Positions 1 through 64,000 of a DNA stretch of 64,000 nt are shown here, piece by piece. The stretch's first letter is position 1. The number at the start of each line of letters is the position of its first letter. The position numbers and the translations under genes are program-made. Where the stretch lies: the NCBI RefSeq assembly GCF_900105785.1, contig NZ_LT629799.1, positions 3,100,001 through 3,164,000 on the forward strand, written 5' to 3'. The notes beneath the pieces were generated by a model that was not told the DNA's origin, searched no databases, and worked only from the letters and a program-made list of their open reading frames with translations. Source of the stretch: Microlunatus sagamiharensis. GTDB taxonomy: Bacteria > Actinomycetota > Actinomycetes > Propionibacteriales > Propionibacteriaceae.

Positions 1-297
1 CGGGTCCTGCGCGGCACCCCGCCGCAGCAGGCGATCGACGCCCCGCGGCTCAACGCGCTGCCCGACCTCGTCCGCCTCGAGCCGGGCTTCGACGCCGCCG
101 TCCTCGAGGGACTCGCGCTCGCCGGCGTCCCCACCGCGGTCGCCGACGGCCTCGACCCGTACTTCGGCGGGGTGTCCGCGATCAGCACCGGCGGTGCGGG
201 GTCGGACCCGCGGCGGAGCGGCCACGCGTGGCTTCTGCCTCCGCTCCGCTCCGGCGCGGCCGACGCTCTGACCCTCCGCCTTCCTCCCTCCCGCTGA
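1..297 (+). CDS. Gamma-glutamyltransferase-like protein, C-terminal end (partial)
   Basis: The gene enters from the left edge; the last 98 codons are visible, ending in TGA at 295-297. The translation holds AIDAPRLN, LVRLEPGF, DPYFGGVSA and GSDPRRSGH, which resemble the end of the small subunit of gamma-glutamyltranspeptidase-family (Ntn-hydrolase) proteins; the catalytic Thr would lie upstream of the window. Family members usually end soon after the DPRR(S/D)G segment. Here about 25 further residues (WLLPPLRSG onward) are encoded by DNA that is part of a long inverted repeat, so this tail may be secondary. Family assignment is by motif recall only. Confidence 0.65.
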   Translation, partial: RVLRGTPPQQAIDAPRLNALPDLVRLEPGFDAAVLEGLALAGVPTAVADGLDPYFGGVSAISTGGAGSDPRRSGHAWLLPPLRSGAADALTLRLPPSR

Positions 298-351
298 CGA
301 CGGAGAAGCGTGTCGTCAGCGTCCGGTCGTCCAGGCGGAGGCGCGTCGGCC
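258..351. repeat. Composite three-tier inverted repeat
   Basis: Three nested stems share one centre: GGCCGACGC (258-266) with GCGTCGGCC (343-351), CCTCCGCCT (273-281) with AGGCGGAGG (333-341), and CGCTGACGAC (292-301) with GTCGTCAGCG (312-321). All three are perfect. The inner arm contains the stop codon of the upstream gene. It could be a terminator or a palindromic repeat inserted into the gene end. Confidence 0.7.
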
Positions 352-449
352 GGCGAAAGCCGGGTTCGCTGACGCGCCGATCTGCGTCCTGGTCCAAGCG
401 CGAGGGGTTCACGGACGGTTGGGCACATTTGAGCGTCTCCGGCGGCCTC

Positions 450-455
450 TAGGGT
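450..455 (+). promoter_or_regulatory. Leaderless -10 box for treY
   Basis: TAGGGT lies 7 bases before the GTG at 463 and there is no Shine-Dalgarno sequence, as expected for an actinobacterial leaderless transcript. No convincing -35 box was seen. Confidence 0.5.
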
Positions 456-462
456 TCTCGGC

Positions 463-2739
463 GTGACCGCGAACGTGCCCAGCTCGACCTACCGGCTCCA
501 GATCACCGGGTCCTTCACCCTCGACCACGCCGCCGAGGAGACCGCGTACCTGCGCGACCTCGGTGTCGGCGCCGTCTACTGCTCGCCGCTGCTGCAGGCC
601 GCGAGCGGCTCCGACCACGGCTACGACACCGTCGACCCGACGCGGGTCGACGCCGACCGGGGCGGGGCGGAGCAGCTGGACGCGCTGCTGGCCCGTGCGC
701 AGGACGAGGGCCTCGGGGTCGTCGTCGACATCGTCCCCAACCACCTCGGCATCGAGGAGCCCTCGGAGAACCCGGCCTTCTTCGACGTGCTGCGCCTCGG
801 CCAGGACTCGCCCTACGCGCCCTGGTTCGACATCGACTGGAGCGCCAACGGCGGCCGCCTGCTCCTGCCCGTGCTCGGCGACGACGCCGTGCTGAGCGTC
901 GAGGACGGCGAGCTGCGCTACTACGACCACCGCTTCCCGCTCGCTCCGGGCACCTGGGTCGAGGGCGACCCCGACGAGACGGCCGACGCGGTGCACGCGC
1001 GCCAGCACTACGAGCTCGCGCACTGGACGCGGGCCAACGAGGAGCTGAACTACCGCCGCTTCTTCGCCGTCACCACGCTCGCGGGCGTCCGGCAGGAGGA
1101 CCCGGAGGTCTTCTCCGCGACGCACGAGCTCGTCGCGAGCTGGCCGGGCAAGGGCGTGACCGGGCTGCGCGTCGACCACCCCGACGGTCTGGTCGACCCG
1201 GCCGGCTACCTCGCGCAGCTGCGCGACCTCGCGCCGGACGCCTGGATCACCGTCGAGAAGATCCTCGAGCCGGGCGAGGAGCTGCCGCCGTGGCCGGTCG
1301 AGGGCACGACCGGCTACGACGCCATGCGCGAGGTGAACGGGGTCTTCGTCGACCACGAGGCCGAGGCGGGCCTGACCGACCTCTACCGCCGCCTCACCGG
1401 CGACGAGCGCACCCTGGCCGAGCACGTCGAGACCGGCAAGCGGATGGTCGACGAGACCCTGCTGCCCGCCGAGCTGCACCGCATGGCCCGCCTCGTGCCC
1501 GAGGTGCCCGACGCCGAGCCCGCGCTCGCCGAGGTCGCCGTCGCCTTCACCGTCTACCGCTCCTACCTCCCGGCCGGCGCCGAGCACCTCGACGAGGCGC
1601 TGGCGCTCGCCGCGCAGCGCAGGCCCGAGCTCGCCGAGCGGCTCGACGCCCTCAGCCCCCGTCTGCACGACCCCGAGGACGAGCTGGCGAAGCGCATGCA
1701 GCAGCTCTCCGGCGCGACGATGGCCAAGGGCGTCGAGGACACGGCGTACTACCGCTACGCCCGCTTCATCGCGCTCAACGAGGTCGGCGGCGACCCCGAC
1801 GAGGTCGGGATCCCGCTCGCCCGCTTCCACCAGCTGCAGGCGGAGCGCCAGCAGGCACAGCCCCGGTCCATGACGGCGCTCTCCACGCACGACACCAAGC
1901 GCGGCGAGGACGTCCGGGCCCGGCTCGCCGTCCTGACCGAGGTCAGCGACGCGTGGACCCGCTTCGCCGAGCGGGTGCTCGAGGTCAGCACCGTCCCCAA
2001 CCGGGCCTTCGCCTACTTCGTGGCCCAGACGCTCGCGGGCGCGGGCCGGGTCGAGGACGAGCGCATGCATGCCTACGTCGAGAAGGCGATGCGCGAGGCG
2101 TCGGACGGCACCACCTGGACCGAGCCCGACGAGGCCTTCGAGAAGACCGTCCACGCGCTGGTCGACGCCGCGTACGACGGTCCGCTCGGCGACGACTGGG
2201 ACGCCCTCACCGCGCTCCTCGCCGCTCCGGGCTGGTCGAACGCGCTGGGCCAGAAGCTCGTCCAGCTGACCATGCCCGGCGTCCCCGACGTCTACCAGGG
2301 CACCGAGCTCTGGGAGGACTCGCTCGTCGACCCGGACAACCGGCGCCCGGTCGACTACGCGGAGCGGCGCGCGCTGCTCGCCGCCCTCGACACGGCCGAG
2401 GAGCCGCCGGCCGTCGACCGGACGGGCGCGGCCAAGCTCTGGGTCGTCCGCCAGGCGCTGCGGGCCCGGCGCGAGCACCCGGAGCTGTTCACCGGCTACG
2501 ACCCGGTCGCCGCGGACGGCCCGGCGGCCGCCCACCTGGTCGGGTTCGACCGGGGCGGGGCCATCACGCTGGCCACCCGGCTGCCCGTCACGCTCGAGGC
2601 CGAGGGCGGCTGGCGCGGGACGGCCATCACGCTGCCGGAGCGCCGCGTCGACGTGCTGACCGGGCGCGAGCACGAGGGCACCCTCGACGTCGCCGAGGTG
2701 CTCGACCGCTACCCCGTCGCCCTGCTGCTGCCCGTCTGA
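463..2739 (+). CDS. treY: Malto-oligosyltrehalose synthase TreY
   Basis: This cytoplasmic glycoside hydrolase family 13 enzyme converts the reducing-end alpha-1,4 bond of malto-oligosaccharides to the alpha-1,1 bond of trehalose, the first step of the TreY-TreZ route. The 758-residue protein has the usual length. The barrel starts with SSTYRLQ, then YCSPLLQA and VDIVPNHLG. The likely catalytic residues are Asp238 in GLRVDHPDG (nucleophile), Glu265 in VEKILEPGE (acid/base) and Asp477 in LSTHDTKRGED. GTG at 463 is chosen because it fits a leaderless start. Its partner treZ is not adjacent but near 42 kb. The stop lies inside a hairpin shared with the convergent ABC gene. Confidence 0.95.
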   Translation: MTANVPSSTYRLQITGSFTLDHAAEETAYLRDLGVGAVYCSPLLQAASGSDHGYDTVDPTRVDADRGGAEQLDALLARAQDEGLGVVVDIVPNHLGIEEPSENPAFFDVLRLGQDSPYAPWFDIDWSANGGRLLLPVLGDDAVLSVEDGELRYYDHRFPLAPGTWVEGDPDETADAVHARQHYELAHWTRANEELNYRRFFAVTTLAGVRQEDPEVFSATHELVASWPGKGVTGLRVDHPDGLVDPAGYLAQLRDLAPDAWITVEKILEPGEELPPWPVEGTTGYDAMREVNGVFVDHEAEAGLTDLYRRLTGDERTLAEHVETGKRMVDETLLPAELHRMARLVPEVPDAEPALAEVAVAFTVYRSYLPAGAEHLDEALALAAQRRPELAERLDALSPRLHDPEDELAKRMQQLSGATMAKGVEDTAYYRYARFIALNEVGGDPDEVGIPLARFHQLQAERQQAQPRSMTALSTHDTKRGEDVRARLAVLTEVSDAWTRFAERVLEVSTVPNRAFAYFVAQTLAGAGRVEDERMHAYVEKAMREASDGTTWTEPDEAFEKTVHALVDAAYDGPLGDDWDALTALLAAPGWSNALGQKLVQLTMPGVPDVYQGTELWEDSLVDPDNRRPVDYAERRALLAALDTAEEPPAVDRTGAAKLWVVRQALRARREHPELFTGYDPVAADGPAAAHLVGFDRGGAITLATRLPVTLEAEGGWRGTAITLPERRVDVLTGREHEGTLDVAEVLDRYPVALLLPV

Positions 2740-2806
2740 GGCCGCTGCGGCTGGCGAGCCGCGTCTCCCGGTCCCACCGGACCGGGCGACGCGCCTCCCG
2801 GCCTCA
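2737..2806. terminator. Bidirectional hairpin between convergent treY and ABC genes
   Basis: The outer arms TGAGGCC (2737-2743) and GGCCTCA (2800-2806) are perfect and contain the stop codons of both flanking genes. The inner arms 2760-2774 and 2779-2793 form a 15-bp stem with one mismatch and a 4-base loop. There is no T-run, as is common for actinobacterial terminators. Confidence 0.7.
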
Positions 2807-3604
2807 GATGGGGTCCAGCACCCGCTTCAGGAAGGTCCGGGTGCGGGCCTCGCGCGGGTCGGTCAGCACGGCCTCGGGCTCGCCGCGCTCGACGACGACG
2901 CCGCCGTCCATGAACAGCACCTGGTCGGCCACCGAGCGGGCGAAGCGCATCTCGTGCGTGACGACGAGCATGGTCCGGCCGGCGTCGGCCAGGTCCTTCA
3001 TCACGCCCAGCACCTCCCCCACCAGCTCGGGGTCGAGCGCCGACGTCGGCTCGTCGAACAGCAGCAGCTCGGGCTCGAGGGCGAGCGCGCGGGCGATGCC
3101 GACCCGCTGCTGCTGGCCACCGGAGAGCTGGTACGGGTGCTGGTCGGCCTTGCCGCCCAGGCCGACGCTCTCCAGCAGCGCGTGGGCCTGCTCCTCCGCC
3201 TCGGCCCGCGGCTTGCCGTGGGCGACCACCGGGCCCTCGGTGACGTTGCGCAGCACGCTCAGGTGCGGGAAGAGGTTGTGGGCCTGGAAGACCATCGCGC
3301 TCTGCGCCCGCAGCCGCGTCAGGTCCCGCTTCCCGGGACGCGCGGCGTAGTCGAGCTGGACCTCGCCGATGCGCACCGTGCCGGCGTCGGCGGTCTCCAG
3401 GGCGTTCAGGCAGCGCAGCACGGTGGTCTTGCCCGAGCCGGACGGCCCGATCAGGACGGTCACCGACCCCGACGGCACGGTGAAGGCGACGTCGCGCAGC
3501 ACCGCCACCGCGCCGAACGCCTTGGCCAGGCCGGCCACCTCGACGAGCGGCCGGCCGGTGCCGCCCGGCTCGTCGCGCCGCTCGGGTCCCTCGGTCTCGC
3601 TCAT
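2804..3604 (-). CDS. Polar amino-acid ABC transporter ATP-binding protein
   Basis: This is the cytoplasmic ATPase of a GlnQ/HisP-type uptake system, 266 residues, the usual length. Visible motifs are Walker [10 protein letters not shown], the Q-loop near FQAHNLFPH, signature [15 protein letters not shown], Walker [13 protein letters not shown] and the switch His in VVTHEMRFA. The ATG at 3602-3604 gives MSETEG and overlaps the stop of the upstream permease gene as ATGA, implying translational coupling. Longer upstream starts would run antisense through the permease and are rejected. The substrate cannot be read from sequence; the fused binding protein next to it suggests a polar amino acid such as glutamine, glutamate or cystine. 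Confidence 0.93.
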
Positions 3605-5073
3605 CGGGCCACGTACCTCTCCAGCCGGTGCTCGAGCCGGCCCTGGGCGAAGGACAGCACCAGGCAGATCACCCAGTAGTACGCCGCGGCGACGCCGTAC
3701 AGCGCGAAGAACTTGAAGGTCGGCGCCGCCGCGACCTGGGCCACCCGCAGCAGCTCGGTGACCAGCACGACCGAGGCGAGCGAGGTGTCCTTGACCAGGG
3801 AGATCAGGGTGTTCGACAGCGGCGGCACGGCCGTGCGGGCCGCCTGCGGCAGCACGATGCGCCGCAGCGTGGTCGTGTAGCCCATCCCGACCGTCTGCGC
3901 CGCCTCCCACTGCCCGCGGGGCACCGACAGGATCGCGGCCCTGATGATCTCGGCCGCGTACCCGCCGACGTTCAGGCTGAAGGCGATGACGGCCGCCGTG
4001 AACGGGTTGAAGGTCAACCCGATCGCCGGCAGGCCGTAGAAGATCAGGAAGAGCTGGACCAGCAGCGGGGTCCCGCGGATCAGCGAGATGTAGACCCGCG
4101 CCACCTGCGAGACCACCGCGACCCGCGAGAGCCGCATCAGGGCGACGACCAGGGCGATGGCGAGGCCGATCACGAAGCTGATCGCGGTCAGCGGGATGGT
4201 GGCCTTGAGCGCGGCGAGGGCCATCGGGCCCGCCGTCTGCTTCACGAGCTCCCAGGTCGACTGCTGGGCCGCCGCCTGCGCGGGCGCCTCGGGCGAGGCC
4301 TCGCCCGAGCTGACGTCCTCGCCGAAGTACTTCTCCGAGATCTGCGTGAGCTGGCCGTCGGCGCGGACCTGGCCCAGCGCCGTGTTCACCGCGTCGCGCA
4401 GGGAGGTGTCGCCCTGGCGCATCGCGAAGACCTGCTCGCTCGTGTCGCCGGTCTTGGCCGCGATCTTGACGCTGGTGTCACCGGTGGTCTTGGCGTACTC
4501 GGCGACGGCGAGGTTGTCGTTGACCGTCGCGTCGACCCGGCCCTGCTTGACCAGCGTGACCGCCTGGGTGAAGCCCTCGACGGCCTGCACCTCGGCGCCG
4601 GCGTCCTCGGCCACCTGGGCCCAGTTGCTCGTCGAGCTCTGCGCGGTCGTCTTGCCCTTGAGGTCGGCGAGGCTGGTGATCGAGTCGTCGTCGGCGCGCG
4701 TGACGATGACGCCGTCGGAGACCGTGTAGGGCTCCGAGAGCGCGTACGTGGCCTCGCGCTGCGCGTTCTTGGTGACCTGGTTGGCGACGAGGTCGAAGCG
4801 GTCGGACTGCAGGCTCGCGAAGATCGAGTCGAAGGGGGCCTCGACGAACTCGGTGCGCAGCCCCATCTTGGCCGCGACGGCGTCGATGACCTCGACGTCG
4901 TAGCCGGTCAGCACGTTGGTGCTGGGGTCGTGGTAGGTGAACGGCGAGTAGGTGCCCTCGGTGCCGACCCTCAGCACACCGGACTCACGGACCTTGTCCA
5001 GCGTCGTCTCCGGAGCGCCGGACGAGCAGGCGCTCGCCAGCAGGCCCACCACCAGGGCGAGCAGCAGTCCCAC
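3601..5073 (-). CDS. Fused amino-acid ABC substrate-binding lipoprotein and permease
   Basis: One 490-residue chain carries an N-terminal signal with lipobox-like LLASAC, a SBP_bac_3 binding domain at about residues 25-255 ([31 protein letters not shown]) and a His/Glu/Gln-type permease domain at about 270-490 with several membrane helices, [11 protein letters not shown] and the EAA-like loop [12 protein letters not shown]. Such fusions are known, for example Lactococcus GlnP. It forms an operon with the ATPase at 2804-3604. The start is uncertain: GTG at 5073 has no close ribosome-binding site, whereas an in-frame ATC at 5085, preceded 8 bases upstream by GGGA, would add Ile-Arg-Arg-Val and a typical basic signal n-region. 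Confidence 0.9.
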
Positions 5074-5185
5074 GACGCGTCTGATGGCCGGTCTCCCTCG
5101 GTGCGGACGTTCCCGGGTGTCCTACCCGGGATTGCTCGACCGTAGCCGACCGGGAGCCTCGTCCGGGGGGTGGTCCGCGGCAGCG

Positions 5186-5230
5186 CCGCCCGCGCCGACC
5201 GGGCCGACCGCACCGACCGGGCCGACCGGG
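5186..5230. repeat. Five tandem 9-bp units just downstream of the GNAT gene
   Basis: The units CCGCCCGCG, CCGACCGGG, CCGACCGCA, CCGACCGGG and CCGACCGGG follow each other without gaps. They lie between the ABC transporter gene and the GNAT stop codon at 5238. Replication slippage is the simplest origin. Confidence 0.75.
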
Positions 5231-5237
5231 TGCGGGT

Positions 5238-5948
5238 TCAGGAGGGCAGCAGCACCGTGGTGCGCGTCCCGACCGGGCGGAAACCCAGCCGGCGACCCAG
5301 GGCCGCTGCGGCCACGTCGTCGCCGCGGGTGCGCCACTGCGCCACCAGACCGGAGTCGAGCGCGTCGTTCAGCGCCAGGGCGCCGGCGAGGAGCCCGTGG
5401 CCCTCCCGCCGCAGCGACGGCGGCGTGAGCACGCCGAGGTCGGCGAGGATTCCCTGCTGCTCGGCGTAGCCGGAGCCCGACACCGGGGCCTCCCGGTCGT
5501 CGAGCACCACGAAGCGCTGCGCCAGGGCACCGAGGCCCACCTGCGTCACGTCGTCGGGCGGGCACTCGCGCTCGAGGTCGTGCACGGCCTGCGGGTCGTC
5601 GGCCACCACCGCCGACTCCAGCTGGGGGTGCTCCACGTACGCGTCCGCGAACGCCAGCACCGACTCCTCCACGAGCCGGCCCCCGATGGCCCCGTCGGGG
5701 CCCTGCCCGGCCAGCCGCAGGAGGCCGGTGCCCGAGGCCAGGGTGACGTCGTCGACGTCCGTCGCGCGGTCCAGCAGCCAGCCGGGCCCGACCAGCACGC
5801 GGTGCTCCCACAGGGCCACGTACGCCACGCGCTCGGGGTTGGTCCGCGTCAGCCTCTCCCCCGGCTCCTCGAAGGAGAAGGCGTCGTCGAGCAGCCCGAG
5901 CCCGCGCGCCCAGGCCAGCTCCACGATCGCCCGCGTCCCGTCGTCCAC
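5238..5948 (-). CDS. GNAT-family N-acetyltransferase
   Basis: The 236-residue product ends with AALGRRLGFRPVGTR, the acetyl-CoA-binding helix and last strand of the GNAT fold, and has a short DDVAAAALG segment before it. The N-terminal part is divergent and the substrate is unknown. Two in-frame GTG codons are possible, at 5954 and 5948; the second is preferred because it lies 7 bases after a TAGGCT -10 box and fits leaderless transcription. It stands alone between the amino-acid ABC operon, on the same strand downstream, and tuf, whose terminator hairpin lies upstream. Confidence 0.7.
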   Translation of the reverse strand: MDDGTRAIVELAWARGLGLLDDAFSFEEPGERLTRTNPERVAYVALWEHRVLVGPGWLLDRATDVDDVTLASGTGLLRLAGQGPDGAIGGRLVEESVLAFADAYVEHPQLESAVVADDPQAVHDLERECPPDDVTQVGLGALAQRFVVLDDREAPVSGSGYAEQQGILADLGVLTPPSLRREGHGLLAGALALNDALDSGLVAQWRTRGDDVAAAALGRRLGFRPVGTRTTVLLPS

Positions 5949-5955
5949 ACCCACG

Positions 5956-5961
5956 AGCCTA
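5956..5961 (-). promoter_or_regulatory. Leaderless -10 box for the GNAT gene
   Basis: On the minus strand TAGGCT is followed after 7 bases by GTG at 5948, with no Shine-Dalgarno sequence between them. Confidence 0.5.
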
Positions 5962-6020
5962 GGGAGTCGCGGCTGCGCGGACGACCCGTGGACGACCGCG
6001 GCTGGAGTCGTCCGGGACGC

Positions 6021-6054
6021 AGCAAGGCCCCGGGTCGAGACCCGGGGCCTTGCT
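6021..6054 (-). terminator. tuf terminator hairpin
   Basis: A perfect 16-bp inverted repeat (6021-6036 with 6039-6054) begins 27 bases after the tuf stop codon. The stem is long and GC-rich with a tiny loop, and there is no clear U-run. Confidence 0.85.
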
Positions 6055-6080
6055 GGATGGTGCTCTGGGACTGCGTCAGA

Positions 6081-7274
6081 TCACTTGAGGATCTTGGTGA
6101 CGCGACCGGCACCGACCGTACGACCACCCTCGCGGATGGCGAACTTCAGCTCCTCCTCCATGGCGATCGGCTGGATCAGCTGAACGCTCATGTCGGTGTT
6201 GTCGCCCGGCATGACCATGTCGGTGCCCTCGGGGAGGTTCACCACACCGGTCACGTCGGTGGTGCGGAAGTAGAACTGCGGGCGGTAGTTGTTGAAGAAC
6301 GGGGTGTGACGGCCACCCTCCTCCTTCGACAGGATGTAGACGCGCGCCTCGAAGTCCGTGTGCGGGGTCGTGGTGCCCGGCTTGATGACGACCATGCCGC
6401 GCTCGACGTCCTCGCGCTTGGTGCCACGGAGCAGGAGGCCGACGTTCTCGCCCGCCTGGCCCTCGTCGAGGAGCTTGCGGAACATCTCGACGCCGGTGAC
6501 CGTGGTGGTCTGCTTGGTCGTGCGGATGCCGATGATGTCGACGGTCTCGTTGACCTTGACGATGCCGCGCTCGATGCGGCCGGTGATGACGGTGCCACGA
6601 CCGGTGATCGTGAAGACGTCCTCGACGGGCATGAGGAACGGCTTGTCGATCTCGCGCTCCGGCTGCGGGATGTGGCTGTCCACGGCCGCCATGAGCTCCA
6701 TGATCGACTCGCCCCACTTGGCGTCGCCGTTCAGGGCCGGGAAGGCCGCGACCTTGACGACGGGGATGTCGTCGCCGTCGTACTCGTACTCGCTGAGGAG
6801 CTCACGGACCTCGAGCTCGACGAGCTCCAGGATCTCCTCGTCGTCGACCATGTCGCACTTGTTGAGTGCCACGACGATGGCCGGCACGCCGACCTGGCGG
6901 GCGAGCAGCACGTGCTCACGGGTCTGCGGCATCGGGCCGTCGGTGGCGGCGACCACGAGGATCGCGCCGTCCATCTGGGCCGCACCGGTGATCATGTTCT
7001 TGATGTAGTCCGCGTGACCGGGGCAGTCGACGTGCGCGTAGTGCCGGTTCTCGGTCTGGTACTCGACGTGCGCGATCGAGATCGTGATGCCGCGCTGACG
7101 CTCTTCGGGCGCCTTGTCGATCTGGTCGAACGCCGACGCCTGGTTCAGGTTCGGGTACTTGTCGTGCAGCACCTTGGTGATCGCCGCGGTCAGCGTGGTC
7201 TTGCCGTGGTCGATGTGCCCGATGGTGCCGATGTTGACGTGCGGCTTGGTCCGCTCGAACTTGGCCTTGGCCAC
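6081..7274 (-). CDS. tuf: Translation elongation factor EF-Tu
   Basis: EF-Tu delivers aminoacyl-tRNA to the ribosome as a GTP complex. The 397-residue length is typical. G motifs are GHIDHGKTT near residue 18, DCPGHADY and NKCDM, and the C-terminal barrel ends with [15 protein letters not shown]. The GTG at 7272-7274 is preceded 8 bases upstream by AAGGAG. It is the last gene of the rpsL-rpsG-fusA-tuf cluster, separated from fusA by 164 bases that hold two inverted repeats and a TTGACA hexamer, so tuf may also have its own promoter. Confidence 0.98.
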
Positions 7275-7356
7275 TGCTGGGGCTCCTTCTAGGTGTTCGC
7301 CGCGCGTTCGCGCGGCGCATTCTGGGTGACTGGCTGGTTGCCGGTTCTGACCCGGC

Positions 7357-7362
7357 TGTCAA
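7357..7362 (-). promoter_or_regulatory. Possible -35 box for a separate tuf promoter
   Basis: Minus-strand TTGACA is an exact -35 consensus, 83 bases upstream of the tuf start. No TAnnnT hexamer was seen at 16-18 bases, so this is weak. Confidence 0.25.
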
Positions 7363-7367
7363 GTTTT

Positions 7368-7409
7368 CCCGCCCGTACGGCTCAGGTCAAACCGAGCCGT
7401 ACGAGCGGG
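7368..7409 (-). terminator. Hairpin in the fusA-tuf spacer
   Basis: Arms 7368-7383 and 7394-7409 form a 16-bp stem with one mismatch and a 10-base loop. On the minus strand it is followed by GGAAAACTTGACA. It could end part of the fusA transcription or protect a processed end. Confidence 0.6.
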
Positions 7410-7412
7410 GGC

Positions 7413-7432
7413 GGCGTCCGCGCGCGGACGCC
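7413..7432 (-). terminator. Perfect 20-bp palindrome after fusA
   Basis: GGCGTCCGCG followed directly by CGCGGACGCC, 6 bases past the fusA stop codon. Together with the next hairpin it makes a tandem structure in the fusA-tuf spacer. Confidence 0.5.
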
Positions 7433-7438
7433 GGTGGC

Positions 7439-9532
<2,094 letters not shown>

Positions 9533-9653
9533 GAAGGTGGCTACTCAACCTCTCGTGTGCTCGTGGGTGCCGGTGGGTGCTGTCCAGGGACAGCGTCGCG
9601 GAGGGTGAATTTGTTCCGCAGCCGGCGTGGAAGGGCGCTACCCGGACGGCCCA

Positions 9654-9680
9654 GGGGCGCACGGCAGAGCCGTACGCCCC
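9654..9680 (-). terminator. Hairpin between rpsG and fusA
   Basis: Arms 9654-9665 and 9669-9680 form a 12-bp stem with one mismatch and a 3-base loop, 7 bases after the rpsG stop codon. In the middle of an operon it more likely attenuates transcription or marks RNA processing than fully terminates. Confidence 0.5.
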
Positions 9681-9687
9681 CGGCGCG

Positions 9688-10158
9688 TCACCAGCGGTAG
9701 TGCGCGAACGCCTTGTTGGCCTCGGCCATCTTGTGGGTGTCCTCGCGGCGCTTGACCGCGGCACCCAGACCGTTCGAGGCGTCGAGGATCTCGTTCATCA
9801 GACGCTCGGCCATCGTCTTCTCGCGACGGGCGCGGGAGAAGCTGACCAGCCAGCGCATGGCCAGCGTGGTCGCGCGGGCCGGCTTGACCTCGATCGGCAC
9901 CTGGTAGGTCGCACCACCGACGCGGCGGCTCTTGACCTCCAGCGCCGGGCGGACGTTGTCCAGCGCGCGCTTGAGCGTCTGCACCGGGTCGATGCCCGTC
10001 TTGGTGCGGGTGCCTTCCATGGCGGTGTAGACGATGCCCTGCGCGACGGTCTTCTTGCCGTCCTGCAGGATCTTGCTCACGAGCTGGCTGACCAGCGGCG
10101 AGCCGTAGACCGGGTCGGCCGGGAGCGGCCGCTTCGGGGCGGGACCCTTGCGGGGCAT
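9688..10158 (-). CDS. rpsG: 30S ribosomal protein S7
   Basis: S7 nucleates assembly of the 3' domain of 16S rRNA. The 156-residue product has the usual bacterial length, starts [10 protein letters not shown] and includes [12 protein letters not shown] and [12 protein letters not shown]. The ATG shares one base with the rpsL stop (TAATG), so the two genes are translationally coupled. Confidence 0.98.
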
Positions 10159-10529
10159 TACTTCTCCTTCTTGGCGCCGTAGCGGCTGCGGGCCTGCTTG
10201 CGGTTCTTGACGCCCTGGGTGTCGAGCGTGCCGCGGATGATCTTGTAGCGCACACCCGGCAGGTCCTTCACGCGACCGCCGCGCACGAGCACCATCGAGT
10301 GCTCCTGCAGGTTGTGGCCGACGCCGGGGATGTAGGCGGTGACCTCGACACCCGAGCTCAGTCGGACACGCGCCACCTTCCGGAGCGCCGAGTTCGGCTT
10401 CTTCGGCGTGGTCGTGTACACCCGGGTGCACACGCCCCGGCGCTGGGGCGAACCCTTGAGGGCCGGCGTCTTGGTCTTGGAGACCTTGTCCTGCCGGCCC
10501 TTGCGGACGAGCTGCTGAATGGTGGGCAC
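10158..10529 (-). CDS. rpsL: 30S ribosomal protein S12
   Basis: S12 sits at the decoding centre and controls translational accuracy. The 123-residue protein starts at GTG 10527-10529 ([11 protein letters not shown]). It carries [11 protein letters not shown] and [12 protein letters not shown]; both loops, including the lysines altered in streptomycin-resistant mutants, look wild type. A leader of about 190 bases separates it from a strong promoter match at 10724-10752. First gene of rpsL-rpsG-fusA-tuf. Confidence 0.98.
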
Positions 10530-10723
10530 CGCGTCGATTCTCTTTCTGTTCTCCAGCAAAGTGGTCTGTGTTCCTCGCGCACCGCAGGGCATCGCCCACG
10601 GCACGGGTGCGACCACCTGCACTGGTCGACGTCCCTGCAGGAGGGCCCGGAGGCCTTCGTCGAGGGAGTCGCAGCCATGGAGCTCGCGCGAGAGGTCGGG
10701 CAAGCCCGAACACACAAGGGATT

Positions 10724-10752
10724 AGGTTATCCCGCCAGTCCAAAGGGGTCAA
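10724..10752 (-). promoter_or_regulatory. Promoter of the rpsL operon
   Basis: On the minus strand TTGACC (10747-10752), a 17-base spacer and TAACCT (10724-10729) match the primary sigma factor consensus. The same two hexamers with the same spacing lie upstream of rpoB. Transcription would start near 10717. Confidence 0.75.
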
Positions 10753-10776
10753 AGTAGGCCATCCGGACCCCCGGTC

Positions 10777-10798
10777 GCGCGCCCTCCCTCCGGCGCGC
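10777..10798 (-). terminator. Hairpin after the MOSC gene
   Basis: GCGCGCC (10777-10783) pairs with GGCGCGC (10792-10798) across an 8-base loop, 23 bases past the MOSC stop codon and just upstream of the rpsL promoter. Confidence 0.45.
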
Positions 10799-10820
10799 CG
10801 CCCGCTCGCCGGGGCCCGGC

Positions 10821-11516
10821 TCAGGCGTCGTCGAGGGCGAACGAGCCGTTGCGCCCGACCAGCGCCAGGGTCTCGGCGTCGAGGAACTCGCGCGCCGCGA
10901 GGAGGCGGGGCAGCAGCTCGCGCTGCGTGGTCGTCGCCCGGAACAGCAGGCCCGAGGTCACGTCGTGGTCGGGCACGAAGGTGCGGGTGATCTCGTCCCC
11001 GGCGCGCACCGTGCCCGCGCGCAGGACGGACAGGTACGTGCCGGTGCGCGCCTCGGCGGTGAACCGCCTGACCCAGCCCCGCTCGGACAGCCAGCCCGCG
11101 AAGGTGCGGCAGGGGACCCGCGGGTCGGTGACCTGCAGCTCCACGGAGCGCTCCGGGTCGTCGGGGTCGCCCACGACCCAGCGCTCCCCCACCAGCGCGT
11201 CGGCCAGGTCGAGGCCCACCGTCGTCAGGTTCTCCCCGAAGGTCCCGTCGCCCAGGCGACGCCCGAGCTCGGGCTCCCAGCGGTCGAGGTCCTCGCGCGC
11301 GAAGGCGTACACCGCCTGCCGGTCACCGCCGTGGTGGCGGGAGTCGCCGATGTAGTCGCCGACGAGCCCGCTGCCCAGCCCACCGCGCCGGGGCCCCGGC
11401 GGCCGGACCTCCACGGGGCCGACGACCGGGCGCTTGTCGATGCCGGTCATCCCGGTCTTGGTGCTGAAGGGCTGCTCGATGCCGGTCGACACGTTCACGG
11501 ACAGGACCCTGGGCAC
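10821..11516 (-). CDS. MOSC domain protein, YiiM-like
   Basis: The 231-residue protein has the YiiM/MOSC pattern: [12 protein letters not shown] near residue 62, GTFGENLTT near 90 and the conserved Cys in [13 protein letters not shown] that in MOSC proteins binds the molybdenum cofactor or sulfur. YiiM-type proteins in other bacteria reduce N-hydroxylated compounds with molybdenum cofactor, but no molybdopterin gene is nearby, so the role is open. GTG at 11516 lies 6 bases after TAGCCT, fitting leaderless expression. Divergent from the ABC exporter. Confidence 0.8.
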
Positions 11517-11522
11517 ACCCGA

Positions 11523-11528
11523 AGGCTA
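11523..11528 (-). promoter_or_regulatory. Leaderless -10 box for the MOSC gene
   Basis: Minus-strand TAGCCT is followed by 6 bases and then GTG at 11516, without a Shine-Dalgarno sequence. Confidence 0.5.
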
Positions 11529-11669
11529 GTGGACCCGGGCCCGTACGCACCCCGGTTTCCCGACGTGGCGCGACGACCCGGCGCGCAGGACCCCGATGAG
11601 CCGGCGGCCCGCGCCGGGTCGTGAGGGCGTGCGGGCACCGGAGGACCAGGATCTGTCAGGAGGGCGGGC

Positions 11670-11675
11670 TAGCGT
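11670..11675 (+). promoter_or_regulatory. Leaderless -10 box for the ABC exporter operon
   Basis: TAGCGT is followed by 7 bases and ATG at 11683. An upstream AGGAGG (11659-11664) could instead serve a GTG at 11674, so the start is not settled. Confidence 0.45.
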
Positions 11676-11682
11676 GCGCGGC

Positions 11683-12705
11683 ATGGACCTGGGCATCGAG
11701 GCGGTCGGCCTGACCAAGCGCTACAAGGACGTGGTGGCGCTCGACGGCGTCGACCTCGCGGTCCCGCGCGGGACCGTGCTGGGCCTGCTCGGCCCCAACG
11801 GGGCCGGCAAGACCACCACCGTGCGCGTGCTGACCACGCTCCTGCAGCCCGACGGCGGGAGCGCGCGGGTGGCCGGCGTCGACGTGCTGGCCGATCCCGC
11901 CGCCGTCCGCAGCCGCATCGGGCTCTCGGGCCAGTACGCCGCCGTCGACGAGTACCTCACGGGCTACGAGAACCTCGAGATGGTCGGCCGGCTCTACCAC
12001 CTGGGCCGGCGGCGCAGCCGCGAGCGGGCCCGCGAGCTGCTCGAGCAGTTCTCCCTGACCGAGGCGGCCAACCGACCGGCGAAGACCTACTCGGGCGGCA
12101 TGCGACGACGGCTCGACCTCGCCGGCGCCCTGGTCGCCGACCCGGAGGTGATGTTCCTCGACGAGCCGACGACGGGGCTCGACCCCCGCGCCCGGCTCGA
12201 CATGTGGGAGGTCATCTCCTCGCTCGTGGCGGGCGGCACCACGCTGCTGCTGACCACGCAGTACCTCGAGGAGGCCGACCGCCTGGCCGACGAGATCGCG
12301 GTGATCGACCGCGGCCGCGTCATCGCGCGGGGCACCTCCCGGGAGCTGAAGGCGCAGATCGGCGGCGAGCGCGTCGAGCTGACGGTGCGCGACGCGACCC
12401 AGGTCGGCGCCGCGGTGGCCGCGCTCGCCGACCTGGCCTCCGGCGAGCCCGAGGCCGACACCGGCACCCGCTCGGTCGTCGTGCCGGTCGCGGGCGGGGC
12501 GGGTTCCCTCGCCGAGGCGCTGCGCCGGCTGGCCGACGCCGGCATCGACCTCGAGGACGTCGGGCTGCGCCGCCCGACGCTCGACGAGGTCTTCCTGACC
12601 CTCACCGGGCACGCCAGCACCGACGGGGCCAGCCCGGAGCCGGAGCCGCCCGACGAGCCCGCACCGTCCGGGCGGTCCGCCCGACGGGTTGGAGGAGACC
12701 GATGA
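11683..12705 (+). CDS. DrrA-type ABC exporter ATP-binding protein
   Basis: This is the ATPase of a daunorubicin-resistance (DrrA)-type exporter, 340 residues from the ATG at 11683. Motifs are Walker A GPNGAGKTTT, the Q-loop, signature YSGGMRRRLDLAGAL, Walker B VMFLDEPTTGLDP, and a C-terminal regulatory extension (about residues 230-310, ending RRPTLDEVFLTLTG) typical of the family. A GTG at 11674 is an alternative start with a better ribosome-binding site. Its stop overlaps the permease ATG (ATGA). Members export drugs or lipids; the substrate here is unknown. Confidence 0.92.
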   Translation: MDLGIEAVGLTKRYKDVVALDGVDLAVPRGTVLGLLGPNGAGKTTTVRVLTTLLQPDGGSARVAGVDVLADPAAVRSRIGLSGQYAAVDEYLTGYENLEMVGRLYHLGRRRSRERARELLEQFSLTEAANRPAKTYSGGMRRRLDLAGALVADPEVMFLDEPTTGLDPRARLDMWEVISSLVAGGTTLLLTTQYLEEADRLADEIAVIDRGRVIARGTSRELKAQIGGERVELTVRDATQVGAAVAALADLASGEPEADTGTRSVVVPVAGGAGSLAEALRRLADAGIDLEDVGLRRPTLDEVFLTLTGHASTDGASPEPEPPDEPAPSGRSARRVGGDR

Positions 12706-13502
12706 GCCTCGCCACCACCGTCGGGGACAGCTTCGTCGTCGCCCGCCGCAACCTCATCAAGATCAAGCGCGTCCCCGAGCTGCTCGTGTTCACGACGCTG
12801 TCGCCGATCATGTTCGTGCTGCTCTTCGCCTACGTCTTCGGCGGTGCGATCGCCGGCGGTGACCCCCAGCAGTACCGCGAGTTCCTGATGGCCGGCATCT
12901 TCGCCCAGACCGTCATCTTCGGCGCGACGACGACCGGCGCCGGCCTGGCCGACGACGTCCAGAAGGGCATCGTCGACCGCTTCCGGTCGCTGCCGATGGC
13001 GCCGTCGGCCGTGCTCACCGGCCGCACGCTCTCCGACGTGATCAACAACGTCATCGTCCTGGTCGTGATGTCGCTGACCGGGCTCCTCGTCGGGTGGCGC
13101 ATCCACACCTCGGTCCTCGAGGCGCTCGACGGCTACGTGCTGCTGCTGCTCTTCGCGTACGCCATCTCGTGGGTGATGGCGTGGGTCGGGCTGCTCATCC
13201 CGAGCGTCGAGGTCCTCAACCAGGCGTCGTTCATCGTGATCTTCCCGCTGACGTTCCTCGCCAACACCTTCGTGCCGCTGGAGTCGCTGCCCGGGCCGCT
13301 GCGGGTCTTCGCCGAGTGGAACCCGGTCTCGGCGATCACGCAGGCCGCGCGGGAGCTGTTCGGGAACACGGCCCTCGTCGCCCCGAGCGACGCCTGGCCG
13401 CTGCAGCACCCGGCGCTGTACACGCTCGTCTGGGTCGTCATCATCCTCGCCGTCTTCGTGCCGCTGACGAACCTGCAGTACCGCCGGGCCGCCAGCCGCT
13501 GA
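12702..13502 (+). CDS. DrrB-type ABC-2 permease
   Basis: The 266-residue partner of the preceding ATPase has six hydrophobic segments (for example LLVFTTLSPIMFVLLFAYVF and LIPSVEVLNQASFIVIFPLT) and the ABC-2 signature region NTFVPLESLPGPLR followed by NPVSAITQAARELF. The ATG overlaps the ATPase stop codon and GGAGGAGA lies just upstream. Its stop lies in a hairpin shared with the convergent gene. Confidence 0.92.
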   Translation: MSLATTVGDSFVVARRNLIKIKRVPELLVFTTLSPIMFVLLFAYVFGGAIAGGDPQQYREFLMAGIFAQTVIFGATTTGAGLADDVQKGIVDRFRSLPMAPSAVLTGRTLSDVINNVIVLVVMSLTGLLVGWRIHTSVLEALDGYVLLLLFAYAISWVMAWVGLLIPSVEVLNQASFIVIFPLTFLANTFVPLESLPGPLRVFAEWNPVSAITQAARELFGNTALVAPSDAWPLQHPALYTLVWVVIILAVFVPLTNLQYRRAASR

Positions 13503-13530
13503 GCCGGCTCCCGAGCCGGCCCCGCTCAGC
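13498..13530. terminator. Bidirectional hairpin after drrB-like gene
   Basis: Outer arms GCTGAGC (13498-13504) and GCTCAGC (13524-13530) contain the two convergent stop codons. CCGGCTC and GAGCCGG form an alternative inner stem. Confidence 0.6.
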
Positions 13531-13981
13531 CTCCGGGGCAGCGGGTGTCGCCGCCGCTGTGCTCCTGGCAGGCGCCCTGGTGGGTCTCGGACCGGACGGG
13601 CGCTCCCGGCGCCGGTGCGGGCACCGTCCCCAGCCAGAGCAGCGCGAGGACGAGGGTGGGCAGCCCGAGCAGGGCGAACACGGTGGCGGCGGCGTTGCTG
13701 CGCGCCTGGACCGCCAGGACCAGGCCGACGACGACGACCGCCGCGCTGACCCCGACGGCGACGCCGAGGTCGTGGTGCTGCGCGGCCCGGTCGGCGGCGT
13801 CGGGCTGCTCCCCGAAGAAGACGGCCGTCTCCAGGACCGCCCTCAGCGTGAGCACCGGCACCACGCACGTCCAGCCGAGGCCGAGGAGTGCGGCCGGGGC
13901 CAGGAGCAGTCGGCGCCACTCCTGCTGCTCCGGGGCCGAGGACGGGGGCGGGGTCGACGAAGAGGCGGGCGGCTGGGGCAC
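13526..13981 (-). CDS. Small membrane protein of unknown function
   Basis: I do not recognise this 151-residue protein. It has a Pro/Ser-rich N-terminus, three or four predicted membrane helices (LLLAPAALLGLGWTCVVPVL, VAVGVSAAVVVVGLVLAV, FALLGLPTLVLALLWLG) and a hydrophilic Cys/His-containing tail (THQGACQEH, RCPGG). It begins with GTG 6 bases after TAGCGT, a leaderless arrangement. It is convergent with the DrrB-like permease. Confidence 0.65.
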   Translation of the reverse strand: MPQPPASSSTPPPSSAPEQQEWRRLLLAPAALLGLGWTCVVPVLTLRAVLETAVFFGEQPDAADRAAQHHDLGVAVGVSAAVVVVGLVLAVQARSNAAATVFALLGLPTLVLALLWLGTVPAPAPGAPVRSETHQGACQEHSGGDTRCPGG

Positions 13982-13987
13982 GTCACG

Positions 13988-13993
13988 ACGCTA
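13988..13993 (-). promoter_or_regulatory. Leaderless -10 box
   Basis: Minus-strand TAGCGT is followed by 6 bases and GTG at 13981. Confidence 0.45.
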
Positions 13994-14044
13994 CGGACGC
14001 CGACTCCGCACGGCGTCCACCCGCAGGATGACGCGGGTCAGCCC

Positions 14045-14494
14045 TTAGTGGCCGCTGACCCGGGCGTAGCGCCCGCGCAGGAAGGGCGTGCGCGGCTGCC
14101 CGGTCAGCTCGAGGTCGACGGCGTACGCGAGCTGCTCGCCCTCGAGGGCGAAGAGGTGGTGCGCGCTCCCCCGGACCGTCGTCCTCACCAGCGCGAGGCG
14201 GCCCGCGTCCCACGTGCCGCGGGCGACCGGCGGCACCTGGGCCGTGGTGTCGAACAGCCACCACAGGAGCCCGGCGGGCGCCTCGGGATCGGCCAGGAGG
14301 ACGCCGTGGGCCGAGAGCTCGGCCCCGTCGTCGCGGACCTGCCGGTAGTCCTGGACGACGGCCGTGCCCGCCAGGTCCTGCTTGAAGGTCATCATCGCCC
14401 GTGTCCGGGCCGCCGGGGCGAAGGGCGACGCCTGCTGCTCCTCCGTTCCCGACCAGTTGCCCAGCAGGTGCCACAGCAGCTCGGCGACGGGCAC
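14045..14494 (-). CDS. Small protein of unknown function, possibly DUF1579-like
   Basis: The 149-residue product has no signal or membrane segment. The early LLGNWSGTEEQ followed by alternating strands (YRQVRDDGAELSAHG, GLLWWLFDT, RTPFLRGRYARVSGH) looks like a small beta-barrel of the DUF1579 or lipocalin-like type, but I cannot name it. GTG at 14494 is preceded by AGGAG. It stands alone between the membrane protein and the protease. Confidence 0.6.
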   Translation of the reverse strand: MPVAELLWHLLGNWSGTEEQQASPFAPAARTRAMMTFKQDLAGTAVVQDYRQVRDDGAELSAHGVLLADPEAPAGLLWWLFDTTAQVPPVARGTWDAGRLALVRTTVRGSAHHLFALEGEQLAYAVDLELTGQPRTPFLRGRYARVSGH

Positions 14495-14571
14495 GTCCCA
14501 CTCCTACGCCACCGGCCCTGGCCCGGGCAAGCCCGGCCCGGCGCCGGCGTGGTCATCGGCCGCTCGCCGGC

Positions 14572-16587
14572 TCAGCCCTGCGGCCGCACGAACGCCCACG
14601 CGGAGACGTTCAGCGTGTTCTCCTGCCCGGAGTAGGTCTCCAGCCGGGAGTAGGCGTCGGTGCGGAACCGGACGTCCTCGTCGTCCCTCGTGCCGCCCAC
14701 GCCGTCGCGGCCGACGCCGTAGAGGTTGGCGCCGAAGTTCGACCCGCCCTCGTCCATCAGCGTGTGCGTGGAGTCCTGGCCGTCGGTGTGGAAGTTGCCG
14801 ACGTAGTGCCCGACCTCGTGCGAGGCCACGTTGGCGATCGCCTGCGCGACGAAGTCGAGCCGGTCGCTGCCGGGGCGCAGGTAGTGGTTCAGCGAGGCCT
14901 CGTTGTCGGTGTCCGGGCTGGCGAGGGTGTCCAGCAGCACGAGCGCGGTGTCGGTGTGGCTGTAGTTGCCGGGGTCGATCGTCGAGGAGATGCCGATCGT
15001 GTCGATGCCGGCCTCGGCGGTCGTGCCACCGATGACGACCCGCGACACGTCCGGGCGGCCCCAGGCCGTCGACCCGGTCGCCTTGGTCGTGACGTCGACG
15101 GCGAGGCGCTTGTTGAGGCCCCGGGCGGCCAGGTCGCGGCGCAGGTTCACCTTCATCGCCGCGACGACCCGGTCCCGCAGCGCCTTCTCCTGCGACGCCT
15201 TCAGGCCCCAGGCCGGGAGGAAGTCGCGCAGCGGGGAGAGCCTCCGCTCCCCCGGGCCGCCCAGGTCGGTGGTGTCGACCGTGCCGCCGTCGAGGTCGAG
15301 CAGGATCGTCTGCGTCCGCGTGGCGCCGCGGCCCTCGGTGCCCGGGCGGTAGGCCTCCACGCGGACGGCGTACGTCCCGGGCGGCCCGTCGACCTGGAGC
15401 GCGTACGCGCCCGCCCGCTCGGCGACGTAGGCGATCGAGACGTTCCCGCCGCGCGGCAGCGGCGACTCCTCCGGGTAGAGGCCGGAGAGGTCCGACCCGC
15501 TCGCCCCGACCATCGCCGTGCCGTCGGGCCGGACGACGCGCAGCGTCGTGGCTCCGCTGGTGGCCGTCGCCCCGATCACGTCCCCGGCGGCCAGGTCCAG
15601 CCGGTAGTAGTCGGTGTCCAACTTCACCGCGCTGATGTCGAGCGCGTAGCGCCCGGTGCTGGCGTCACCGAAGCCGCTGCCGGAGTCCTCCGGGTCGGGC
15701 GGCAGCCCGCCCGAGGGGGCGAAGCCGGCGACCAGCGCGTAGTAGGTGCCCGGCTTGGTGACGGCGTAGGTGAGGAGGCTGTCGGTCGTGCCCGCCACGG
15801 CCTCGTCGTTCACGGCCAGGACGGTGCCGTAGGGGTCGTAGAGGGCGACGACCGTGTCGACCTCGCTGCCGGCCGTGCTGATGGTGATCCGCTCGCCCGC
15901 AGAGGCCGCGAGCGAGTAGAAGTCGTAGTCGTTGTTGCCGTCGGCCCCCGGCTCGGTGCCGTGCGGGCCGTCGCCGAGCACCCCCGTGCCCCGGACGCGG
16001 CCGGTCCCGCGGATGCCGGTCGGCGTGGCGAGGCTGAGCTGGCCGTCGTCCTCCTGCACCGCGGGCAGGGCGCGAGCCGCCACCTCGTAGCCGGAGATCG
16101 CCCCCGTGATGGCCACCGCGGCACGGTCGCCCTTGCCCGTGCCGAAGGCACCCACCTTCTCCGCCGTCGCCCGGGTGTCGTTCGAGCCGGGCCGCGAGGC
16201 CGGCTCGGTCTCGGGGTGGTCGAGGACCTTCGCGCTCGCCCGGCCGGTGCGGCCCACCCGGGCTTGCGCCCGGCTCCCGGCGCGCGCCTCCGCCTGGGCG
16301 GCGTCGCGCGTGCGCCAGCCGCTGTAGTCGGCGCGCCGCAGCGAGGGCAGGGTCGAGAGCGCGGGGTCGGGGTCGAGCGTGGCGCTGCGCCGGGCCGAGG
16401 GCAGACCCTTGGGGGCCACCTGGAGCCCCGCCTGCAGGGCCGCGTCCTGGGCCGCCCGCAGCTGCTCCGCCCGCGACGCGGTCGGCGGTGCCGCCTGGCT
16501 CGCCGTCGGCCCCGAGAAGGCCGCCCCGACCACCAGGAGCCCCCCGAGGACCGGTACCAGGACACGTCGGACGATCCGCTTCGACAC
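14572..16587 (-). CDS. Secreted metzincin-type zinc protease with PPC domains
   Basis: The 671-residue protein starts with a signal peptide (MSKRIVRRVL, hydrophobic core, SQAAP). The N-terminal half contains about two pre-peptidase C-terminal (PPC)-like beta domains, recognisable by NNDYDFYSLAASAGERI, KPGTYYALVAGF and AGAYALQVDGPPGTY. The C-terminal catalytic domain carries the full metzincin zinc motif HEVGHYVGNFH (three His ligands and the catalytic Glu) and LMDEGG as a possible Met-turn. It is probably exported and cleaves extracellular protein. GTG at 16587 has GGGGAG just upstream. It sits alone between rpoC and rpsL. Confidence 0.8.
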   Translation of the reverse strand: MSKRIVRRVLVPVLGGLLVVGAAFSGPTASQAAPPTASRAEQLRAAQDAALQAGLQVAPKGLPSARRSATLDPDPALSTLPSLRRADYSGWRTRDAAQAEARAGSRAQARVGRTGRASAKVLDHPETEPASRPGSNDTRATAEKVGAFGTGKGDRAAVAITGAISGYEVAARALPAVQEDDGQLSLATPTGIRGTGRVRGTGVLGDGPHGTEPGADGNNDYDFYSLAASAGERITISTAGSEVDTVVALYDPYGTVLAVNDEAVAGTTDSLLTYAVTKPGTYYALVAGFAPSGGLPPDPEDSGSGFGDASTGRYALDISAVKLDTDYYRLDLAAGDVIGATATSGATTLRVVRPDGTAMVGASGSDLSGLYPEESPLPRGGNVSIAYVAERAGAYALQVDGPPGTYAVRVEAYRPGTEGRGATRTQTILLDLDGGTVDTTDLGGPGERRLSPLRDFLPAWGLKASQEKALRDRVVAAMKVNLRRDLAARGLNKRLAVDVTTKATGSTAWGRPDVSRVVIGGTTAEAGIDTIGISSTIDPGNYSHTDTALVLLDTLASPDTDNEASLNHYLRPGSDRLDFVAQAIANVASHEVGHYVGNFHTDGQDSTHTLMDEGGSNFGANLYGVGRDGVGGTRDDEDVRFRTDAYSRLETYSGQENTLNVSAWAFVRPQG

Positions 16588-16742
16588 GTGAGCTCCCCGT
16601 CAGCGCGGACGCGCTCGGCCCGCTGCGAGCGAACCGTACGGGCTGAGGAAGTCCTGAGAGTGCTCGTGTCCCGCATTTCGGGCTCAACCCGTAATTTGTT
16701 ATCGGACAGTGATCCAGGGCTGGGTGAGCACCCCTGGAGACG

Positions 16743-16782
16743 CCGCAGGGCGGGCCCGGCCGGAGCCGGACCCGCCCTGCGG
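16743..16782 (-). terminator. rpoBC terminator hairpin
   Basis: Arms from 16743 and to 16782 pair as CCGCAGGGCGGG with CCCGCCCTGCGG, extended by CCGGC/GCCGG around a 4-base loop with one mismatch. It starts 44 bases after the rpoC stop codon. Confidence 0.8.
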
Positions 16783-16825
16783 ATCAGTCGTGCCGATCCA
16801 GCGAGCGGATCGGTGGTGGGACCGA

Positions 16826-20680
<3,855 letters not shown>

Positions 20681-20744
20681 GTTGGGTTTCTCTCTTCTTT
20701 CGTTACGCGCGGTGATTCACAGGTGGTGCGACTGGGGTGGTCCC

Positions 20745-20778
20745 CCGGCCGGTCCCGGGCTGAGCCGGGACCGGCCGG
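20745..20778 (-). terminator. Perfect hairpin between rpoB and rpoC
   Basis: A 14-bp perfect stem (20745-20758 with 20765-20778) and 6-base loop begins 12 bases after the rpoB stop. With no U-run and rpoC directly downstream, an attenuator or RNA-processing site is more likely than a full terminator. Confidence 0.6.
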
Positions 20779-20789
20779 AGGACGAGACC

Positions 20790-23700
20790 TCAGACTTCTT
20801 CGACGGCCCCGAAGCCCTCACCCGGGCGGCGGGACAGGTCGATGCCGAAGTCCTCGCTGCTGCGGTAGTCGTCCTCGGAGTCGCGGAGCTCGACCTCGGT
20901 GCCGTCGGAGGAGAGCACCTCCACGTTCAGGCAGAGGGACTTCATCTCCTTCACCAGCACCTTGAAGGACTCCGGGATCCCGGGCTCGGGGATGTTCTCG
21001 CCCTTGACGATGGCCTCGTACACCTTCACGCGGCCCGGCACGTCGTCGGACTTGATGGTGAGCAGCTCCTGCAGGGCCCAGGCCGCGCCGTACGCCTCGA
21101 GGGCCCAGACCTCCATCTCGCCGAACCGCTGGCCACCGAACTGCGCCTTACCACCCAGCGGCTGCTGCGTGATCATCGAGTACGGGCCGGTCGAGCGCGC
21201 GTGGATCTTGTCGTCGACCAGGTGGTGGAGCTTGAGCATGTAGATATAGCCCACGCCGACCGGGTCGGGGAAGGGCTCCCCGGAGCGACCGTCGAACAGG
21301 TGCGCCTTGCCGTCGCCGTTCACGAGGCGGTCGCCGTCGCGGGTCGGCAGCGTCTGGGAGAGCAGACCGGTGATCTCCTCCTCCGTCGCGCCGTCGAAGA
21401 CCGGCGTCGCGAGACGCGAGTTGGCCTCCACGTGGCCGACGCCGACGTCGCGCAGGCGCGCCGCCCACTCGCCCTCGACGCCCTCGAGGTCCCAGCCGGT
21501 CTTGCCGAGCCAGCCGAGGTGGGTCTCGAGGACCTGGCCGACGTTCATCCGGCTCGGCACGCCGAGCGGGTTGAGCACGATGTCGACCGGCGTCCCGTCC
21601 TCGAGGAACGGCATGTCCTCGACGGGCAGGATCTTGGAGATGACGCCCTTGTTGCCGTGACGGCCGGCGAGCTTGTCGCCGTCCTGCACCTTGCGCTTCT
21701 GGGCGACGTACACCCGGACCAGCTGGTTGACCCCGGGGGCCAGCTCGTCGTCGGAGTCGCGGTCGAAGACCCGGACGCCGATGACGGTGCCGGACTCGCC
21801 GTGGGGCACCTTGAGGGAGGTGTCGCGGACCTCGCGCGCCTTCTCGCCGAAGATCGCGCGGAGCAGCCGCTCCTCCGGCGTCAGCTCGGTCTCACCCTTG
21901 GGCGTGACCTTGCCGACGAGGATGTCGCCGGTCGAGACCTCGGCACCGATGCGGATGATGCCGCGCTCGTCGAGGTCGGCGAGCATCTCCTCGCTGACGT
22001 TGGGGATGTCGCGGGTGATCTCCTCCGCCCCCAGCTTGGTGTCGCGCGCGTCGACCTCGTGCTCCTCGATGTGGATCGAGGTCAGCATGTCCTCCTGCAC
22101 GACACGCTGGCTGAGGATGATCGCGTCCTCGTAGTTGTGGCCCTCCCACGGCATGAACGCCACGAGCATGTTGCGCCCGAGCGCCATCTCCGCGCCGTCG
22201 GTGCAGGGCCCGTCGGCGAGCGGCGAACCCTTCTCGACGCGCTGGCCCTCGCTCACCAGCGGACGCTGGTTGATGCAGGTGCCCTGGTTGGACCGCTTGA
22301 ACTTGCTCAGGCGGTACGTGGTGTAGCTGCCCTCGTCCTCGGCGACCTCGACCAGGTCGGCCGACACCGAGGTGACGACGCCGGCCTTCTTGGCGGTGGT
22401 GACGTCACCGGCGTCGACGGCCCCGCGGTACTCCATGCCGGTGCCCACGAAGGGGGCCTCGGAGCGGAGCAGCGGCACGGCCTGGCGCTGCATGTTCGCG
22501 CCCATCAGGGCACGCGACGCGTCGTCGTGCTCGAGGAACGGGATCATCGCGGTGGCGACCGACACCATCTGGCGCGGCGAGACGTCCATGTACTGGATGT
22601 CGTTGGCCGGCACGGTGTCCGGGTCGGCCTTGCGGCGGCGGGCGAGGACGCGCTCCTCGGCGAAGTGCCCGTCCTCGGTGAGGGCGGCGTTCGCCTGGGC
22701 GATCGTGTAGCGGTCCTCGACGTCGGCGGTCAGGTAGTCGATCTGGTCGGTGACCTGACCCTCGACGACCTTGCGGTAGGGCGTCTCGACGAACCCGAAC
22801 GCGTTGACCCGCGCGAAGGACGCGAGCGAGCCGATGAGGCCGATGTTCGGGCCCTCGGGCGTCTCGATCGGGCACATGCGGCCGTAGTGCGACGGGTGGA
22901 CGTCACGGACCTCCATGCCGGCGCGGTCGCGCGACAGACCACCCGGGCCGAGGGCGTTCAGACGCCGCTTGTGCGTCAGGCCGGCGACCGGGTTGGTCTG
23001 GTCCATGAACTGGCTCAGCTGCGAGGTGCCGAAGAACTCCTTCAGCGCCGCGACGACCGGGCGGATGTTGATCAGGGTCTGCGGCGTGATCGCCTCGACG
23101 TCCTGGGTCGTCATCCGGTCGCGCACCACGCGCTCCATGCGGCCGAGGCCGGTGCGAAGCTGGTTCTGGATGAGCTCGCCGACGGTGCGGAGGCGACGGT
23201 TGCCGAAGTGGTCGATGTCGTCCTCCTCCACCAGCAGGTCGCCGCGCGGGGAGTCGAGCATCTCCTTGCCCTCGTGCAGCGCCACGATGAAGCGGATGGC
23301 GGCGACGATGTCCTCGGTCCGCAGCACCTGCTGGTCGAAGGGCGCGTCCAGGCCGAGCTTCTTGTTGATCTTGTACCGGCCGACCTTGGCGAGGTCGTAG
23401 CGCTTCGGGTTGAAGTAGTAGTTCTCCAGCAGCGCCTGCGCGGCCTCGCGCGTCGGCGGCTCGCCCGGGCGCAGCTTGCGGTAGATGTCGAGGAGCGCCT
23501 CGTCCTGGGTGGTGACGTGGTCCTTCTCGAGGGTGAGCCGCATGGACTCGTACTCGCCGAACTCCTCGAGGATCTGCGCGTCGGTCCAGCCGAGCGCCTT
23601 GAGCAGGACGGTGACGTTCTGCTTGCGCTTGCGGTCGAGGCGGACGCCGACCATGTCGCGCTTGTCGATCTCGAACTCGAGCCAGGCGCCGCGGCTCGGG

Positions 23701-24275
23701 ATCATCTTGCAGGTGAAGATGTCCTTGTCCGAGGTCTTGTCGGTGGTCTGCTCGAAGTAGACGCCCGGCGAGCGGACGAGCTGGGAGACCACGACGCGCT
23801 CGGTGCCGTTGATGACGAAGGTGCCCTTGTCGGTCATGAGCGGGAAGTCGCCCATGAAGACCGTCTGGCTCTTGATCTCGCCGGTCTCGTTGTTCATGAA
23901 CTCGGCGGTGACGAAGAGCGGGGCGGCGTACGTGACGTCGCGCTCCTTGCACTCGTCGACCGAGTTCTTCGGGGGCTCGAAGCGGTGGTCGCGGAAGGAC
24001 AGCGACATGGTGCCGCTGAAGTCCTCGATCGGGGAGATCTCCTCGAAGATCTCCTCCAGCCCGGACTTGGTGTTCACGTCGGTCTTGCCCTCGGCCAGGG
24101 CGGCGTCAACCCGCTCGCGCCAGTCGGCGTTGCCGACCAGCCAGTCGAACGCGTCGACCTGCAGGTCCAGCAGGTCGGGGACTTCCATGGGTTCGGCGAT
24201 CTTCGCGAACGAGATCCGGCCGGTGGTCGAGATGACCGGGTTGATGTTCTTCGAGGCGGTGCGCGAGGCGGCCAA
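20790..24275 (-). CDS. rpoB: RNA polymerase subunit beta
   Basis: The 1161-residue protein is full length for an actinobacterium. The rifampicin region reads [16 protein letters not shown] then [14 protein letters not shown], followed by [17 protein letters not shown]. The residue equivalent to E. coli Ser531 is Asn440 (codon AAC), and the equivalents of Asn518, Leu521 and Ser522 are Thr, Val and Ala. Asp425 and His435 (516 and 526 equivalents) are unchanged. TTG at 24275 is the start, with GGAAGGA 8 bases upstream. A strong promoter match lies at 24413-24441. rpoC follows. Confidence 0.99.
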
Positions 24276-24590
24276 CTGCTGTGTCCTTCCGAGGCACTCG
24301 GGTGCTGTCGAGCTGTGTCTCAGCTCTTGTTAGCTGGTGAGCTGCTGCCCGCGCGCACGGCAAGTGACCCGAAGGGTGATCCGGGTCGACAAGATGGCGA
24401 GGGCAAACCCCAAGGTTAGCCGCTACAACCGGTCCGGTCAAGGAACGGGAGCAGGCCAAACCGAACCACGCAAACTGCGCGGCTCGGGGAAGAGCATACC
24501 GCCGGGAGGCCGGCTGACAAGGAGTGACGCGAAAACACGGGGTCCGACCCTGCGCGTGTCGTCCTCCCGGCGCGCACGACGGGGACGCGA
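24276..24590. other. rpoB leader and rplL-rpoB spacer
   Basis: No gene was seen in this spacer. It holds the rpoB promoter at 24413-24441 and an untranslated leader of about 130 bases. The remaining upstream part, up to the rplL terminators, shows no further feature to me. Confidence 0.6.
24413..24441 (-). promoter_or_regulatory. Promoter of rpoBC
   Basis: On the minus strand TTGACC (24436-24441), a 17-base spacer and TAACCT (24413-24418). Both hexamers and the spacing are identical to the rpsL promoter, while the spacer sequences differ. Confidence 0.75.
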
Positions 24591-24626
24591 CGAGGCCCGG
24601 CCCCCGCGGACGGGGACCGGGCCTCG
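24591..24626 (-). terminator. Second terminator hairpin after rplL
   Basis: Arms 24591-24606 and 24611-24626 give a 16-bp GC-rich stem with one mismatch and a 4-base loop. It lies downstream of another hairpin at 24661-24706, making a tandem terminator between rplJL and rpoBC. Confidence 0.75.
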
Positions 24627-24660
24627 GTGTCGTGCGGCGCTCCCCCGCGGCAGGAGGAGC

Positions 24661-24706
24661 GGCCTGCCCGTACGGACTCCGCCGTGGCGGGTCCGCGGGG
24701 CAGGCC
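24661..24706 (-). terminator. First terminator hairpin after rplL
   Basis: GGCCTGCCC (24661-24669) pairs with GGGCAGGCC (24698-24706), with a further GGACtCCGCC/GGCGGgTCC stem inside. It starts 5 bases after the rplL stop codon. Confidence 0.7.
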
Positions 24707-24711
24707 TCAGA

Positions 24712-25104
24712 TCACTTGTAGGAGACCTTGGCGCCGGCAGCCTCGAGGGCGGCCTTCGCCTTGTCGGCGGTCTCCTTGTTGACCTTCTCCAGGACGGCCT
24801 TCGGCGCGGCCTCGACCAGGTCCTTGGCCTCCTTGAGACCGAGGCTGGTGAGGGTGCGCACCTCCTTGATGACCTGGATCTTCTTGTCGCCGGCCGACTC
24901 GAGGATGACGTCGACCTCGTCGGAGGCCTCCTCCTCGGCAGCGGCGCCGTCGCCGCCACCGGCGGCCGGGGCCGCCGCGACGGCGACCGGAGCGGCGGCG
25001 GTGACGCCGAACGTGGTCTCGAACTCCTTCACGAACTCGCTGAGCTCGATGAGGGTGAGCTCCTTGAACGCGTCGAGGAGCTCGGCGGTGCTGAGCTTCG
25101 CCAT
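24712..25104 (-). CDS. rplL: 50S ribosomal protein L7/L12
   Basis: The 130-residue stalk protein has the N-terminal dimerisation helix ([20 protein letters not shown]), an Ala/Gly-rich hinge and the C-terminal factor-binding domain with KIQVIKEVR and [17 protein letters not shown] at 25104 is preceded by AAGGGA. It follows rplJ by 15 bases and ends in tandem hairpins that separate it from rpoBC. Confidence 0.98.
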
Positions 25105-25119
25105 GGTGGCAGTCCCTTC

Positions 25120-25794
25120 TTAGTTGTTGTCCGCAGCAGGAGCTGCCGTCTCGGCGGAGTCCTCCGCCTGGGGTGCAGCGGCTGCTGCGGAGTCGGTCTC
25201 GTCAGAGACGGGACCGGTGGTGTCGGGCTCCTGGTCGGTGCTCGCGGCGGGCGTCCCGGCCCCGGCGATGACCGCCGGGTTCTCGGTGGCGGCCTGCTCC
25301 AGCGCCGCCAGCAGTCGGGCGGCCTGGGAGAGCGGGGCGGAGACGAGACCGATGGCCTGCTGCAGGACGCCCTGCATGCCACCGGCGACCTTGGCCAGGA
25401 GGACCTCGCGGGACTCCAGGTCGGCCAGCTTGCGGAACTCGTCGGACGTCATGGACTTTCCGTCCAGGACGCCACCCTTGATGATCAGGAGCGGGTTGGC
25501 CCGCGCGAAGTCACGCAGCCCCTTCGCGACGGCGACGGCGTCGCCCTCGATGAAGGCGATCGCCGTGGGCCCGCTGAGGTGCTCCTCGACGCCGGGGACT
25601 CCGGCGTTGCGGGCGGCGATCGTGGTGAGCGTGTTCTTCGACACGGCGTAGGTGGCGTCGTCACCGAGCGAACGGCGCAGGTCCTTCAGCGCCTTCACGG
25701 TGAGTCCGCGGTACTCGGTCAGCACGGCGCCCTGCGAGCCCTGGAACTTCTGGGTGAGCTCAGCGACCGCGGCTGCCTTGTCCGGCCTCGCCAT
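25120..25794 (-). CDS. rplJ: 50S ribosomal protein L10 with long acidic tail
   Basis: L10 anchors the L7/L12 stalk to the ribosome and represses its own operon. The body ([37 protein letters not shown]) ends with the stalk-binding helix near [12 protein letters not shown] at about residue 175. A further 45 or so residues follow, rich in Ala, Asp, Glu, Ser and Thr, making 224 residues against about 165-180 usual. ATG at 25794 is chosen because of GGAGG 7 bases upstream; an upstream in-frame start lacks support. Confidence 0.96.
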
Positions 25795-25815
25795 GGGTCT
25801 CCTCCACTTCGTCAC

Positions 25816-26003
25816 GCACTACGGCTGTAGCGCTTCCGAAGGAGCTGGACCCGGCGCGGGGTGGTCACGCGCAGCGAGGCGGGCAGCGGTCACGCCACGA
25901 GGGCGTGGTCCTGCTGATCGGTCTCACCTGCGCGGGCCACCCTGACGGGCTCTTCGGGCACCGCCCGTGGGGCGGCGCCGACCAGCGGTCTTCGGCGTCG
26001 CTC
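25816..26003 (-). promoter_or_regulatory. Probable L10 leader of rplJL
   Basis: About 200 bases of untranslated leader lie between a promoter match and rplJ. It contains GCCGAAGACCGCTGGTCGG near its 5' end, resembling from memory the kink-turn region of actinobacterial L10 leaders bound by the L10-L12 complex. The fold was not computed. Confidence 0.4.
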
Positions 26004-26033
26004 ATCGTACGCGGACCGTCACCGCACACCCAA
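26004..26033 (-). promoter_or_regulatory. Possible promoter of rplJL
   Basis: Minus-strand TTGGGT (26028-26033), 18 bases and TACGAT (26004-26009). The rest of the gap to the divergent NlpC/P60 gene holds that gene's own promoter and no other gene. Confidence 0.45.
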
Positions 26034-26151
26034 ATCCACCGGTCGCGCTCCACCGCACGAGGTCGCCGCCGCTCACCGGAGCGCCGATTCTTTCGACCCG
26101 AACCGGATATCACGGCGCGATCACGGTAACAGTGGGCTGAATCACGACGAC

Positions 26152-26180
26152 TTCACAGACGTATCTCGGGTTGATAACGT
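26152..26180 (+). promoter_or_regulatory. Promoter of the NlpC/P60 gene
   Basis: TTCACA (26152-26157), a 17-base spacer and TAACGT (26175-26180) fit the primary sigma consensus. AAAGGAG at 26199-26205 precedes the GTG start by 6 bases. Confidence 0.6.
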
Positions 26181-26211
26181 CCGGCCCTGATCAAGACCAA
26201 AGGAGTTCTTC

Positions 26212-26796
26212 GTGAAGGTTCAGTCTTCCCGCATCGCGACCGGCCTGGTCGCGCTGGCGATGTCCGTCGGCCTCCTGGCCGGTACCGCCCCCGCCGCGTC
26301 GGCGGACGACCCGGCCCCGGCGCCCAGCGCCGCCGTCATCACCGGCACCGCCGCACCGGCCGCCGCCCCGGCGACGACGACGGCCAAGGCGTCCACGGCC
26401 AAGGCGTCGACGGCGAAGAAGGCAGCCGCCAAGAAGAAGAAGGCGAAGACCCGCGGCGACAAGGCCCTGGCGTACGCGAAGAAGCAGCTCGGCGACAAGT
26501 ACAAGTACGGCGCCGCCGGGCCCAACCGCTGGGACTGCTCGGGCCTGACCATGAAGGCCTGGGGCTCGGCGGGCAAGAAGCTGCCCCACAGCGCGAAGGG
26601 GCAGTCCACGAAGGGCAAGAAGGTCAAGAAGTCGCAGCTCCGCAAGGGCGACCTCGTCTTCTTCTACTCCGGCACCTCCCACGTCGGCATCTACGCCGGC
26701 GACGGCAAGGTCATCCACGCGCCGAAGCCCGGCTCGAAGGTGAGCTACATCAAGATGAAGTACATGCCGTTCAAGACCGCCCGCCGACCCGGCTGA
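26212..26796 (+). CDS. Secreted NlpC/P60 cell-wall hydrolase
   Basis: The 194-residue protein has a signal peptide (core VALAMSVGLLAG, end ASA), an Ala/Pro/Thr linker with the repeated TAKAS and a lysine-rich stretch (KKAAAKKKKAK), then an NlpC/P60 domain from about residue 82. Catalytic Cys109 is in WDCSGLT and His157 in SHVGIYAG, with a later HAP segment. Such enzymes cut the stem peptide of peptidoglycan. The basic linker may bind anionic wall polymers. It lies between rplA and rplJ and has its own promoter. Confidence 0.9.
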   Translation: MKVQSSRIATGLVALAMSVGLLAGTAPAASADDPAPAPSAAVITGTAAPAAAPATTTAKASTAKASTAKKAAAKKKKAKTRGDKALAYAKKQLGDKYKYGAAGPNRWDCSGLTMKAWGSAGKKLPHSAKGQSTKGKKVKKSQLRKGDLVFFYSGTSHVGIYAGDGKVIHAPKPGSKVSYIKMKYMPFKTARRPG

Positions 26797-26830
26797 GCAC
26801 CCGCGCGGGCTGGCCGGGCACAGTACGGCC

Positions 26831-27370
26831 ATGACCGCCCAGCACTCCGCCGCCCCCTTCGGACCGACCGCCACCGTCCGTGAGGGACGCTCCGCCGACG
26901 TCGAGACCGTCGTGGCGATGGTCCGTGAGCTCGCCGAGTACGAGCGGGCGGCCGACCAGGCCCGCATCACCCCGGAGCAGCTGCACCGGGCGCTCTTCGA
27001 GGGCGCCGCGCCCGACGGGCACGCGGCGGCGTACCTGCTGGTCGCCGAGGTGCCGGGCGAGGACACCGCACCGACCACGGTCGGCTTCGCCCTGTGGTTC
27101 CTGAACTTCTCCACCTGGGAGGGCGTGCACGGGATCTACCTCGAGGACCTGTACGTGCGCCCGGCCCACCGCGGCAGCGGGGCCGGGCGCGCGCTCCTCA
27201 CCGCGCTCGCCCGCACCGCCACCGAGCGCGGCTACGCCCGGGTCGACTGGTCGGTCCTCACCTGGAACGAGCCGGCGATCGGCTTCTACCGCCGCATCGG
27301 CGCCATCCCGCTCGAGGAGTGGCGCACCTACCGGCTGACGGGCTCGGCGCTGGCGTCGCTGGCCCGCTGA
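26831..27370 (+). CDS. GNAT acetyltransferase, diamine (SSAT)-like
   Basis: The 179-residue protein resembles the spermidine/spermine N1-acetyltransferase group: VGFALWFLNFSTWEG, then YLEDLYVRPAHRGSGAGRALL (acetyl-CoA loop RGSGAG), and WSVLTWNEPAIGFYRRIGA. It probably acetylates a small amine; the substrate is not certain. The last 43 bases overlap the convergent MFS gene on the other strand. Confidence 0.85.
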   Translation: MTAQHSAAPFGPTATVREGRSADVETVVAMVRELAEYERAADQARITPEQLHRALFEGAAPDGHAAAYLLVAEVPGEDTAPTTVGFALWFLNFSTWEGVHGIYLEDLYVRPAHRGSGAGRALLTALARTATERGYARVDWSVLTWNEPAIGFYRRIGAIPLEEWRTYRLTGSALASLAR

Positions 27371-28761
27371 ACCCGCGCGCCGCGACCGAGACCGAACCAG
27401 CTGACGCCGGCACCCACGAGCAGCGCGACGGCGCCTGCGAGCATCGCGGTCGGGAAGCCGCGCTCCAGCGCGGCGGGGTCCTCGGTGCTCGCGGTCGACA
27501 GGCCCGCCACGGCCGGGATCACGGCGACGGCCAGCAGGCCCGCCGTCCGCGCGACCGCGTTGTTCACCCCCGAGGCCGCCCCCGACAGCTGCTCGGGCGC
27601 GGCGGCGAGGACGGTCGCGGTCAGCGGGGCGACCGCGAGCGACAGCCCGAGCCCGAGCAGCACCGCCGACGGCGCGAGGTCGGTGACCCAGCGCGCGTCC
27701 GGCCCGATCCGCGCGGCCAGGGCGAAGGACGCCGCGGCGAGCAGGCTGCCTGCGCCCATGAGGACCCGGGGGCCCGTCCTCACCGCGAGCGCCCCCGTCC
27801 GCGAGGACAGCAGCAGCATCAGTACGGTGGCCGGCAGCATCGCGGTGCCGGCGGCGATCGGCGACCAGCCGGCCACGACCTGCAGCTGCAGCACGACCAG
27901 GAAGCCGTAGACGCCCAGGCCGCCGTAGATGAAGAAGGTGGCGACGTTCGTCGCGCTGAAGACCCGGTCGCGGAAGATCCGCAGCGGGACCAGGGGGTGG
28001 GCGCTGCGGTCCTCGACGACGACGAAGAGCGCACCGGCCACGACGCCGACGACCCCGGCCGCGACGACCGGCGCGGTCCAGCCGCGGCTGCCCGCCTCGG
28101 TGAGCGACCAGGTCAGCCCGGAGAGGCTGACGACCACCGCGAGCGTGCCGAGCAGGTCGAGCCGCCCGGTCGCGTCGAGGCTGTCGCGCGACTCGGGCAC
28201 GTGGCGCACGGTGCCCAGCAGCACGACCGCGGCGACCGGCAGGTTGACCAGGAAGACCAGGCGCCAGTCCAGCGCGACCAGCCAACCGCCCAGGAACGGC
28301 CCGACCGCACCGGAGAGCCCGCTGAGGCCCGCCCACATGCCCACGGCCCGCGGCTGGTCGGCGGGCACGAAGGCCGAGGAGAGGATTGCGAGGCTGCCCG
28401 GCGTCAGGAGCGCGGCGCCCACGCCCTGCAGGGCGCGCGCACCGATGAGGAAGCCCGCCGACGGGCCGGCCGCGCACAGCGCCGACGCCACCGCGAACCA
28501 CACGACGCCGAGCAGGAAGACGCGGCGCCGCCCGAGCCGGTCGCCCAGCACGCCGCCGAGGAGGATCAGCGCCGCGAGGGTGAGCGTGTAGGCGTTGGTG
28601 ATCCACTGCAGCGCGGTGAAGCCGGCGTCGAAGTCCTGCCCGATGCGGGCCAGCGCGACGTTGACCACCGTGGCGTCCAGGAAGGCCATCCCCGAGCCGG
28701 CGATCGTCGCCGCCAGCACCCACCGGCCCTGGGCCGTCCCCAGCCGTACGGTCCCGGCCAC
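27328..28761 (-). CDS. MFS drug exporter, EmrB/QacA (14-helix) type
   Basis: The 477-residue inner-membrane protein has the DHA2 pattern: FLDATVVNVALARIG in helix 1, motif A GGVLGDRLGRRRVF, QGVGAALLTPGSLAIL and GPFLGGWL (motif C region), with about 14 hydrophobic segments. It probably exports drugs using the proton gradient. Start GTG at 28761. No regulator is adjacent. Its 3' end overlaps the GNAT gene convergently by 43 bases. Confidence 0.9.
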   Translation of the reverse strand: MAGTVRLGTAQGRWVLAATIAGSGMAFLDATVVNVALARIGQDFDAGFTALQWITNAYTLTLAALILLGGVLGDRLGRRRVFLLGVVWFAVASALCAAGPSAGFLIGARALQGVGAALLTPGSLAILSSAFVPADQPRAVGMWAGLSGLSGAVGPFLGGWLVALDWRLVFLVNLPVAAVVLLGTVRHVPESRDSLDATGRLDLLGTLAVVVSLSGLTWSLTEAGSRGWTAPVVAAGVVGVVAGALFVVVEDRSAHPLVPLRIFRDRVFSATNVATFFIYGGLGVYGFLVVLQLQVVAGWSPIAAGTAMLPATVLMLLLSSRTGALAVRTGPRVLMGAGSLLAAASFALAARIGPDARWVTDLAPSAVLLGLGLSLAVAPLTATVLAAAPEQLSGAASGVNNAVARTAGLLAVAVIPAVAGLSTASTEDPAALERGFPTAMLAGAVALLVGAGVSWFGLGRGARVQRASDASAEPVSR

Positions 28762-28810
28762 GTCCCTGCCACCCCCCGGCCCACCGGTGCCGGCGCGGCG
28801 GGCCCCGCGC

Positions 28811-29623
28811 CTACTCGGCGAACCTGACGATCCAGACCGTACCGGCCACGGCCAGCACGAAGCCGAGGCCGGCGACCGGCAGCTGCCCGGGGAGCACGCC
28901 GTCCCCGAACAGGACGACGCCGAGCAGGGACGGCACGAGCAGCTCGAGCATGAAGGTCACCGCCGTGACCGTGGTGACGTCGCCGCGCTGCAGGGCGAGG
29001 GCGAAGAAGACCGTGCCCAGCACGCCCTGCACGACCACCGTCCAGACCAGCGGGTGCGCCAGGGCCGACCACGCGAAGGGCTCGGCCGAGAAGGCCCGGG
29101 AGGCGAGCGCGACCCCGGTCCAGGCGAGCCCGGCCGCGGCCGCGAGGACGACGGCGGCCGTCTTGCCCCGCAGCCGCAGCCCGACGAGGCCCACGGCGAC
29201 GGGCACGACGGTCGCGCCCAGCAGGACCCACTGCCCCGCCGGCAGCAGCGGCGCGGCGGGACGCGGGTCGGCGGTGACGCACAGCAGCACCAGCCCGGCG
29301 CCGAGGGCGGCGAGCGAGGCCCAGTCGCGCCAACCGAGCCGCTGCCCGCGGAGCGCGGCGATCACGGCCGTGACCCCGACGCTGCCGACGAGGACCGACT
29401 GCACGAGGAACAGCGGGAGCCGCTGCAGGGCGACGACGTTGCCCAGGAACCCGACGCCGTCGAGCCCGAGGCCCACGAGGTACGGCAGCTGCCGCAGGAT
29501 CCGGGCGACCCCCACCAGCCCGGTGGCCTCGGCCGTCCGGTTGGCGCCGACCGACTGGAGGACGGAGCCGACGCCGTACCCCAGGAGCGCGACGAAGGCC
29601 GCGACCCAGCTCAGTGCGAGCAC
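28811..29623 (-). CDS. DMT-superfamily transporter
   Basis: The 270-residue protein has nine or ten hydrophobic helices with small polar loops and internal twofold similarity, resembling EamA or the NIPA-like branch of the drug/metabolite transporters (LQRLPLFLVQSVLVGSVGVT, LQRGDVTTVTAVTFMLELLV). The substrate is unknown. GTG at 29623 is preceded by GGAGG. It lies 49 bases upstream of the MFS gene on the same strand, so the two may be cotranscribed. Confidence 0.8.
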   Translation of the reverse strand: MLALSWVAAFVALLGYGVGSVLQSVGANRTAEATGLVGVARILRQLPYLVGLGLDGVGFLGNVVALQRLPLFLVQSVLVGSVGVTAVIAALRGQRLGWRDWASLAALGAGLVLLCVTADPRPAAPLLPAGQWVLLGATVVPVAVGLVGLRLRGKTAAVVLAAAAGLAWTGVALASRAFSAEPFAWSALAHPLVWTVVVQGVLGTVFFALALQRGDVTTVTAVTFMLELLVPSLLGVVLFGDGVLPGQLPVAGLGFVLAVAGTVWIVRFAE

Positions 29624-29670
29624 GGGACGCGGCCTCCGGTCACTGCGGCGACGGGGTCGGCGGGAGCGGT

Positions 29671-30375
29671 CTACTGCTCCGCGTCGGCCTTCACACGGTT
29701 CGGGTCGACCGGGATGCCCGGGCCCATCGTCGTGGAGAAGGTGATCTTCTTGAGGTAGCGGCCCTTGGACGCGCTCGGCTTGAGCCGGAGCACCTCGTCG
29801 AGCGCGGCGTAGTAGTTCTGCTGCAGCTGCTCGCTGGAGAACGACGCCTTGCCGATGATGAAGTGCAGGTTGGCGTGACGGTCGACGCGGAACTCGATCT
29901 TGCCGCCCTTGATGTCGGTCACGGCCTTGGCCACGTCGACGGTCACGGTGCCGGTCTTCGGGTTGGGCATCAGGCCGCGCGGGCCGAGGACGCGGCCGAG
30001 ACGACCGACCTTGCCCATGAGGTCCGGGGTGGCGACGACGGAGTCGAAGTCGAGGTAGCCGCCGGCGACCTTGGCGATCAGGTCGTCCGAGCCGACCTCG
30101 TCGGCGCCCGCGTCGAGCGCCTGCTGCGCACGGTCACCGGTCGCGAAGACCAGGACGCGGGCGGTCTTGCCGGTGCCGTTGGGCAGGTTGACGGTGCCGC
30201 GGACCATCTGGTCGGCCTTGCGGGGGTCGACCCCGAGGCGCATGGACACGTCGACGGTCTCGTCGAACTTCGCCTTGACGTTCGCCTTCGCGAAGTCGAG
30301 GGCCTCGCCCGGGCCGTACAGCTTGTCGGCGTCGACCTGCTCGGCGACGGCGTTGTAGTTCTTGCTGCGCTTCAT
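29671..30375 (-). CDS. rplA: 50S ribosomal protein L1
   Basis: L1 forms the mobile stalk at the tRNA exit site and in other bacteria represses its own operon. The 234-residue protein starts [13 protein letters not shown] at ATG 30375, with AAAGGA 7 bases upstream; an upstream in-frame ATG is not used. [14 protein letters not shown] and [13 protein letters not shown] are the family motifs. It follows rplK after an unusually long 233-base spacer containing a hairpin. Confidence 0.98.
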
Positions 30376-30515
30376 GCCTGGTCCTTTCACTGGCCAGTTC
30401 TGGTACGAGCTGCGCGCTCTCCCAGGTTTTTCGTGGTGGTCGTGCTCAACCCGCGACGGGGCTTCGTGCGATCCGGACCGGCACCGAGGATCACCTCCGG
30501 TGTCTTGGCGAGGGA

Positions 30516-30542
30516 GGGGTGAACACGCTTTTCGTTCACCCC
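30516..30542 (-). terminator. Hairpin between rplK and rplA
   Basis: GGGGTGAAC (30516-30524) pairs perfectly with GTTCACCCC (30534-30542) across a 9-base loop in the 233-base rplK-rplA spacer. It may attenuate or mark processing. Confidence 0.5.
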
Positions 30543-30608
30543 GAGCTCGTCAAGTCACCGGGTCAAGGTGATCCGAGCGCGATCCGCGAGCCTGCGAGCG
30601 GGCGCAGA

Positions 30609-31040
30609 CTACTCAGCGACGGTGACGCCCATCGAGCGGGCGGTGCCCTCGACGATCTTCATGGCGGCGTCGACGTCGTTCGCGTTCAGGTCCGGGAGCT
30701 TGGTGTTCGCGATCTCGCGGACCTGCTCACGGGTGAGCTTGCCGACCTTGTCGGTCTGCGGCACGCCCGAGCCCTTGGCGATCCCGGCGGCCTTCTTGAT
30801 GAGCTCCGCGGCCGGCGGGGTCTTGGTGATGAACGTGAACGAGCGGTCCTCGTAGATCGTGATCTCGACCGGGATCACGGTGCCACGCTGGGCTTCCGTC
30901 GCGGCGTTGTACGCCTTGACGAACTCCATGATGTTGACGCCGTGCGGGCCGAGGGCCGTACCGACGGGCGGCGCGGGGGTCGCGGAACCGGCGTTCAGCG
31001 CGACCTTGACGAGCGCGGCGACCTTCTTCTTGGGAGGCAT
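30609..31040 (-). CDS. rplK: 50S ribosomal protein L11
   Basis: The 143-residue protein has the N-terminal domain proline pair in [18 protein letters not shown] and the RNA-binding C-terminal domain with [15 protein letters not shown]11 forms the GTPase-associated centre and is needed for the stringent response. ATG at 31040. It is downstream of nusG. Confidence 0.98.
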
Positions 31041-31086
31041 TGCTGTGGGTCCTTCGTGGGTGGGTTGGTGCCTGTGCTGCCTGGTG

Positions 31087-31105
31087 CCCCGGGACGGGCC
31101 CGGGG
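31087..31105 (-). terminator. Short hairpin between nusG and rplK
   Basis: CCCCGGG (31087-31093) pairs with CCCGGGG (31099-31105), just after the nusG stop codon. Confidence 0.35.
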
Positions 31106-31112
31106 CCGGAGG

Positions 31113-32003
31113 CTAGATCTTCTGGATCTGCGGGAAGGTCAGGTCGACCGGGGTCTCGCGACCGAGGATCTCGACCAGGGCCTTGAGACGCTGGTTGTTG
31201 ACGTTGATCTCGGTGATGGTGGCGTGCACACCCGCGAACGGACCGTCCACGACCATCACGGAGTCCCCGACCGCGAAGTCGGCGACCTCGACCTTCTTCT
31301 TGCGCTTGGTCGGGGCGTCGGAGGCGGCGTTCGCGGCCGCGACGACGGACGGGGCCAGCATCTTCTCGACCTCGTCCAGGCTCAGCGGCACGGGCGAGTT
31401 GGAGTGACCCACGAAGCCGGTGACCGACGGCGTGTGACGCACGGTCGACCAGGACTCGTCGGTCAGGTCCATCCGCACCAGCACGTAGCCGGGGAGCACG
31501 GTGCGACGGACCTGCTTGCGCTGGCCGTTGCGGATCTCGGTGACCTCTTCGGTGGGGACCACGATCTCGAAGATGTAGTCCTCCATGTTCAGGGAGGTCA
31601 CGCGGTTCTCGAGGTTCTGCTGCACGCGGTTCTCCATGCCGGAGTACGTGTGCACGACGTACCAGTCACCGAACTTGGAGCGCAGCTCCGTGCGGAAGGT
31701 CTCGAGCGCGGCCGCGCCAGCGTCCTGCCCCTCGTCGTCGGACCCGTCCTCGTCGTCCTCGGCCTCCGGCTTGGCACCGAAGTCGAGGTCGATGTCGCCG
31801 TCGGACTCCGCCTCCTCCGTGCTCGTGGGGCCGCCGAAGTCGAGGTCGATGTCGACGTCGTCCTCGGTGCTCGAGGAGGAGGTGGTGGGGCCGAAGTCGA
31901 TGTCGAAGTCGGTGTCGCTCTCCGGAGCGGCGTCGCTGTTCAGGGCAGAGCCTTCCGTCGACCCCGCCTCAGGGCGTGTGTCGTCGTCGAAGGTGTCGGG
32001 CAC
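31113..32003 (-). CDS. nusG: Transcription antitermination factor NusG with repetitive acidic N-terminus
   Basis: NusG binds RNA polymerase and couples it to the ribosome or to Rho. The NGN domain begins near residue 112 ([28 protein letters not shown]) and the KOW domain is at the end ([17 protein letters not shown]). The first 100 residues or so are very acidic and contain [14 protein letters not shown] and DIDLDFG spaced through Ser/Thr/Glu-rich sequence. The total of 296 residues compares with about 180 in E. coli; actinobacterial NusG is often extended, but this repeat is notable. secE is 36 bases upstream. Confidence 0.97.
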
Positions 32004-32039
32004 GTCAGTCGTCTCCAGGTGTTTCGGGTGCGGGCGGGC

Positions 32040-32471
32040 TCAGCTGAAGATCGCGAAGACCAGCTTGCCGATGCCCAGGTCGAGCAGGCTCACGTACGCG
32101 ATGATGAAGAGCACGAAGACCAGCACGACCAGGAAGTAGTTGCCGAGCTGCTGACCGGTCGGGTAGACGACCTTGCGCAGCTCGCCGACGGACTGCCGGA
32201 CGAAGGCCGCGGGGGTGGTCCGCCGCTCCTCCGGGGCCGCGTCCCGCTTGGCGGTCGGCGTGCCCTTCGGCGTCGGGCCGGACTTGCGGGTCAGCGAGGA
32301 GGACGCGCCTGCGCCCGCCGCACCCACACCGGCGGTCTCGAGCTCGGCGGGCTCGAGGTCGTCGGACGCGACCCGCTCGGAGCCCGACGGGTCGGGCTCG
32401 GCGAGCTCGGCCGGGAGGTCGGCGTCGTCCGACGACGGGCCCGAGGGCACCGCCTCGTCCTTGTCTGCCAC
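32040..32471 (-). CDS. secE: Preprotein translocase subunit SecE
   Basis: SecE is the small clamp of the SecYEG channel. The 143-residue protein has a long acidic Ser/Pro/Ala-rich N-terminal region, then RQSVGELRKVVYPT and a single membrane helix (NYFLVVLVFVLFIIAYVSLL). GTG at 32471 is preceded by GGAGG. The longer reading frame would run into tRNA-Trp and is rejected. It lies directly downstream of tRNA-Trp, the usual actinobacterial order. Confidence 0.96.
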   Translation of the reverse strand: MADKDEAVPSGPSSDDADLPAELAEPDPSGSERVASDDLEPAELETAGVGAAGAGASSSLTRKSGPTPKGTPTAKRDAAPEERRTTPAAFVRQSVGELRKVVYPTGQQLGNYFLVVLVFVLFIIAYVSLLDLGIGKLVFAIFS

Positions 32472-32501
32472 GTGTCCTCCCGGTCGTCTCGTTCGCGTTC
32501 G

Positions 32502-32574
32502 CAGGGCAAGAGGGACTTGAACCCCCAACCTTCGGTTTTGGAGACCGATGCTCTGCCAGTTGAGCTATTGCCCT
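32502..32574 (-). tRNA. tRNA-Trp (CCA)
   Basis: The 73-base minus-strand sequence folds with acceptor arms AGGGCAA and TTGCCCT, an A-box-like TAGCTCAACTGGCAGAGCA D arm, anticodon loop CTCCAAA (anticodon CCA) and T arm GGGGGTTCAAGTCCCT. CCA is not encoded. It lies 30 bases upstream of secE. Confidence 0.97.
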
Positions 32575-32648
32575 TCGGCATCCCGTCCTCGCGACCTCCG
32601 GGCCCGGGTTGCGGGCACGGCGGGGCAGGGGTGGAACGCCAAGAGTCG

Positions 32649-32678
32649 AGTGTAGTCCAGCGGCACGGCCGGAGCGAA
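32649..32678 (-). promoter_or_regulatory. Possible promoter of tRNA-Trp and secE-nusG
   Basis: Minus-strand TTCGCT (32673-32678), 18 bases and TACACT (32649-32654), ending 75 bases upstream of the tRNA. The -10 box is good and the -35 box weak. Confidence 0.4.
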
Positions 32679-32849
32679 CTGCGTCTTCGGTCCTCGCTCC
32701 GCCCGGACCCGGACCCGGCTCTGGTCCCCTGCCTTCCTCGTCGCCCGTGAGACGGAAGGTCGTCACGCGCTCCTCGTCCAGGCAGGGGCGCCTGGTCCGG
32801 CTGAGGCTGGGACCACGGCGTGCGCGCCCTGGTCAGCCGAGAGGCGGCC

Positions 32850-34121
32850 CTACTCCCCCAACCGCTGCTCGGCGGCGGCGAGGAGCACGCAGGTGGCCAG
32901 GCCGTCGATCGCGGCGGCGACGTCGGCGGGGGCCGGCATCGACGGGGCGATGCGGATGTTGCGGTCGCGGGGGTCGCGGCCGTACGGGAAGGCGGCGCCG
33001 GCGGCGGTCATGGCGATGCCGGCCTGCTTGGCCAGGGCCACGACGCGCGAGGCGGTGCCGTCGGGCACGTCGAGGCTGATGAAGTAGCCGCCCTCGGGGT
33101 CGGTCCACGAGGCCAGCTCGTGCTCGCCGAGGCGCCTGGTGAGGATCTCGGCGACCTGGTCGAACTTGGGCCGCAGGATCTCGCGGTGCGCGCGCATCAG
33201 GCGGCGCACGCCCTCGGCGTCGCGCAGGTAGAGCGCGTGGCGCAGGTGGTTGAGCTTGTCGGGGCCGATGGTCCGCACGGCGAGGTGGCCGAGGTACCAG
33301 GCGACGTTGGCCGGGCTGCTGCCGAAGAACGAGACACCCGCCCCGGCGAAGGTGATCTTGGAGCTCGAGGCGAAGACGAAGACGCGGTCCGGGTGCCCCG
33401 CCGCCTCGGCGAGCCCGAGCACGTCGATCGCCGGGCGCTCGTCCTCGGTGAGGTGGTGGACGGCGTAGGCGTTGTCCCAGAAGATCCGGAAGTCCGGGGC
33501 CGCGGTCTCCATCTCGACGAGCGCGCGGGTGACCTCCTCGGAGTAGACCGCGCCGTCGGGGTTGGCGTAGGTCGGCACGACCCACATCCCCTTGACGCTC
33601 GGGTCGTCGGCGACGAGGGCGCGGACCTGGTCGAGGTCGGGCCCGTGCGGCCCGAGGTCGACCGGGACCATCTCGATGCCGTACGCCTCGCACAGCGCGA
33701 AGTGCCGGTCGTACCCCGGCACCGGGCACAGGAACTTGACCGGCTGGTCGACCCAGCGGGGCCCGTCGGTGGTGCCCTTCAGGAGGCTGAAGACGAGCGC
33801 GTCGTGCATGATCGACAGGCTCGCGTTGTCGCCCGCCACGAGCTGCGCGGCCGGGACGCCCAGCAGCGGCGCGAAGATCTCGCGGACCTCGGTGAGGCCC
33901 TGCGTGCCGCCGTAGTTGCGGCAGTCGACGCCGGCGGCGTCGGTGTAGCGCCCGGCGCCCGGCAGCTCGAGCAGCTCGTTCGACAGGTCCAGCTGCGCCG
34001 CCGAGGGCTTGCCGCGCGTGAGGTCGAGCTTGAGGCCGCGCTCGAGGAGGGCGTCGTACGCCGTCTGCGACTCGGTGCGGAGGGCGACCAGCTCGTCTCG
34101 GGACAGCTCGGACAGGCGCAT
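32850..34121 (-). CDS. PLP aminotransferase, class Ic aspartate aminotransferase type
   Basis: The 423-residue enzyme belongs to the MocR-like Aminotran group that includes the mycobacterial aspartate aminotransferase Rv3722c. PLP-lysine is in SSSKITFAGAGVSFF; other motifs are GDNASLSIMHDALVF, PVPGYDRHFALCE, PTYANPDGAVYS and FWDNAYAVHHL. It probably transfers the amino group between aspartate and 2-oxoglutarate. ATG at 34121 lies 7 bases after TAGGAT, indicating a leaderless start only 50 bases from the divergent acyl-CoA ligase. Confidence 0.88.
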   Translation of the reverse strand: MRLSELSRDELVALRTESQTAYDALLERGLKLDLTRGKPSAAQLDLSNELLELPGAGRYTDAAGVDCRNYGGTQGLTEVREIFAPLLGVPAAQLVAGDNASLSIMHDALVFSLLKGTTDGPRWVDQPVKFLCPVPGYDRHFALCEAYGIEMVPVDLGPHGPDLDQVRALVADDPSVKGMWVVPTYANPDGAVYSEEVTRALVEMETAAPDFRIFWDNAYAVHHLTEDERPAIDVLGLAEAAGHPDRVFVFASSSKITFAGAGVSFFGSSPANVAWYLGHLAVRTIGPDKLNHLRHALYLRDAEGVRRLMRAHREILRPKFDQVAEILTRRLGEHELASWTDPEGGYFISLDVPDGTASRVVALAKQAGIAMTAAGAAFPYGRDPRDRNIRIAPSMPAPADVAAAIDGLATCVLLAAAEQRLGE

Positions 34122-34128
34122 GGCCTCG

Positions 34129-34134
34129 ATCCTA
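34129..34134 (-). promoter_or_regulatory. Leaderless -10 box for the aminotransferase
   Basis: Minus-strand TAGGAT is followed by 7 bases and ATG at 34121. Confidence 0.5.
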
Positions 34135-34171
34135 TCGAGCGGCGCCGCGCCGTCCCTGCCATTCTTGGCGG

Positions 34172-35752
34172 GTGACAGCGTCGTCGAGCACCGTCCCGCC
34201 GAGCCCCTCCGAGGAGGCGCGGACGAACCTCGCGCACTGGGTGCGCGAGCGGGCGCAGAGCCACCCCGACGCCGTCGCCGTGCGCCAGGGAGCCACGACG
34301 CTCACCTACGCGGGGCTCGACCGGGCCTCGGCGGCCTTCGCCGCACGGCTGCGCGACCTGGGCGTCGGACCGAGCGACCGGGTGGCGCTCGTCGCCCCCA
34401 ACGTGCTGGCCTTCCCCGTCGCCTACTACGCGATCCTGCGCTGCGGCGGCGTCGTGGTCCCGATGAACCCGCTGCTCAAGGCCGGCGAGGTCGCGTACAC
34501 GCTGCGCGACGCCGGGGCGCGGGTGGCCGTCGTCTTCGCCCTCTTCGCCGAGCAGGTCGGGGCGGCTGGGGTCGAGACGGGCACCGAGGTGGTCGTGGTC
34601 GCCCCCGGCGAGATCGAGGCCGCTCCCCCGGCCGACGCCGACGTGGACCTCGAGGTCGTCGACCGGGCGCCGGAGGACGTCGCCGTCATCCTCTACACCT
34701 CGGGCACGACCGGACGCCCCAAGGGCGCCGAGCTGAGCTTCGCCAACCTGCGCAGCAACGTGCTCGCCTGCGTCGAGACGCTCTTCCTCAACGGGCCCGA
34801 CGACGTGCTCTTCGGCGGGCTCCCGCTCTTCCACTCCTTCGGCCAGACCTGCGCCCTGAACACCGCGGTCGCGGGCGGCTCCTGCCTCACGCTGCTCCCC
34901 CGCTTCGACCCGCGCGAGGCGCTCGAGGTCGTGACGCGCGACCGCGTCACCGTCTTCCTCGGCGTCCCGACCATGTACATGGCGCTGCTCGGGGTGGATG
35001 CCAAGGACGCGTACGACACCAGCACCGTACGGCTGGGGGTCTCTGGCGGCTCGTCGCTGCCCGTCGAGGTGCTGCACGGGGTCGAGGAGGCCTTCGGGCT
35101 GAAGGTGCTCGAGGGCTACGGGCTGTCGGAGACCTCGCCGGTCGCCTCGTTCAACCACCCCGACCGGCCGCGCAAGGCGGGTTCGGTGGGCTTGCCGATC
35201 CGCGGGGTCGAGATGGCCCTGGCCCGCCCGCCCCAGGAGGACGAGGAGCCCGGCGCGGAGAGCGGCGTCGAGCTGCTCGACCCGGCCGACACCGACGCGG
35301 TCGGCGAGGTCGTCGTCCGCGGGGAGAACATCATGCTCGGATACCGCGGCAACCCGGACGCGACGCGGGCGGCGGTCCGCGAGGGCTGGTTCCACACCGG
35401 CGACCTCGCCCGGCGCGACGCCGACGGCTACTACTTCATCGTCGACCGGGTCAAGGACCTGATCATCCGCAACGGGTTCAACGTCTACCCCCGCGAGGTC
35501 GAGGAGGTGCTGTACGCGCACCCGGCCGTGGCCGAGGCCGCCGTCGTCGGCCTGCCCGACCCGGTCCACGGCGAGGAGGTCGGCGCGCTCGTCCAGCTCA
35601 AGGAGGGCGCCCAGGTCGGCGAGGACGAGCTGCGCGACTTCGTCGCCGAGCAGGTCGCCGCCTTCAAGTACCCGCGGGTGATCCGCTTCGGGCCGGTGCC
35701 CAAGGGCCCGACCGGCAAGGTCCTCAAGCGCGAGATCCACCTCGAGCGCTAG
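34172..35752 (+). CDS. AMP-dependent acyl-CoA ligase
   Basis: The 526-residue cytoplasmic adenylating enzyme resembles long-chain fatty acid-CoA ligases. Motifs are the P-loop YTSGTTGRPKGAELS, EGYGLSETSP, the hinge region GWFHTGDLARRD and VDRVKDLIIRNG, and the catalytic lysine in PKGPTGKVLKREI. Substrate chain length is not readable. GTG at 34172. It is divergent from the aminotransferase and convergent with the membrane esterase, with a large hairpin between. Confidence 0.9.
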   Translation: MTASSSTVPPSPSEEARTNLAHWVRERAQSHPDAVAVRQGATTLTYAGLDRASAAFAARLRDLGVGPSDRVALVAPNVLAFPVAYYAILRCGGVVVPMNPLLKAGEVAYTLRDAGARVAVVFALFAEQVGAAGVETGTEVVVVAPGEIEAAPPADADVDLEVVDRAPEDVAVILYTSGTTGRPKGAELSFANLRSNVLACVETLFLNGPDDVLFGGLPLFHSFGQTCALNTAVAGGSCLTLLPRFDPREALEVVTRDRVTVFLGVPTMYMALLGVDAKDAYDTSTVRLGVSGGSSLPVEVLHGVEEAFGLKVLEGYGLSETSPVASFNHPDRPRKAGSVGLPIRGVEMALARPPQEDEEPGAESGVELLDPADTDAVGEVVVRGENIMLGYRGNPDATRAAVREGWFHTGDLARRDADGYYFIVDRVKDLIIRNGFNVYPREVEEVLYAHPAVAEAAVVGLPDPVHGEEVGALVQLKEGAQVGEDELRDFVAEQVAAFKYPRVIRFGPVPKGPTGKVLKREIHLER

Positions 35753-35760
35753 CGCGGCAC

Positions 35761-35835
35761 GAGCCCGAGGACCCGGCCCGCGAGGACCGCGCCGCCCCGG
35801 GGGGACAGGGCGGCGCGGTCTCGCGCGCCGGGCTC
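35761..35835. terminator. Bidirectional composite hairpin
   Basis: A perfect 12-bp stem (35786-35797 with 35808-35819) is flanked by CGCGAG/CTCGCG and by GAGCCCG (35761-35767) with CGGGCTC (35829-35835). It lies between the convergent acyl-CoA ligase and esterase genes. Confidence 0.65.
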
Positions 35836-35855
35836 GGGGGCCGGGCGTGGGAGCG

Positions 35856-36899
35856 TCAGCCGTGGTGGCGGAAGAGCCACTCCAGGCTGCTCGGCAGGTA
35901 GGCCGCGTAGTTGCGGTAGTTGTGCCCGCCGGTCGGGAAGACCACCGACGAGACGCCGGGGTCGTGGCCGACGAGGCGGAGGAAGGCCTCCGTCATCGGG
36001 TACGAGTCCTTGTCCTGCGCCCCGGTGACCACCAGCAGCCGCCGGCCCCTCATCCCGCCCGCGTGGGCGTACAGCCAGGCGGGCGAGTTCTCCTCGCGCA
36101 CCTTGGGCCGGTTGCCGAAGAGGTTGCCGGTCGTGCGGTCGGTGAGCGGGGTGTAGTAGCCGCCCAGCCCGACCGCGGCGGCGTACTGCCGCGGGTGGCC
36201 GAGCACGAGCTTGGCCGCGCAGAACGCCCCCGTGCTCCAGCCGATCTCCGTCCACGGCTTGCCGTCGGTCGGCAGGTCGCGGTCCACGGCGTCGTACACG
36301 TCGTGGTCGAGCCAGGTCTCGGCCTGCGGCCCGCCGGGGACGTCGGTGCACTCGGTGTCGCGCGGCGGGTCGGTCATCAGCGGCGGGAAGACCGCGATGA
36401 ACGGGGCGACCCGGCCCTCGCGGACCTCTCGGCTGGCGGTCGCGGCGAAGTCGAAGTGGCTGAAGGTGGTCACCGGGTCGGAGGGCTGGCCGGGCAGGAA
36501 CATCATCACCGGGTAGCGCGTCGGGGAGGCCGGGTCGTAGCCCGGCGGCAGCCAGGCGAGCACCTGGTGGTCGCCCTCGTTGGTCGGGCCGCCCGCCACC
36601 GACAGCACCTTGAGCGTGCCCTGGCCCTGCGCGACCAGACCCGCGGTGCGGATGCCGGGCGTGGGCGCGGAGCGGCCGAGCAGGTCGTCCCAGGAGCTGT
36701 AGAAGCTGTACTGGTCGTTGACCGCGAAGAACAGGGCCGACCCCGCCACGGCCTGGCACAGCAGCACCCCGAGGAACCGCGACAGCGTGCCGAGCACCCG
36801 GCCGCGAGGACGTCCCCGCCAGCCCAGCGCCAGCGCCAGCGGCGCGAGCCCGGCCAGCACGAGCGCCAGCACGAGCAGCGAGTGGCTGGTCAGAGCCAT
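35856..36899 (-). CDS. Membrane-anchored esterase, esterase D / mycolyltransferase-like fold
   Basis: The 347-residue protein starts MALTSHS at ATG 36899, with GGAGGAGGG upstream. Two N-terminal membrane helices are followed by an alpha/beta-hydrolase domain of the putative esterase (PF00756) type: LPPGYDPASPTRYPVM, nucleophile Ser in GWSTGAFCA, and the His in PTGGHNYRNYAAYLP. It probably faces the outside of the membrane and hydrolyses or transfers an acyl group. The substrate is unknown. Confidence 0.82.
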   Translation of the reverse strand: MALTSHSLLVLALVLAGLAPLALALGWRGRPRGRVLGTLSRFLGVLLCQAVAGSALFFAVNDQYSFYSSWDDLLGRSAPTPGIRTAGLVAQGQGTLKVLSVAGGPTNEGDHQVLAWLPPGYDPASPTRYPVMMFLPGQPSDPVTTFSHFDFAATASREVREGRVAPFIAVFPPLMTDPPRDTECTDVPGGPQAETWLDHDVYDAVDRDLPTDGKPWTEIGWSTGAFCAAKLVLGHPRQYAAAVGLGGYYTPLTDRTTGNLFGNRPKVREENSPAWLYAHAGGMRGRRLLVVTGAQDKDSYPMTEAFLRLVGHDPGVSSVVFPTGGHNYRNYAAYLPSSLEWLFRHHG

Positions 36900-37005
36900 C
36901 GGTCCCTCCTCCACGTCGGCCGCCGTCCTCGGCCCCGACCCGGGGAGCGTGCCCGGCACGGCTGAGCCCGGGCTGTGCAGCGCCCGGTGGACCGGCCGGC
37001 GTGGG

Positions 37006-38448
37006 TCAGGTGGCGACGGGGAGCACGACCGTGAACCGGCACCAGCCCTCGGGCGTCACGCCGGTGCTGATCGTGCCCCCGTGCGCGTCGACGACGGCCG
37101 CGCTGATCGCGAGGCCGAGCCCGCTCCCCCCGGCCTCGCGGGCCCGGCCCGGCTCGAGGCGGACGAAGCGCTGGAACACGCGGAGCCGGTCCGCGGGCGG
37201 GACCGGCGGGCCGTCGTTGTCGACGTCGACGCGGACCTCGCGGGCCCCCGGGTGGACGGTGACCGCGACGCTCGAGGCGGCGTGGCGCACGGCGTTGTCG
37301 AGCAGGTTCCGGAAGACCTGGCTCAGCCGGCCGGCGTCGCCGGGCACCTGGGCCGGCGGCAGGTCGGCCCGGACTGACACCCCGCCCAGGGCGCGCAGCC
37401 GGCGCACCTCCCCCTCCAGGACGTCGTCGAGGTCCACGTCGCGCAGGGTCGGCAGCAGCGTGCGCGCGTCCGCCTTGGCCAGGGTCAGCAGGTCCTCGAC
37501 GAGGCCCTGCAGCCGCTGCACCTCCGAGCGCAGCACCGGCCCCAGCTCGAGCCGATCCACCGTCCCGCGGTCGTCGGCGGCCAGGTCGAGCGCCGCGACC
37601 AGCGTGGCCAGCGGGCTCCGCAGCTCGTGGCCCGCGTCGGAGAGGAAGGCCCGCAGCGCCTCGTCGGAGACCTGCAGCCGCTCGAGCATGGCGTTCATCG
37701 TCTGGGCGAGCAGCGCCACCTCGTCGCCGGTGGGCGGCACCGGCACCCGGGCCTGGAGGTGCTGCGCGTCCACCGCGGCCACCCGGCGCCGGATCTGCTC
37801 CACCGACTGCAGGGAGCGGCCGACGAGGAAGCGGACGGCGAGGCCCACGAGGAGCAGGAGCAGCGGGACGGCCAGGAGCAGGAAGAGCGCGACCGTGCGC
37901 ACCGTGTCGGCCTGGACCTGGACGGGGGCGGCGACCAGCACCCAGTACGGCTGGCCGTCGCTGACGACGCGGCGCACCGCCACGAGGTGGTCGTCGTCGT
38001 CGTCCAGCAGCGGCAGGTCGGGCAGCGCACCGATCACGGTGCGGTCGTCGGTCGGCCGCAGCGAGGACACCGGTGCCGCGGCCGCGCGGGGGTCGGAGGT
38101 GGCGAGCACCTGCCCCTCGGCACCGACGAGCTGCGTGACCGCCCCCCGCCGGCCGCCCCGCTCCACCGCGAGCGTGGCGGCGCGCAGCCCGTCGCTGCGG
38201 ACCAGCGCGGCGATGTCGCTGCTGCGGTTCGTCACCTCGGTCCGCACCGTCGAGACCAGCGCGGCCTGGAGGAGGACCAGCAGCACGGCCGAGCCGGCGA
38301 GCAGGGCCACGCCGACCACGACGACCGCGGTCACCACCGAGCGGCGGCGCAGGCCCCAGCGAGCGGGTCCCCAGACGCGCAGCAGTCCGCGGCGGGCGCC
38401 CTCGTCCGGGACCTCTTCGGCCGCCGGGGTGGAGGTCGTTCCGCTCAC
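37006..38448 (-). CDS. Two-component sensor histidine kinase
   Basis: The 480-residue protein has a membrane helix near residue 40, an extracytoplasmic sensor of about 130 residues containing a DDDDDH stretch, a second helix (VALFLLLAVPLLLLLVGLAV), HAMP (RSLQSVEQIRRRVAAVD), a dimerisation domain with phospho-acceptor His274 in SDAGHELRSPLATL, and an ATPase domain with N box VFRNLLDNAVRH and GGSGLGLAISAAVV. GTG at 38448 overlaps the stop of the PAP2 gene (GTGA). Its likely partner is the divergent OmpR-type regulator at 39439. Confidence 0.92.
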   Translation of the reverse strand: MSGTTSTPAAEEVPDEGARRGLLRVWGPARWGLRRRSVVTAVVVVGVALLAGSAVLLVLLQAALVSTVRTEVTNRSSDIAALVRSDGLRAATLAVERGGRRGAVTQLVGAEGQVLATSDPRAAAAPVSSLRPTDDRTVIGALPDLPLLDDDDDHLVAVRRVVSDGQPYWVLVAAPVQVQADTVRTVALFLLLAVPLLLLLVGLAVRFLVGRSLQSVEQIRRRVAAVDAQHLQARVPVPPTGDEVALLAQTMNAMLERLQVSDEALRAFLSDAGHELRSPLATLVAALDLAADDRGTVDRLELGPVLRSEVQRLQGLVEDLLTLAKADARTLLPTLRDVDLDDVLEGEVRRLRALGGVSVRADLPPAQVPGDAGRLSQVFRNLLDNAVRHAASSVAVTVHPGAREVRVDVDNDGPPVPPADRLRVFQRFVRLEPGRAREAGGSGLGLAISAAVVDAHGGTISTGVTPEGWCRFTVVLPVAT

Positions 38449-39281
38449 CGCCCCAGTGTGGTGCCGCCGTCGCCGGTGGCGCGTCCAGGCGGCGTGTCGG
38501 CGTCCGCGGGCAGGACGGGGTCGGGCAGGACGGGCCAGGTCGCGAGCAGCGCCGCGGCGACCCCGACGGCGGCGGCGCCGAGCAGCCAGCCGGCCAGGAC
38601 GTCGGTGGGCCACGCGTGCGCGCGGTCGAGCTGGCCCCAGGCCACGAGGCCGCTCAGCAGCAGGCCGGCCACGACGCACAGCACCCGGCCGGCCCGGCGG
38701 CGGACGAGGAGCACGCCCGTCACGGCCAGGCCGCCCCACAGCGCGACCGCCGCGGCGGTCCGGACGGAGGGGAAGGAGCCGTCGAAGACGGGGAGGCCCA
38801 GGAGGACGGTGGTCGAGGGCCGTACGCCGGAGAGGGCCAGCGCGAGGAGCTGGACCAGCGCGGTGGTGGAGACCGCGACGGCGAGCAGCCCCGCGCCGAG
38901 CACCGGGCGCCGCGCGCCGCGCCACAGGGCGACCACGGCCGCGACCGTCGCCGCGGCCACGAGCACCGGGGAGGCCAGACCGCCCGCGAGGTGGGCGAGG
39001 CCGGTCGCGGGTCCGTCGTCACGGAGCAGGTCGTGGTGCAGCAGGTTCCGCCGCACCACGACGTCGAGCCGGTCGTGCCCGCCGCTCGCCAGCACGGCGG
39101 TGGCGACGACGGCGAAGAGGGCGAGCGCGCCGGCCGCGAGCACCGTGCCCGCCCGCGCCACCCCGCGTACGGCGGCGCGCGGGTCCACCGCCGGAGCGGG
39201 AGGTGCCGCGGCGGACGGCGGGGGTCCGGCACCGGTGGTCGGGCGGCCGTGCCGGGCCGGCAGGAGCGGCGAGTGGCGCAC
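38445..39281 (-). CDS. PAP2-like membrane protein with altered active site
   Basis: The 278-residue protein has a Pro/Ala-rich N-terminus, about six membrane helices and the general PAP2 layout. The phosphatase motifs are damaged: the central PSGH reads PSVR (Arg174 in place of His) in GSFPSVRTAAAVAL, and the final motif is RAHAWPTDVLAG, with the His one residue further from the WPTD segment than usual. It may not be an active phosphatase. It is cotranscribed with the sensor kinase, so a sensing role is possible. GTG at 39281 has GAGGAGG upstream. Confidence 0.75.
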   Translation of the reverse strand: MRHSPLLPARHGRPTTGAGPPPSAAAPPAPAVDPRAAVRGVARAGTVLAAGALALFAVVATAVLASGGHDRLDVVVRRNLLHHDLLRDDGPATGLAHLAGGLASPVLVAAATVAAVVALWRGARRPVLGAGLLAVAVSTTALVQLLALALSGVRPSTTVLLGLPVFDGSFPSVRTAAAVALWGGLAVTGVLLVRRRAGRVLCVVAGLLLSGLVAWGQLDRAHAWPTDVLAGWLLGAAAVGVAAALLATWPVLPDPVLPADADTPPGRATGDGGTTLGR

Positions 39282-39303
39282 GGGTGATCCTCCTCACCCC
39301 GAC

Positions 39304-39360
39304 CTGTGGTCACACTGAGCACCGAGCGATCGCACCCGGCCGTGCTCAGCCCGATCACAG
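39304..39360. promoter_or_regulatory. Two-tier inverted repeat in the divergent kinase/regulator promoter region
   Basis: CTGTGGTC (39304-39311) and CTGAGCAC (39315-39322) are mirrored by GTGCTCAG (39342-39349) and GATCACAG (39353-39360), with matching 3-base gaps. The inner arms are perfect, the outer 7 of 8. The location between the PAP2-kinase operon and the regulator suggests an operator, although a hairpin is also possible. Confidence 0.5.
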
Positions 39361-39438
39361 GACCACGGTCGACCCTCGAGCCCGGTCGTGCGGGCGAGGT
39401 GGGGCACCGGAGGGTGCCCGGGGCGGGAAGGTGGAGCG

Positions 39439-40160
<722 letters not shown>

Positions 40161-40170
<10 letters not shown>

Positions 40171-40202
40171 GCGCTCGGACGCTCGACGGGCCTAGCCGCC
40201 GG
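40161..40202. terminator. Bidirectional hairpin between response regulator and treZ
   Basis: CCGGCG (40161-40166) pairs with CGCCGG (40197-40202), and GAGCG with CGCTC inside. Both convergent stop codons lie in the structure. Confidence 0.4.
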
Positions 40203-42012
40203 GCGTGAAGGACGTCGGGAGGTTCGGCAGCTCGACCTGCGCGACGAAGGCGCTGGTCGGGCCCAGGTGCAGCGTGCGGCCCTCGACCTCGGTCGAGCCG
40301 ACCGAGAGCAGGTGCCGGGTGACGGGCTCGTCGAGACCCACCTCGGCGGCGTCGCTGCCGAAGTTCACGGCCACGACCACGTCGTCGCGTCGCAGCACGA
40401 GCCAGCCCTCGTCGTCGTCGGAGCGGGAGTGCCCGGCGTCGAAGCGCGGGTCGGTGAAGGCCGGCACGGTCCGCCGGATCTCGAGCAGGCGCCGGTAGAG
40501 GTCGAGCAGCGTCGCATGGTCCCCGCCGGTGGGCTCGGACCAGTCGAGCTTGGAGCCGTGGAAGGTCTGCGGGTCCTGCGGGTCGGGGATGTTCGAGGTG
40601 TCCCAGGCCATGGCCTTGAACTCCTCCTTGCGCCCCTCCTGGACCGCCGAGGCCAGCTCGGGCTCGGGGTGGGAGGTGAAGAACTGCCAGGGCGTGCTCG
40701 CGCCCCACTCCTCGCCCATGAAGATCATCGGGGTGAAGGGGCTGAGCAGCGTGACGACCGCCGCGATCGAGAGCTGGTCGGTGGTCAGCCGCGTCGACAG
40801 CCGCGCGCCGGTCGCCCGGTTGCCGATCTGGTCGTGGTTGTCGGAGCAGACGACCAGGCGCCAGGTGCGCGTACGCAGGGTGTCGATGGGGCTGCCGTGG
40901 CTGCGGCCGCGGAACGACGAGCGCGTACCGGTGTGGAAGAAGCCCGCCTCGGTGACCTTGCCGAGCGCCTCGAGGGAGTCGAAGTCGGCGTAGTAGCCGC
41001 TCGTGTCGCCGGTGAGGCTGACGTAGAGGGCGTGGTGGAAGTCGTCGCTCCACTGGGCGTCGAGGCCGTAGCCGCCGCCCTCGCGCGAGGTGATCAGGCG
41101 CGGGTCGTTGAGGTCGGACTCCGCGATGAGCGACAGCGGCCGGCCGACGAAGGCGCTGAGCACCTCGGCCTCGATCGCGAGCTCCTCGAGGATGTGGGTC
41201 GCGCGGGTGTCGTGCAGGGCGTGCACGGCGTCGAGGCGCAGGCCGTCGACGTGGTAGTCGCGCAGCCACTGGTGCACGTTGTCGACGATGTAGGCGCGGA
41301 CCTCGTCGGAGTCCTCGCCGTCGAGGTTCGGGGACTCGCCCCAGGTGTTCGTGCCGCCGGCGTTGAGGTACGGGCCGAACTCGGGCAGGTAGTTGCCGCT
41401 CGGGCCCATGTGGTTGTAGACGACGTCCTGGATGACGCCCATCCCGCGCGCGTGGCAGGCGTCGACGAAGCGCTGGTAGGCCTCGGGGCCGCCGTACGCC
41501 TCGTGCACGGCGAACCACAGGACGCCGTCGTAGCCCCAGTTCCAGGTGCCGTTGTAGTCGTTGACCGGCATGATCTCGACGAAGTCGATGCCCAGCTCGA
41601 CGAGGTGGTCGAGCTTGCCGATCGCGGAGTCGAGGGTGCCGTCGGGGGTGAACGTCCCGACGTGCATCTCGTAGATCACGCCGCCCGGCAGCTGCCGGCC
41701 GGTCCAGCGCTCGTCGGTCCAGCCGAAGGCGAAGGGGTCGTACGTGCGCGACCAGCCGTGCACGCCCTCGGGCTGGCGACGCGAACGCGGGTCGGGCCGC
41801 ACCTCGCCGGAGCCGTCGAGCTCGTAGCCGTAGTCGAACTCACCGACGCCGGGCTCGCCCGAGGGGCCGGCGGGGAGGGTTCCGTCGACGGTCCACCAGC
41901 CCTCCTCGTCGCGGACCATCGGCAGGGTCGTCGCGGTGCCGCCGACGGGGCGGAGGTGCAGGGTCACCGTGCTCGGCACGGGTGCCCACACGGCGAACTG
42001 GGGGATGCTCAC
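40192..42012 (-). CDS. treZ: Malto-oligosyltrehalose trehalohydrolase TreZ
   Basis: TreZ releases trehalose from the malto-oligosyltrehalose made by TreY. The 606-residue protein has the N-terminal carbohydrate-binding module ([15 protein letters not shown]), then the GH13 barrel with [14 protein letters not shown], Asp261 in [12 protein letters not shown] (nucleophile), Glu298 in [10 protein letters not shown] (acid/base) and [14 protein letters not shown] at 42012 gives VSIPQF and has AGGAG 10 bases upstream; the longer frame to 42135 runs into an inverted repeat region and is rejected. treY lies 40 kb away. Confidence 0.95.
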
Positions 42013-42120
42013 GGCGTCGTTACTCCTGGTCAGGCACGTGGTCTGCGAAGGGGCAGGCGTCGCGGTGACGCTACCGGCGTTCGGGCAGCCGTGGCTGCGG
42101 GTCTTGCGGCTGCCCTCGTG

Positions 42121-42206
42121 CTGAGATCGCCTCACTCGATGCGCTCCACCACGCCCGGACGAGCCTGGGAGGCGGCGGGGGTCGCGATCGAGTGAGGGGA
42201 TCTCAG
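42121..42206. repeat. 86-bp element with long terminal inverted arms
   Basis: CTGAGATC and CTCACTCGAT (42121-42140, 2-base gap) are exactly mirrored by ATCGAGTGAG and GATCTCAG (42187-42206, 2-base gap), with 46 bases between. It lies 14 bases after murB and 109 bases before treZ. No target duplication was seen. It could be a murB terminator with a large loop or a small mobile palindromic element. Confidence 0.65.
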
Positions 42207-42219
42207 CAGGGCGCGGGGC

Positions 42220-43290
42220 TCAGAGCTCGCAGCCGACGAGGACGGGCTCGGGCTCGAGCGTGATCCCGTACGCCTCGCGGACCCCGTCGCGGACCTGGCG
42301 GGCCAGCGCGACCACGTCGGAGGCGTGGGCGGTGCCGCGGTTGGTGAGCGCGAGCGTGTGCTTGGTCGACAGCCGGGCGGGCCCGTCGCCGAAGCCCTTG
42401 GCGAAGCCCGCGTGGTCGATCAGCCACGCGGCGCTGGTCTTGACCTGCCCGCCCGGCTGCGCGAAGCGCGGCGCGCCCTCGGGCAGCGCGTCGGCGGCGG
42501 CCTCGTCGAGCACCGGGTTGGTGAAGAAGGAGCCCGCGCTCCAGGTGTCGGGGTCGGCGTCGTCGAGCACCATGCCCTTGGAGGAGCGCAGCCCGAGCAC
42601 GGCCTCGCGCACGTCCGCGGCGGGCACCCGGGCGCCGACCTCGACGCCGAGGACGCGGGCCAGCTCGGGGTAGCGGACCGGGGCCGACAGCGAGCCCAGC
42701 CTGAGCTGGAAGGTCACGTCGAGCACCACGAACCGGCCGGGCTGGGCCTTGAAGACCGAGCTGCGGTAGCCGAACCCGCACTCGACGGCGAAGAGGGTCC
42801 GGACCTTCCCCGTGCTGCGGTCGAGCGTGCGGACGGTGGTGACGTGCTGGCCGACCTCCGCCCCGTACGCGCCGACGTTCTGGATCGGGGTCGCGCCGAC
42901 CGAGCCCGGGATCCCGGACAGGGCCTCCATCCCGCTGAACCCCCGCTCGACGGTCAGCGCCACGAACGGGTCCCACGGCTCCCCCGCCTCGACGGTGAGC
43001 ACCGCGCCGGAGCAGGCGGCGACGTCGTCGCGCACGCCACGGGTGGCGACCTTGACCACGGTTCCGTCGAAGCCGGCGTCGCCGACGAGGAGGTTCGACC
43101 CGCCGCCGAGCACCAGGACGGGCTCGCCGGCCGCGTCGAGCGCGCGCACGACCTCGACCAGCTGGGCGCTCGTGGTCACCTCGACGAGGTCGCGGGCAGC
43201 GCCGCCCACGCGCAGGGTCGTGAGGCTCGCGAGCGGGACGTCGTGCCGCACCTCGAGCCCGCCGAGCCCGTCGAGCACCGACGTGGTCAC
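42220..43290 (-). CDS. murB: UDP-N-acetylenolpyruvoylglucosamine reductase MurB
   Basis: MurB reduces UDP-GlcNAc-enolpyruvate to UDP-MurNAc with NADPH and FAD in peptidoglycan synthesis. The 356-residue type I enzyme has VLGGGSNLLVGD and GIPGSVGATPIQNVGAYG for FAD, the catalytic Ser in WSAGSFFTNPVL, YRSSVF, and a Glu near the C-terminus (LEPEPVLVGCEL). GTG at 43290 overlaps the stop of the upstream dehydratase gene (GTGA), so the three genes form a coupled operon. Confidence 0.97.
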   Translation of the reverse strand: MTTSVLDGLGGLEVRHDVPLASLTTLRVGGAARDLVEVTTSAQLVEVVRALDAAGEPVLVLGGGSNLLVGDAGFDGTVVKVATRGVRDDVAACSGAVLTVEAGEPWDPFVALTVERGFSGMEALSGIPGSVGATPIQNVGAYGAEVGQHVTTVRTLDRSTGKVRTLFAVECGFGYRSSVFKAQPGRFVVLDVTFQLRLGSLSAPVRYPELARVLGVEVGARVPAADVREAVLGLRSSKGMVLDDADPDTWSAGSFFTNPVLDEAAADALPEGAPRFAQPGGQVKTSAAWLIDHAGFAKGFGDGPARLSTKHTLALTNRGTAHASDVVALARQVRDGVREAYGITLEPEPVLVGCEL

Positions 43291-43703
43291 GCGGGGTCCA
43301 CCCCGAGCACGACGCGGGCCGCACCGAGCACCTTCTCGCCGCCGCAGGTCGCCTCGAGCGTGACCGTGGTGGTCTCGGCGTCCGCGGCGGTGACGCTGCC
43401 GCTCACCTGCAGCTCGGCGCCCACGCCGTCGTCGGGCACGGGGACCGGCTTGGTGAAGCGCACCGCGTACGACACGAGCCGCGCGTCGGGCCCGGCCCAG
43501 GCGGTCACCGCACGGGCGGCGACGGCCATGGTCAGCATCCCGTGGGCGACGACGCCGGGCAGGCCCAGCGAGGTCGCCGCGTGGTCGGAGTAGTGGATCG
43601 GGTTGAAGTCGCCGGACGCGCCGGCGTAGCGCACGAGGGACTCACGCGTGAGGTGCACCGACAGCGCCGGCAGCACCGTGCCGACCTCGGGGCCCGCGCT
43701 CAC
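43287..43703 (-). CDS. MaoC-family dehydratase, HadB-like
   Basis: The 138-residue hotdog-fold protein carries the R-hydratase motif GDFNPIHYSDHAAT with the catalytic Asp and His, and GVVAHGMLTMAV. Mycobacterial HadB has the same layout and dehydrates 3-hydroxyacyl-ACP. GTG at 43703 overlaps the upstream gene's stop codon, and its own stop overlaps murB. It probably acts as a heterodimer with the preceding protein on acyl thioesters. Confidence 0.88.
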   Translation of the reverse strand: MSAGPEVGTVLPALSVHLTRESLVRYAGASGDFNPIHYSDHAATSLGLPGVVAHGMLTMAVAARAVTAWAGPDARLVSYAVRFTKPVPVPDDGVGAELQVSGSVTAADAETTTVTLEATCGGEKVLGAARVVLGVDPA

Positions 43704-44122
43704 GCCACCGCCTCGCGCGTGTGCAGGAACGTGGACGCGGCGCTGAGGACGGGCGACCCGAGGGCGTCGTCGACGTCGACGGTCACCGAGACGATCTCGG
43801 CCGCGCCGCGGACCCGCACCTTGTCGATGCGCAGTGTCGCGGTCACGACGTCGCCGGCGCGGAGCGGCCGGGCGTAGCGGAACTGCTGGTCGGCGTGCAC
43901 GACCCGGCGCAGGCTCAGGTCGAGCTCGGGATCGGTGAACAGCGAGTCCCAGGCCGCGTTGGTGACGACCGCGGCGAAGGTCGGCGGCGCTGCCGGGTGG
44001 GCCTCCTCGAGGAGGTCGGGCTCGCCGACGGCCGCGGCGAACTCGGCCAGCTTGACCCGGGTGACCTCGTACGGCGCGGTGGGCGCGTACACCTTTCCGG
44101 CGTGGTCGGGCGTGATGGGCAC
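43700..44122 (-). CDS. FAS1-like (MaoC N-terminal type) dehydratase, HadA-like
   Basis: The 140-residue protein resembles HadA and the UPF0336 group: FAAAVGEPDLL, PPTFAAVVTNAAWDSLF and VVHADQQFRYARPLRAGDVV. This half binds substrate while the HadB-like partner supplies the catalytic residues. GTG at 44122 follows TAACCT by 6 bases, so this is the leaderless first gene of the hadA-hadB-murB operon. In many actinobacteria the pair lies next to rpmG, as here with one gene inserted. Confidence 0.87.
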   Translation of the reverse strand: MPITPDHAGKVYAPTAPYEVTRVKLAEFAAAVGEPDLLEEAHPAAPPTFAAVVTNAAWDSLFTDPELDLSLRRVVHADQQFRYARPLRAGDVVTATLRIDKVRVRGAAEIVSVTVDVDDALGSPVLSAASTFLHTREAVA

Positions 44123-44128
44123 GCGTCG

Positions 44129-44134
44129 AGGTTA
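44129..44134 (-). promoter_or_regulatory. Leaderless -10 box for the dehydratase-murB operon
   Basis: Minus-strand TAACCT is followed by 6 bases and GTG at 44122. The box overlaps the 3' end of the upstream chelatase gene. Confidence 0.5.
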
Positions 44135-44884
44135 CTGGTCGCGCGCGACCGCGTAGCGCCGTAGCACCAGCGGGGCCGCGAAGGCGCCCAGCGGCTCGAC
44201 GAAGGGCCAGCCGCGCTGCTCGGCGAGCCGGCGCACGGGGTCGAGGAGGAGGCCGTCGGCGAGGAAGAGCGGCCACAGCGCGACGGGCGCGTCCAGGTCG
44301 TCGACGACCGCGGCGAGCTTGGGCCGGCAGGTGCCGAACGCCTCCCGCACCCGGCCGCGGCGACGGTCGGAGAGCCGGACGGCGAGGTCGGCCACGGCCG
44401 CGTTGGCGTCGGGGCGCGAGGAGCCCACGGCGAAGAGCGCGGCGTCGAGGTCGCCGTCCACCTCGGCCGCGTCGAGGGCGGAGAGCAGCACGTCGGCGAC
44501 GTCGTCCCCGGTGCCCAGGATGTCGGCGACGACGAGCTCGACCCCGCTGGTCCGCGCGGCCTCTGCGACGGCCTCGGGCACGTCCACCGTCGCGTGGAAC
44601 GCCTGGGTGAACAGCAGCGGGACGACCACCGCGCGGGTGTGGCCCTCCTCGGCCAGGAGCGCGGCGACGCCCGCGAGGTCGGGCTCGGCGAGGTCGAGGT
44701 ACGCCGCGTGGGCGGGCACGCCGGCCGCGGCCCCGACCGCGATCATCAGGGCCTCGATGGCGTCGGCCCCGCGCGCATGCCGGCTGCCGTGGGCGAGGCC
44801 CACGACGGGGACGGGCTGGTGCTGCTCGGCCCGGGAACGGGACGAGCCGCCCGCGTCGGCGGGCGGCTCGTGGAAGAACGTCAT
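44132..44884 (-). CDS. CbiX/SirB-type sirohydrochlorin chelatase
   Basis: The 250-residue protein has two CbiX-like repeats. The N-terminal one has GLAHGSRHARGADAIEAL and VVPLLFTQAFHATVDVPEAV, whose His residues bind the metal in the family. Such chelatases insert Fe2+ or Co2+ into sirohydrochlorin for siroheme or B12. The second half is more diverged (LWPLFLADGLL). No other tetrapyrrole or sulfite genes are near. ATG at 44884; a 7-bp palindrome separates it from rpmG. Confidence 0.82.
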   Translation of the reverse strand: MTFFHEPPADAGGSSRSRAEQHQPVPVVGLAHGSRHARGADAIEALMIAVGAAAGVPAHAAYLDLAEPDLAGVAALLAEEGHTRAVVVPLLFTQAFHATVDVPEAVAEAARTSGVELVVADILGTGDDVADVLLSALDAAEVDGDLDAALFAVGSSRPDANAAVADLAVRLSDRRRGRVREAFGTCRPKLAAVVDDLDAPVALWPLFLADGLLLDPVRRLAEQRGWPFVEPLGAFAAPLVLRRYAVARDQ

Positions 44885-44901
44885 GCGGGGATTGTCCCCG
44901 C
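44885..44901 (-). terminator. Small hairpin after rpmG
   Basis: GCGGGGA and TCCCCGC pair across a 3-base loop, 5 bases after the rpmG stop codon and immediately before the chelatase ATG. Confidence 0.45.
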
Positions 44902-44906
44902 GGACC

Positions 44907-45074
44907 TCAGCGGGTCTCGCGGTGGACCGTGTGACGACGGTCGCGCGGGCAGAACTTCTTCAGCTCCAGGCGGTCGGGGTCGTTGCGCCGGTTCTTCTTG
45001 GTGATGTAGTTGCGCTCCTTGCACTCGGTGCAGGCGAGCGTGATCTTCGGTCGGACGTCCGAGGACTTGGCCAT
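44907..45074 (-). CDS. rpmG: 50S ribosomal protein L33
   Basis: The 55-residue protein ([18 protein letters not shown]) has the first zinc pair Cys15 and Cys18, but the second pair reads FCPRD, giving Cys42 and Asp45 where zinc-type L33 proteins have CxxC. The codon is GAC. The rest ([23 protein letters not shown]) is normal. ATG at 45074. It lies directly downstream of tRNA-Met, as in other actinobacteria. Confidence 0.95.
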
Positions 45075-45159
45075 GGTGGTGCTTCTTCCTGGTGGGGTGC
45101 CCGGACCGACTGTGTGATGCCCGAGCCCTGGCCGCCTCTCGCGAGACGGGTCTAGCGCG

Positions 45160-45232
45160 TAGCGGGAGCGGGACTTGAACCCGCGACACAGCGATTATGA
45201 GCCGCTTGCTCTACCACCTGAGCTATCCCGCC
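45160..45232 (-). tRNA. tRNA-Met (CAT), elongator type
   Basis: The 73-base minus-strand gene has acceptor arms GGCGGGA and TCCCGCT, D arm TAGCTCAGGTGGTAGAGC, anticodon loop CTCATAA (CAT) and T arm GCGGGTTCAAGTCCCGC. The first base pair is G-U, not the C-A mismatch of initiators, so it is an elongator or an ileX-type candidate. Confidence 0.93.
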
Positions 45233-45318
45233 ATGGTCCGGCTACCGGATGACCGGCCGACCCGGTGAGGCGCTGCCGCCGCCCGGGCCGCCGGTGCGGC
45301 ACCGGAACCTTCTGACCG

Positions 45319-45391
45319 AGCCCCCATGCGGAATCGAACCGCAGACCTTCTCCTTACCATGGAGACGCTCTGCCTACTGAGCTATAGGGGC
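45319..45391 (-). tRNA. tRNA-Thr (GGT)
   Basis: The 73-base minus-strand gene has acceptor arms GCCCCTA and TGGGGGC, D arm TAGCTCAGTAGGCAGAGC, anticodon stem TCTCC/GGAGA around ATGGTAA (anticodon GGT), and T arm TGCGGTTCGATTCCGCA. It is upstream of tRNA-Met on the same strand. Confidence 0.95.
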
Positions 45392-45541
45392 ACTTCCCTG
45401 CTGCCGGCGCCTCTCCCGCAGGGGGTCGGCACCGGCGCATAAAGATACACGGGACCCGGCCCCGAGTGCGAACCGAGACGAGACGTGATCGTCTGCCGTA
45501 GACGTCCAGCGGCCCACGAGCCCCTCGCCCGGACCGGACGA

Positions 45542-45566
45542 CGATCCCTGAGCCTGTCGAAGGGCC
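45542..45566 (-). repeat. Inverted copy of the CTTCGACAGGCTCAG repeat
   Basis: The minus-strand sequence GGCCCTTCGACAGGCTCAGG, continued by GATCG, matches both units of the tandem array downstream. Pairing with either would form a 25-bp stem. Confidence 0.75.
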
Positions 45567-45610
45567 CGGGACGGGTCGTGTTCCATGCCGTCCCACCCGA
45601 GGTGATCGGA

Positions 45611-45757
45611 GGCCCTTCGACAGGCTCAGAGATCGTGGTGAAGTTCACCGACAAAGCCCACCCGACGCGCTCCAGCCCTTCGACAGGCTCAGGGATCGTG
45701 GTCAAGTCCACCGAGAAGGCTCAGCCGGCGCGGCCCAGCCCCTCGACCCGCTCAGCA
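45611..45757 (+). repeat. 63-bp tandem repeat array
   Basis: Unit 1 (45611-45673) and unit 2 (45674-45736) align without gaps and share the core CCCTTCGACAGGCTCAG followed by GATCGTGGT. A third start (45737) has only a decayed core, CCCCTCGACCCGCTCAG. The core is known to me as a common dispersed repeat in high-GC actinobacterial genomes. Confidence 0.75.
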
Positions 45758-45782
45758 CGAACCGTCGGGGAGCCGCGTGGCC

Positions 45783-45788
45783 TAGGGT
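45783..45788 (+). promoter_or_regulatory. Leaderless -10 box for the dienelactone hydrolase
   Basis: TAGGGT is followed by 7 bases and GTG at 45796. An earlier in-frame GTG at 45787 would overlap the box. Confidence 0.5.
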
Positions 45789-45795
45789 GCCGCGC

Positions 45796-46527
45796 GTGAA
45801 GACCCGGGAGCAGCGCATCGTCATCCCCGCCGCGGACGTCGAGATCCAGGCGGTCGTCATCGAGCCGGTCGGCAGGCCGGCGCGGACCGGGGTCCTGTAC
45901 TTCACCGACATCTTCCAGCTCACCGAGTCGACGCTGCGGACCGCGCGGCGCCTGGCGGCCGAGGGCTTCCTGGTCTGCCTGCCGGAGATCTACCCGCGCG
46001 ACTTCCCCGGCGCCGCGCTCGCGTTCGACGACGCGGGCAAGGCCGACGGGCTGGCGGGGGCGGCGGCCACGACGACGGCGCAGTTCGACGCCGACCGGGC
46101 CGTGGTCCTCGACCACCTCGCCGCGCGCGACGACCTCGACGAGGTCGTGGCGGTCGGCTTCTGCCTCGGCGGGCACCTGGCCTTCCGGGCGGCCTTCGAC
46201 CCGCGCGTGGCGGCGACCGTCTGCTTCTACCCGACCGGGCTGCACGACGGGAAGCTCGGCGCGGACGTCGCCGACTCGCTCGCCCGTGCCGGCGAGGTCC
46301 AGGGTCGGCTGATGGTGATCTTCGGCAGCGCCGACCCGCACGTCCCCGCCCCCGCGCGGCTGCAGACGATCACCGCGCTGTACGAGGCCGGCCACACCGA
46401 GCTCGAGCTGCACGTGTTCTCCGGCGGCGAGCACGCCTTCATGCGTGACGTCGGTCCGCGCCACGACCCCGAGCTCACCGACCGGGCGCTGGTGGAGGCG
46501 GTGTCGTTCCTGCGCGGACGCTCCTGA
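45796..46527 (+). CDS. Dienelactone hydrolase family protein
   Basis: The 243-residue alpha/beta hydrolase has nucleophile Cys in VGFCLGGHLAF, an Asp in FGSADPHVP and the catalytic His in SGGEHAFMRD, the classical Cys-Asp-His triad. No aromatic degradation genes are nearby, so the natural substrate is unknown. GTG at 45796 is preferred over 45787 because it fits a leaderless start. It is convergent with the dihydroxyacetone kinase gene with only 21 bases between, and no hairpin was seen there. Confidence 0.88.
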   Translation: MKTREQRIVIPAADVEIQAVVIEPVGRPARTGVLYFTDIFQLTESTLRTARRLAAEGFLVCLPEIYPRDFPGAALAFDDAGKADGLAGAAATTTAQFDADRAVVLDHLAARDDLDEVVAVGFCLGGHLAFRAAFDPRVAATVCFYPTGLHDGKLGADVADSLARAGEVQGRLMVIFGSADPHVPAPARLQTITALYEAGHTELELHVFSGGEHAFMRDVGPRHDPELTDRALVEAVSFLRGRS

Positions 46528-46548
46528 CGACGGGAGCGACCCGCGCCG

Positions 46549-48105
46549 TCACCAGGTCAGCGCGGGGGTGCTGACCGGCGCGTCCCACAGCGCGGTGCGC
46601 CGCTCGTCGAACGGCACGAGCGTGAGCAGCATCCCCGGCTGGTCGAGCGAGGTCACGAGGTCGCCGACCAGGCTGCGGACGACCGTGCGGCCCGCGGCGG
46701 TCAGCACGTCGACCACGTCGGCGTAGGTCGCCTGGAGGTCGAGCAGCGCGGTGCCGCCGAGGCCGGAGAGCAGCACGAGCAGCGGCGCGGCAGGGTCGAC
46801 CTCGGCCAGCAGCGGGTCGCAGAGCGCGTGCGCCAGCGCACTCCCGTGCCGGCGCGGCTCGCGCGGGCGGCCCGGCTCGCCGTGGATGCCGACGCCCTGC
46901 TCCATCTCCTCGCCGCGGAAGGCGATGCCGTAGGACCGGGCGTCGTCGGCCACCGCCTGGCCGAGCGCCCGGCAGGACCCGAGGTCGGCGCCCTCGGCCG
47001 CGAGCGCCCCGGCGAGCTTCTCGACCGCGACGGTGGCGCCGGTGCCGCGCCGGCCCGGGCCGTCGTCGACCGCCGTGGCGACGTCGTCGGCGACCAGCAC
47101 GGTCGCGCTCGTGCCGCCGAGCGACTGCGCGGCGAGCCCGAAGTTGAGCACGTCGCCGGTGTAGGCCTTGACCACGAAGAGGACGCCGGCGCCCTGGTCG
47201 ACCGCCTCGGCAGCGGCCAGCACCTGGGCGCTGGAGGGGGAGGTGAAGACCGCGCCGGGGCAGGCGGCGTCGAGCATGCCTGCGCCGACGAAGCCGGCGT
47301 GCAGCGGTTCGTGGCCGGCGCCGCCGCCGGAGACCAGGACGACCCGGGGCGCACCCTCGGAACCGGCACCCGCGTCGGCGCGCACGACGGCCCGGACCCC
47401 GGGCAGGCGTCGCAGCGACGGGTGGGAGGCGACGAGGCCGGCGACGGCGCGGTCCACGCGGTCGTCCTCGGCGGACCCGGCGTCCTCGCCGGCGGGCTCG
47501 CCGACCCGGTCCAGCAGCGCCTCCCAGGTCGGAGGCTCCCCCGCGACCCAGGCCTCGAGCACGTCGGCCACGGCGACCGCACCGGGGTCCACCGCCCCGA
47601 CCGAGCGCTCGCCGGCGTACGCGCTGCGGCCGCGTCGGGCGGTCAGCCCGGCCGTGGCGTAGGCGGCGCTGCGGGCGGCGGCCACCGCGGCCGTGACGCC
47701 GCCGTCGCGCAGCGCCGTGGCGGCCGGGTGGAGCGCGTCGCGCAGCGTCTTGTCGCCCAGGGCGGCCCCGCCGAGCTCGGCGACCGCCGCGTCCGCGTCG
47801 AGCAGGGCAGCGCTCACCCGATCGGCGTCGGAGTCGTCGGCGAGCCCGTGGCCGTCGAGCCGGACGAGGGCGGCGCCGAGGAGCGCGCCCGACGAACCGC
47901 CGGCGGCCGCGGCGAAGGCGAGGCCCGCCGTACGCAGGCTGTCGGGGCGCGCCCGGACCACGGCGGCGGCGCCGCGGGCGAAGGTGGAACCGAAGTCGCC
48001 GTCGCCGGTCACGGCGTCGAGGGCGTCGTAGGCCTGCCGCCGCTCCAGGGCGACGGCCGCCAGCACGCGGAGCGCGCGGTCGACGCCGTCAGGCAATCCG
48101 GTCAT
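46549..48105 (-). CDS. Dihydroxyacetone kinase, DhaL-DhaK order fusion
   Basis: The 518-residue protein phosphorylates dihydroxyacetone or a related triose. The nucleotide-binding DhaL part comes first: Asp30, Asp35 and Asp37 in DAVTGDGDFG are the Mg-ATP ligands, followed by GGSSGALLGAAL. The DhaK part follows from about residue 230: SGGGAGHEPLHAGFVG, FTSPSSAQVLAA, and His408 in GIHGEPG, which forms the covalent link to substrate. Classical ATP-type enzymes have the reverse order, K then L. ATG at 48105 is the likely start; an in-frame ATG at 48132 would abut tRNA-Tyr. Confidence 0.88.
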   Translation of the reverse strand: MTGLPDGVDRALRVLAAVALERRQAYDALDAVTGDGDFGSTFARGAAAVVRARPDSLRTAGLAFAAAAGGSSGALLGAALVRLDGHGLADDSDADRVSAALLDADAAVAELGGAALGDKTLRDALHPAATALRDGGVTAAVAAARSAAYATAGLTARRGRSAYAGERSVGAVDPGAVAVADVLEAWVAGEPPTWEALLDRVGEPAGEDAGSAEDDRVDRAVAGLVASHPSLRRLPGVRAVVRADAGAGSEGAPRVVLVSGGGAGHEPLHAGFVGAGMLDAACPGAVFTSPSSAQVLAAAEAVDQGAGVLFVVKAYTGDVLNFGLAAQSLGGTSATVLVADDVATAVDDGPGRRGTGATVAVEKLAGALAAEGADLGSCRALGQAVADDARSYGIAFRGEEMEQGVGIHGEPGRPREPRRHGSALAHALCDPLLAEVDPAAPLLVLLSGLGGTALLDLQATYADVVDVLTAAGRTVVRSLVGDLVTSLDQPGMLLTLVPFDERRTALWDAPVSTPALTW

Positions 48106-48137
48106 GGGCGTCAGTCCATCACGCCCCGACATCGGGG

Positions 48138-48219
<82 letters not shown>

Positions 48220-48328
48220 ATGCCGGGCGGACCCGGCGGAGCGAAACCTTACCAACGCAACCGACGACCCGCGAACCCGTTCGCCCGCGCGGACGCCGAC
48301 CGTGGAAGCGGCCTGCCAGGCTGGGGCC

Positions 48329-49363
48329 GTGCACGTGATCACCGAACCGCCCCGGGCCGGCTGCCCGAAGCGCATGCACCACGGCCCCTGCGGCGGCGTA
48401 CGGGTGGACGGGCTGTGCGAGATGGCTCCGGCGCCGTGCGTGTTCCTCGAGCCGTCGGCCTGGCCGGCGGCGCCCGAGCCGGTCCGCACCGGTGCCCGCG
48501 TCCGCGCCCCGCTCGTGCTCACCGACCTCAGCACCCCGCCGGCCGACGCCGCCACGCTGCGGCGGGTGGTCGAGCTGCTGGCCCCGACCTGCGACGCCGT
48601 CCTCGCCGGCGACCACCAGGACCGGCCGGACTTCCCGCCCAGCACGATCGCGCGCCTCGTCGACGCGGCCGGCGGCGTGCCCTGGGTGACCATCGCCTGC
48701 CGCGACCGCAACCGCATCACCCTCGAGGCCGAGCTGCAGGCGCTCGCGCTCGACGGCCTCGCCACCGTCCTCTGCGTGACCGGCGACGGGCGCGCGTACG
48801 ACGTCCGTCCCGACGTCACGCAGGTCTTCGACCTCGACGGGACCCGGCTCGCCTCCCTGGCGGCCGGGCTCGGGCTGCCGGTCGCGGTCCCGGAGACGCC
48901 GAGCGCCCCGCCGCGCGCCTTCCGGCCGGAGCGGCTCGTGCACAAGCAGCGGGCCGGCGCGGGCGTCGCCGTGCTCAACCACGTGCCCCTTACGGCCGAC
49001 GTGGCGGCCTTCGTCGGACCCGCCCGCGCCCTCGGGCTGACCGTGCCCGTCGTCGCGTCGGTCCCCCTGTTCACCGACGCGCGCTCCGCGGCCGTCCTCG
49101 ACGCGCTGCCGGGCCTCGAGATCGACCCGGTCCGCGTCGAGGAGGTGCTCGGCGCGGACGACCCCGTCGAGGCCGGCGTCGCGTCGGCCCTGGACGCCGC
49201 CCTCGCGCTGCTCGAGGTCGAGGGGGTCGCGGGGGTGAACCTGTCGGGCATGGCGTCGGCGCGCGGGGTGCTCCCCGCGGCGGAGATCCAGGCCGAGACG
49301 GGTCGGCGGGTGCGTGCGCGGGTAACGGCGAGCCGTGGACGAAGCGCACCGCCAGGACCCTGA
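48329..49363 (+). CDS. MetV-like zinc domain fused to a MetF-like reductase domain
   Basis: The 344-residue protein begins with a Cys-rich segment (GCPKRMHHGPCGG, GLCEMAPAPCVF) like the methylenetetrahydrofolate reductase C-terminal domain, MetV in acetogens. A MetF-like barrel follows (VTIACRDRNRI, LQALALDGLATVLCVTGD). The catalytic Glu region of E. coli MetF (FEFFPP) is not evident; VLTDLSTPP occupies that place. It may reduce methylene-tetrahydrofolate or a related C1 carrier. GTG at 48329 follows CAGGCT by 6 bases. The last 29 bases overlap the methyltransferase gene. Confidence 0.65.
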   Translation: MHVITEPPRAGCPKRMHHGPCGGVRVDGLCEMAPAPCVFLEPSAWPAAPEPVRTGARVRAPLVLTDLSTPPADAATLRRVVELLAPTCDAVLAGDHQDRPDFPPSTIARLVDAAGGVPWVTIACRDRNRITLEAELQALALDGLATVLCVTGDGRAYDVRPDVTQVFDLDGTRLASLAAGLGLPVAVPETPSAPPRAFRPERLVHKQRAGAGVAVLNHVPLTADVAAFVGPARALGLTVPVVASVPLFTDARSAAVLDALPGLEIDPVRVEEVLGADDPVEAGVASALDAALALLEVEGVAGVNLSGMASARGVLPAAEIQAETGRRVRARVTASRGRSAPPGP

Positions 49364-50135
49364 CGCCGAGGTCGCGGACGAGCAGGACCCGATGGCCGCC
49401 GAGTTCGACACGGTCGCGGCCTGGACCGCCGACGTCGCGCTCGACCTCGGCCCCGACCACCACGTGCCGGCGGGGTGCCGGGGCAGCGGCGGGCCGGCGG
49501 CCCTGCACTGGTTCCTCGACCACCTGGCCCCCGCGCCGGGCTCGACCTTCCTCGACGTCGGCGCGGGCGTGGGCGGCCCCGCGGGCTTCGCCGCGCAGGA
49601 GGCGGGCGTGCGGCCCGTCCTCACCGAGCCCCAGGCGGGCGCGTGCCGGGCGGCGCGACGCCTCTTCGGCGTCCCGGTGGTCCGGACCGGAAGCGCGCTG
49701 CCGGTGGCCGGCGCCTCGGTCGGCGCCGGGTGGTGCCTCGGCGTGCTCTGCACCGTGGCGGACCAGCCGTTCTTCGTCTCGGAGCTGCGGCGCGTGCTCG
49801 CCGACGACGGCCGCCTCGGGCTGCTCGTCTACGTGGCCCGCCAGGAGCACGTCGAGGACGCTCCCGAGGGCAACCAGTTCCCCACCGCCGACGGGCTCGC
49901 GCGGCTGCTGGACGACGCCGGGCTGGTCGTGCAGGACAGCGCGCACCTCGCCGACTTCGCCGGCACGCCCGGCCTGTGGCAGGAGCGGGCCGACGCCGTC
50001 GACGCCGAGCTCGAGCGCCGGCATGGCGACGACGCGCGCTGGCGCACCGCGGAGGACCAGTCGGGCCGGATCGGCCGGCTGATCGCCCGCGGGGACGTCG
50101 AGGGCTCGATGCTCGTGGTCCGTCCGCGCCCGTGA
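49335..50135 (+). CDS. SAM-dependent methyltransferase
   Basis: The 266-residue class I methyltransferase has motif I FLDVGAGVGGPAGFAA, an acidic residue after strand 2 (PVLTEPQ), and LGVLCTVADQPFFVSELRRVL as the later motifs. The substrate is unknown. GTG at 49335 overlaps the end of the MetV/MetF-like gene in another frame, implying coupling and perhaps a shared C1 theme. Confidence 0.8.
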   Translation: MDEAHRQDPDAEVADEQDPMAAEFDTVAAWTADVALDLGPDHHVPAGCRGSGGPAALHWFLDHLAPAPGSTFLDVGAGVGGPAGFAAQEAGVRPVLTEPQAGACRAARRLFGVPVVRTGSALPVAGASVGAGWCLGVLCTVADQPFFVSELRRVLADDGRLGLLVYVARQEHVEDAPEGNQFPTADGLARLLDDAGLVVQDSAHLADFAGTPGLWQERADAVDAELERRHGDDARWRTAEDQSGRIGRLIARGDVEGSMLVVRPRP

Positions 50136-50198
50136 GGCCCACGCCCTCGGGGTCGGGGTGGCCCACCGCCCTGACCACGTCCTTGGCAGGATGGGTCC

Positions 50199-50687
50199 GT
50201 GGCTGAGAGCTCGATGGACATCGTCAGCAAGGTCGACCGCCAGGAGGTCGACAACGCGCTCAACCAGGCGGCCAAGGAGGTGCGGCAGCGCTTCGACTTC
50301 AAGACCGCCGACGCCTCGATCGCCTGGTCCGGCGACGCGATCGAGATCGAGGCCAACTCCGAGGAGCGGGCCAAGGCCGTCCTCGACGTCTTCCAGTCCA
50401 AGCTCGTGCGCCGCGGCGTCAGCCTCAAGTCCCTGGACGCCGGCGAGCCGCGCTCCTCGGGCAAGCTCTACAAGATCACCGCGACCACGACCGAGGGCAT
50501 CAGCACCGAGAACGCCAAGAAGGTCGCCAAGCTGATCCGCGACGAGGGCCCCAAGAACGTCAAGACACAGGTCCAGGGCGACGAGCTGCGCGTGAGCAGC
50601 AAGAGCCGCGACGACCTCCAGGCCGTCCAGGCGCTCGTCAAGGGCGCCGACTACGACTTCGCCGTGCAGTTCACGAACTACCGCTGA
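50199..50687 (+). CDS. YajQ-family nucleotide-binding protein
   Basis: The 162-residue protein matches YajQ (DUF520) along its length: [45 protein letters not shown] and [12 protein letters not shown]. YajQ proteins bind nucleotides, and in Xanthomonas a homologue binds cyclic di-GMP. GTG at 50199 lies 6 bases after CAGGAT, close to the leaderless pattern. Confidence 0.95.
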
Positions 50688-50792
50688 GCCCGGTTCGGTC
50701 GAGCCCGACCGGCACCGGGCAGACCGCGCAGCACCGCAACCGCACCGCACAGACCCGCACAGCACCGCAGAGACGCAGACAGGGAGACGGTC

Positions 50793-51416
50793 ATGGGCAT
50801 CCTCGACGGCCTGAGGCACAAGGTGGAAGAGCTCGGCGAGAAGGCCCGCGAGGGCCTCGACGACGTGCGCGACAAGGCGGGCGACCTCCTCGACGACGCC
50901 CGTGACAAGGCCGGCGACGTCGTCGACGACGTGCGCGAGCGCCTCGGGCAGGACGACGAGCACGACGGCGACCAGGACGGCGACCAGAAGGGCGACCGCG
51001 CCCCGACCACCGAGAGCGAGGACATCGGCCCCGACTCCTCGAGCACGGACGCGGTCCAGCCCGGCTACGTGACCGGCGAGGACGCCGACGACAGCGACGG
51101 CGACGACAGCGACGACGAGGCGGGCTCCGAGCCGGACGCCGGTGACGCCACGGTCGGTGCCGACGACGACGGGGCCACGACGACGGACACCGACGCCCCC
51201 GGCGGGACCGAGGCCGAGCCCGCGGACCTCGCCACCGACCCGGCCCCGGCCGACGCCCCGGTCCCCACGGACGACGCCCCGCTCGAGCCGGTCGCGAAGG
51301 ACGTCGACCCGTACGACGAGCCGCTCTCGGAGTCGATCGGCTCCGAGCTGTCCGACGCCGACCGGGAGGCCCTGGCCGGGGTCGTCGACGACGGCGACAC
51401 GGACAAGGACGCCTGA
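50793..51416 (+). CDS. Acidic protein with amphipathic repeat helix
   Basis: I do not recognise a named family for this 207-residue protein. The N-terminal 50 residues form an amphipathic helix with repeats of about 11 residues (GLDDVRDKAGDLLDD, ARDKAGDVVDDVRERLG), like LEA, CsbD or apolipoprotein-like stress proteins. The rest is disordered, very rich in Asp, Glu, Ser and Thr, with no membrane or signal segment. ATG at 50793 has AGGGAGA upstream. It could stabilise membranes or proteins under stress. Confidence 0.8.
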   Translation: MGILDGLRHKVEELGEKAREGLDDVRDKAGDLLDDARDKAGDVVDDVRERLGQDDEHDGDQDGDQKGDRAPTTESEDIGPDSSSTDAVQPGYVTGEDADDSDGDDSDDEAGSEPDAGDATVGADDDGATTTDTDAPGGTEAEPADLATDPAPADAPVPTDDAPLEPVAKDVDPYDEPLSESIGSELSDADREALAGVVDDGDTDKDA

Positions 51417-51417
51417 C

Positions 51418-52512
51418 CTGAGTGCGACGGGCGGGCCCGCCACCGCGACGGACGACCCCACGGCGAGCGGGGCCGACCCGCTCGACCGCGCCCTGCCGGA
51501 CGTCGACGGCCTCGAGGCCGAGGCCGCGGAGGTGCTGCCCGAGCACGTCCTCGGCTACTTCCGCGGGCCGACGGGCGCGTACGGGGTGCCGACCGACGCC
51601 GAGCGCTGGTCGCAGGTGCGGTTCCGCCCGCACGTGCTGCGGCCGACGGGCGGGCTGAGCCTGGCCACCACGGTCCTCGGCACGCCCGTCGCCAGCCCGG
51701 TGCTGGTGGCGCCGATGGCGCAGCAGCGGGCCGCGCACCCCGACGGCGAGGTCGCGACGGCCCGCGCCGTCGCACGGCGCGGGACCCTGCTGGGCGTCTC
51801 CACCAACACCGGCGTGCGCTTCTCCGACATCGACGCGGTCGGGGCGCCGTGGTGGTTCCAGGTCTACGTGATGGACGACCGCGCGGTCACCGGCGAGCTC
51901 GTGACCCGCGCGGCCGACGCCGGGGCGAAGGCGTTGGTGCTCACCGTCGACGCGCCCGCCGTGGACCCGCGGCGTCCGGAGCTCGAGCCGCGGACGTGGC
52001 CGGAGCGCTACGGCATGCAGGTCAACATCCCGGGCGGTGAGGACGGCGGCATCGTCTTCCGCGGCAGCGGGGACCTGTCGGTCGCCGACATCGGCTGGCT
52101 CCACGAGCTCACCGGGCTGCCGGTCGTGGTCAAGGGCGTGCTGCGCGGCGACGACGCCGCCGCCTGCGTCGAGGCAGGGGCCGCTGCGGTGGTCGTCTCC
52201 ACGCACGGCGGCCGCTGCCTCAACCAGACGGTGCGGCCCGCCGACGCGCTGCCCGAGGTCGTCGCCGCCGTCGGCGACCGGGCTGAGGTCTACGTCGACA
52301 GCGGCGTGCGTACGCCCGAGCACGTCGCGGCCGCGCTCTGCCTCGGCGCGCGGGCCGTGTTCCTGGGACGACCGGTGCTCTGGTCGCTGGCCACCGGCGG
52401 CGACCGGCGCGTCGAGCAGCTGCTCGAGGGCTTCGACACCCAGCTGCTCCGGGTGCTCCGCTCGCTGGGTGTCGGTTCGCTGGACGAGCTCGGGCCCGAC
52501 CTGGTGGTCTGA
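51418..52512 (+). CDS. FMN-dependent alpha-hydroxy acid oxidase/monooxygenase
   Basis: The 364-residue enzyme has the lactate oxidase/2-monooxygenase barrel: LEAEAAEVLPEHVLGYF at the N-terminus, VLVAPMAQQRAAHPDGE, PWWFQVYVM, VVKGVLRGDDA with the FMN lysine, the active-site His-Gly-Gly-Arg in STHGGRCLNQ, and YVDSGVRTPEHVAAALCLGARAVFLGR for FMN phosphate. No ATG, GTG or TTG lies in frame between the upstream stop and the conserved N-terminal helix. CTG at 51418, with AAGGA 8 bases upstream, is the likely start. Confidence 0.85.
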   Translation: MSATGGPATATDDPTASGADPLDRALPDVDGLEAEAAEVLPEHVLGYFRGPTGAYGVPTDAERWSQVRFRPHVLRPTGGLSLATTVLGTPVASPVLVAPMAQQRAAHPDGEVATARAVARRGTLLGVSTNTGVRFSDIDAVGAPWWFQVYVMDDRAVTGELVTRAADAGAKALVLTVDAPAVDPRRPELEPRTWPERYGMQVNIPGGEDGGIVFRGSGDLSVADIGWLHELTGLPVVVKGVLRGDDAAACVEAGAAAVVVSTHGGRCLNQTVRPADALPEVVAAVGDRAEVYVDSGVRTPEHVAAALCLGARAVFLGRPVLWSLATGGDRRVEQLLEGFDTQLLRVLRSLGVGSLDELGPDLVV

Positions 52513-52515
52513 GCC

Positions 52516-52947
52516 GTGGCCCTGCGGATCAGCCACCTCAGCGTCGACTCCCGCGACGCGTACGCGCAGTCGCGCTGGTGGGCCGAGGTCCTCGGCTGGT
52601 CGGAGGACCCCGGGGACCCGAACCTGCCCGGCCACGAGGAGTGCATGATCCTCGCGCCGGACGGACGCTCGCTGATGCTGTTCATCGAGGTCCCCGAGGC
52701 GAAGTCCGTCAAGAACCGCCTGCACCTGGACCTCGTCCCCACGGACGGCCATACGCGCGAGGAGGAGGTCGAGCGCCTGCTCGACCTCGGCGCCACCCGG
52801 GTCGCCGACCTCCGCACGCCCGACGGACGCGGCTGGGTCACGCTGGCCGATCCCGAGGGCAACGAGCTGTGCGTCCTGCGGACGGGTTTCGACTGGCCGG
52901 TGCCCGACCGGCAGCAGCTCGACCCGACGCCGGCCACCGACGGATGA
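52516..52947 (+). CDS. VOC (glyoxalase/bleomycin resistance) family protein
   Basis: The 143-residue protein has two VOC half-domains: LRISHLSVDSRDAYAQSRWW followed by EVLGWSED, then RLHLDLVPTDG and ADPEGNELCVLRTG with the final Glu typical of the metal site. The substrate is unknown. GTG at 52516 starts 3 bases after the oxidase stop codon, so the two are probably cotranscribed. Confidence 0.85.
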   Translation: MALRISHLSVDSRDAYAQSRWWAEVLGWSEDPGDPNLPGHEECMILAPDGRSLMLFIEVPEAKSVKNRLHLDLVPTDGHTREEEVERLLDLGATRVADLRTPDGRGWVTLADPEGNELCVLRTGFDWPVPDRQQLDPTPATDG

Positions 52948-52956
52948 CCTGGCCGT

Positions 52957-53103
52957 GCCTCTCGATCCCGGCACGCGCTGACGTGGCATCCGCGCCCGGT
53001 CCGGCAAGTCGGGGGAGCGAGAACGCAGCGGGCTGCGCCGAGCGAGGCCGGCGCCGCCGGTCGGGATGCGGGGCCCCGTCAGCGCTCGTCGGAATGGAGA
53101 GGC
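52957..53103. repeat. Imperfect long inverted repeat
   Basis: Arms 52957-52983 and 53077-53103 match at 22 of 27 positions, with perfect ends GCCTCTC and GCGCTGACG. Weaker complementarity continues inwards (GGCATCC with GGGATGC). The 147-bp element fills the gap between the VOC gene and the next gene. Confidence 0.55.
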
Positions 53104-53109
53104 AGGGCC

Positions 53110-53115
53110 TAACCT
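53110..53115 (+). promoter_or_regulatory. Leaderless -10 box
   Basis: TAACCT is followed by 7 bases and GTG at 53123, just outside the right arm of the inverted repeat. Confidence 0.45.
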
Positions 53116-53122
53116 TCCGCGT

Positions 53123-53566
53123 GTGGTGATGACCGCGCGGGTGGACGGGACCGAGCTGGAGGTCTCGCGCCTCTGGGCGCGACGGCCCCACGTCAGCGTC
53201 CGTGGCCAGGAGCTGCCCAAGGACGGCCAGGGCCGCTACGAGCTGCGCGACCGCCGCGGCGTGCGCCGGGTGGAGGCGTCCTTCGACTGGCGGGAGTTCG
53301 GGCCGCGGCTGCGGGTGGGTGAGCACGACCTGCTGCTCGGCCGGCCGATCCCGCTCTGGGTCCGCGTCGGCTACCTCGTGCTCCTCGTGCTGGGCATCGG
53401 CTTCGGCGGCGCCCTCGGCGGTCTGCTCGCGGGCGGCAGCGCGGTCGCGAGCGCGGCCCTGCTGCGCCGCGAGGACCGACCGGGCTCGATCGTCTTCCTC
53501 GCCGCGCTGCTGCCCTTCGCCGCGGTCGTCCTCTACCTCGGGCTGGCCACGCTCCTCGCACGCTGA
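53123..53566 (+). CDS. Membrane protein of unknown function
   Basis: I do not recognise this 147-residue protein. A soluble N-terminal part of about 75 residues with alternating basic and aromatic residues (WARRPHVSVRGQELP, FDWREFGPRLRVGEHD) is followed by about three membrane helices (VRVGYLVLLVLGIGFGGAL, SIVFLAALLPFAAVVLYLG). GTG at 53123 fits a leaderless start; GTG 53126 and ATG 53129 are alternatives. It is convergent with the nuoI-like gene. Confidence 0.65.
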   Translation: MVMTARVDGTELEVSRLWARRPHVSVRGQELPKDGQGRYELRDRRGVRRVEASFDWREFGPRLRVGEHDLLLGRPIPLWVRVGYLVLLVLGIGFGGALGGLLAGGSAVASAALLRREDRPGSIVFLAALLPFAAVVLYLGLATLLAR

Positions 53567-53568
53567 CG

Positions 53569-53599
53569 CGGTCCGCGGGCCCGGGCAGTCGCGGGACCG
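53569..53599. terminator. Bidirectional hairpin before nuoI-like gene end
   Basis: CGGTCCGCG (53569-53577) pairs with CGCGGGACCG (53590-53599) with a one-base bulge, filling the 35-base gap between convergent genes. Confidence 0.5.
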
Positions 53600-53601
53600 G
53601 C

Positions 53602-53943
53602 TCAGGCCAGCTCGGCGATCCCGTGGCGCAGGTCCAGCGAACCCTCCGCCGGCGCCGGGTGCGCGTCGTCCCACTCCAGCGCGTCGAACGGGCACTCCTC
53701 GACGCAGATCCCGCAGAACATGCAGGTGCCCCAGTCGATCTCGAAGTGGTCGAGGACGTTGACCGTGCGCGGCCGCGCGCCGGCGGGCACGTCCGGGTCG
53801 GGCTCGGTGTGGGAGTCGAGGGAGATACACCAGACCGGGCACTCGCGGACGCAGAGCATGCACGACGTGCAGGCCGGCTCGATCAGCCGGATCCGCCCGT
53901 GGGCGGGACCGCCGACCGGGACCACCGGCTCGGGCGCGCTCAT
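53602..53943 (-). CDS. NuoI-like 2x[4Fe-4S] ferredoxin subunit
   Basis: The 113-residue protein has two full cluster motifs: Cys25, 28, 31 and 35 in ACTSCMLCVRECP, and Cys74, 77, 80 and 84 in TCMFCGICVEECP. The layout, with the HFEIDWGTCMFC segment, is that of complex I subunit NuoI (HycF in formate hydrogenlyase). It would pass electrons between two 4Fe-4S clusters. ATG at 53943 overlaps the stop of the nuoC-like gene (ATGA). No nuoD, nuoH or other complex I gene is present nearby. Confidence 0.88.
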   Translation of the reverse strand: MSAPEPVVPVGGPAHGRIRLIEPACTSCMLCVRECPVWCISLDSHTEPDPDVPAGARPRTVNVLDHFEIDWGTCMFCGICVEECPFDALEWDDAHPAPAEGSLDLRHGIAELA

Positions 53944-54503
53944 CGGGACCGCCGGCGTACGCGGCCACCGGTCGAGGCCGCGGCGATCTCGGCCGGGTCC
54001 GGGTCCGGGCCGTCGGGGTCGCGGTCGCCCCAGACCTCGGGCGCGGGGACGCCGGGCGGGACGGTCCGCCGACGGCTCGGCGAGGCACCGCCCTCCGTGC
54101 TCTCCCCCGGCTCCTTCGCACCCGGCCACGGGCCGGCCGTCCGCGCGGCGAGGACCTCGTCCTTGCGCAGCGGGGCCTCGACGGACGCGTCGAGCAGCAG
54201 GCGGCGACGGTCCCCGCCGACCACCTCCAGCCCGAACTCCTCCGCCGCCTCCCGCTCGTGCCACGCCGCCCCGGCGAACACGTCGCGGACGCTGTCGACC
54301 CGGGGCTCGGAGCGCGGCACCCGGCACTGCAGCAGGAGCTCGGGGGCGCTCGCGTCGTCGAGCCGGCGTAGCGAGAGCACGACCCGCAGCTCGTCGGCGA
54401 CGCCGATCTCGTCGACGCAGCCCAGCCAGTCGAACCAGCCGTAGCCGTCCTCGCGGGCGGCCAGCACCGCCGCGTGCCAGTCCTGCGCGGCGACGTCCCT
54501 CAT
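53940..54503 (-). CDS. NuoC-like (30-kDa) complex I subunit
   Basis: The 187-residue protein has the NuoC core: WFDWLGCVDE, GAAWHEREAAEEFGLEVVG and, near 120, APLRKDEVLAAR. A Pro/Asp-rich tail of about 55 residues follows and looks disordered. In complex I, NuoC binds NuoD, which is missing here. ATG at 54503 overlaps the end of the nuoB-like gene. It lies between nuoB-like and nuoI-like genes in one operon. Confidence 0.85.
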   Translation of the reverse strand: MRDVAAQDWHAAVLAAREDGYGWFDWLGCVDEIGVADELRVVLSLRRLDDASAPELLLQCRVPRSEPRVDSVRDVFAGAAWHEREAAEEFGLEVVGGDRRRLLLDASVEAPLRKDEVLAARTAGPWPGAKEPGESTEGGASPSRRRTVPPGVPAPEVWGDRDPDGPDPDPAEIAAASTGGRVRRRSR

Positions 54504-54919
54504 GCCGTGGCTCCGCGCGCGGTCCGGCCACTCACGCCGTCGAGGACCTCGCGCAGCGCCGCCGGGGTCGGCGGGCAGCCGGGCACGTAGACGTCGACCC
54601 CCACCAGCGCGTCGACGCCCTTGGTCACGGCGTAGGAGTCCCAGTAGGGCCCGCCGGTGGTGGCGCAGACCCCGTACGCGACCACGACCGGGGCAACGGT
54701 CTGACGGGCCCGGACGCTGTCCACGACCGCGGCGACGGCGGGCGCGAGCCGGTCGGTGACCGTGCCGGAGACGACGACGGCGGTGCGGCCGTCCGTGGGC
54801 GGCTCGACGGCCGGGCCGGCCGTGGCGGGCGCGGCCGCGTCGAACTCGAGCGAGCAGCAGGCCAGGGCCACGTCGAGCACGTGCAGGGAGGAGTCCCCGT
54901 ACCAGTCGACCCAGCGCAC
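54500..54919 (-). CDS. NuoB-like (PSST) complex I subunit, short form
   Basis: The 139-residue protein keeps all four ligands of the N2-type [4Fe-4S] cluster: Cys21 and Cys22 in LACCSLE, Cys85 in YGVCATTGG and Cys115 in VYVPGCPPTP. Complex I NuoB is about 160-220 residues, so this is a short version. GTG at 54919 lies 6 bases after TAGCGT, so it is the leaderless first gene of the trio. The operon is divergent from korAB across about 270 bases. Confidence 0.87.
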   Translation of the reverse strand: MRWVDWYGDSSLHVLDVALACCSLEFDAAAPATAGPAVEPPTDGRTAVVVSGTVTDRLAPAVAAVVDSVRARQTVAPVVVAYGVCATTGGPYWDSYAVTKGVDALVGVDVYVPGCPPTPAALREVLDGVSGRTARGATA

Positions 54920-54925
54920 GGCGCC

Positions 54926-54931
54926 ACGCTA
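54926..54931 (-). promoter_or_regulatory. Leaderless -10 box for the nuoBCI-like operon
   Basis: Minus-strand TAGCGT is followed by 6 bases and GTG at 54919. Confidence 0.5.
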
Positions 54932-55191
54932 CGTGACCCCACCCGCGGCGGTCGCGCCCACGAGGGCCTCGTGTGACCTTGGCTGCACCGGGCTCTCAGC
55001 GGGCGAACGCCCCTGGTGAGCGGTTAGGGCGCCCTTATCATGGACGACGGTCCATCGCCAGGAACCAGACCTGCCCCAGCGGTCCGGACGACGGCCCCGA
55101 GACGGAACTCACCGTCTCTCGGGAGTCCGAGGGCCGCACGCGCTCCGAACCCTGGCCCGACGACCGCTACGAGGAAGAGAGCACCTGCTCC

Positions 55192-57105
55192 ATGACTGAG
55201 GTCCGCACGCTCGACCGGGTGGTGATCCGTTTCGCGGGTGACTCCGGTGACGGCATGCAGCTCACCGGTGACCGCTTCACCGCCGACTCGGCGACGTTCG
55301 GCAACGACATCTCGACGCTGCCGAACTTCCCCGCCGAGATCCGCGCGCCTGCGGGCACGCTGCCCGGGGTGTCGAGCTTCCAGCTCCACTTCGCCAACTA
55401 CGACATCATGACCCCGGGCGACCGGCCCGACGTGTTGGTGGCGATGAACCCGGCCGCGCTCAAGGCCAACATCGCCGACCTGCCCCGCGGCGGGCTGATC
55501 ATCGCCGACACCGCGGACTTCACCACCCGCAACCTGGCCAAGGTCGGCTACGCGGCCAACCCGCTCGAGGACGGGTCGCTGGGCGACTACCAGCTGCACG
55601 CCCTCGACCTGACCGGCATGACCGTCGCGGCGGTCAAGGACTTCGGGCTGTCGCGCAAGGACGCCTCGCGGGCGAAGAACATGTTCTCGCTCGGGTTGTT
55701 GTCGTGGCTCTACCACCGCCCGACCGAGGGCACGATCAGCTTCCTGTCGACCAAGTTCGCGAACAAGCCCGCGATCCGCGACGCCAACATCACCGCGTTC
55801 AAGACCGGCTACGCGTTCGGTGAGACCACCGAGGTCTTCGCGGTCTCCTACGAGGTCGCGCCGGCCCCGATGCCGTCGGGGCGCTACCGCCAGATCAACG
55901 GCAACCTCGCCCTGGCGCTCGGTCTCGTGGCCGCGGCGCGCAAGGCGGACCTGCCGATGTTCCTCGGCAGCTACCCGATCACCCCGGCGTCCGACATCCT
56001 CCACGAGCTGAGCAAGCACAAGCGCTTCGGGATCACGACCTTCCAGGCCGAGGACGAGATCGCCGGGGTCGGTGCTGCGCTGGGCGCGAGCTTCGCCGGC
56101 CACATCGGCGTCACCACGACGTCCGGGCCGGGGATGGCGCTCAAGGCCGAGACGATCGGGCTCGGGGTGATGACCGAGCTGCCGCTGGTGGTCATCGACG
56201 TGCAGCGCGCCGGCCCGAGCACGGGCATGCCGACCAAGACCGAGCAGGCCGACCTGCTGCAGGTCATGTACGGGCGCAACGGCGAGTCCCCGGTCCCGGT
56301 GATCGCCGCCTCCACGCCGTCGGACTGCTTCGCCACCGCGATCGAGGCCGTGCGGATCGCGGTCAAGTACCGCACCCCGGTCGTCGTGCTCTCCGACGGC
56401 TACATCGCCAACGGCGCCGAGCCGTGGCAGGTCCCCGACGTCGCCGCGATCCCGGCGATCGACCCCGGCTTCGCCACCGAGGCCAACGCCACCGACGCCA
56501 AGGGCGAGCCGCTGTTCCTGCCCTACCGCCGCGACCCCGAGACCCTCGCGCGCCCCTGGGCGATCCCCGGCACCGCCGGCCTGCAGCACCGCATCGGCGG
56601 GATCGAGAAGGCCCGCGACACCGGCGCCGTCTCCTACGACCCCGCCAACCACGACGAGATGGTCCGCACCCGCCAGGCCAAGATCGACGGCATCGTCCAA
56701 GACATCCCCGACCTCGTCGTCGACGACCCGACCGCCCCCGACGGCAGCCAGGCCCGCACCCTCGTGCTCGGGTGGGGCTCGACGTACGGGCCGATCGCGG
56801 CGGCCGTGCGGCGTGTGCGGAACACCGGCCGGCAGGTCGCGCAGGCCCACCTGCGCCACCTGAACCCGTTCCCGGCCAACCTCGGGGAGGTGCTGCGTTC
56901 CTACGACCGCGTCATCGTCCCCGAGATGAACCTCGGCCAGCTCGCCCTGCTGCTGCGCGGCAAGTACCTGGTCGACGTCCACAGCTACTCCCGGGTGCGC
57001 GGGCTCCCGATCTCGCTCAGCGAGCTCGCCCGTGACCTGGAGCTCGAGATCGACGCCCTTCCCGACGTCGAGGAGAGCCCCCTGAAGGAAGGTGCGTTCG
57101 CATGA
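55192..57105 (+). CDS. korA: 2-oxoglutarate:ferredoxin oxidoreductase alpha subunit KorA
   Basis: The 637-residue protein fuses the gamma domain (VIRFAGDSGDGMQLTGDRF near residue 10) to the alpha domain (LGSYPITPASDILHELSKH, TTSGPGMALKAETIGLG, QRAGPSTGMPTKTEQADL), the usual layout of actinobacterial KorA. With KorB it decarboxylates 2-oxoglutarate to succinyl-CoA and reduces ferredoxin without needing lipoate. ATG at 55192; the ribosome-binding site is loose (GGAAGAGAG). A TATCAT hexamer at 55036-55041 may be the -10 box. It overlaps korB (ATGA). Confidence 0.95.
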   Translation: MTEVRTLDRVVIRFAGDSGDGMQLTGDRFTADSATFGNDISTLPNFPAEIRAPAGTLPGVSSFQLHFANYDIMTPGDRPDVLVAMNPAALKANIADLPRGGLIIADTADFTTRNLAKVGYAANPLEDGSLGDYQLHALDLTGMTVAAVKDFGLSRKDASRAKNMFSLGLLSWLYHRPTEGTISFLSTKFANKPAIRDANITAFKTGYAFGETTEVFAVSYEVAPAPMPSGRYRQINGNLALALGLVAAARKADLPMFLGSYPITPASDILHELSKHKRFGITTFQAEDEIAGVGAALGASFAGHIGVTTTSGPGMALKAETIGLGVMTELPLVVIDVQRAGPSTGMPTKTEQADLLQVMYGRNGESPVPVIAASTPSDCFATAIEAVRIAVKYRTPVVVLSDGYIANGAEPWQVPDVAAIPAIDPGFATEANATDAKGEPLFLPYRRDPETLARPWAIPGTAGLQHRIGGIEKARDTGAVSYDPANHDEMVRTRQAKIDGIVQDIPDLVVDDPTAPDGSQARTLVLGWGSTYGPIAAAVRRVRNTGRQVAQAHLRHLNPFPANLGEVLRSYDRVIVPEMNLGQLALLLRGKYLVDVHSYSRVRGLPISLSELARDLELEIDALPDVEESPLKEGAFA

Positions 57106-58190
57106 CCGCTCTCGACCAGCCCACCCACCGCGTCGTGGAGACCGGCGGCCTCGCCGGCGTCCCGCTGTCGCTGGAGCCGCTGACCCGCAAGGACTTCACC
57201 TCCGACCAGGAGGTGCGCTGGTGCCCCGGGTGCGGCGACTACGCCGTGCTCGCCGCCTTCCAGGGCTTCATGCCGGACCTCGGCATCAAGAAGGAGAACA
57301 CGGTCATCGTCTCGGGCATCGGCTGCTCCAGCCGCTTCCCGTACTACGTCGACTCCTTCGGCATGCACTCGATCCACGGGCGCGCGACGGCGATCGCGAC
57401 CGGCGTGGCGACGGCGCGGCCCGACACCGCGGTGTTCGTGATCACCGGTGACGGCGACGCGCTGTCGATCGGCGGCAACCACCTGATCCACGCGCTGCGG
57501 CGCAACGTGAACGTGACGATCCTGCTGTTCAACAACCGGATCTACGGCCTGACCAAGGGCCAGTACTCCCCGACCTCCGAGATCGGCAAGGTCACCAAGT
57601 CGACGCCGCTCGGCTCGCTGGACAACCCGTTCAACCCGGTGTCGCTGGCGCTGGGCGCGGAGGCGACGTTCGTCGCGCGGACCATCGACTCCGACCGCAA
57701 GCACCTCACGTCGGTGCTCAAGGCGGCGGCGGCCCATCGCGGCACGTCGTTCGTGGAGATCTACCAGAACTGCCCGATCTTCAACGACGACGCCTTCGCC
57801 GCCGTCAAGGACCGCGACACCTCGGCCGACGCGATCATCCCGCTGACCCACGGCGAGCCGATCCGCTTCGGCGTGGACAGCCGCCTCGGCGTCGTCCGCG
57901 ACCCGCGGACCGGCGAGTTCTCGGTCGTCGACGTCGAGTCGGTCGGGGTCGACGCCCTGGTCGTGCACGACGCGCACATCTCCGACCCCTCGTACGCCTT
58001 CGGCCTCTCGCGGCTGACCGACGCCGGTGTCCTGCACCGCGCGCCGATCGGGATCTTCCGCGAGGTCGAGGCGCCCGCGTACGACGACCTCGCCCGCGAG
58101 CAGGTCGCGCTGGCCACGGCCGGTCGCAGCAACGACGACGCGGCCCTGCAGGACCTCGTCAACGGCGGCGACACCTGGGTCGTCGACTGA
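57102..58190 (+). CDS. korB: 2-oxoglutarate:ferredoxin oxidoreductase beta subunit KorB
   Basis: The 362-residue protein binds thiamine diphosphate and one [4Fe-4S] cluster. Motifs are WCPGCGDYAVLAAFQ, GIGCSSRFPYYVDSFGMHS, the TPP loop ITGDGDALSIGGNHLIHA and NNRIYGLTKGQYSPTS. ATG at 57102 overlaps the korA stop codon and AAGGAAGG lies just upstream. In mycobacteria KorAB supports an oxoglutarate-dehydrogenase-independent cycle. Its end lies near a long palindrome shared with the convergent sigma factor gene. Confidence 0.96.
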   Translation: MTALDQPTHRVVETGGLAGVPLSLEPLTRKDFTSDQEVRWCPGCGDYAVLAAFQGFMPDLGIKKENTVIVSGIGCSSRFPYYVDSFGMHSIHGRATAIATGVATARPDTAVFVITGDGDALSIGGNHLIHALRRNVNVTILLFNNRIYGLTKGQYSPTSEIGKVTKSTPLGSLDNPFNPVSLALGAEATFVARTIDSDRKHLTSVLKAAAAHRGTSFVEIYQNCPIFNDDAFAAVKDRDTSADAIIPLTHGEPIRFGVDSRLGVVRDPRTGEFSVVDVESVGVDALVVHDAHISDPSYAFGLSRLTDAGVLHRAPIGIFREVEAPAYDDLAREQVALATAGRSNDDAALQDLVNGGDTWVVD

Positions 58191-58221
58191 GGCCAGACAG
58201 GCCCCCAGCCTCCTGACCTCC

Positions 58222-58284
58222 CGCCGAGCGGTAGGTTGCCGCGCCTTTTCCACCGGAAAAGGCGCCGCAACCTACCGCTCGGCG
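58222..58284. terminator. 30-bp-arm palindrome between korB and sigma factor gene
   Basis: Arms 58222-58251 and 58255-58284 match at 29 of 30 positions with a 3-base loop. The right arm contains the stop codon of the sigma factor gene. On each strand CCTTTTCC precedes or follows the loop. It is placed as a bidirectional terminator. Confidence 0.75.
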
Positions 58285-59543
58285 TCGTTCGGGGGGTCCA
58301 GTCGGGCGAGCCGGGCGTTCAGGTAGCGCTGCTCGGGGATGCTCGCGGTCATCCGGGCAGCGGTCGCGTACGCCTCGCGGGCCTCGTCGAGGCGTCCGGC
58401 CCGCTCGAGCAGGTGGGCCCGGACCGCGTACGTGCGGTGGTGGCGGCTCATCGTCCGGTCAGCCAGCAGCGGCTCGAGGACCTCGAGGCCCTGCTCGGCG
58501 CCGTACGCCTCGGCGACGGCCACGGCGCGGTTCAGGGTGACGGCCGGGCCCGGCGCCCGCTCGGCGAGCATCGCGTAGAGCAGCGCGACCTGGCGCCAGT
58601 CGGTCGCCTCCGTGCTCGGCGCCTCGGCGTGCACCGCCGCGATCGCCGCCTCCAGCTGGAACCGCCCCACGTGGCCGCGCGGGAGGACCTCCTCCAGCAG
58701 GGCCACGCCCTCGGCGACCATCGCGGCGTCCCAGCGCGAGCGGTCCTGCTCGGCGAGCGGGACCAGGTCGCCCGCCGCGTCCACCCGGGTCGCCTCGCGC
58801 GCCGACGTCAGCAGCATCAGCGCGAGCAGCCCGGCGGCCTCGTCGTGGTCGGGCAGCGCCGCCCGCAGCCCGCGCGCCAGCCGGACGGCCTCGGCGGTGA
58901 GCGAGACGTCGACCACCGCCGGGCCGGCGCTGGCGGCGTAGCCCTCGGTGAACACCAGGTGCAGCACGTCGAGGCAGGCGGAGACCCGGGCCGGCAGCTC
59001 CTCGGGCGGCACCGCGACGAACCGCGCCCCCGCCGTCCGCAGGGTCGCCCGCGCCCGGCTCAGGCGCTGCGCCATCGTCGCCTCGGGCACGAGGAAGGCC
59101 GCGGCGACCTGCGCCGTGCTCAGTCCCGCCACCGCGCGCAGGGTGAGCGCGACCTGCGACGCCGGCGGCAGGGCCGGGTGGCAGCACAGCAGGAGCAGCC
59201 GGAGGCTGTCGTCGACCTCGCCGACGCCCTGCTCGTCCGCCGCCGGCGCCCGCAGGTGCTCCTCGGGCTCCCGCGCGGCGAGGGCCGTCTCCCGGGCCGC
59301 ACGGGCGCGTTCGGCCCGCACCTGGTCGACGAGCCGCCGCGACGCGACCGTCACGAGCCAGCCCCGCGGGTGGTCGGGCACCCCGTCGCGCGGCCACTGC
59401 ACGGCCGCGGCGGCGAGCGCCTCCTGGGCCGCGTCCTCGCAGTCGGCGAGGTCGCCGTGGCGGCGCAGGAGCGCGGCGAGGACGTGCGGCGACTCCCGCC
59501 GCCACACGTCCTCGAGCGACGCGTCGAGCGGCCCCTCGGTCAT
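58272..59543 (-). CDS. ECF sigma factor with long C-terminal extension (ECF42-like)
   Basis: The 423-residue protein has region 2 (LADCEDAAQEALAAAAVQWP, GWLVTVASRRLVDQVR) and region 4 (AGLSTAQVAAAFLVPEATMAQRLSRA), then about 230 residues with helical TPR-like repeats (LYAMLAERAPGPAVTLNRAVAVAEAYG). This is the architecture of the ECF42 group, which is normally encoded beside a DGPF-domain protein, as here. No anti-sigma factor is present. ATG at 59543 is 8 bases after the DGPF stop codon. Confidence 0.9.
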   Translation of the reverse strand: MTEGPLDASLEDVWRRESPHVLAALLRRHGDLADCEDAAQEALAAAAVQWPRDGVPDHPRGWLVTVASRRLVDQVRAERARAARETALAAREPEEHLRAPAADEQGVGEVDDSLRLLLLCCHPALPPASQVALTLRAVAGLSTAQVAAAFLVPEATMAQRLSRARATLRTAGARFVAVPPEELPARVSACLDVLHLVFTEGYAASAGPAVVDVSLTAEAVRLARGLRAALPDHDEAAGLLALMLLTSAREATRVDAAGDLVPLAEQDRSRWDAAMVAEGVALLEEVLPRGHVGRFQLEAAIAAVHAEAPSTEATDWRQVALLYAMLAERAPGPAVTLNRAVAVAEAYGAEQGLEVLEPLLADRTMSRHHRTYAVRAHLLERAGRLDEAREAYATAARMTASIPEQRYLNARLARLDPPNDAER

Positions 59544-59551
59544 CGGCGTGC

Positions 59552-59944
59552 TCAGGCCTCCTCGGCGCTTCCGCTCATGGTCGGCCTCAGCTCGACGGTC
59601 TCGCCCGGGCCGCTGAAGTGCCGCACGACCTCCTCGGCGCGCTCCTGGCTCTCGACGTCGATGAGGAAGAAGCCGGCGAGGTGCTCCTTCGCCTCCGCGT
59701 ACGGGCCGTCCGTGACGACCGGCGCACCGGCCTCCCAGCGGTAGAGCCGGGCGCTGCGCGGGTCGGCCAACGCCTCGCCGCCGACCAGCTCGCCGCGCTC
59801 GGACAGCTCGGTCAGGGCGGCCTCGAAGGCCGCCTGGTTGCGCCGGCGCTCCTCGTCGGGCAGGGCGCGCTGCTCGGCGATGTAGTCACCGGTCGGGTGA
59901 CCCCACGGCCGGGGGTCGGAGTGGATGAGGACGACGTACTTCAC
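59552..59944 (-). CDS. DGPF/YCII-domain protein linked to ECF42 sigma factor
   Basis: The 130-residue protein starts MKYVVLIHSDP and has VTDGPYAEAKEHLAGFFLID, the DGPF motif of YCII-related proteins. Genes of this type accompany ECF42 sigma factors and may be sensors or targets. GTG at 59944 is chosen, with GGGAAG upstream; a longer frame would extend to 60022. The sigma gene follows directly and is probably cotranscribed. Confidence 0.88.
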   Translation of the reverse strand: MKYVVLIHSDPRPWGHPTGDYIAEQRALPDEERRRNQAAFEAALTELSERGELVGGEALADPRSARLYRWEAGAPVVTDGPYAEAKEHLAGFFLIDVESQERAEEVVRHFSGPGETVELRPTMSGSAEEA

Positions 59945-60113
59945 GGCTGCTTCCCTCTCGTCTCGGCGGACTCTCGCGGCCCTCCGACCAGGACGTCGGA
60001 GCGGGCCCGCCGATCTCGACACGGCACCCGCGATCCCACCATCTCGCGTGCGCCTGGAACCCGGGAGGTGAGCACATAGAGGGGCTAGCCTCCTGGCGGG
60101 AAGAGGAGGGCAG

Positions 60114-61034
60114 ATGTCCGACGAGGGACGCCGCGGGATCGGTTACGGGCTGGCGGCGTACGCGGTCTGGGGTGCGGTCCCCCTCTTCTGGCCGCTGGTC
60201 GCGCAGGCCGGCTCGCTCGAGATCCTGGCGCACCGCATCGTCTGGTCCTTCGTGATCTCCCTGGTGCTCGTGCTGACCGTCGTCCGCCGCGGCTTCTGGT
60301 CCCGGATGGGCCACCGCCGCACCCTGGTGCTGCTCGGTTCCGCCGCCGCGATCGTCTCGGTCAACTGGGGCACCTACATCTGGTCGGTCAACCACGGCCA
60401 CGTCGTCGAGACCGCGCTCGGCTACTACATCAACCCGATCCTCTCGATCGTCCTCGGCGTCGTCGTGCTGCGGGAAAAGCTGAGCCGCGCCCAGTGGGTG
60501 AGCCTCGGGCTCGCCGTCGCCGCGGTGGTGGTGCTGACCGTCGACTACGGCACGCTGCCCTGGATCGCGCTCGTGCTCGCCGTCAGCTTCGCGACGTACG
60601 GCTTCATCAAGAACCGCCTCGGCGCCGGCGCGGTGGACAGCCTGGCCGTGGAGTCCGCGCTGCTCACGCCGATCGCGCTGGTCTACCTGGGCTTCCTCGA
60701 GGTGACCGGGCGGGCGACGTTCGGCCACCTGGGCTGGGGCTTCAGCCTCCTGCTCGTCGCGACCGGGTTCATCACGCTGGTGCCGCTCCTCTTCTTCGCC
60801 TCCGCCGCGACCCGGCTGCCGCTGAGCACGCTCGGGCTGCTGCAGTACCTGGCGCCGACGCTGCAGTTCGTCCTCGGCATCACCTACTTCGGCGAGGCGA
60901 TGTCGCCGGGCCGCTGGGTCGGGTTCGGGCTGGTGTGGGTGGCCCTGGTGATCATGTCAGTCGACGGCCTGCGCCGCGCCCGCCGCAGCCGGACGAGCAC
61001 CGCAGCACCCGAGGCCGAGCCCGCCCAGGTCTGA
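60114..61034 (+). CDS. rarD: RarD-family EamA transporter
   Basis: The 306-residue membrane protein has ten hydrophobic helices and matches RarD: GYGLAAYAVWGAVPLFW, LEILAHRIVWSF, NWGTYIWSVNHGHVVETALG, GYYINPILSIVLGV and TYGFIKNRLGAGAVDSLAVE. RarD was named from chloramphenicol sensitivity in other bacteria; the transported compound is unknown. ATG at 60114 has GAGGAGGG upstream. Confidence 0.93.
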   Translation: MSDEGRRGIGYGLAAYAVWGAVPLFWPLVAQAGSLEILAHRIVWSFVISLVLVLTVVRRGFWSRMGHRRTLVLLGSAAAIVSVNWGTYIWSVNHGHVVETALGYYINPILSIVLGVVVLREKLSRAQWVSLGLAVAAVVVLTVDYGTLPWIALVLAVSFATYGFIKNRLGAGAVDSLAVESALLTPIALVYLGFLEVTGRATFGHLGWGFSLLLVATGFITLVPLLFFASAATRLPLSTLGLLQYLAPTLQFVLGITYFGEAMSPGRWVGFGLVWVALVIMSVDGLRRARRSRTSTAAPEAEPAQV

Positions 61035-61050
61035 CCTCGGCGGGGTCGAC

Positions 61051-61076
61051 TTCTGCATCGTTCTTCTGCATCGTTG
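61051..61076 (+). repeat. Perfect 13-bp tandem repeat upstream of the aldo/keto reductase
   Basis: CTTCTGCATCGTT occurs twice without a gap (61051-61063 and 61064-61076), 35 bases upstream of the -10 box. It is a candidate binding site for a regulator. Confidence 0.6.
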
Positions 61077-61110
61077 TAGACCCACCCCGAGCGCCCGCGC
61101 GGCGGCCACG

Positions 61111-61116
61111 TATAAC
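61111..61116 (+). promoter_or_regulatory. Leaderless -10 box for the aldo/keto reductase
   Basis: TATAAC is followed by 7 bases and ATG at 61124, with no Shine-Dalgarno sequence. Confidence 0.5.
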
Positions 61117-61123
61117 GGGACCC

Positions 61124-62128
61124 ATGCACTTTCGTTACCTGGGCAACTCCGGCCTCAAGATCTCCGAGATCACCTACGGCAACTGGCTGACCCACGGGTC
61201 CCAGGTCGAGAACGAGATCGCCACGCAGTGCGTGCGCGCCGCGCTCGACGCCGGCATCACCACCTTCGACACCGCCGACGCGTACGCCAACACCAAGGCC
61301 GAGGTCGTCCTCGGCGACGCCCTCAAGGGCGAGCGGCGCGAGTCGCTCGAGATCTTCACCAAGGTGTACTGGCCGACGGGCCCCGCCGGGCCCAACGACT
61401 CCGGGCTGTCGCGCAAGCACATCATGGAGTCGATCAACGGTTCGCTGAGCCGGCTCGGCACCGACTACGTCGACCTCTACCAGGCGCACCGCTTCGACTT
61501 CGAGACCCCGCTCGAGGAGACGATGCAGGCCTTCGCCGACGTCGTCCGCCAGGGCAAGGCCCTCTACATCGGCGTCAGCGAGTGGACCGCGGACCAGATC
61601 CGCCAGGGCCAGGAGCTCGCGCGCGGCCTCGGCTTCTCGCTGATCTCCAACCAGCCGCAGTACTCGATGCTCTGGCGGGTCATCGAGGGCGAGGTCGTCC
61701 CGACCTCGAAGGAGCTCGGCCTCAGCCAGGTCGTCTTCTCGCCCATCGCGCAGGGCATCCTGACCGGCAAGTACGTGCCGGGCCAGCCGCTGCCCGAGGG
61801 CTCGCGGGCGACCGACGAGAAGGGCGGCGCCGACATGATCAGCCGCTTCATGAACGACGACCTCCTCGGCCGCGTGCAGGAGCTCAAGCCGGTCGCGAGC
61901 GACCTCGGCCTGTCCATGGCCCAGCTCGCCGTGGCCTGGGTGCTGCAGAACGACAACGTCGCCACCGCGATCATCGGCGCCTCCAGGCCCTCGCAGGTCG
62001 AGGACAACGCCGGCGCCAGCGGTGTGAAGCTCGAGGCCGACGTGCTGTCCCGCATCGACGAGGTCCTCGGCGACCTCCCCGAGACCGACGCGAGCAAGAC
62101 CCAGTCGCCGGAGTCGCGCCCCAGCTGA
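61124..62128 (+). CDS. Aldo/keto reductase (Kv-beta-like group)
   Basis: The 334-residue NADPH-dependent oxidoreductase has the AKR tetrad region: Asp and Tyr in FDTADAYANTKAE, Lys in IFTKVYWPTGP and His in LYQAHRFDFETP, plus SNQPQYSMLWRVIE, FSPIAQGILTGKY and AIIGASRPSQVEDN for cofactor binding. It resembles the YajO/Kv-beta branch; the natural carbonyl substrate is unknown. ATG at 61124 fits a leaderless start. A 13-bp tandem repeat upstream suggests regulation. Confidence 0.92.
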   Translation: MHFRYLGNSGLKISEITYGNWLTHGSQVENEIATQCVRAALDAGITTFDTADAYANTKAEVVLGDALKGERRESLEIFTKVYWPTGPAGPNDSGLSRKHIMESINGSLSRLGTDYVDLYQAHRFDFETPLEETMQAFADVVRQGKALYIGVSEWTADQIRQGQELARGLGFSLISNQPQYSMLWRVIEGEVVPTSKELGLSQVVFSPIAQGILTGKYVPGQPLPEGSRATDEKGGADMISRFMNDDLLGRVQELKPVASDLGLSMAQLAVAWVLQNDNVATAIIGASRPSQVEDNAGASGVKLEADVLSRIDEVLGDLPETDASKTQSPESRPS

Positions 62129-62141
62129 GCGGTGCTCCGCT

Positions 62142-62192
62142 GAACTTCTCGCCTTCTGTGCACCGCAGCGGTGCACAGAAGGCGAGAAGTTC
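62142..62192. terminator. Perfect 25-bp palindrome with 1-base centre
   Basis: Arms 62142-62166 and 62168-62192 are perfectly complementary around a single A. It lies between the convergent aldo/keto reductase and ABC permease genes. Bidirectional termination is likely; a dispersed palindromic repeat is an alternative. Confidence 0.75.
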
Positions 62193-62224
62193 GAGGCGGC
62201 TGACCTGGGTACGGGCGAAGCCGC

Positions 62225-63130
62225 TCAGCGACGCGCGGAGCGGCCCGCCTCGGGGCCCCAGGCGGCCAGGGCGGCGGCCTCGACGACCGCGGCGACCGCG
62301 TAGCCGACGATCGAGGTGACGACGGAGACGACGACGATCGCCCAGACGCCGGAGAAGTTGCCGCGGCCCTTGTAGGCGTTGAGGATCCCGCCCAGCCCGG
62401 TGAACCCCGACAGCCACTCGGCGAGCATCGCGCCGACGATCGCGCCGGGCACGGAGATCCGTACGGAGGCGAAGAACGCGGGCAGCGCCGAGGGGACCCG
62501 CACCAGCAGCAGGGCCTTCAGCTCCCCGCCGCCGTTGACCTTGACCAGGTCGAGCGCCAGCGGCGAGGCCGAGCGCAGCCCGAGCACGATGTTCACCAGC
62601 GCAGGGAAGAGCACGACGATCGCCCCGATCGTGGCCACGCCGAGCCGGCCCTGGCCGAAGATCAGCAGAAGCACCGGCGCCATCGCGACCAGCGGGACCG
62701 AGCGCAGCAGCATCGCGATCGGCATGAACGCGAACTCGAAGGGCCGCACGACGACGAAGAGCGCCGCGACGACGCTCGCCACGAGCAGGCCGGTCGCGAA
62801 GCCGATCGCCGCGTCGGCCAGCGTCACCAGCCACGCCCCGAGGAGCTGGGACCGGGCGGCCTCGGCGGTGATCGACGAGGCCCGCACGGCCCGCGGCGGC
62901 GTCTCGGCGACGAGGTAGGACCACACGTCGAAGGGCGTCTTGCCGACGAACGTCGACACGTCGAGCAGCCGCAGGAGCGCGACCCAGAGCACGGCCAGGA
63001 CGACGAGGGCGACGACGACCACGAGCAGGGAGGCCCCGAGCCGACGGAGCGCCGCGGCGGCGACGCCGGCCCCCGAGGTCTGCGACGTGGCGCCCGTCTC
63101 CCCGACCGTGGGCACGGCCGCGGCGGTCAC
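62225..63130 (-). CDS. NitT/TauT-type ABC permease (second of pair)
   Basis: The 301-residue protein has about seven membrane helices and the BPD-type EAA loop: VNGGGELKALLLVRVPSALP followed by SVRISVPGAIVGAMLAEWLS. It resembles SsuC/TauC-like permeases for small organic ions or vitamin precursors. GTG at 63130 overlaps the stop codon of the preceding permease (GTGA). A longer frame reaching 63850 is an antisense-like artefact. With the next two genes it forms an ABC operon running off the window. Confidence 0.9.
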   Translation of the reverse strand: MTAAAVPTVGETGATSQTSGAGVAAAALRRLGASLLVVVVALVVLAVLWVALLRLLDVSTFVGKTPFDVWSYLVAETPPRAVRASSITAEAARSQLLGAWLVTLADAAIGFATGLLVASVVAALFVVVRPFEFAFMPIAMLLRSVPLVAMAPVLLLIFGQGRLGVATIGAIVVLFPALVNIVLGLRSASPLALDLVKVNGGGELKALLLVRVPSALPAFFASVRISVPGAIVGAMLAEWLSGFTGLGGILNAYKGRGNFSGVWAIVVVSVVTSIVGYAVAAVVEAAALAAWGPEAGRSARR

Positions 63131-63957
63131 GGGCGGCTCCCGTCGGAGCCGGAGGACCACGGCGTGACGAGGCGGCCGACCAGGCCGATCAGCGCGTACG
63201 CCAGCCCCGCGACCCCACCGGACACCAGGGCCAGGAACCACAGCTGCGGGGCGTCGGAGTTGCTCTGCGCCGCGATGAGCGCGCGGCCGAGACTCTTGTC
63301 CCCGCCGCTGCCGAGGTACTCCGCCAGCACCGCCCCGAGGAAGGCCGCCGGCGCGGCGATCTTCAGCGCGCCGAAGAGGTTGGGCAGCGCCGCGACGAGG
63401 CGGACCATCCGCAGCTGGGTCAGCCGGGAGCCGCCGTACGCCGCGACGACGTCGAGGGTGGTCGTCGGCGCCGCGCGCAGCCCGAGCAGCGCGCCGACGA
63501 CGGTGGTGAAGAAGACGCTCAGCGCGGCCAGGGCGACGGACGCGCCCGAGGGGGCGTCCCGCCCGGCGACGATGACCAGGATCGGGCCGATGGCCACGAG
63601 CGGCAGGCAGTAGGTGACGATCGCGACCTGGGTGACGACCTGCTCCAGGCGCGGCACGAGCAGCACGAGTGCGGCGAGGACGAGCGCGACGACGTTCCCG
63701 ACCAGGTAGCCCTCGGCGGCCGCGACCAGCGTGCCCGACAGGTTGGCCAGGGTGTCGGACCAGGTGACCGGCGCGACGACCTTGGCCAGCACGGCGGCCG
63801 GGTGCGGGATGGCGCCGCTGGCGGTGAAGAGGGTCTGGGACGCGACCCACCAGACGACGACGATGGCGACGACGCCGATGACCCCGCCGACCCAGCCGGG
63901 GACCGCGGTGGGTCGCGCGACACCCGCTGCGGGAGCGGCGGCCTGGTCGGTGCTCAC
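63127..63957 (-). CDS. NitT/TauT-type ABC permease (first of pair)
   Basis: The 276-residue protein has six or seven membrane helices and the EAA loop AYGGSRLTQLRMVRLVAALP followed by LKIAAPAAFLGAVLAEYLG. Two different permeases in tandem suggest a heterodimeric channel. GTG at 63957 overlaps the stop codon of the gene entering from the right edge. The substrate-binding protein is outside the window. Confidence 0.9.
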   Translation of the reverse strand: MSTDQAAAPAAGVARPTAVPGWVGGVIGVVAIVVVWWVASQTLFTASGAIPHPAAVLAKVVAPVTWSDTLANLSGTLVAAAEGYLVGNVVALVLAALVLLVPRLEQVVTQVAIVTYCLPLVAIGPILVIVAGRDAPSGASVALAALSVFFTTVVGALLGLRAAPTTTLDVVAAYGGSRLTQLRMVRLVAALPNLFGALKIAAPAAFLGAVLAEYLGSGGDKSLGRALIAAQSNSDAPQLWFLALVSGGVAGLAYALIGLVGRLVTPWSSGSDGSRP

Positions 63958-64000
63958 CCGTCCGCCCCGGCCCGGCCGAACAGGACCTCCGAGAGCCGGT
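63954..64000 (-). CDS. C-terminal end of an upstream ABC-operon gene (partial)
   Basis: Only 14 codons are visible before TGA at 63954-63956, reading RLSEVLFGRAGADG. The GTGA overlap with the permease gene shows it belongs to the same operon. An ATP-binding subunit is the likeliest product, but this is inference from context. Confidence 0.45.
   Translation of the reverse strand, partial: RLSEVLFGRAGADG

Follow-up and report, generated by a model that had tools for sequence, protein, structure and literature searches.

The window analyzed here is a stretch of 64,000 nucleotides (C1:3100001-3164000) from the single-contig, 4.405-Mb genome of Microlunatus sagamiharensis. On its minus strand lie three overlapping genes, all intact open reading frames, whose products are homologs of complex I subunits: nuoB' (54919-54500; 139 aa, GTG start), encoding an N2-cluster subunit with a Pfam Oxidored_q6 match of 59 bits; nuoC' (54503-53940; 187 aa), encoding a homolog of the 30-kDa subunit (Pfam Complex1_30kDa, 67.8 bits); and nuoI' (53943-53602; 113 aa), encoding a protein with two 4Fe-4S motifs and Fer4 domains above the Pfam cut-off. 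The best NCBIfam matches of this trio (NuoB, 87 bits; NuoC, 42 bits; NuoI, 54 bits) are all under the curated cut-offs, and the three proteins are therefore divergent members of their families. NuoB' has the fold and the four cysteine ligands of the N2-cluster subunit (Cys21, 22, 85, and 115), and NuoI' carries both of its CxxCxxCxxxC motifs, as described in an initial annotation made from this DNA alone. That annotation also gave NuoC' a disordered tail, which needs qualification in that part of the tail consists of the motif WPG..EP...RR..PPGV, found also in relatives and shared with NuoC2 of the nuo2 clusters considered below. Divergent from the trio, 272 bp away on the plus strand, are korA (55192-57105), for the alpha subunit of a 2-oxoacid:acceptor oxidoreductase (TIGR03710, 655 bits, above the cut-off), and korB (57102-58190), for the beta subunit of a 2-oxoacid:ferredoxin oxidoreductase (TPP_enzyme_C, 111 bits; PRK11866, 260 bits, and TIGR02177, 253 bits, both under curated cut-offs). 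No nuoD, nuoE, nuoF, nuoG, or membrane subunit gene adjoins the trio, again in agreement with the initial annotation; with B, C, and I only, the locus does not encode a 14-subunit respiratory complex I (NuoA-N, including EFG and AHJKLMN). Elsewhere in the window, an ECF-type sigma factor with DUF6596 is followed on the same strand by a small protein (58272-59944), presumably a YCII/DGPF-type partner, and the protein encoded at 46549-48105 reads, judged from its sequence alone, like a DhaL-DhaK fusion (dihydroxyacetone kinase).

A complete main nuoA-N operon is located ~18 kb beyond the trio, outside the window. Two NuoB matches are present in the whole genome, one from the main operon and one from the trio, and a search for a second NuoH in this genome returned only that of the main operon, in keeping with the view of the trio as part of a module without membrane subunits. 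A second membrane arm elsewhere in the genome was considered and rejected, given the one NuoH and the absence of a second NuoL/M/N set; the PF00361 proteins are three in the main operon and two at 648-653 kb, which, from position and pairing, look like an Mrp-type antiporter. The trio had been taken for an orphan lacking NuoD, and a nuoD gene in trans had been named beforehand as evidence against that idea. Such a gene is present: a PF00346 search of the genome recovers a second NuoD, D' (C1:4289259-4290425, minus strand, equivalent to L006:9760-10926; 388 aa, intact; 157.8 bits), 1.1 Mb from the trio. D' can be aligned over its full length with Nqo4 of Thermus, and it has no NiFe site of the kind found in group 4 NiFe hydrogenases (two CxxC pairs), because it contains only two cysteines in total and no CxxC. 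Directly upstream of it on the same strand (L006:10952-12046, start uncertain) is a gene for a methyltransferase with the NDUFAF7/MidA domain (Methyltransf_28, 56.5 bits against a cut-off of 23.3) and a weak match to the DUF185 structure 1zkd. The NuoD-type subunit of the trio is D', encoded in trans beside this NDUFAF7/MidA-family gene: its co-occurrence, tree, and rates all track the trio, and the orphan description no longer holds.

The co-occurrence was established by searching the same 197 Actinomycetes genomes with B', D', NuoH2, korA, and PF02636. Counts for all of these but korA are among the matches listed, and B' below ~60 bits can be missed. Scores are bimodal, with B' mostly above 70 bits versus ~60 for canonical NuoB, and full-length D' above 200 versus below 140 for canonical NuoD; one short frame at 62.6 bits (G116) was counted as B', and the D' count includes fragments from G097 and G023. 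Among the matches listed, B' is present in 86 and D' in 87 of the 197 genomes; 82 genomes have both, four have B' alone, five have D' alone, and 106 have neither. The Fisher values for co-occurrence take no account of shared ancestry. None of the 14 sampled genomes that belong to the same order as the window but to other families has B' or D'. PF02636 occurs in 79 of the 197 genomes, 75 of them with D', and in 77 of the 91 genomes with B' or D' versus two of the 106 without either (among the matches listed). Since a canonical NuoD or other NuoD-type match is found in 188 of the 197 genomes, the methyltransferase follows D' and not NuoD in general. Distances between the methyltransferase and D' are available for 74 of the 79 genomes (67 with both on the same contig, seven with the two on different contigs) and are <8 kb in 66 of the 67 same-contig genomes and <1 kb in 30.

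We typed 43 B' loci, of which eight have a membrane arm (nuo2, with at least NuoH2), three are partly decayed, and 32, including the window, are trio-only. The arrangement in the window is more than chance because it recurs in 31 of the 42 relatives with the locus examined, and the 32 trio-only loci span 12 family codes. NuoH2 at 250 bits or more is found in 52 of the 197 genomes (among the matches listed) and is absent from the trio-only genomes. The partly decayed nuo2 loci are L052, L053, and L054. In L052, nuoH2 survives as three frame-broken pieces (L052:10923-11291) with B2, C2, and I2 still present; this locus is a snapshot of ongoing membrane-arm loss, separate from the trio-only clade. 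The position of the locus is kept: many relatives have korAB and the main nuo operon to one side of it, and genes of the YajQ/DUF520, M48 peptidase, or rpmG-like kinds, where recognizable, flank it on the opposite side (the neighbor names rpmG and murB are our assumption from gene length and order). The possibility that the locus includes one more conserved partner was also considered and rejected: the divergent 574-626 aa genes in families f15 and f29 encode AtuA-type and beta-helix proteins and are unrelated, and in the single locus tested from each family, the gene after nuoI' encodes CorA (f15) or an M48 peptidase (f29). Among at least 80 named loci, most of those that can be typed are full clusters, chiefly from Streptomyces, and at least four are trio-only; among the matches listed, these are Actinosynnema pretiosum (L227), which also carries D' (304 bits) and korAB, a Nanopelagicales MAG (L221), and the MAGs L202 and L233.

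Phylogenies place the module within nuo2. In a tree of D' (64 rows and one canonical sequence), all 31 trio-only rows form one clade within full nuo2 (SH-aLRT 98), and in a tree of B'C'I' (43 rows and canonical sequences), all 32 do so (SH-aLRT 98). Both trees are quick searches with no bootstrap, and the long branches in their trio-only part, a sign of relaxed constraint, carry a risk of tree error; the short-branch members f15 and f29 also fall inside the trio-only clade. The alignments represent 64 of the 87 D' genomes and 43 of the 86 B' genomes, with three partly decayed nuo2 genomes (G030, G161, and G016) and one at a contig edge (G070) set aside as intermediate. Because the trio-only clade appears in both trees, the D' gene, although far from the trio, carries the trio's history. 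Pairwise distances across 18 genomes point the same way: those of B'C'I' correlate with those of D' at 0.88, but with those of the neighboring korA at only 0.45, and the B'C'I'-D' correlation is 0.85 with korA partialled out (0 of 2000 permutations as high, in a test that ignores shared ancestry).

By the shared ancestry of its B, C, I, and D subunits, then, the module belongs to nuo2, and by possession of a NuoH2-bearing membrane arm the window genome does not. The ancestor of the module is the Streptomyces-type nuo2, a complex I that lacks NuoEFG and sits next to korAB; in one lineage the entire membrane arm and the docking residues disappeared, while the ligands of three 4Fe-4S clusters remained. 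An origin as recent decayed duplicates of a complete nuo operon, which the initial annotation had set against its own proposal, is rejected: a complete operon does exist, but the trio groups with nuo2, a separate paralogous complex. In Acidimicrobiia-type MAGs, D lies within an A-B-C-D-H-I-J-K-L-M cluster, and in an Egibacteraceae MAG (L185) a D'-like D is inside the cluster with a MidA match beside it, which suggests that D within the cluster and next to MidA is the ancestral layout.

The losses in the trio-only clade bear on a first alternative, namely that B'C'D'I' serves as a set of alternative subunits for canonical complex I, docking on the main NuoH and membrane arm to make a ferredoxin-fed pump. 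The main operon is only 18 kb away, and a 16-30 kb linkage is seen in several relatives with both on one contig. However, the docking segment, the NuoB loop motif, and the membrane-facing NuoD residues are exactly what the trio-only forms have lost. The end of the NuoI docking segment, YP[DE]..P.L, is present in seven of seven full and two of two intermediate forms but in none of 31 trio-only forms (these rows are without G011, whose nuoI is present at the locus), and among solved chains the alignment to Thermus Nqo9 starts at residue 51 with the window NuoI' but at residue 5 with NuoI2 of nuo2. The NuoB loop motif RxD[FL]xR is in 8/8 full, 3/3 intermediate, and 0/32 trio-only forms. In D', the membrane-facing Phe148 is found in all 29 full and none of the 31 trio-only rows; Phe151 and Tyr141 each persist in one trio-only row and Met136 in seven, against 29 of 29 full rows in every case. 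Since full nuo2 genomes moreover own NuoH2, we regard docking on the canonical arm as quite unlikely. Two Chloroflexota loci with B, fused CD, and I and no membrane genes (L228 and L230) were rejected as a parallel case; they look like split ordinary operons because the docking segment, HPSTHG, and RLDY are retained.

What was kept is equally consistent across the clade. All four NuoB cysteines are present in 32 of 32 trio-only forms, and the eight NuoI ligand cysteines are present in all 40 nuo2/trio rows. A ninth cysteine, Cys39 of NuoI' (window 53827 region), four residues past the last ligand of the first cluster motif (CPxxC), is likewise found in 40/40 nuo2/trio NuoI rows and is Ala in the canonical NuoI of the same genome. 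That these genes are a relic, the functionless leftovers of a dying nuo2, would fit the long branches in the trio-only part and the true decay seen elsewhere, with nuoH2 in three broken pieces in L052; against it are one ancient clade spanning 12 family codes, ligand cysteines retained in 32/32 B' and all NuoI' rows, and the retention of D' in trans, and we consider it very improbable.

The quinone site of D' is altered in a different pattern. The tyrosine at Tyr87 (Nqo4 numbering) is replaced by Trp in 64/64 NuoD2/D' rows, and a Met of the site is His in 63/64. These residues belong to a family-specific RHDW pocket, in which Arg69 and Trp92 are present in 64/64 rows each and His90 in 63/64. 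Full nuo2 has the Trp as well, so this residue does not set the soluble form apart, and from its sequence nuo2, too, may be something other than an ordinary menaquinone reductase. At the position of Nqo4 His38, 26 of 31 trio-only D' sequences retain the histidine; D' of the window genome has Thr43 there and Trp92 at the tyrosine position, and so has neither hallmark of a quinone-reducing NuoD (His38 and Tyr87). Retention of the histidine in most of the clade speaks, at the level of sequence, against a simple reading in which the quinone site was destroyed, and together with the first His of the HP[SA]THG loop, present in 30/31 trio-only rows, it would suit a nonpumping, peripherally membrane-bound menaquinone reductase that kept quinone chemistry and lost ion pumping. 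Yet the full loop motif is found in only two of 31 trio-only rows versus 29 of 29 full rows, the tyrosine is replaced in every row, the docking segment is gone, and the window genome has Thr at the His38 position; we judge such a reductase improbable.

The pocket also offers a role for the methyltransferase. Mitochondrial NDUFAF7 dimethylates Arg85 of NDUFS2, ~7 A from N2, and Thermus has Thr64 at this position (PMC3829151, PMC3750175). Arg69 of D' aligns with NDUFS2 Arg85, as placed by the human and bovine sequence context in these two reports, and is Arg in 64/64 D' rows. With Arg at this position in D' and Thr in the canonical NuoD of the same genome, the methyltransferase family, D', and the likely target go together, and by analogy with NDUFAF7 and NDUFS2, the N2-adjacent Arg69 of D' is probably dimethylated by MidA. 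The family is undetected in 14 of 91 module genomes, and therefore methylation cannot be essential everywhere.

The initial annotation had the trio accept electrons from KorAB or its ferredoxin, and had proposed looking for conservation of the trio near korAB. Such conservation exists, as korA is <3 kb from the trio in 19 of the 32 trio-only loci. A module dedicated to KorAB, in which B'C'I' as a whole, or NuoI' by itself in place of the ferredoxin-like KorD subunit, draws electrons directly from KorAB and works as part of that enzyme, could explain this proximity, the divergent korAB in the window, and its presence at many full nuo2 clusters, and NuoI' has a weak PorD_KorD match. That match (TIGR02179) is 35.7 bits against a cut-off of 60.05, so that NuoI' is not assigned as a KorD/PorD ferredoxin subunit. 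Further, an intact korA is missing from seven of the 32 genomes with the trio only, all of them with a completeness of 96-99%: five have no match (G065, G116, G127, G167, and G186, three of these inferred from absence among the 158 matches listed), one has a match only at E 1e-4 (G137), and one has remnants (G194). In the last of these, pieces of korB and korA lie at L063:8638-8996 beside an intact trio. The five f15 trio loci have korA on a separate contig, many genomes with korA have no module, and the trio's rates follow D' and not korA. KorAB as an obligate partner is thus rejected, and the dedicated module is unlikely; KorAB is a frequent, conserved divergent neighbor of the trio. Of the earlier proposal, a ferredoxin donor remains likely and direct dependence on KorAB is not supported.

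The reading we prefer, and think fairly probable, is that the trio makes up three quarters of a soluble, ferredoxin-fed B'C'D'I' oxidoreductase derived from nuo2 and acting at N2. Its parts differ in strength. That the four proteins form one complex is very probable from their sequences, and that this complex would not be membrane-integral is equally so; a ferredoxin-type electron donor is likely; and a nonquinone substrate at N2 is a tentative suggestion, its chances somewhat short of even. In the proposed mechanism, B', C', D', and I' would come together in a soluble complex; NuoI' would be fed by ferredoxin reduced by KorAB, or by other enzymes in genomes without it; electrons would run N6a -> N6b -> N2; and at the B'-D' interface a pocket with Arg69 and His90-Asp91-Trp92 of D' would reduce a substrate other than an ordinary quinone, or work in reverse. 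Such a substrate could be water-soluble or loosely membrane-held. Precedent comes from MBS, in which ferredoxin electrons pass over three clusters and, with neither His38 nor Tyr87 present, polysulfide is reduced at the proximal cluster (PMC7684303). Because of this precedent, together with three clusters, a NuoD partner, and no pump, we favor a soluble ferredoxin-linked oxidoreductase.

Complex I is usually read as a redox arm plus a pump. A form that has lost the pump and its docking and kept three clusters, NuoD, and (mostly) the methyltransferase separates what N2 electron transfer needs from what coupling needs. It offers a compact and possibly soluble system in which to study the N2/NuoD site and to test what the arginine methylation by NDUFAF7 does, and it provides a first entry point to Streptomyces nuo2.

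Full nuo2 is already in print: its function in Streptomyces is called "unclear" (PMC9239103) and nuoD2 is known to lie apart from it (PMC8388888). The former states that nuo2 is without NuoC and NuoL; we find C2 and L2 homologs in those named Streptomyces clusters that reach that far (e.g., L163). A search of the open full-text literature returned no description of a nuo2 form without a membrane arm or of a methyltransferase link to nuo2/D', which suggests that the reduced, membrane-less form is undescribed, as the initial annotation had supposed of the arrangement. The closest known system is nuo2/nuoD2 of Streptomyces (SCO4599-SCO4608; S. ambofaciens), with the same B, C, I, and D subfamilies, a site by korAB, and a separate D; however, nuo2 owns NuoA, H, and J-N and intact docking parts, all missing from the window form. 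The NuoEFG-less complex I of Desulfitobacterium hafniense is similar in lacking NuoEFG and in using a donor other than NADH, with ferredoxin proposed (PMC11238625), but it has its membrane arm and nuoD in one operon and keeps the quinone site. The Pyrococcus furiosus sulfane sulfur reductase MBS shares three 4Fe-4S clusters, a ferredoxin donor, the absence of a NiFe site, and catalysis at the proximal cluster (PMC7684303); unlike the window form, it is membrane-integral and ion-pumping, with a different cysteine arrangement at the proximal cluster. Finally, NDUFAF7/MidA and NDUFS2 of mitochondrial complex I resemble the present pair in the PF02636 family and in the arginine at the Arg85 position of the NuoD-type partner, whereas here the methyltransferase goes with the second NuoD only.
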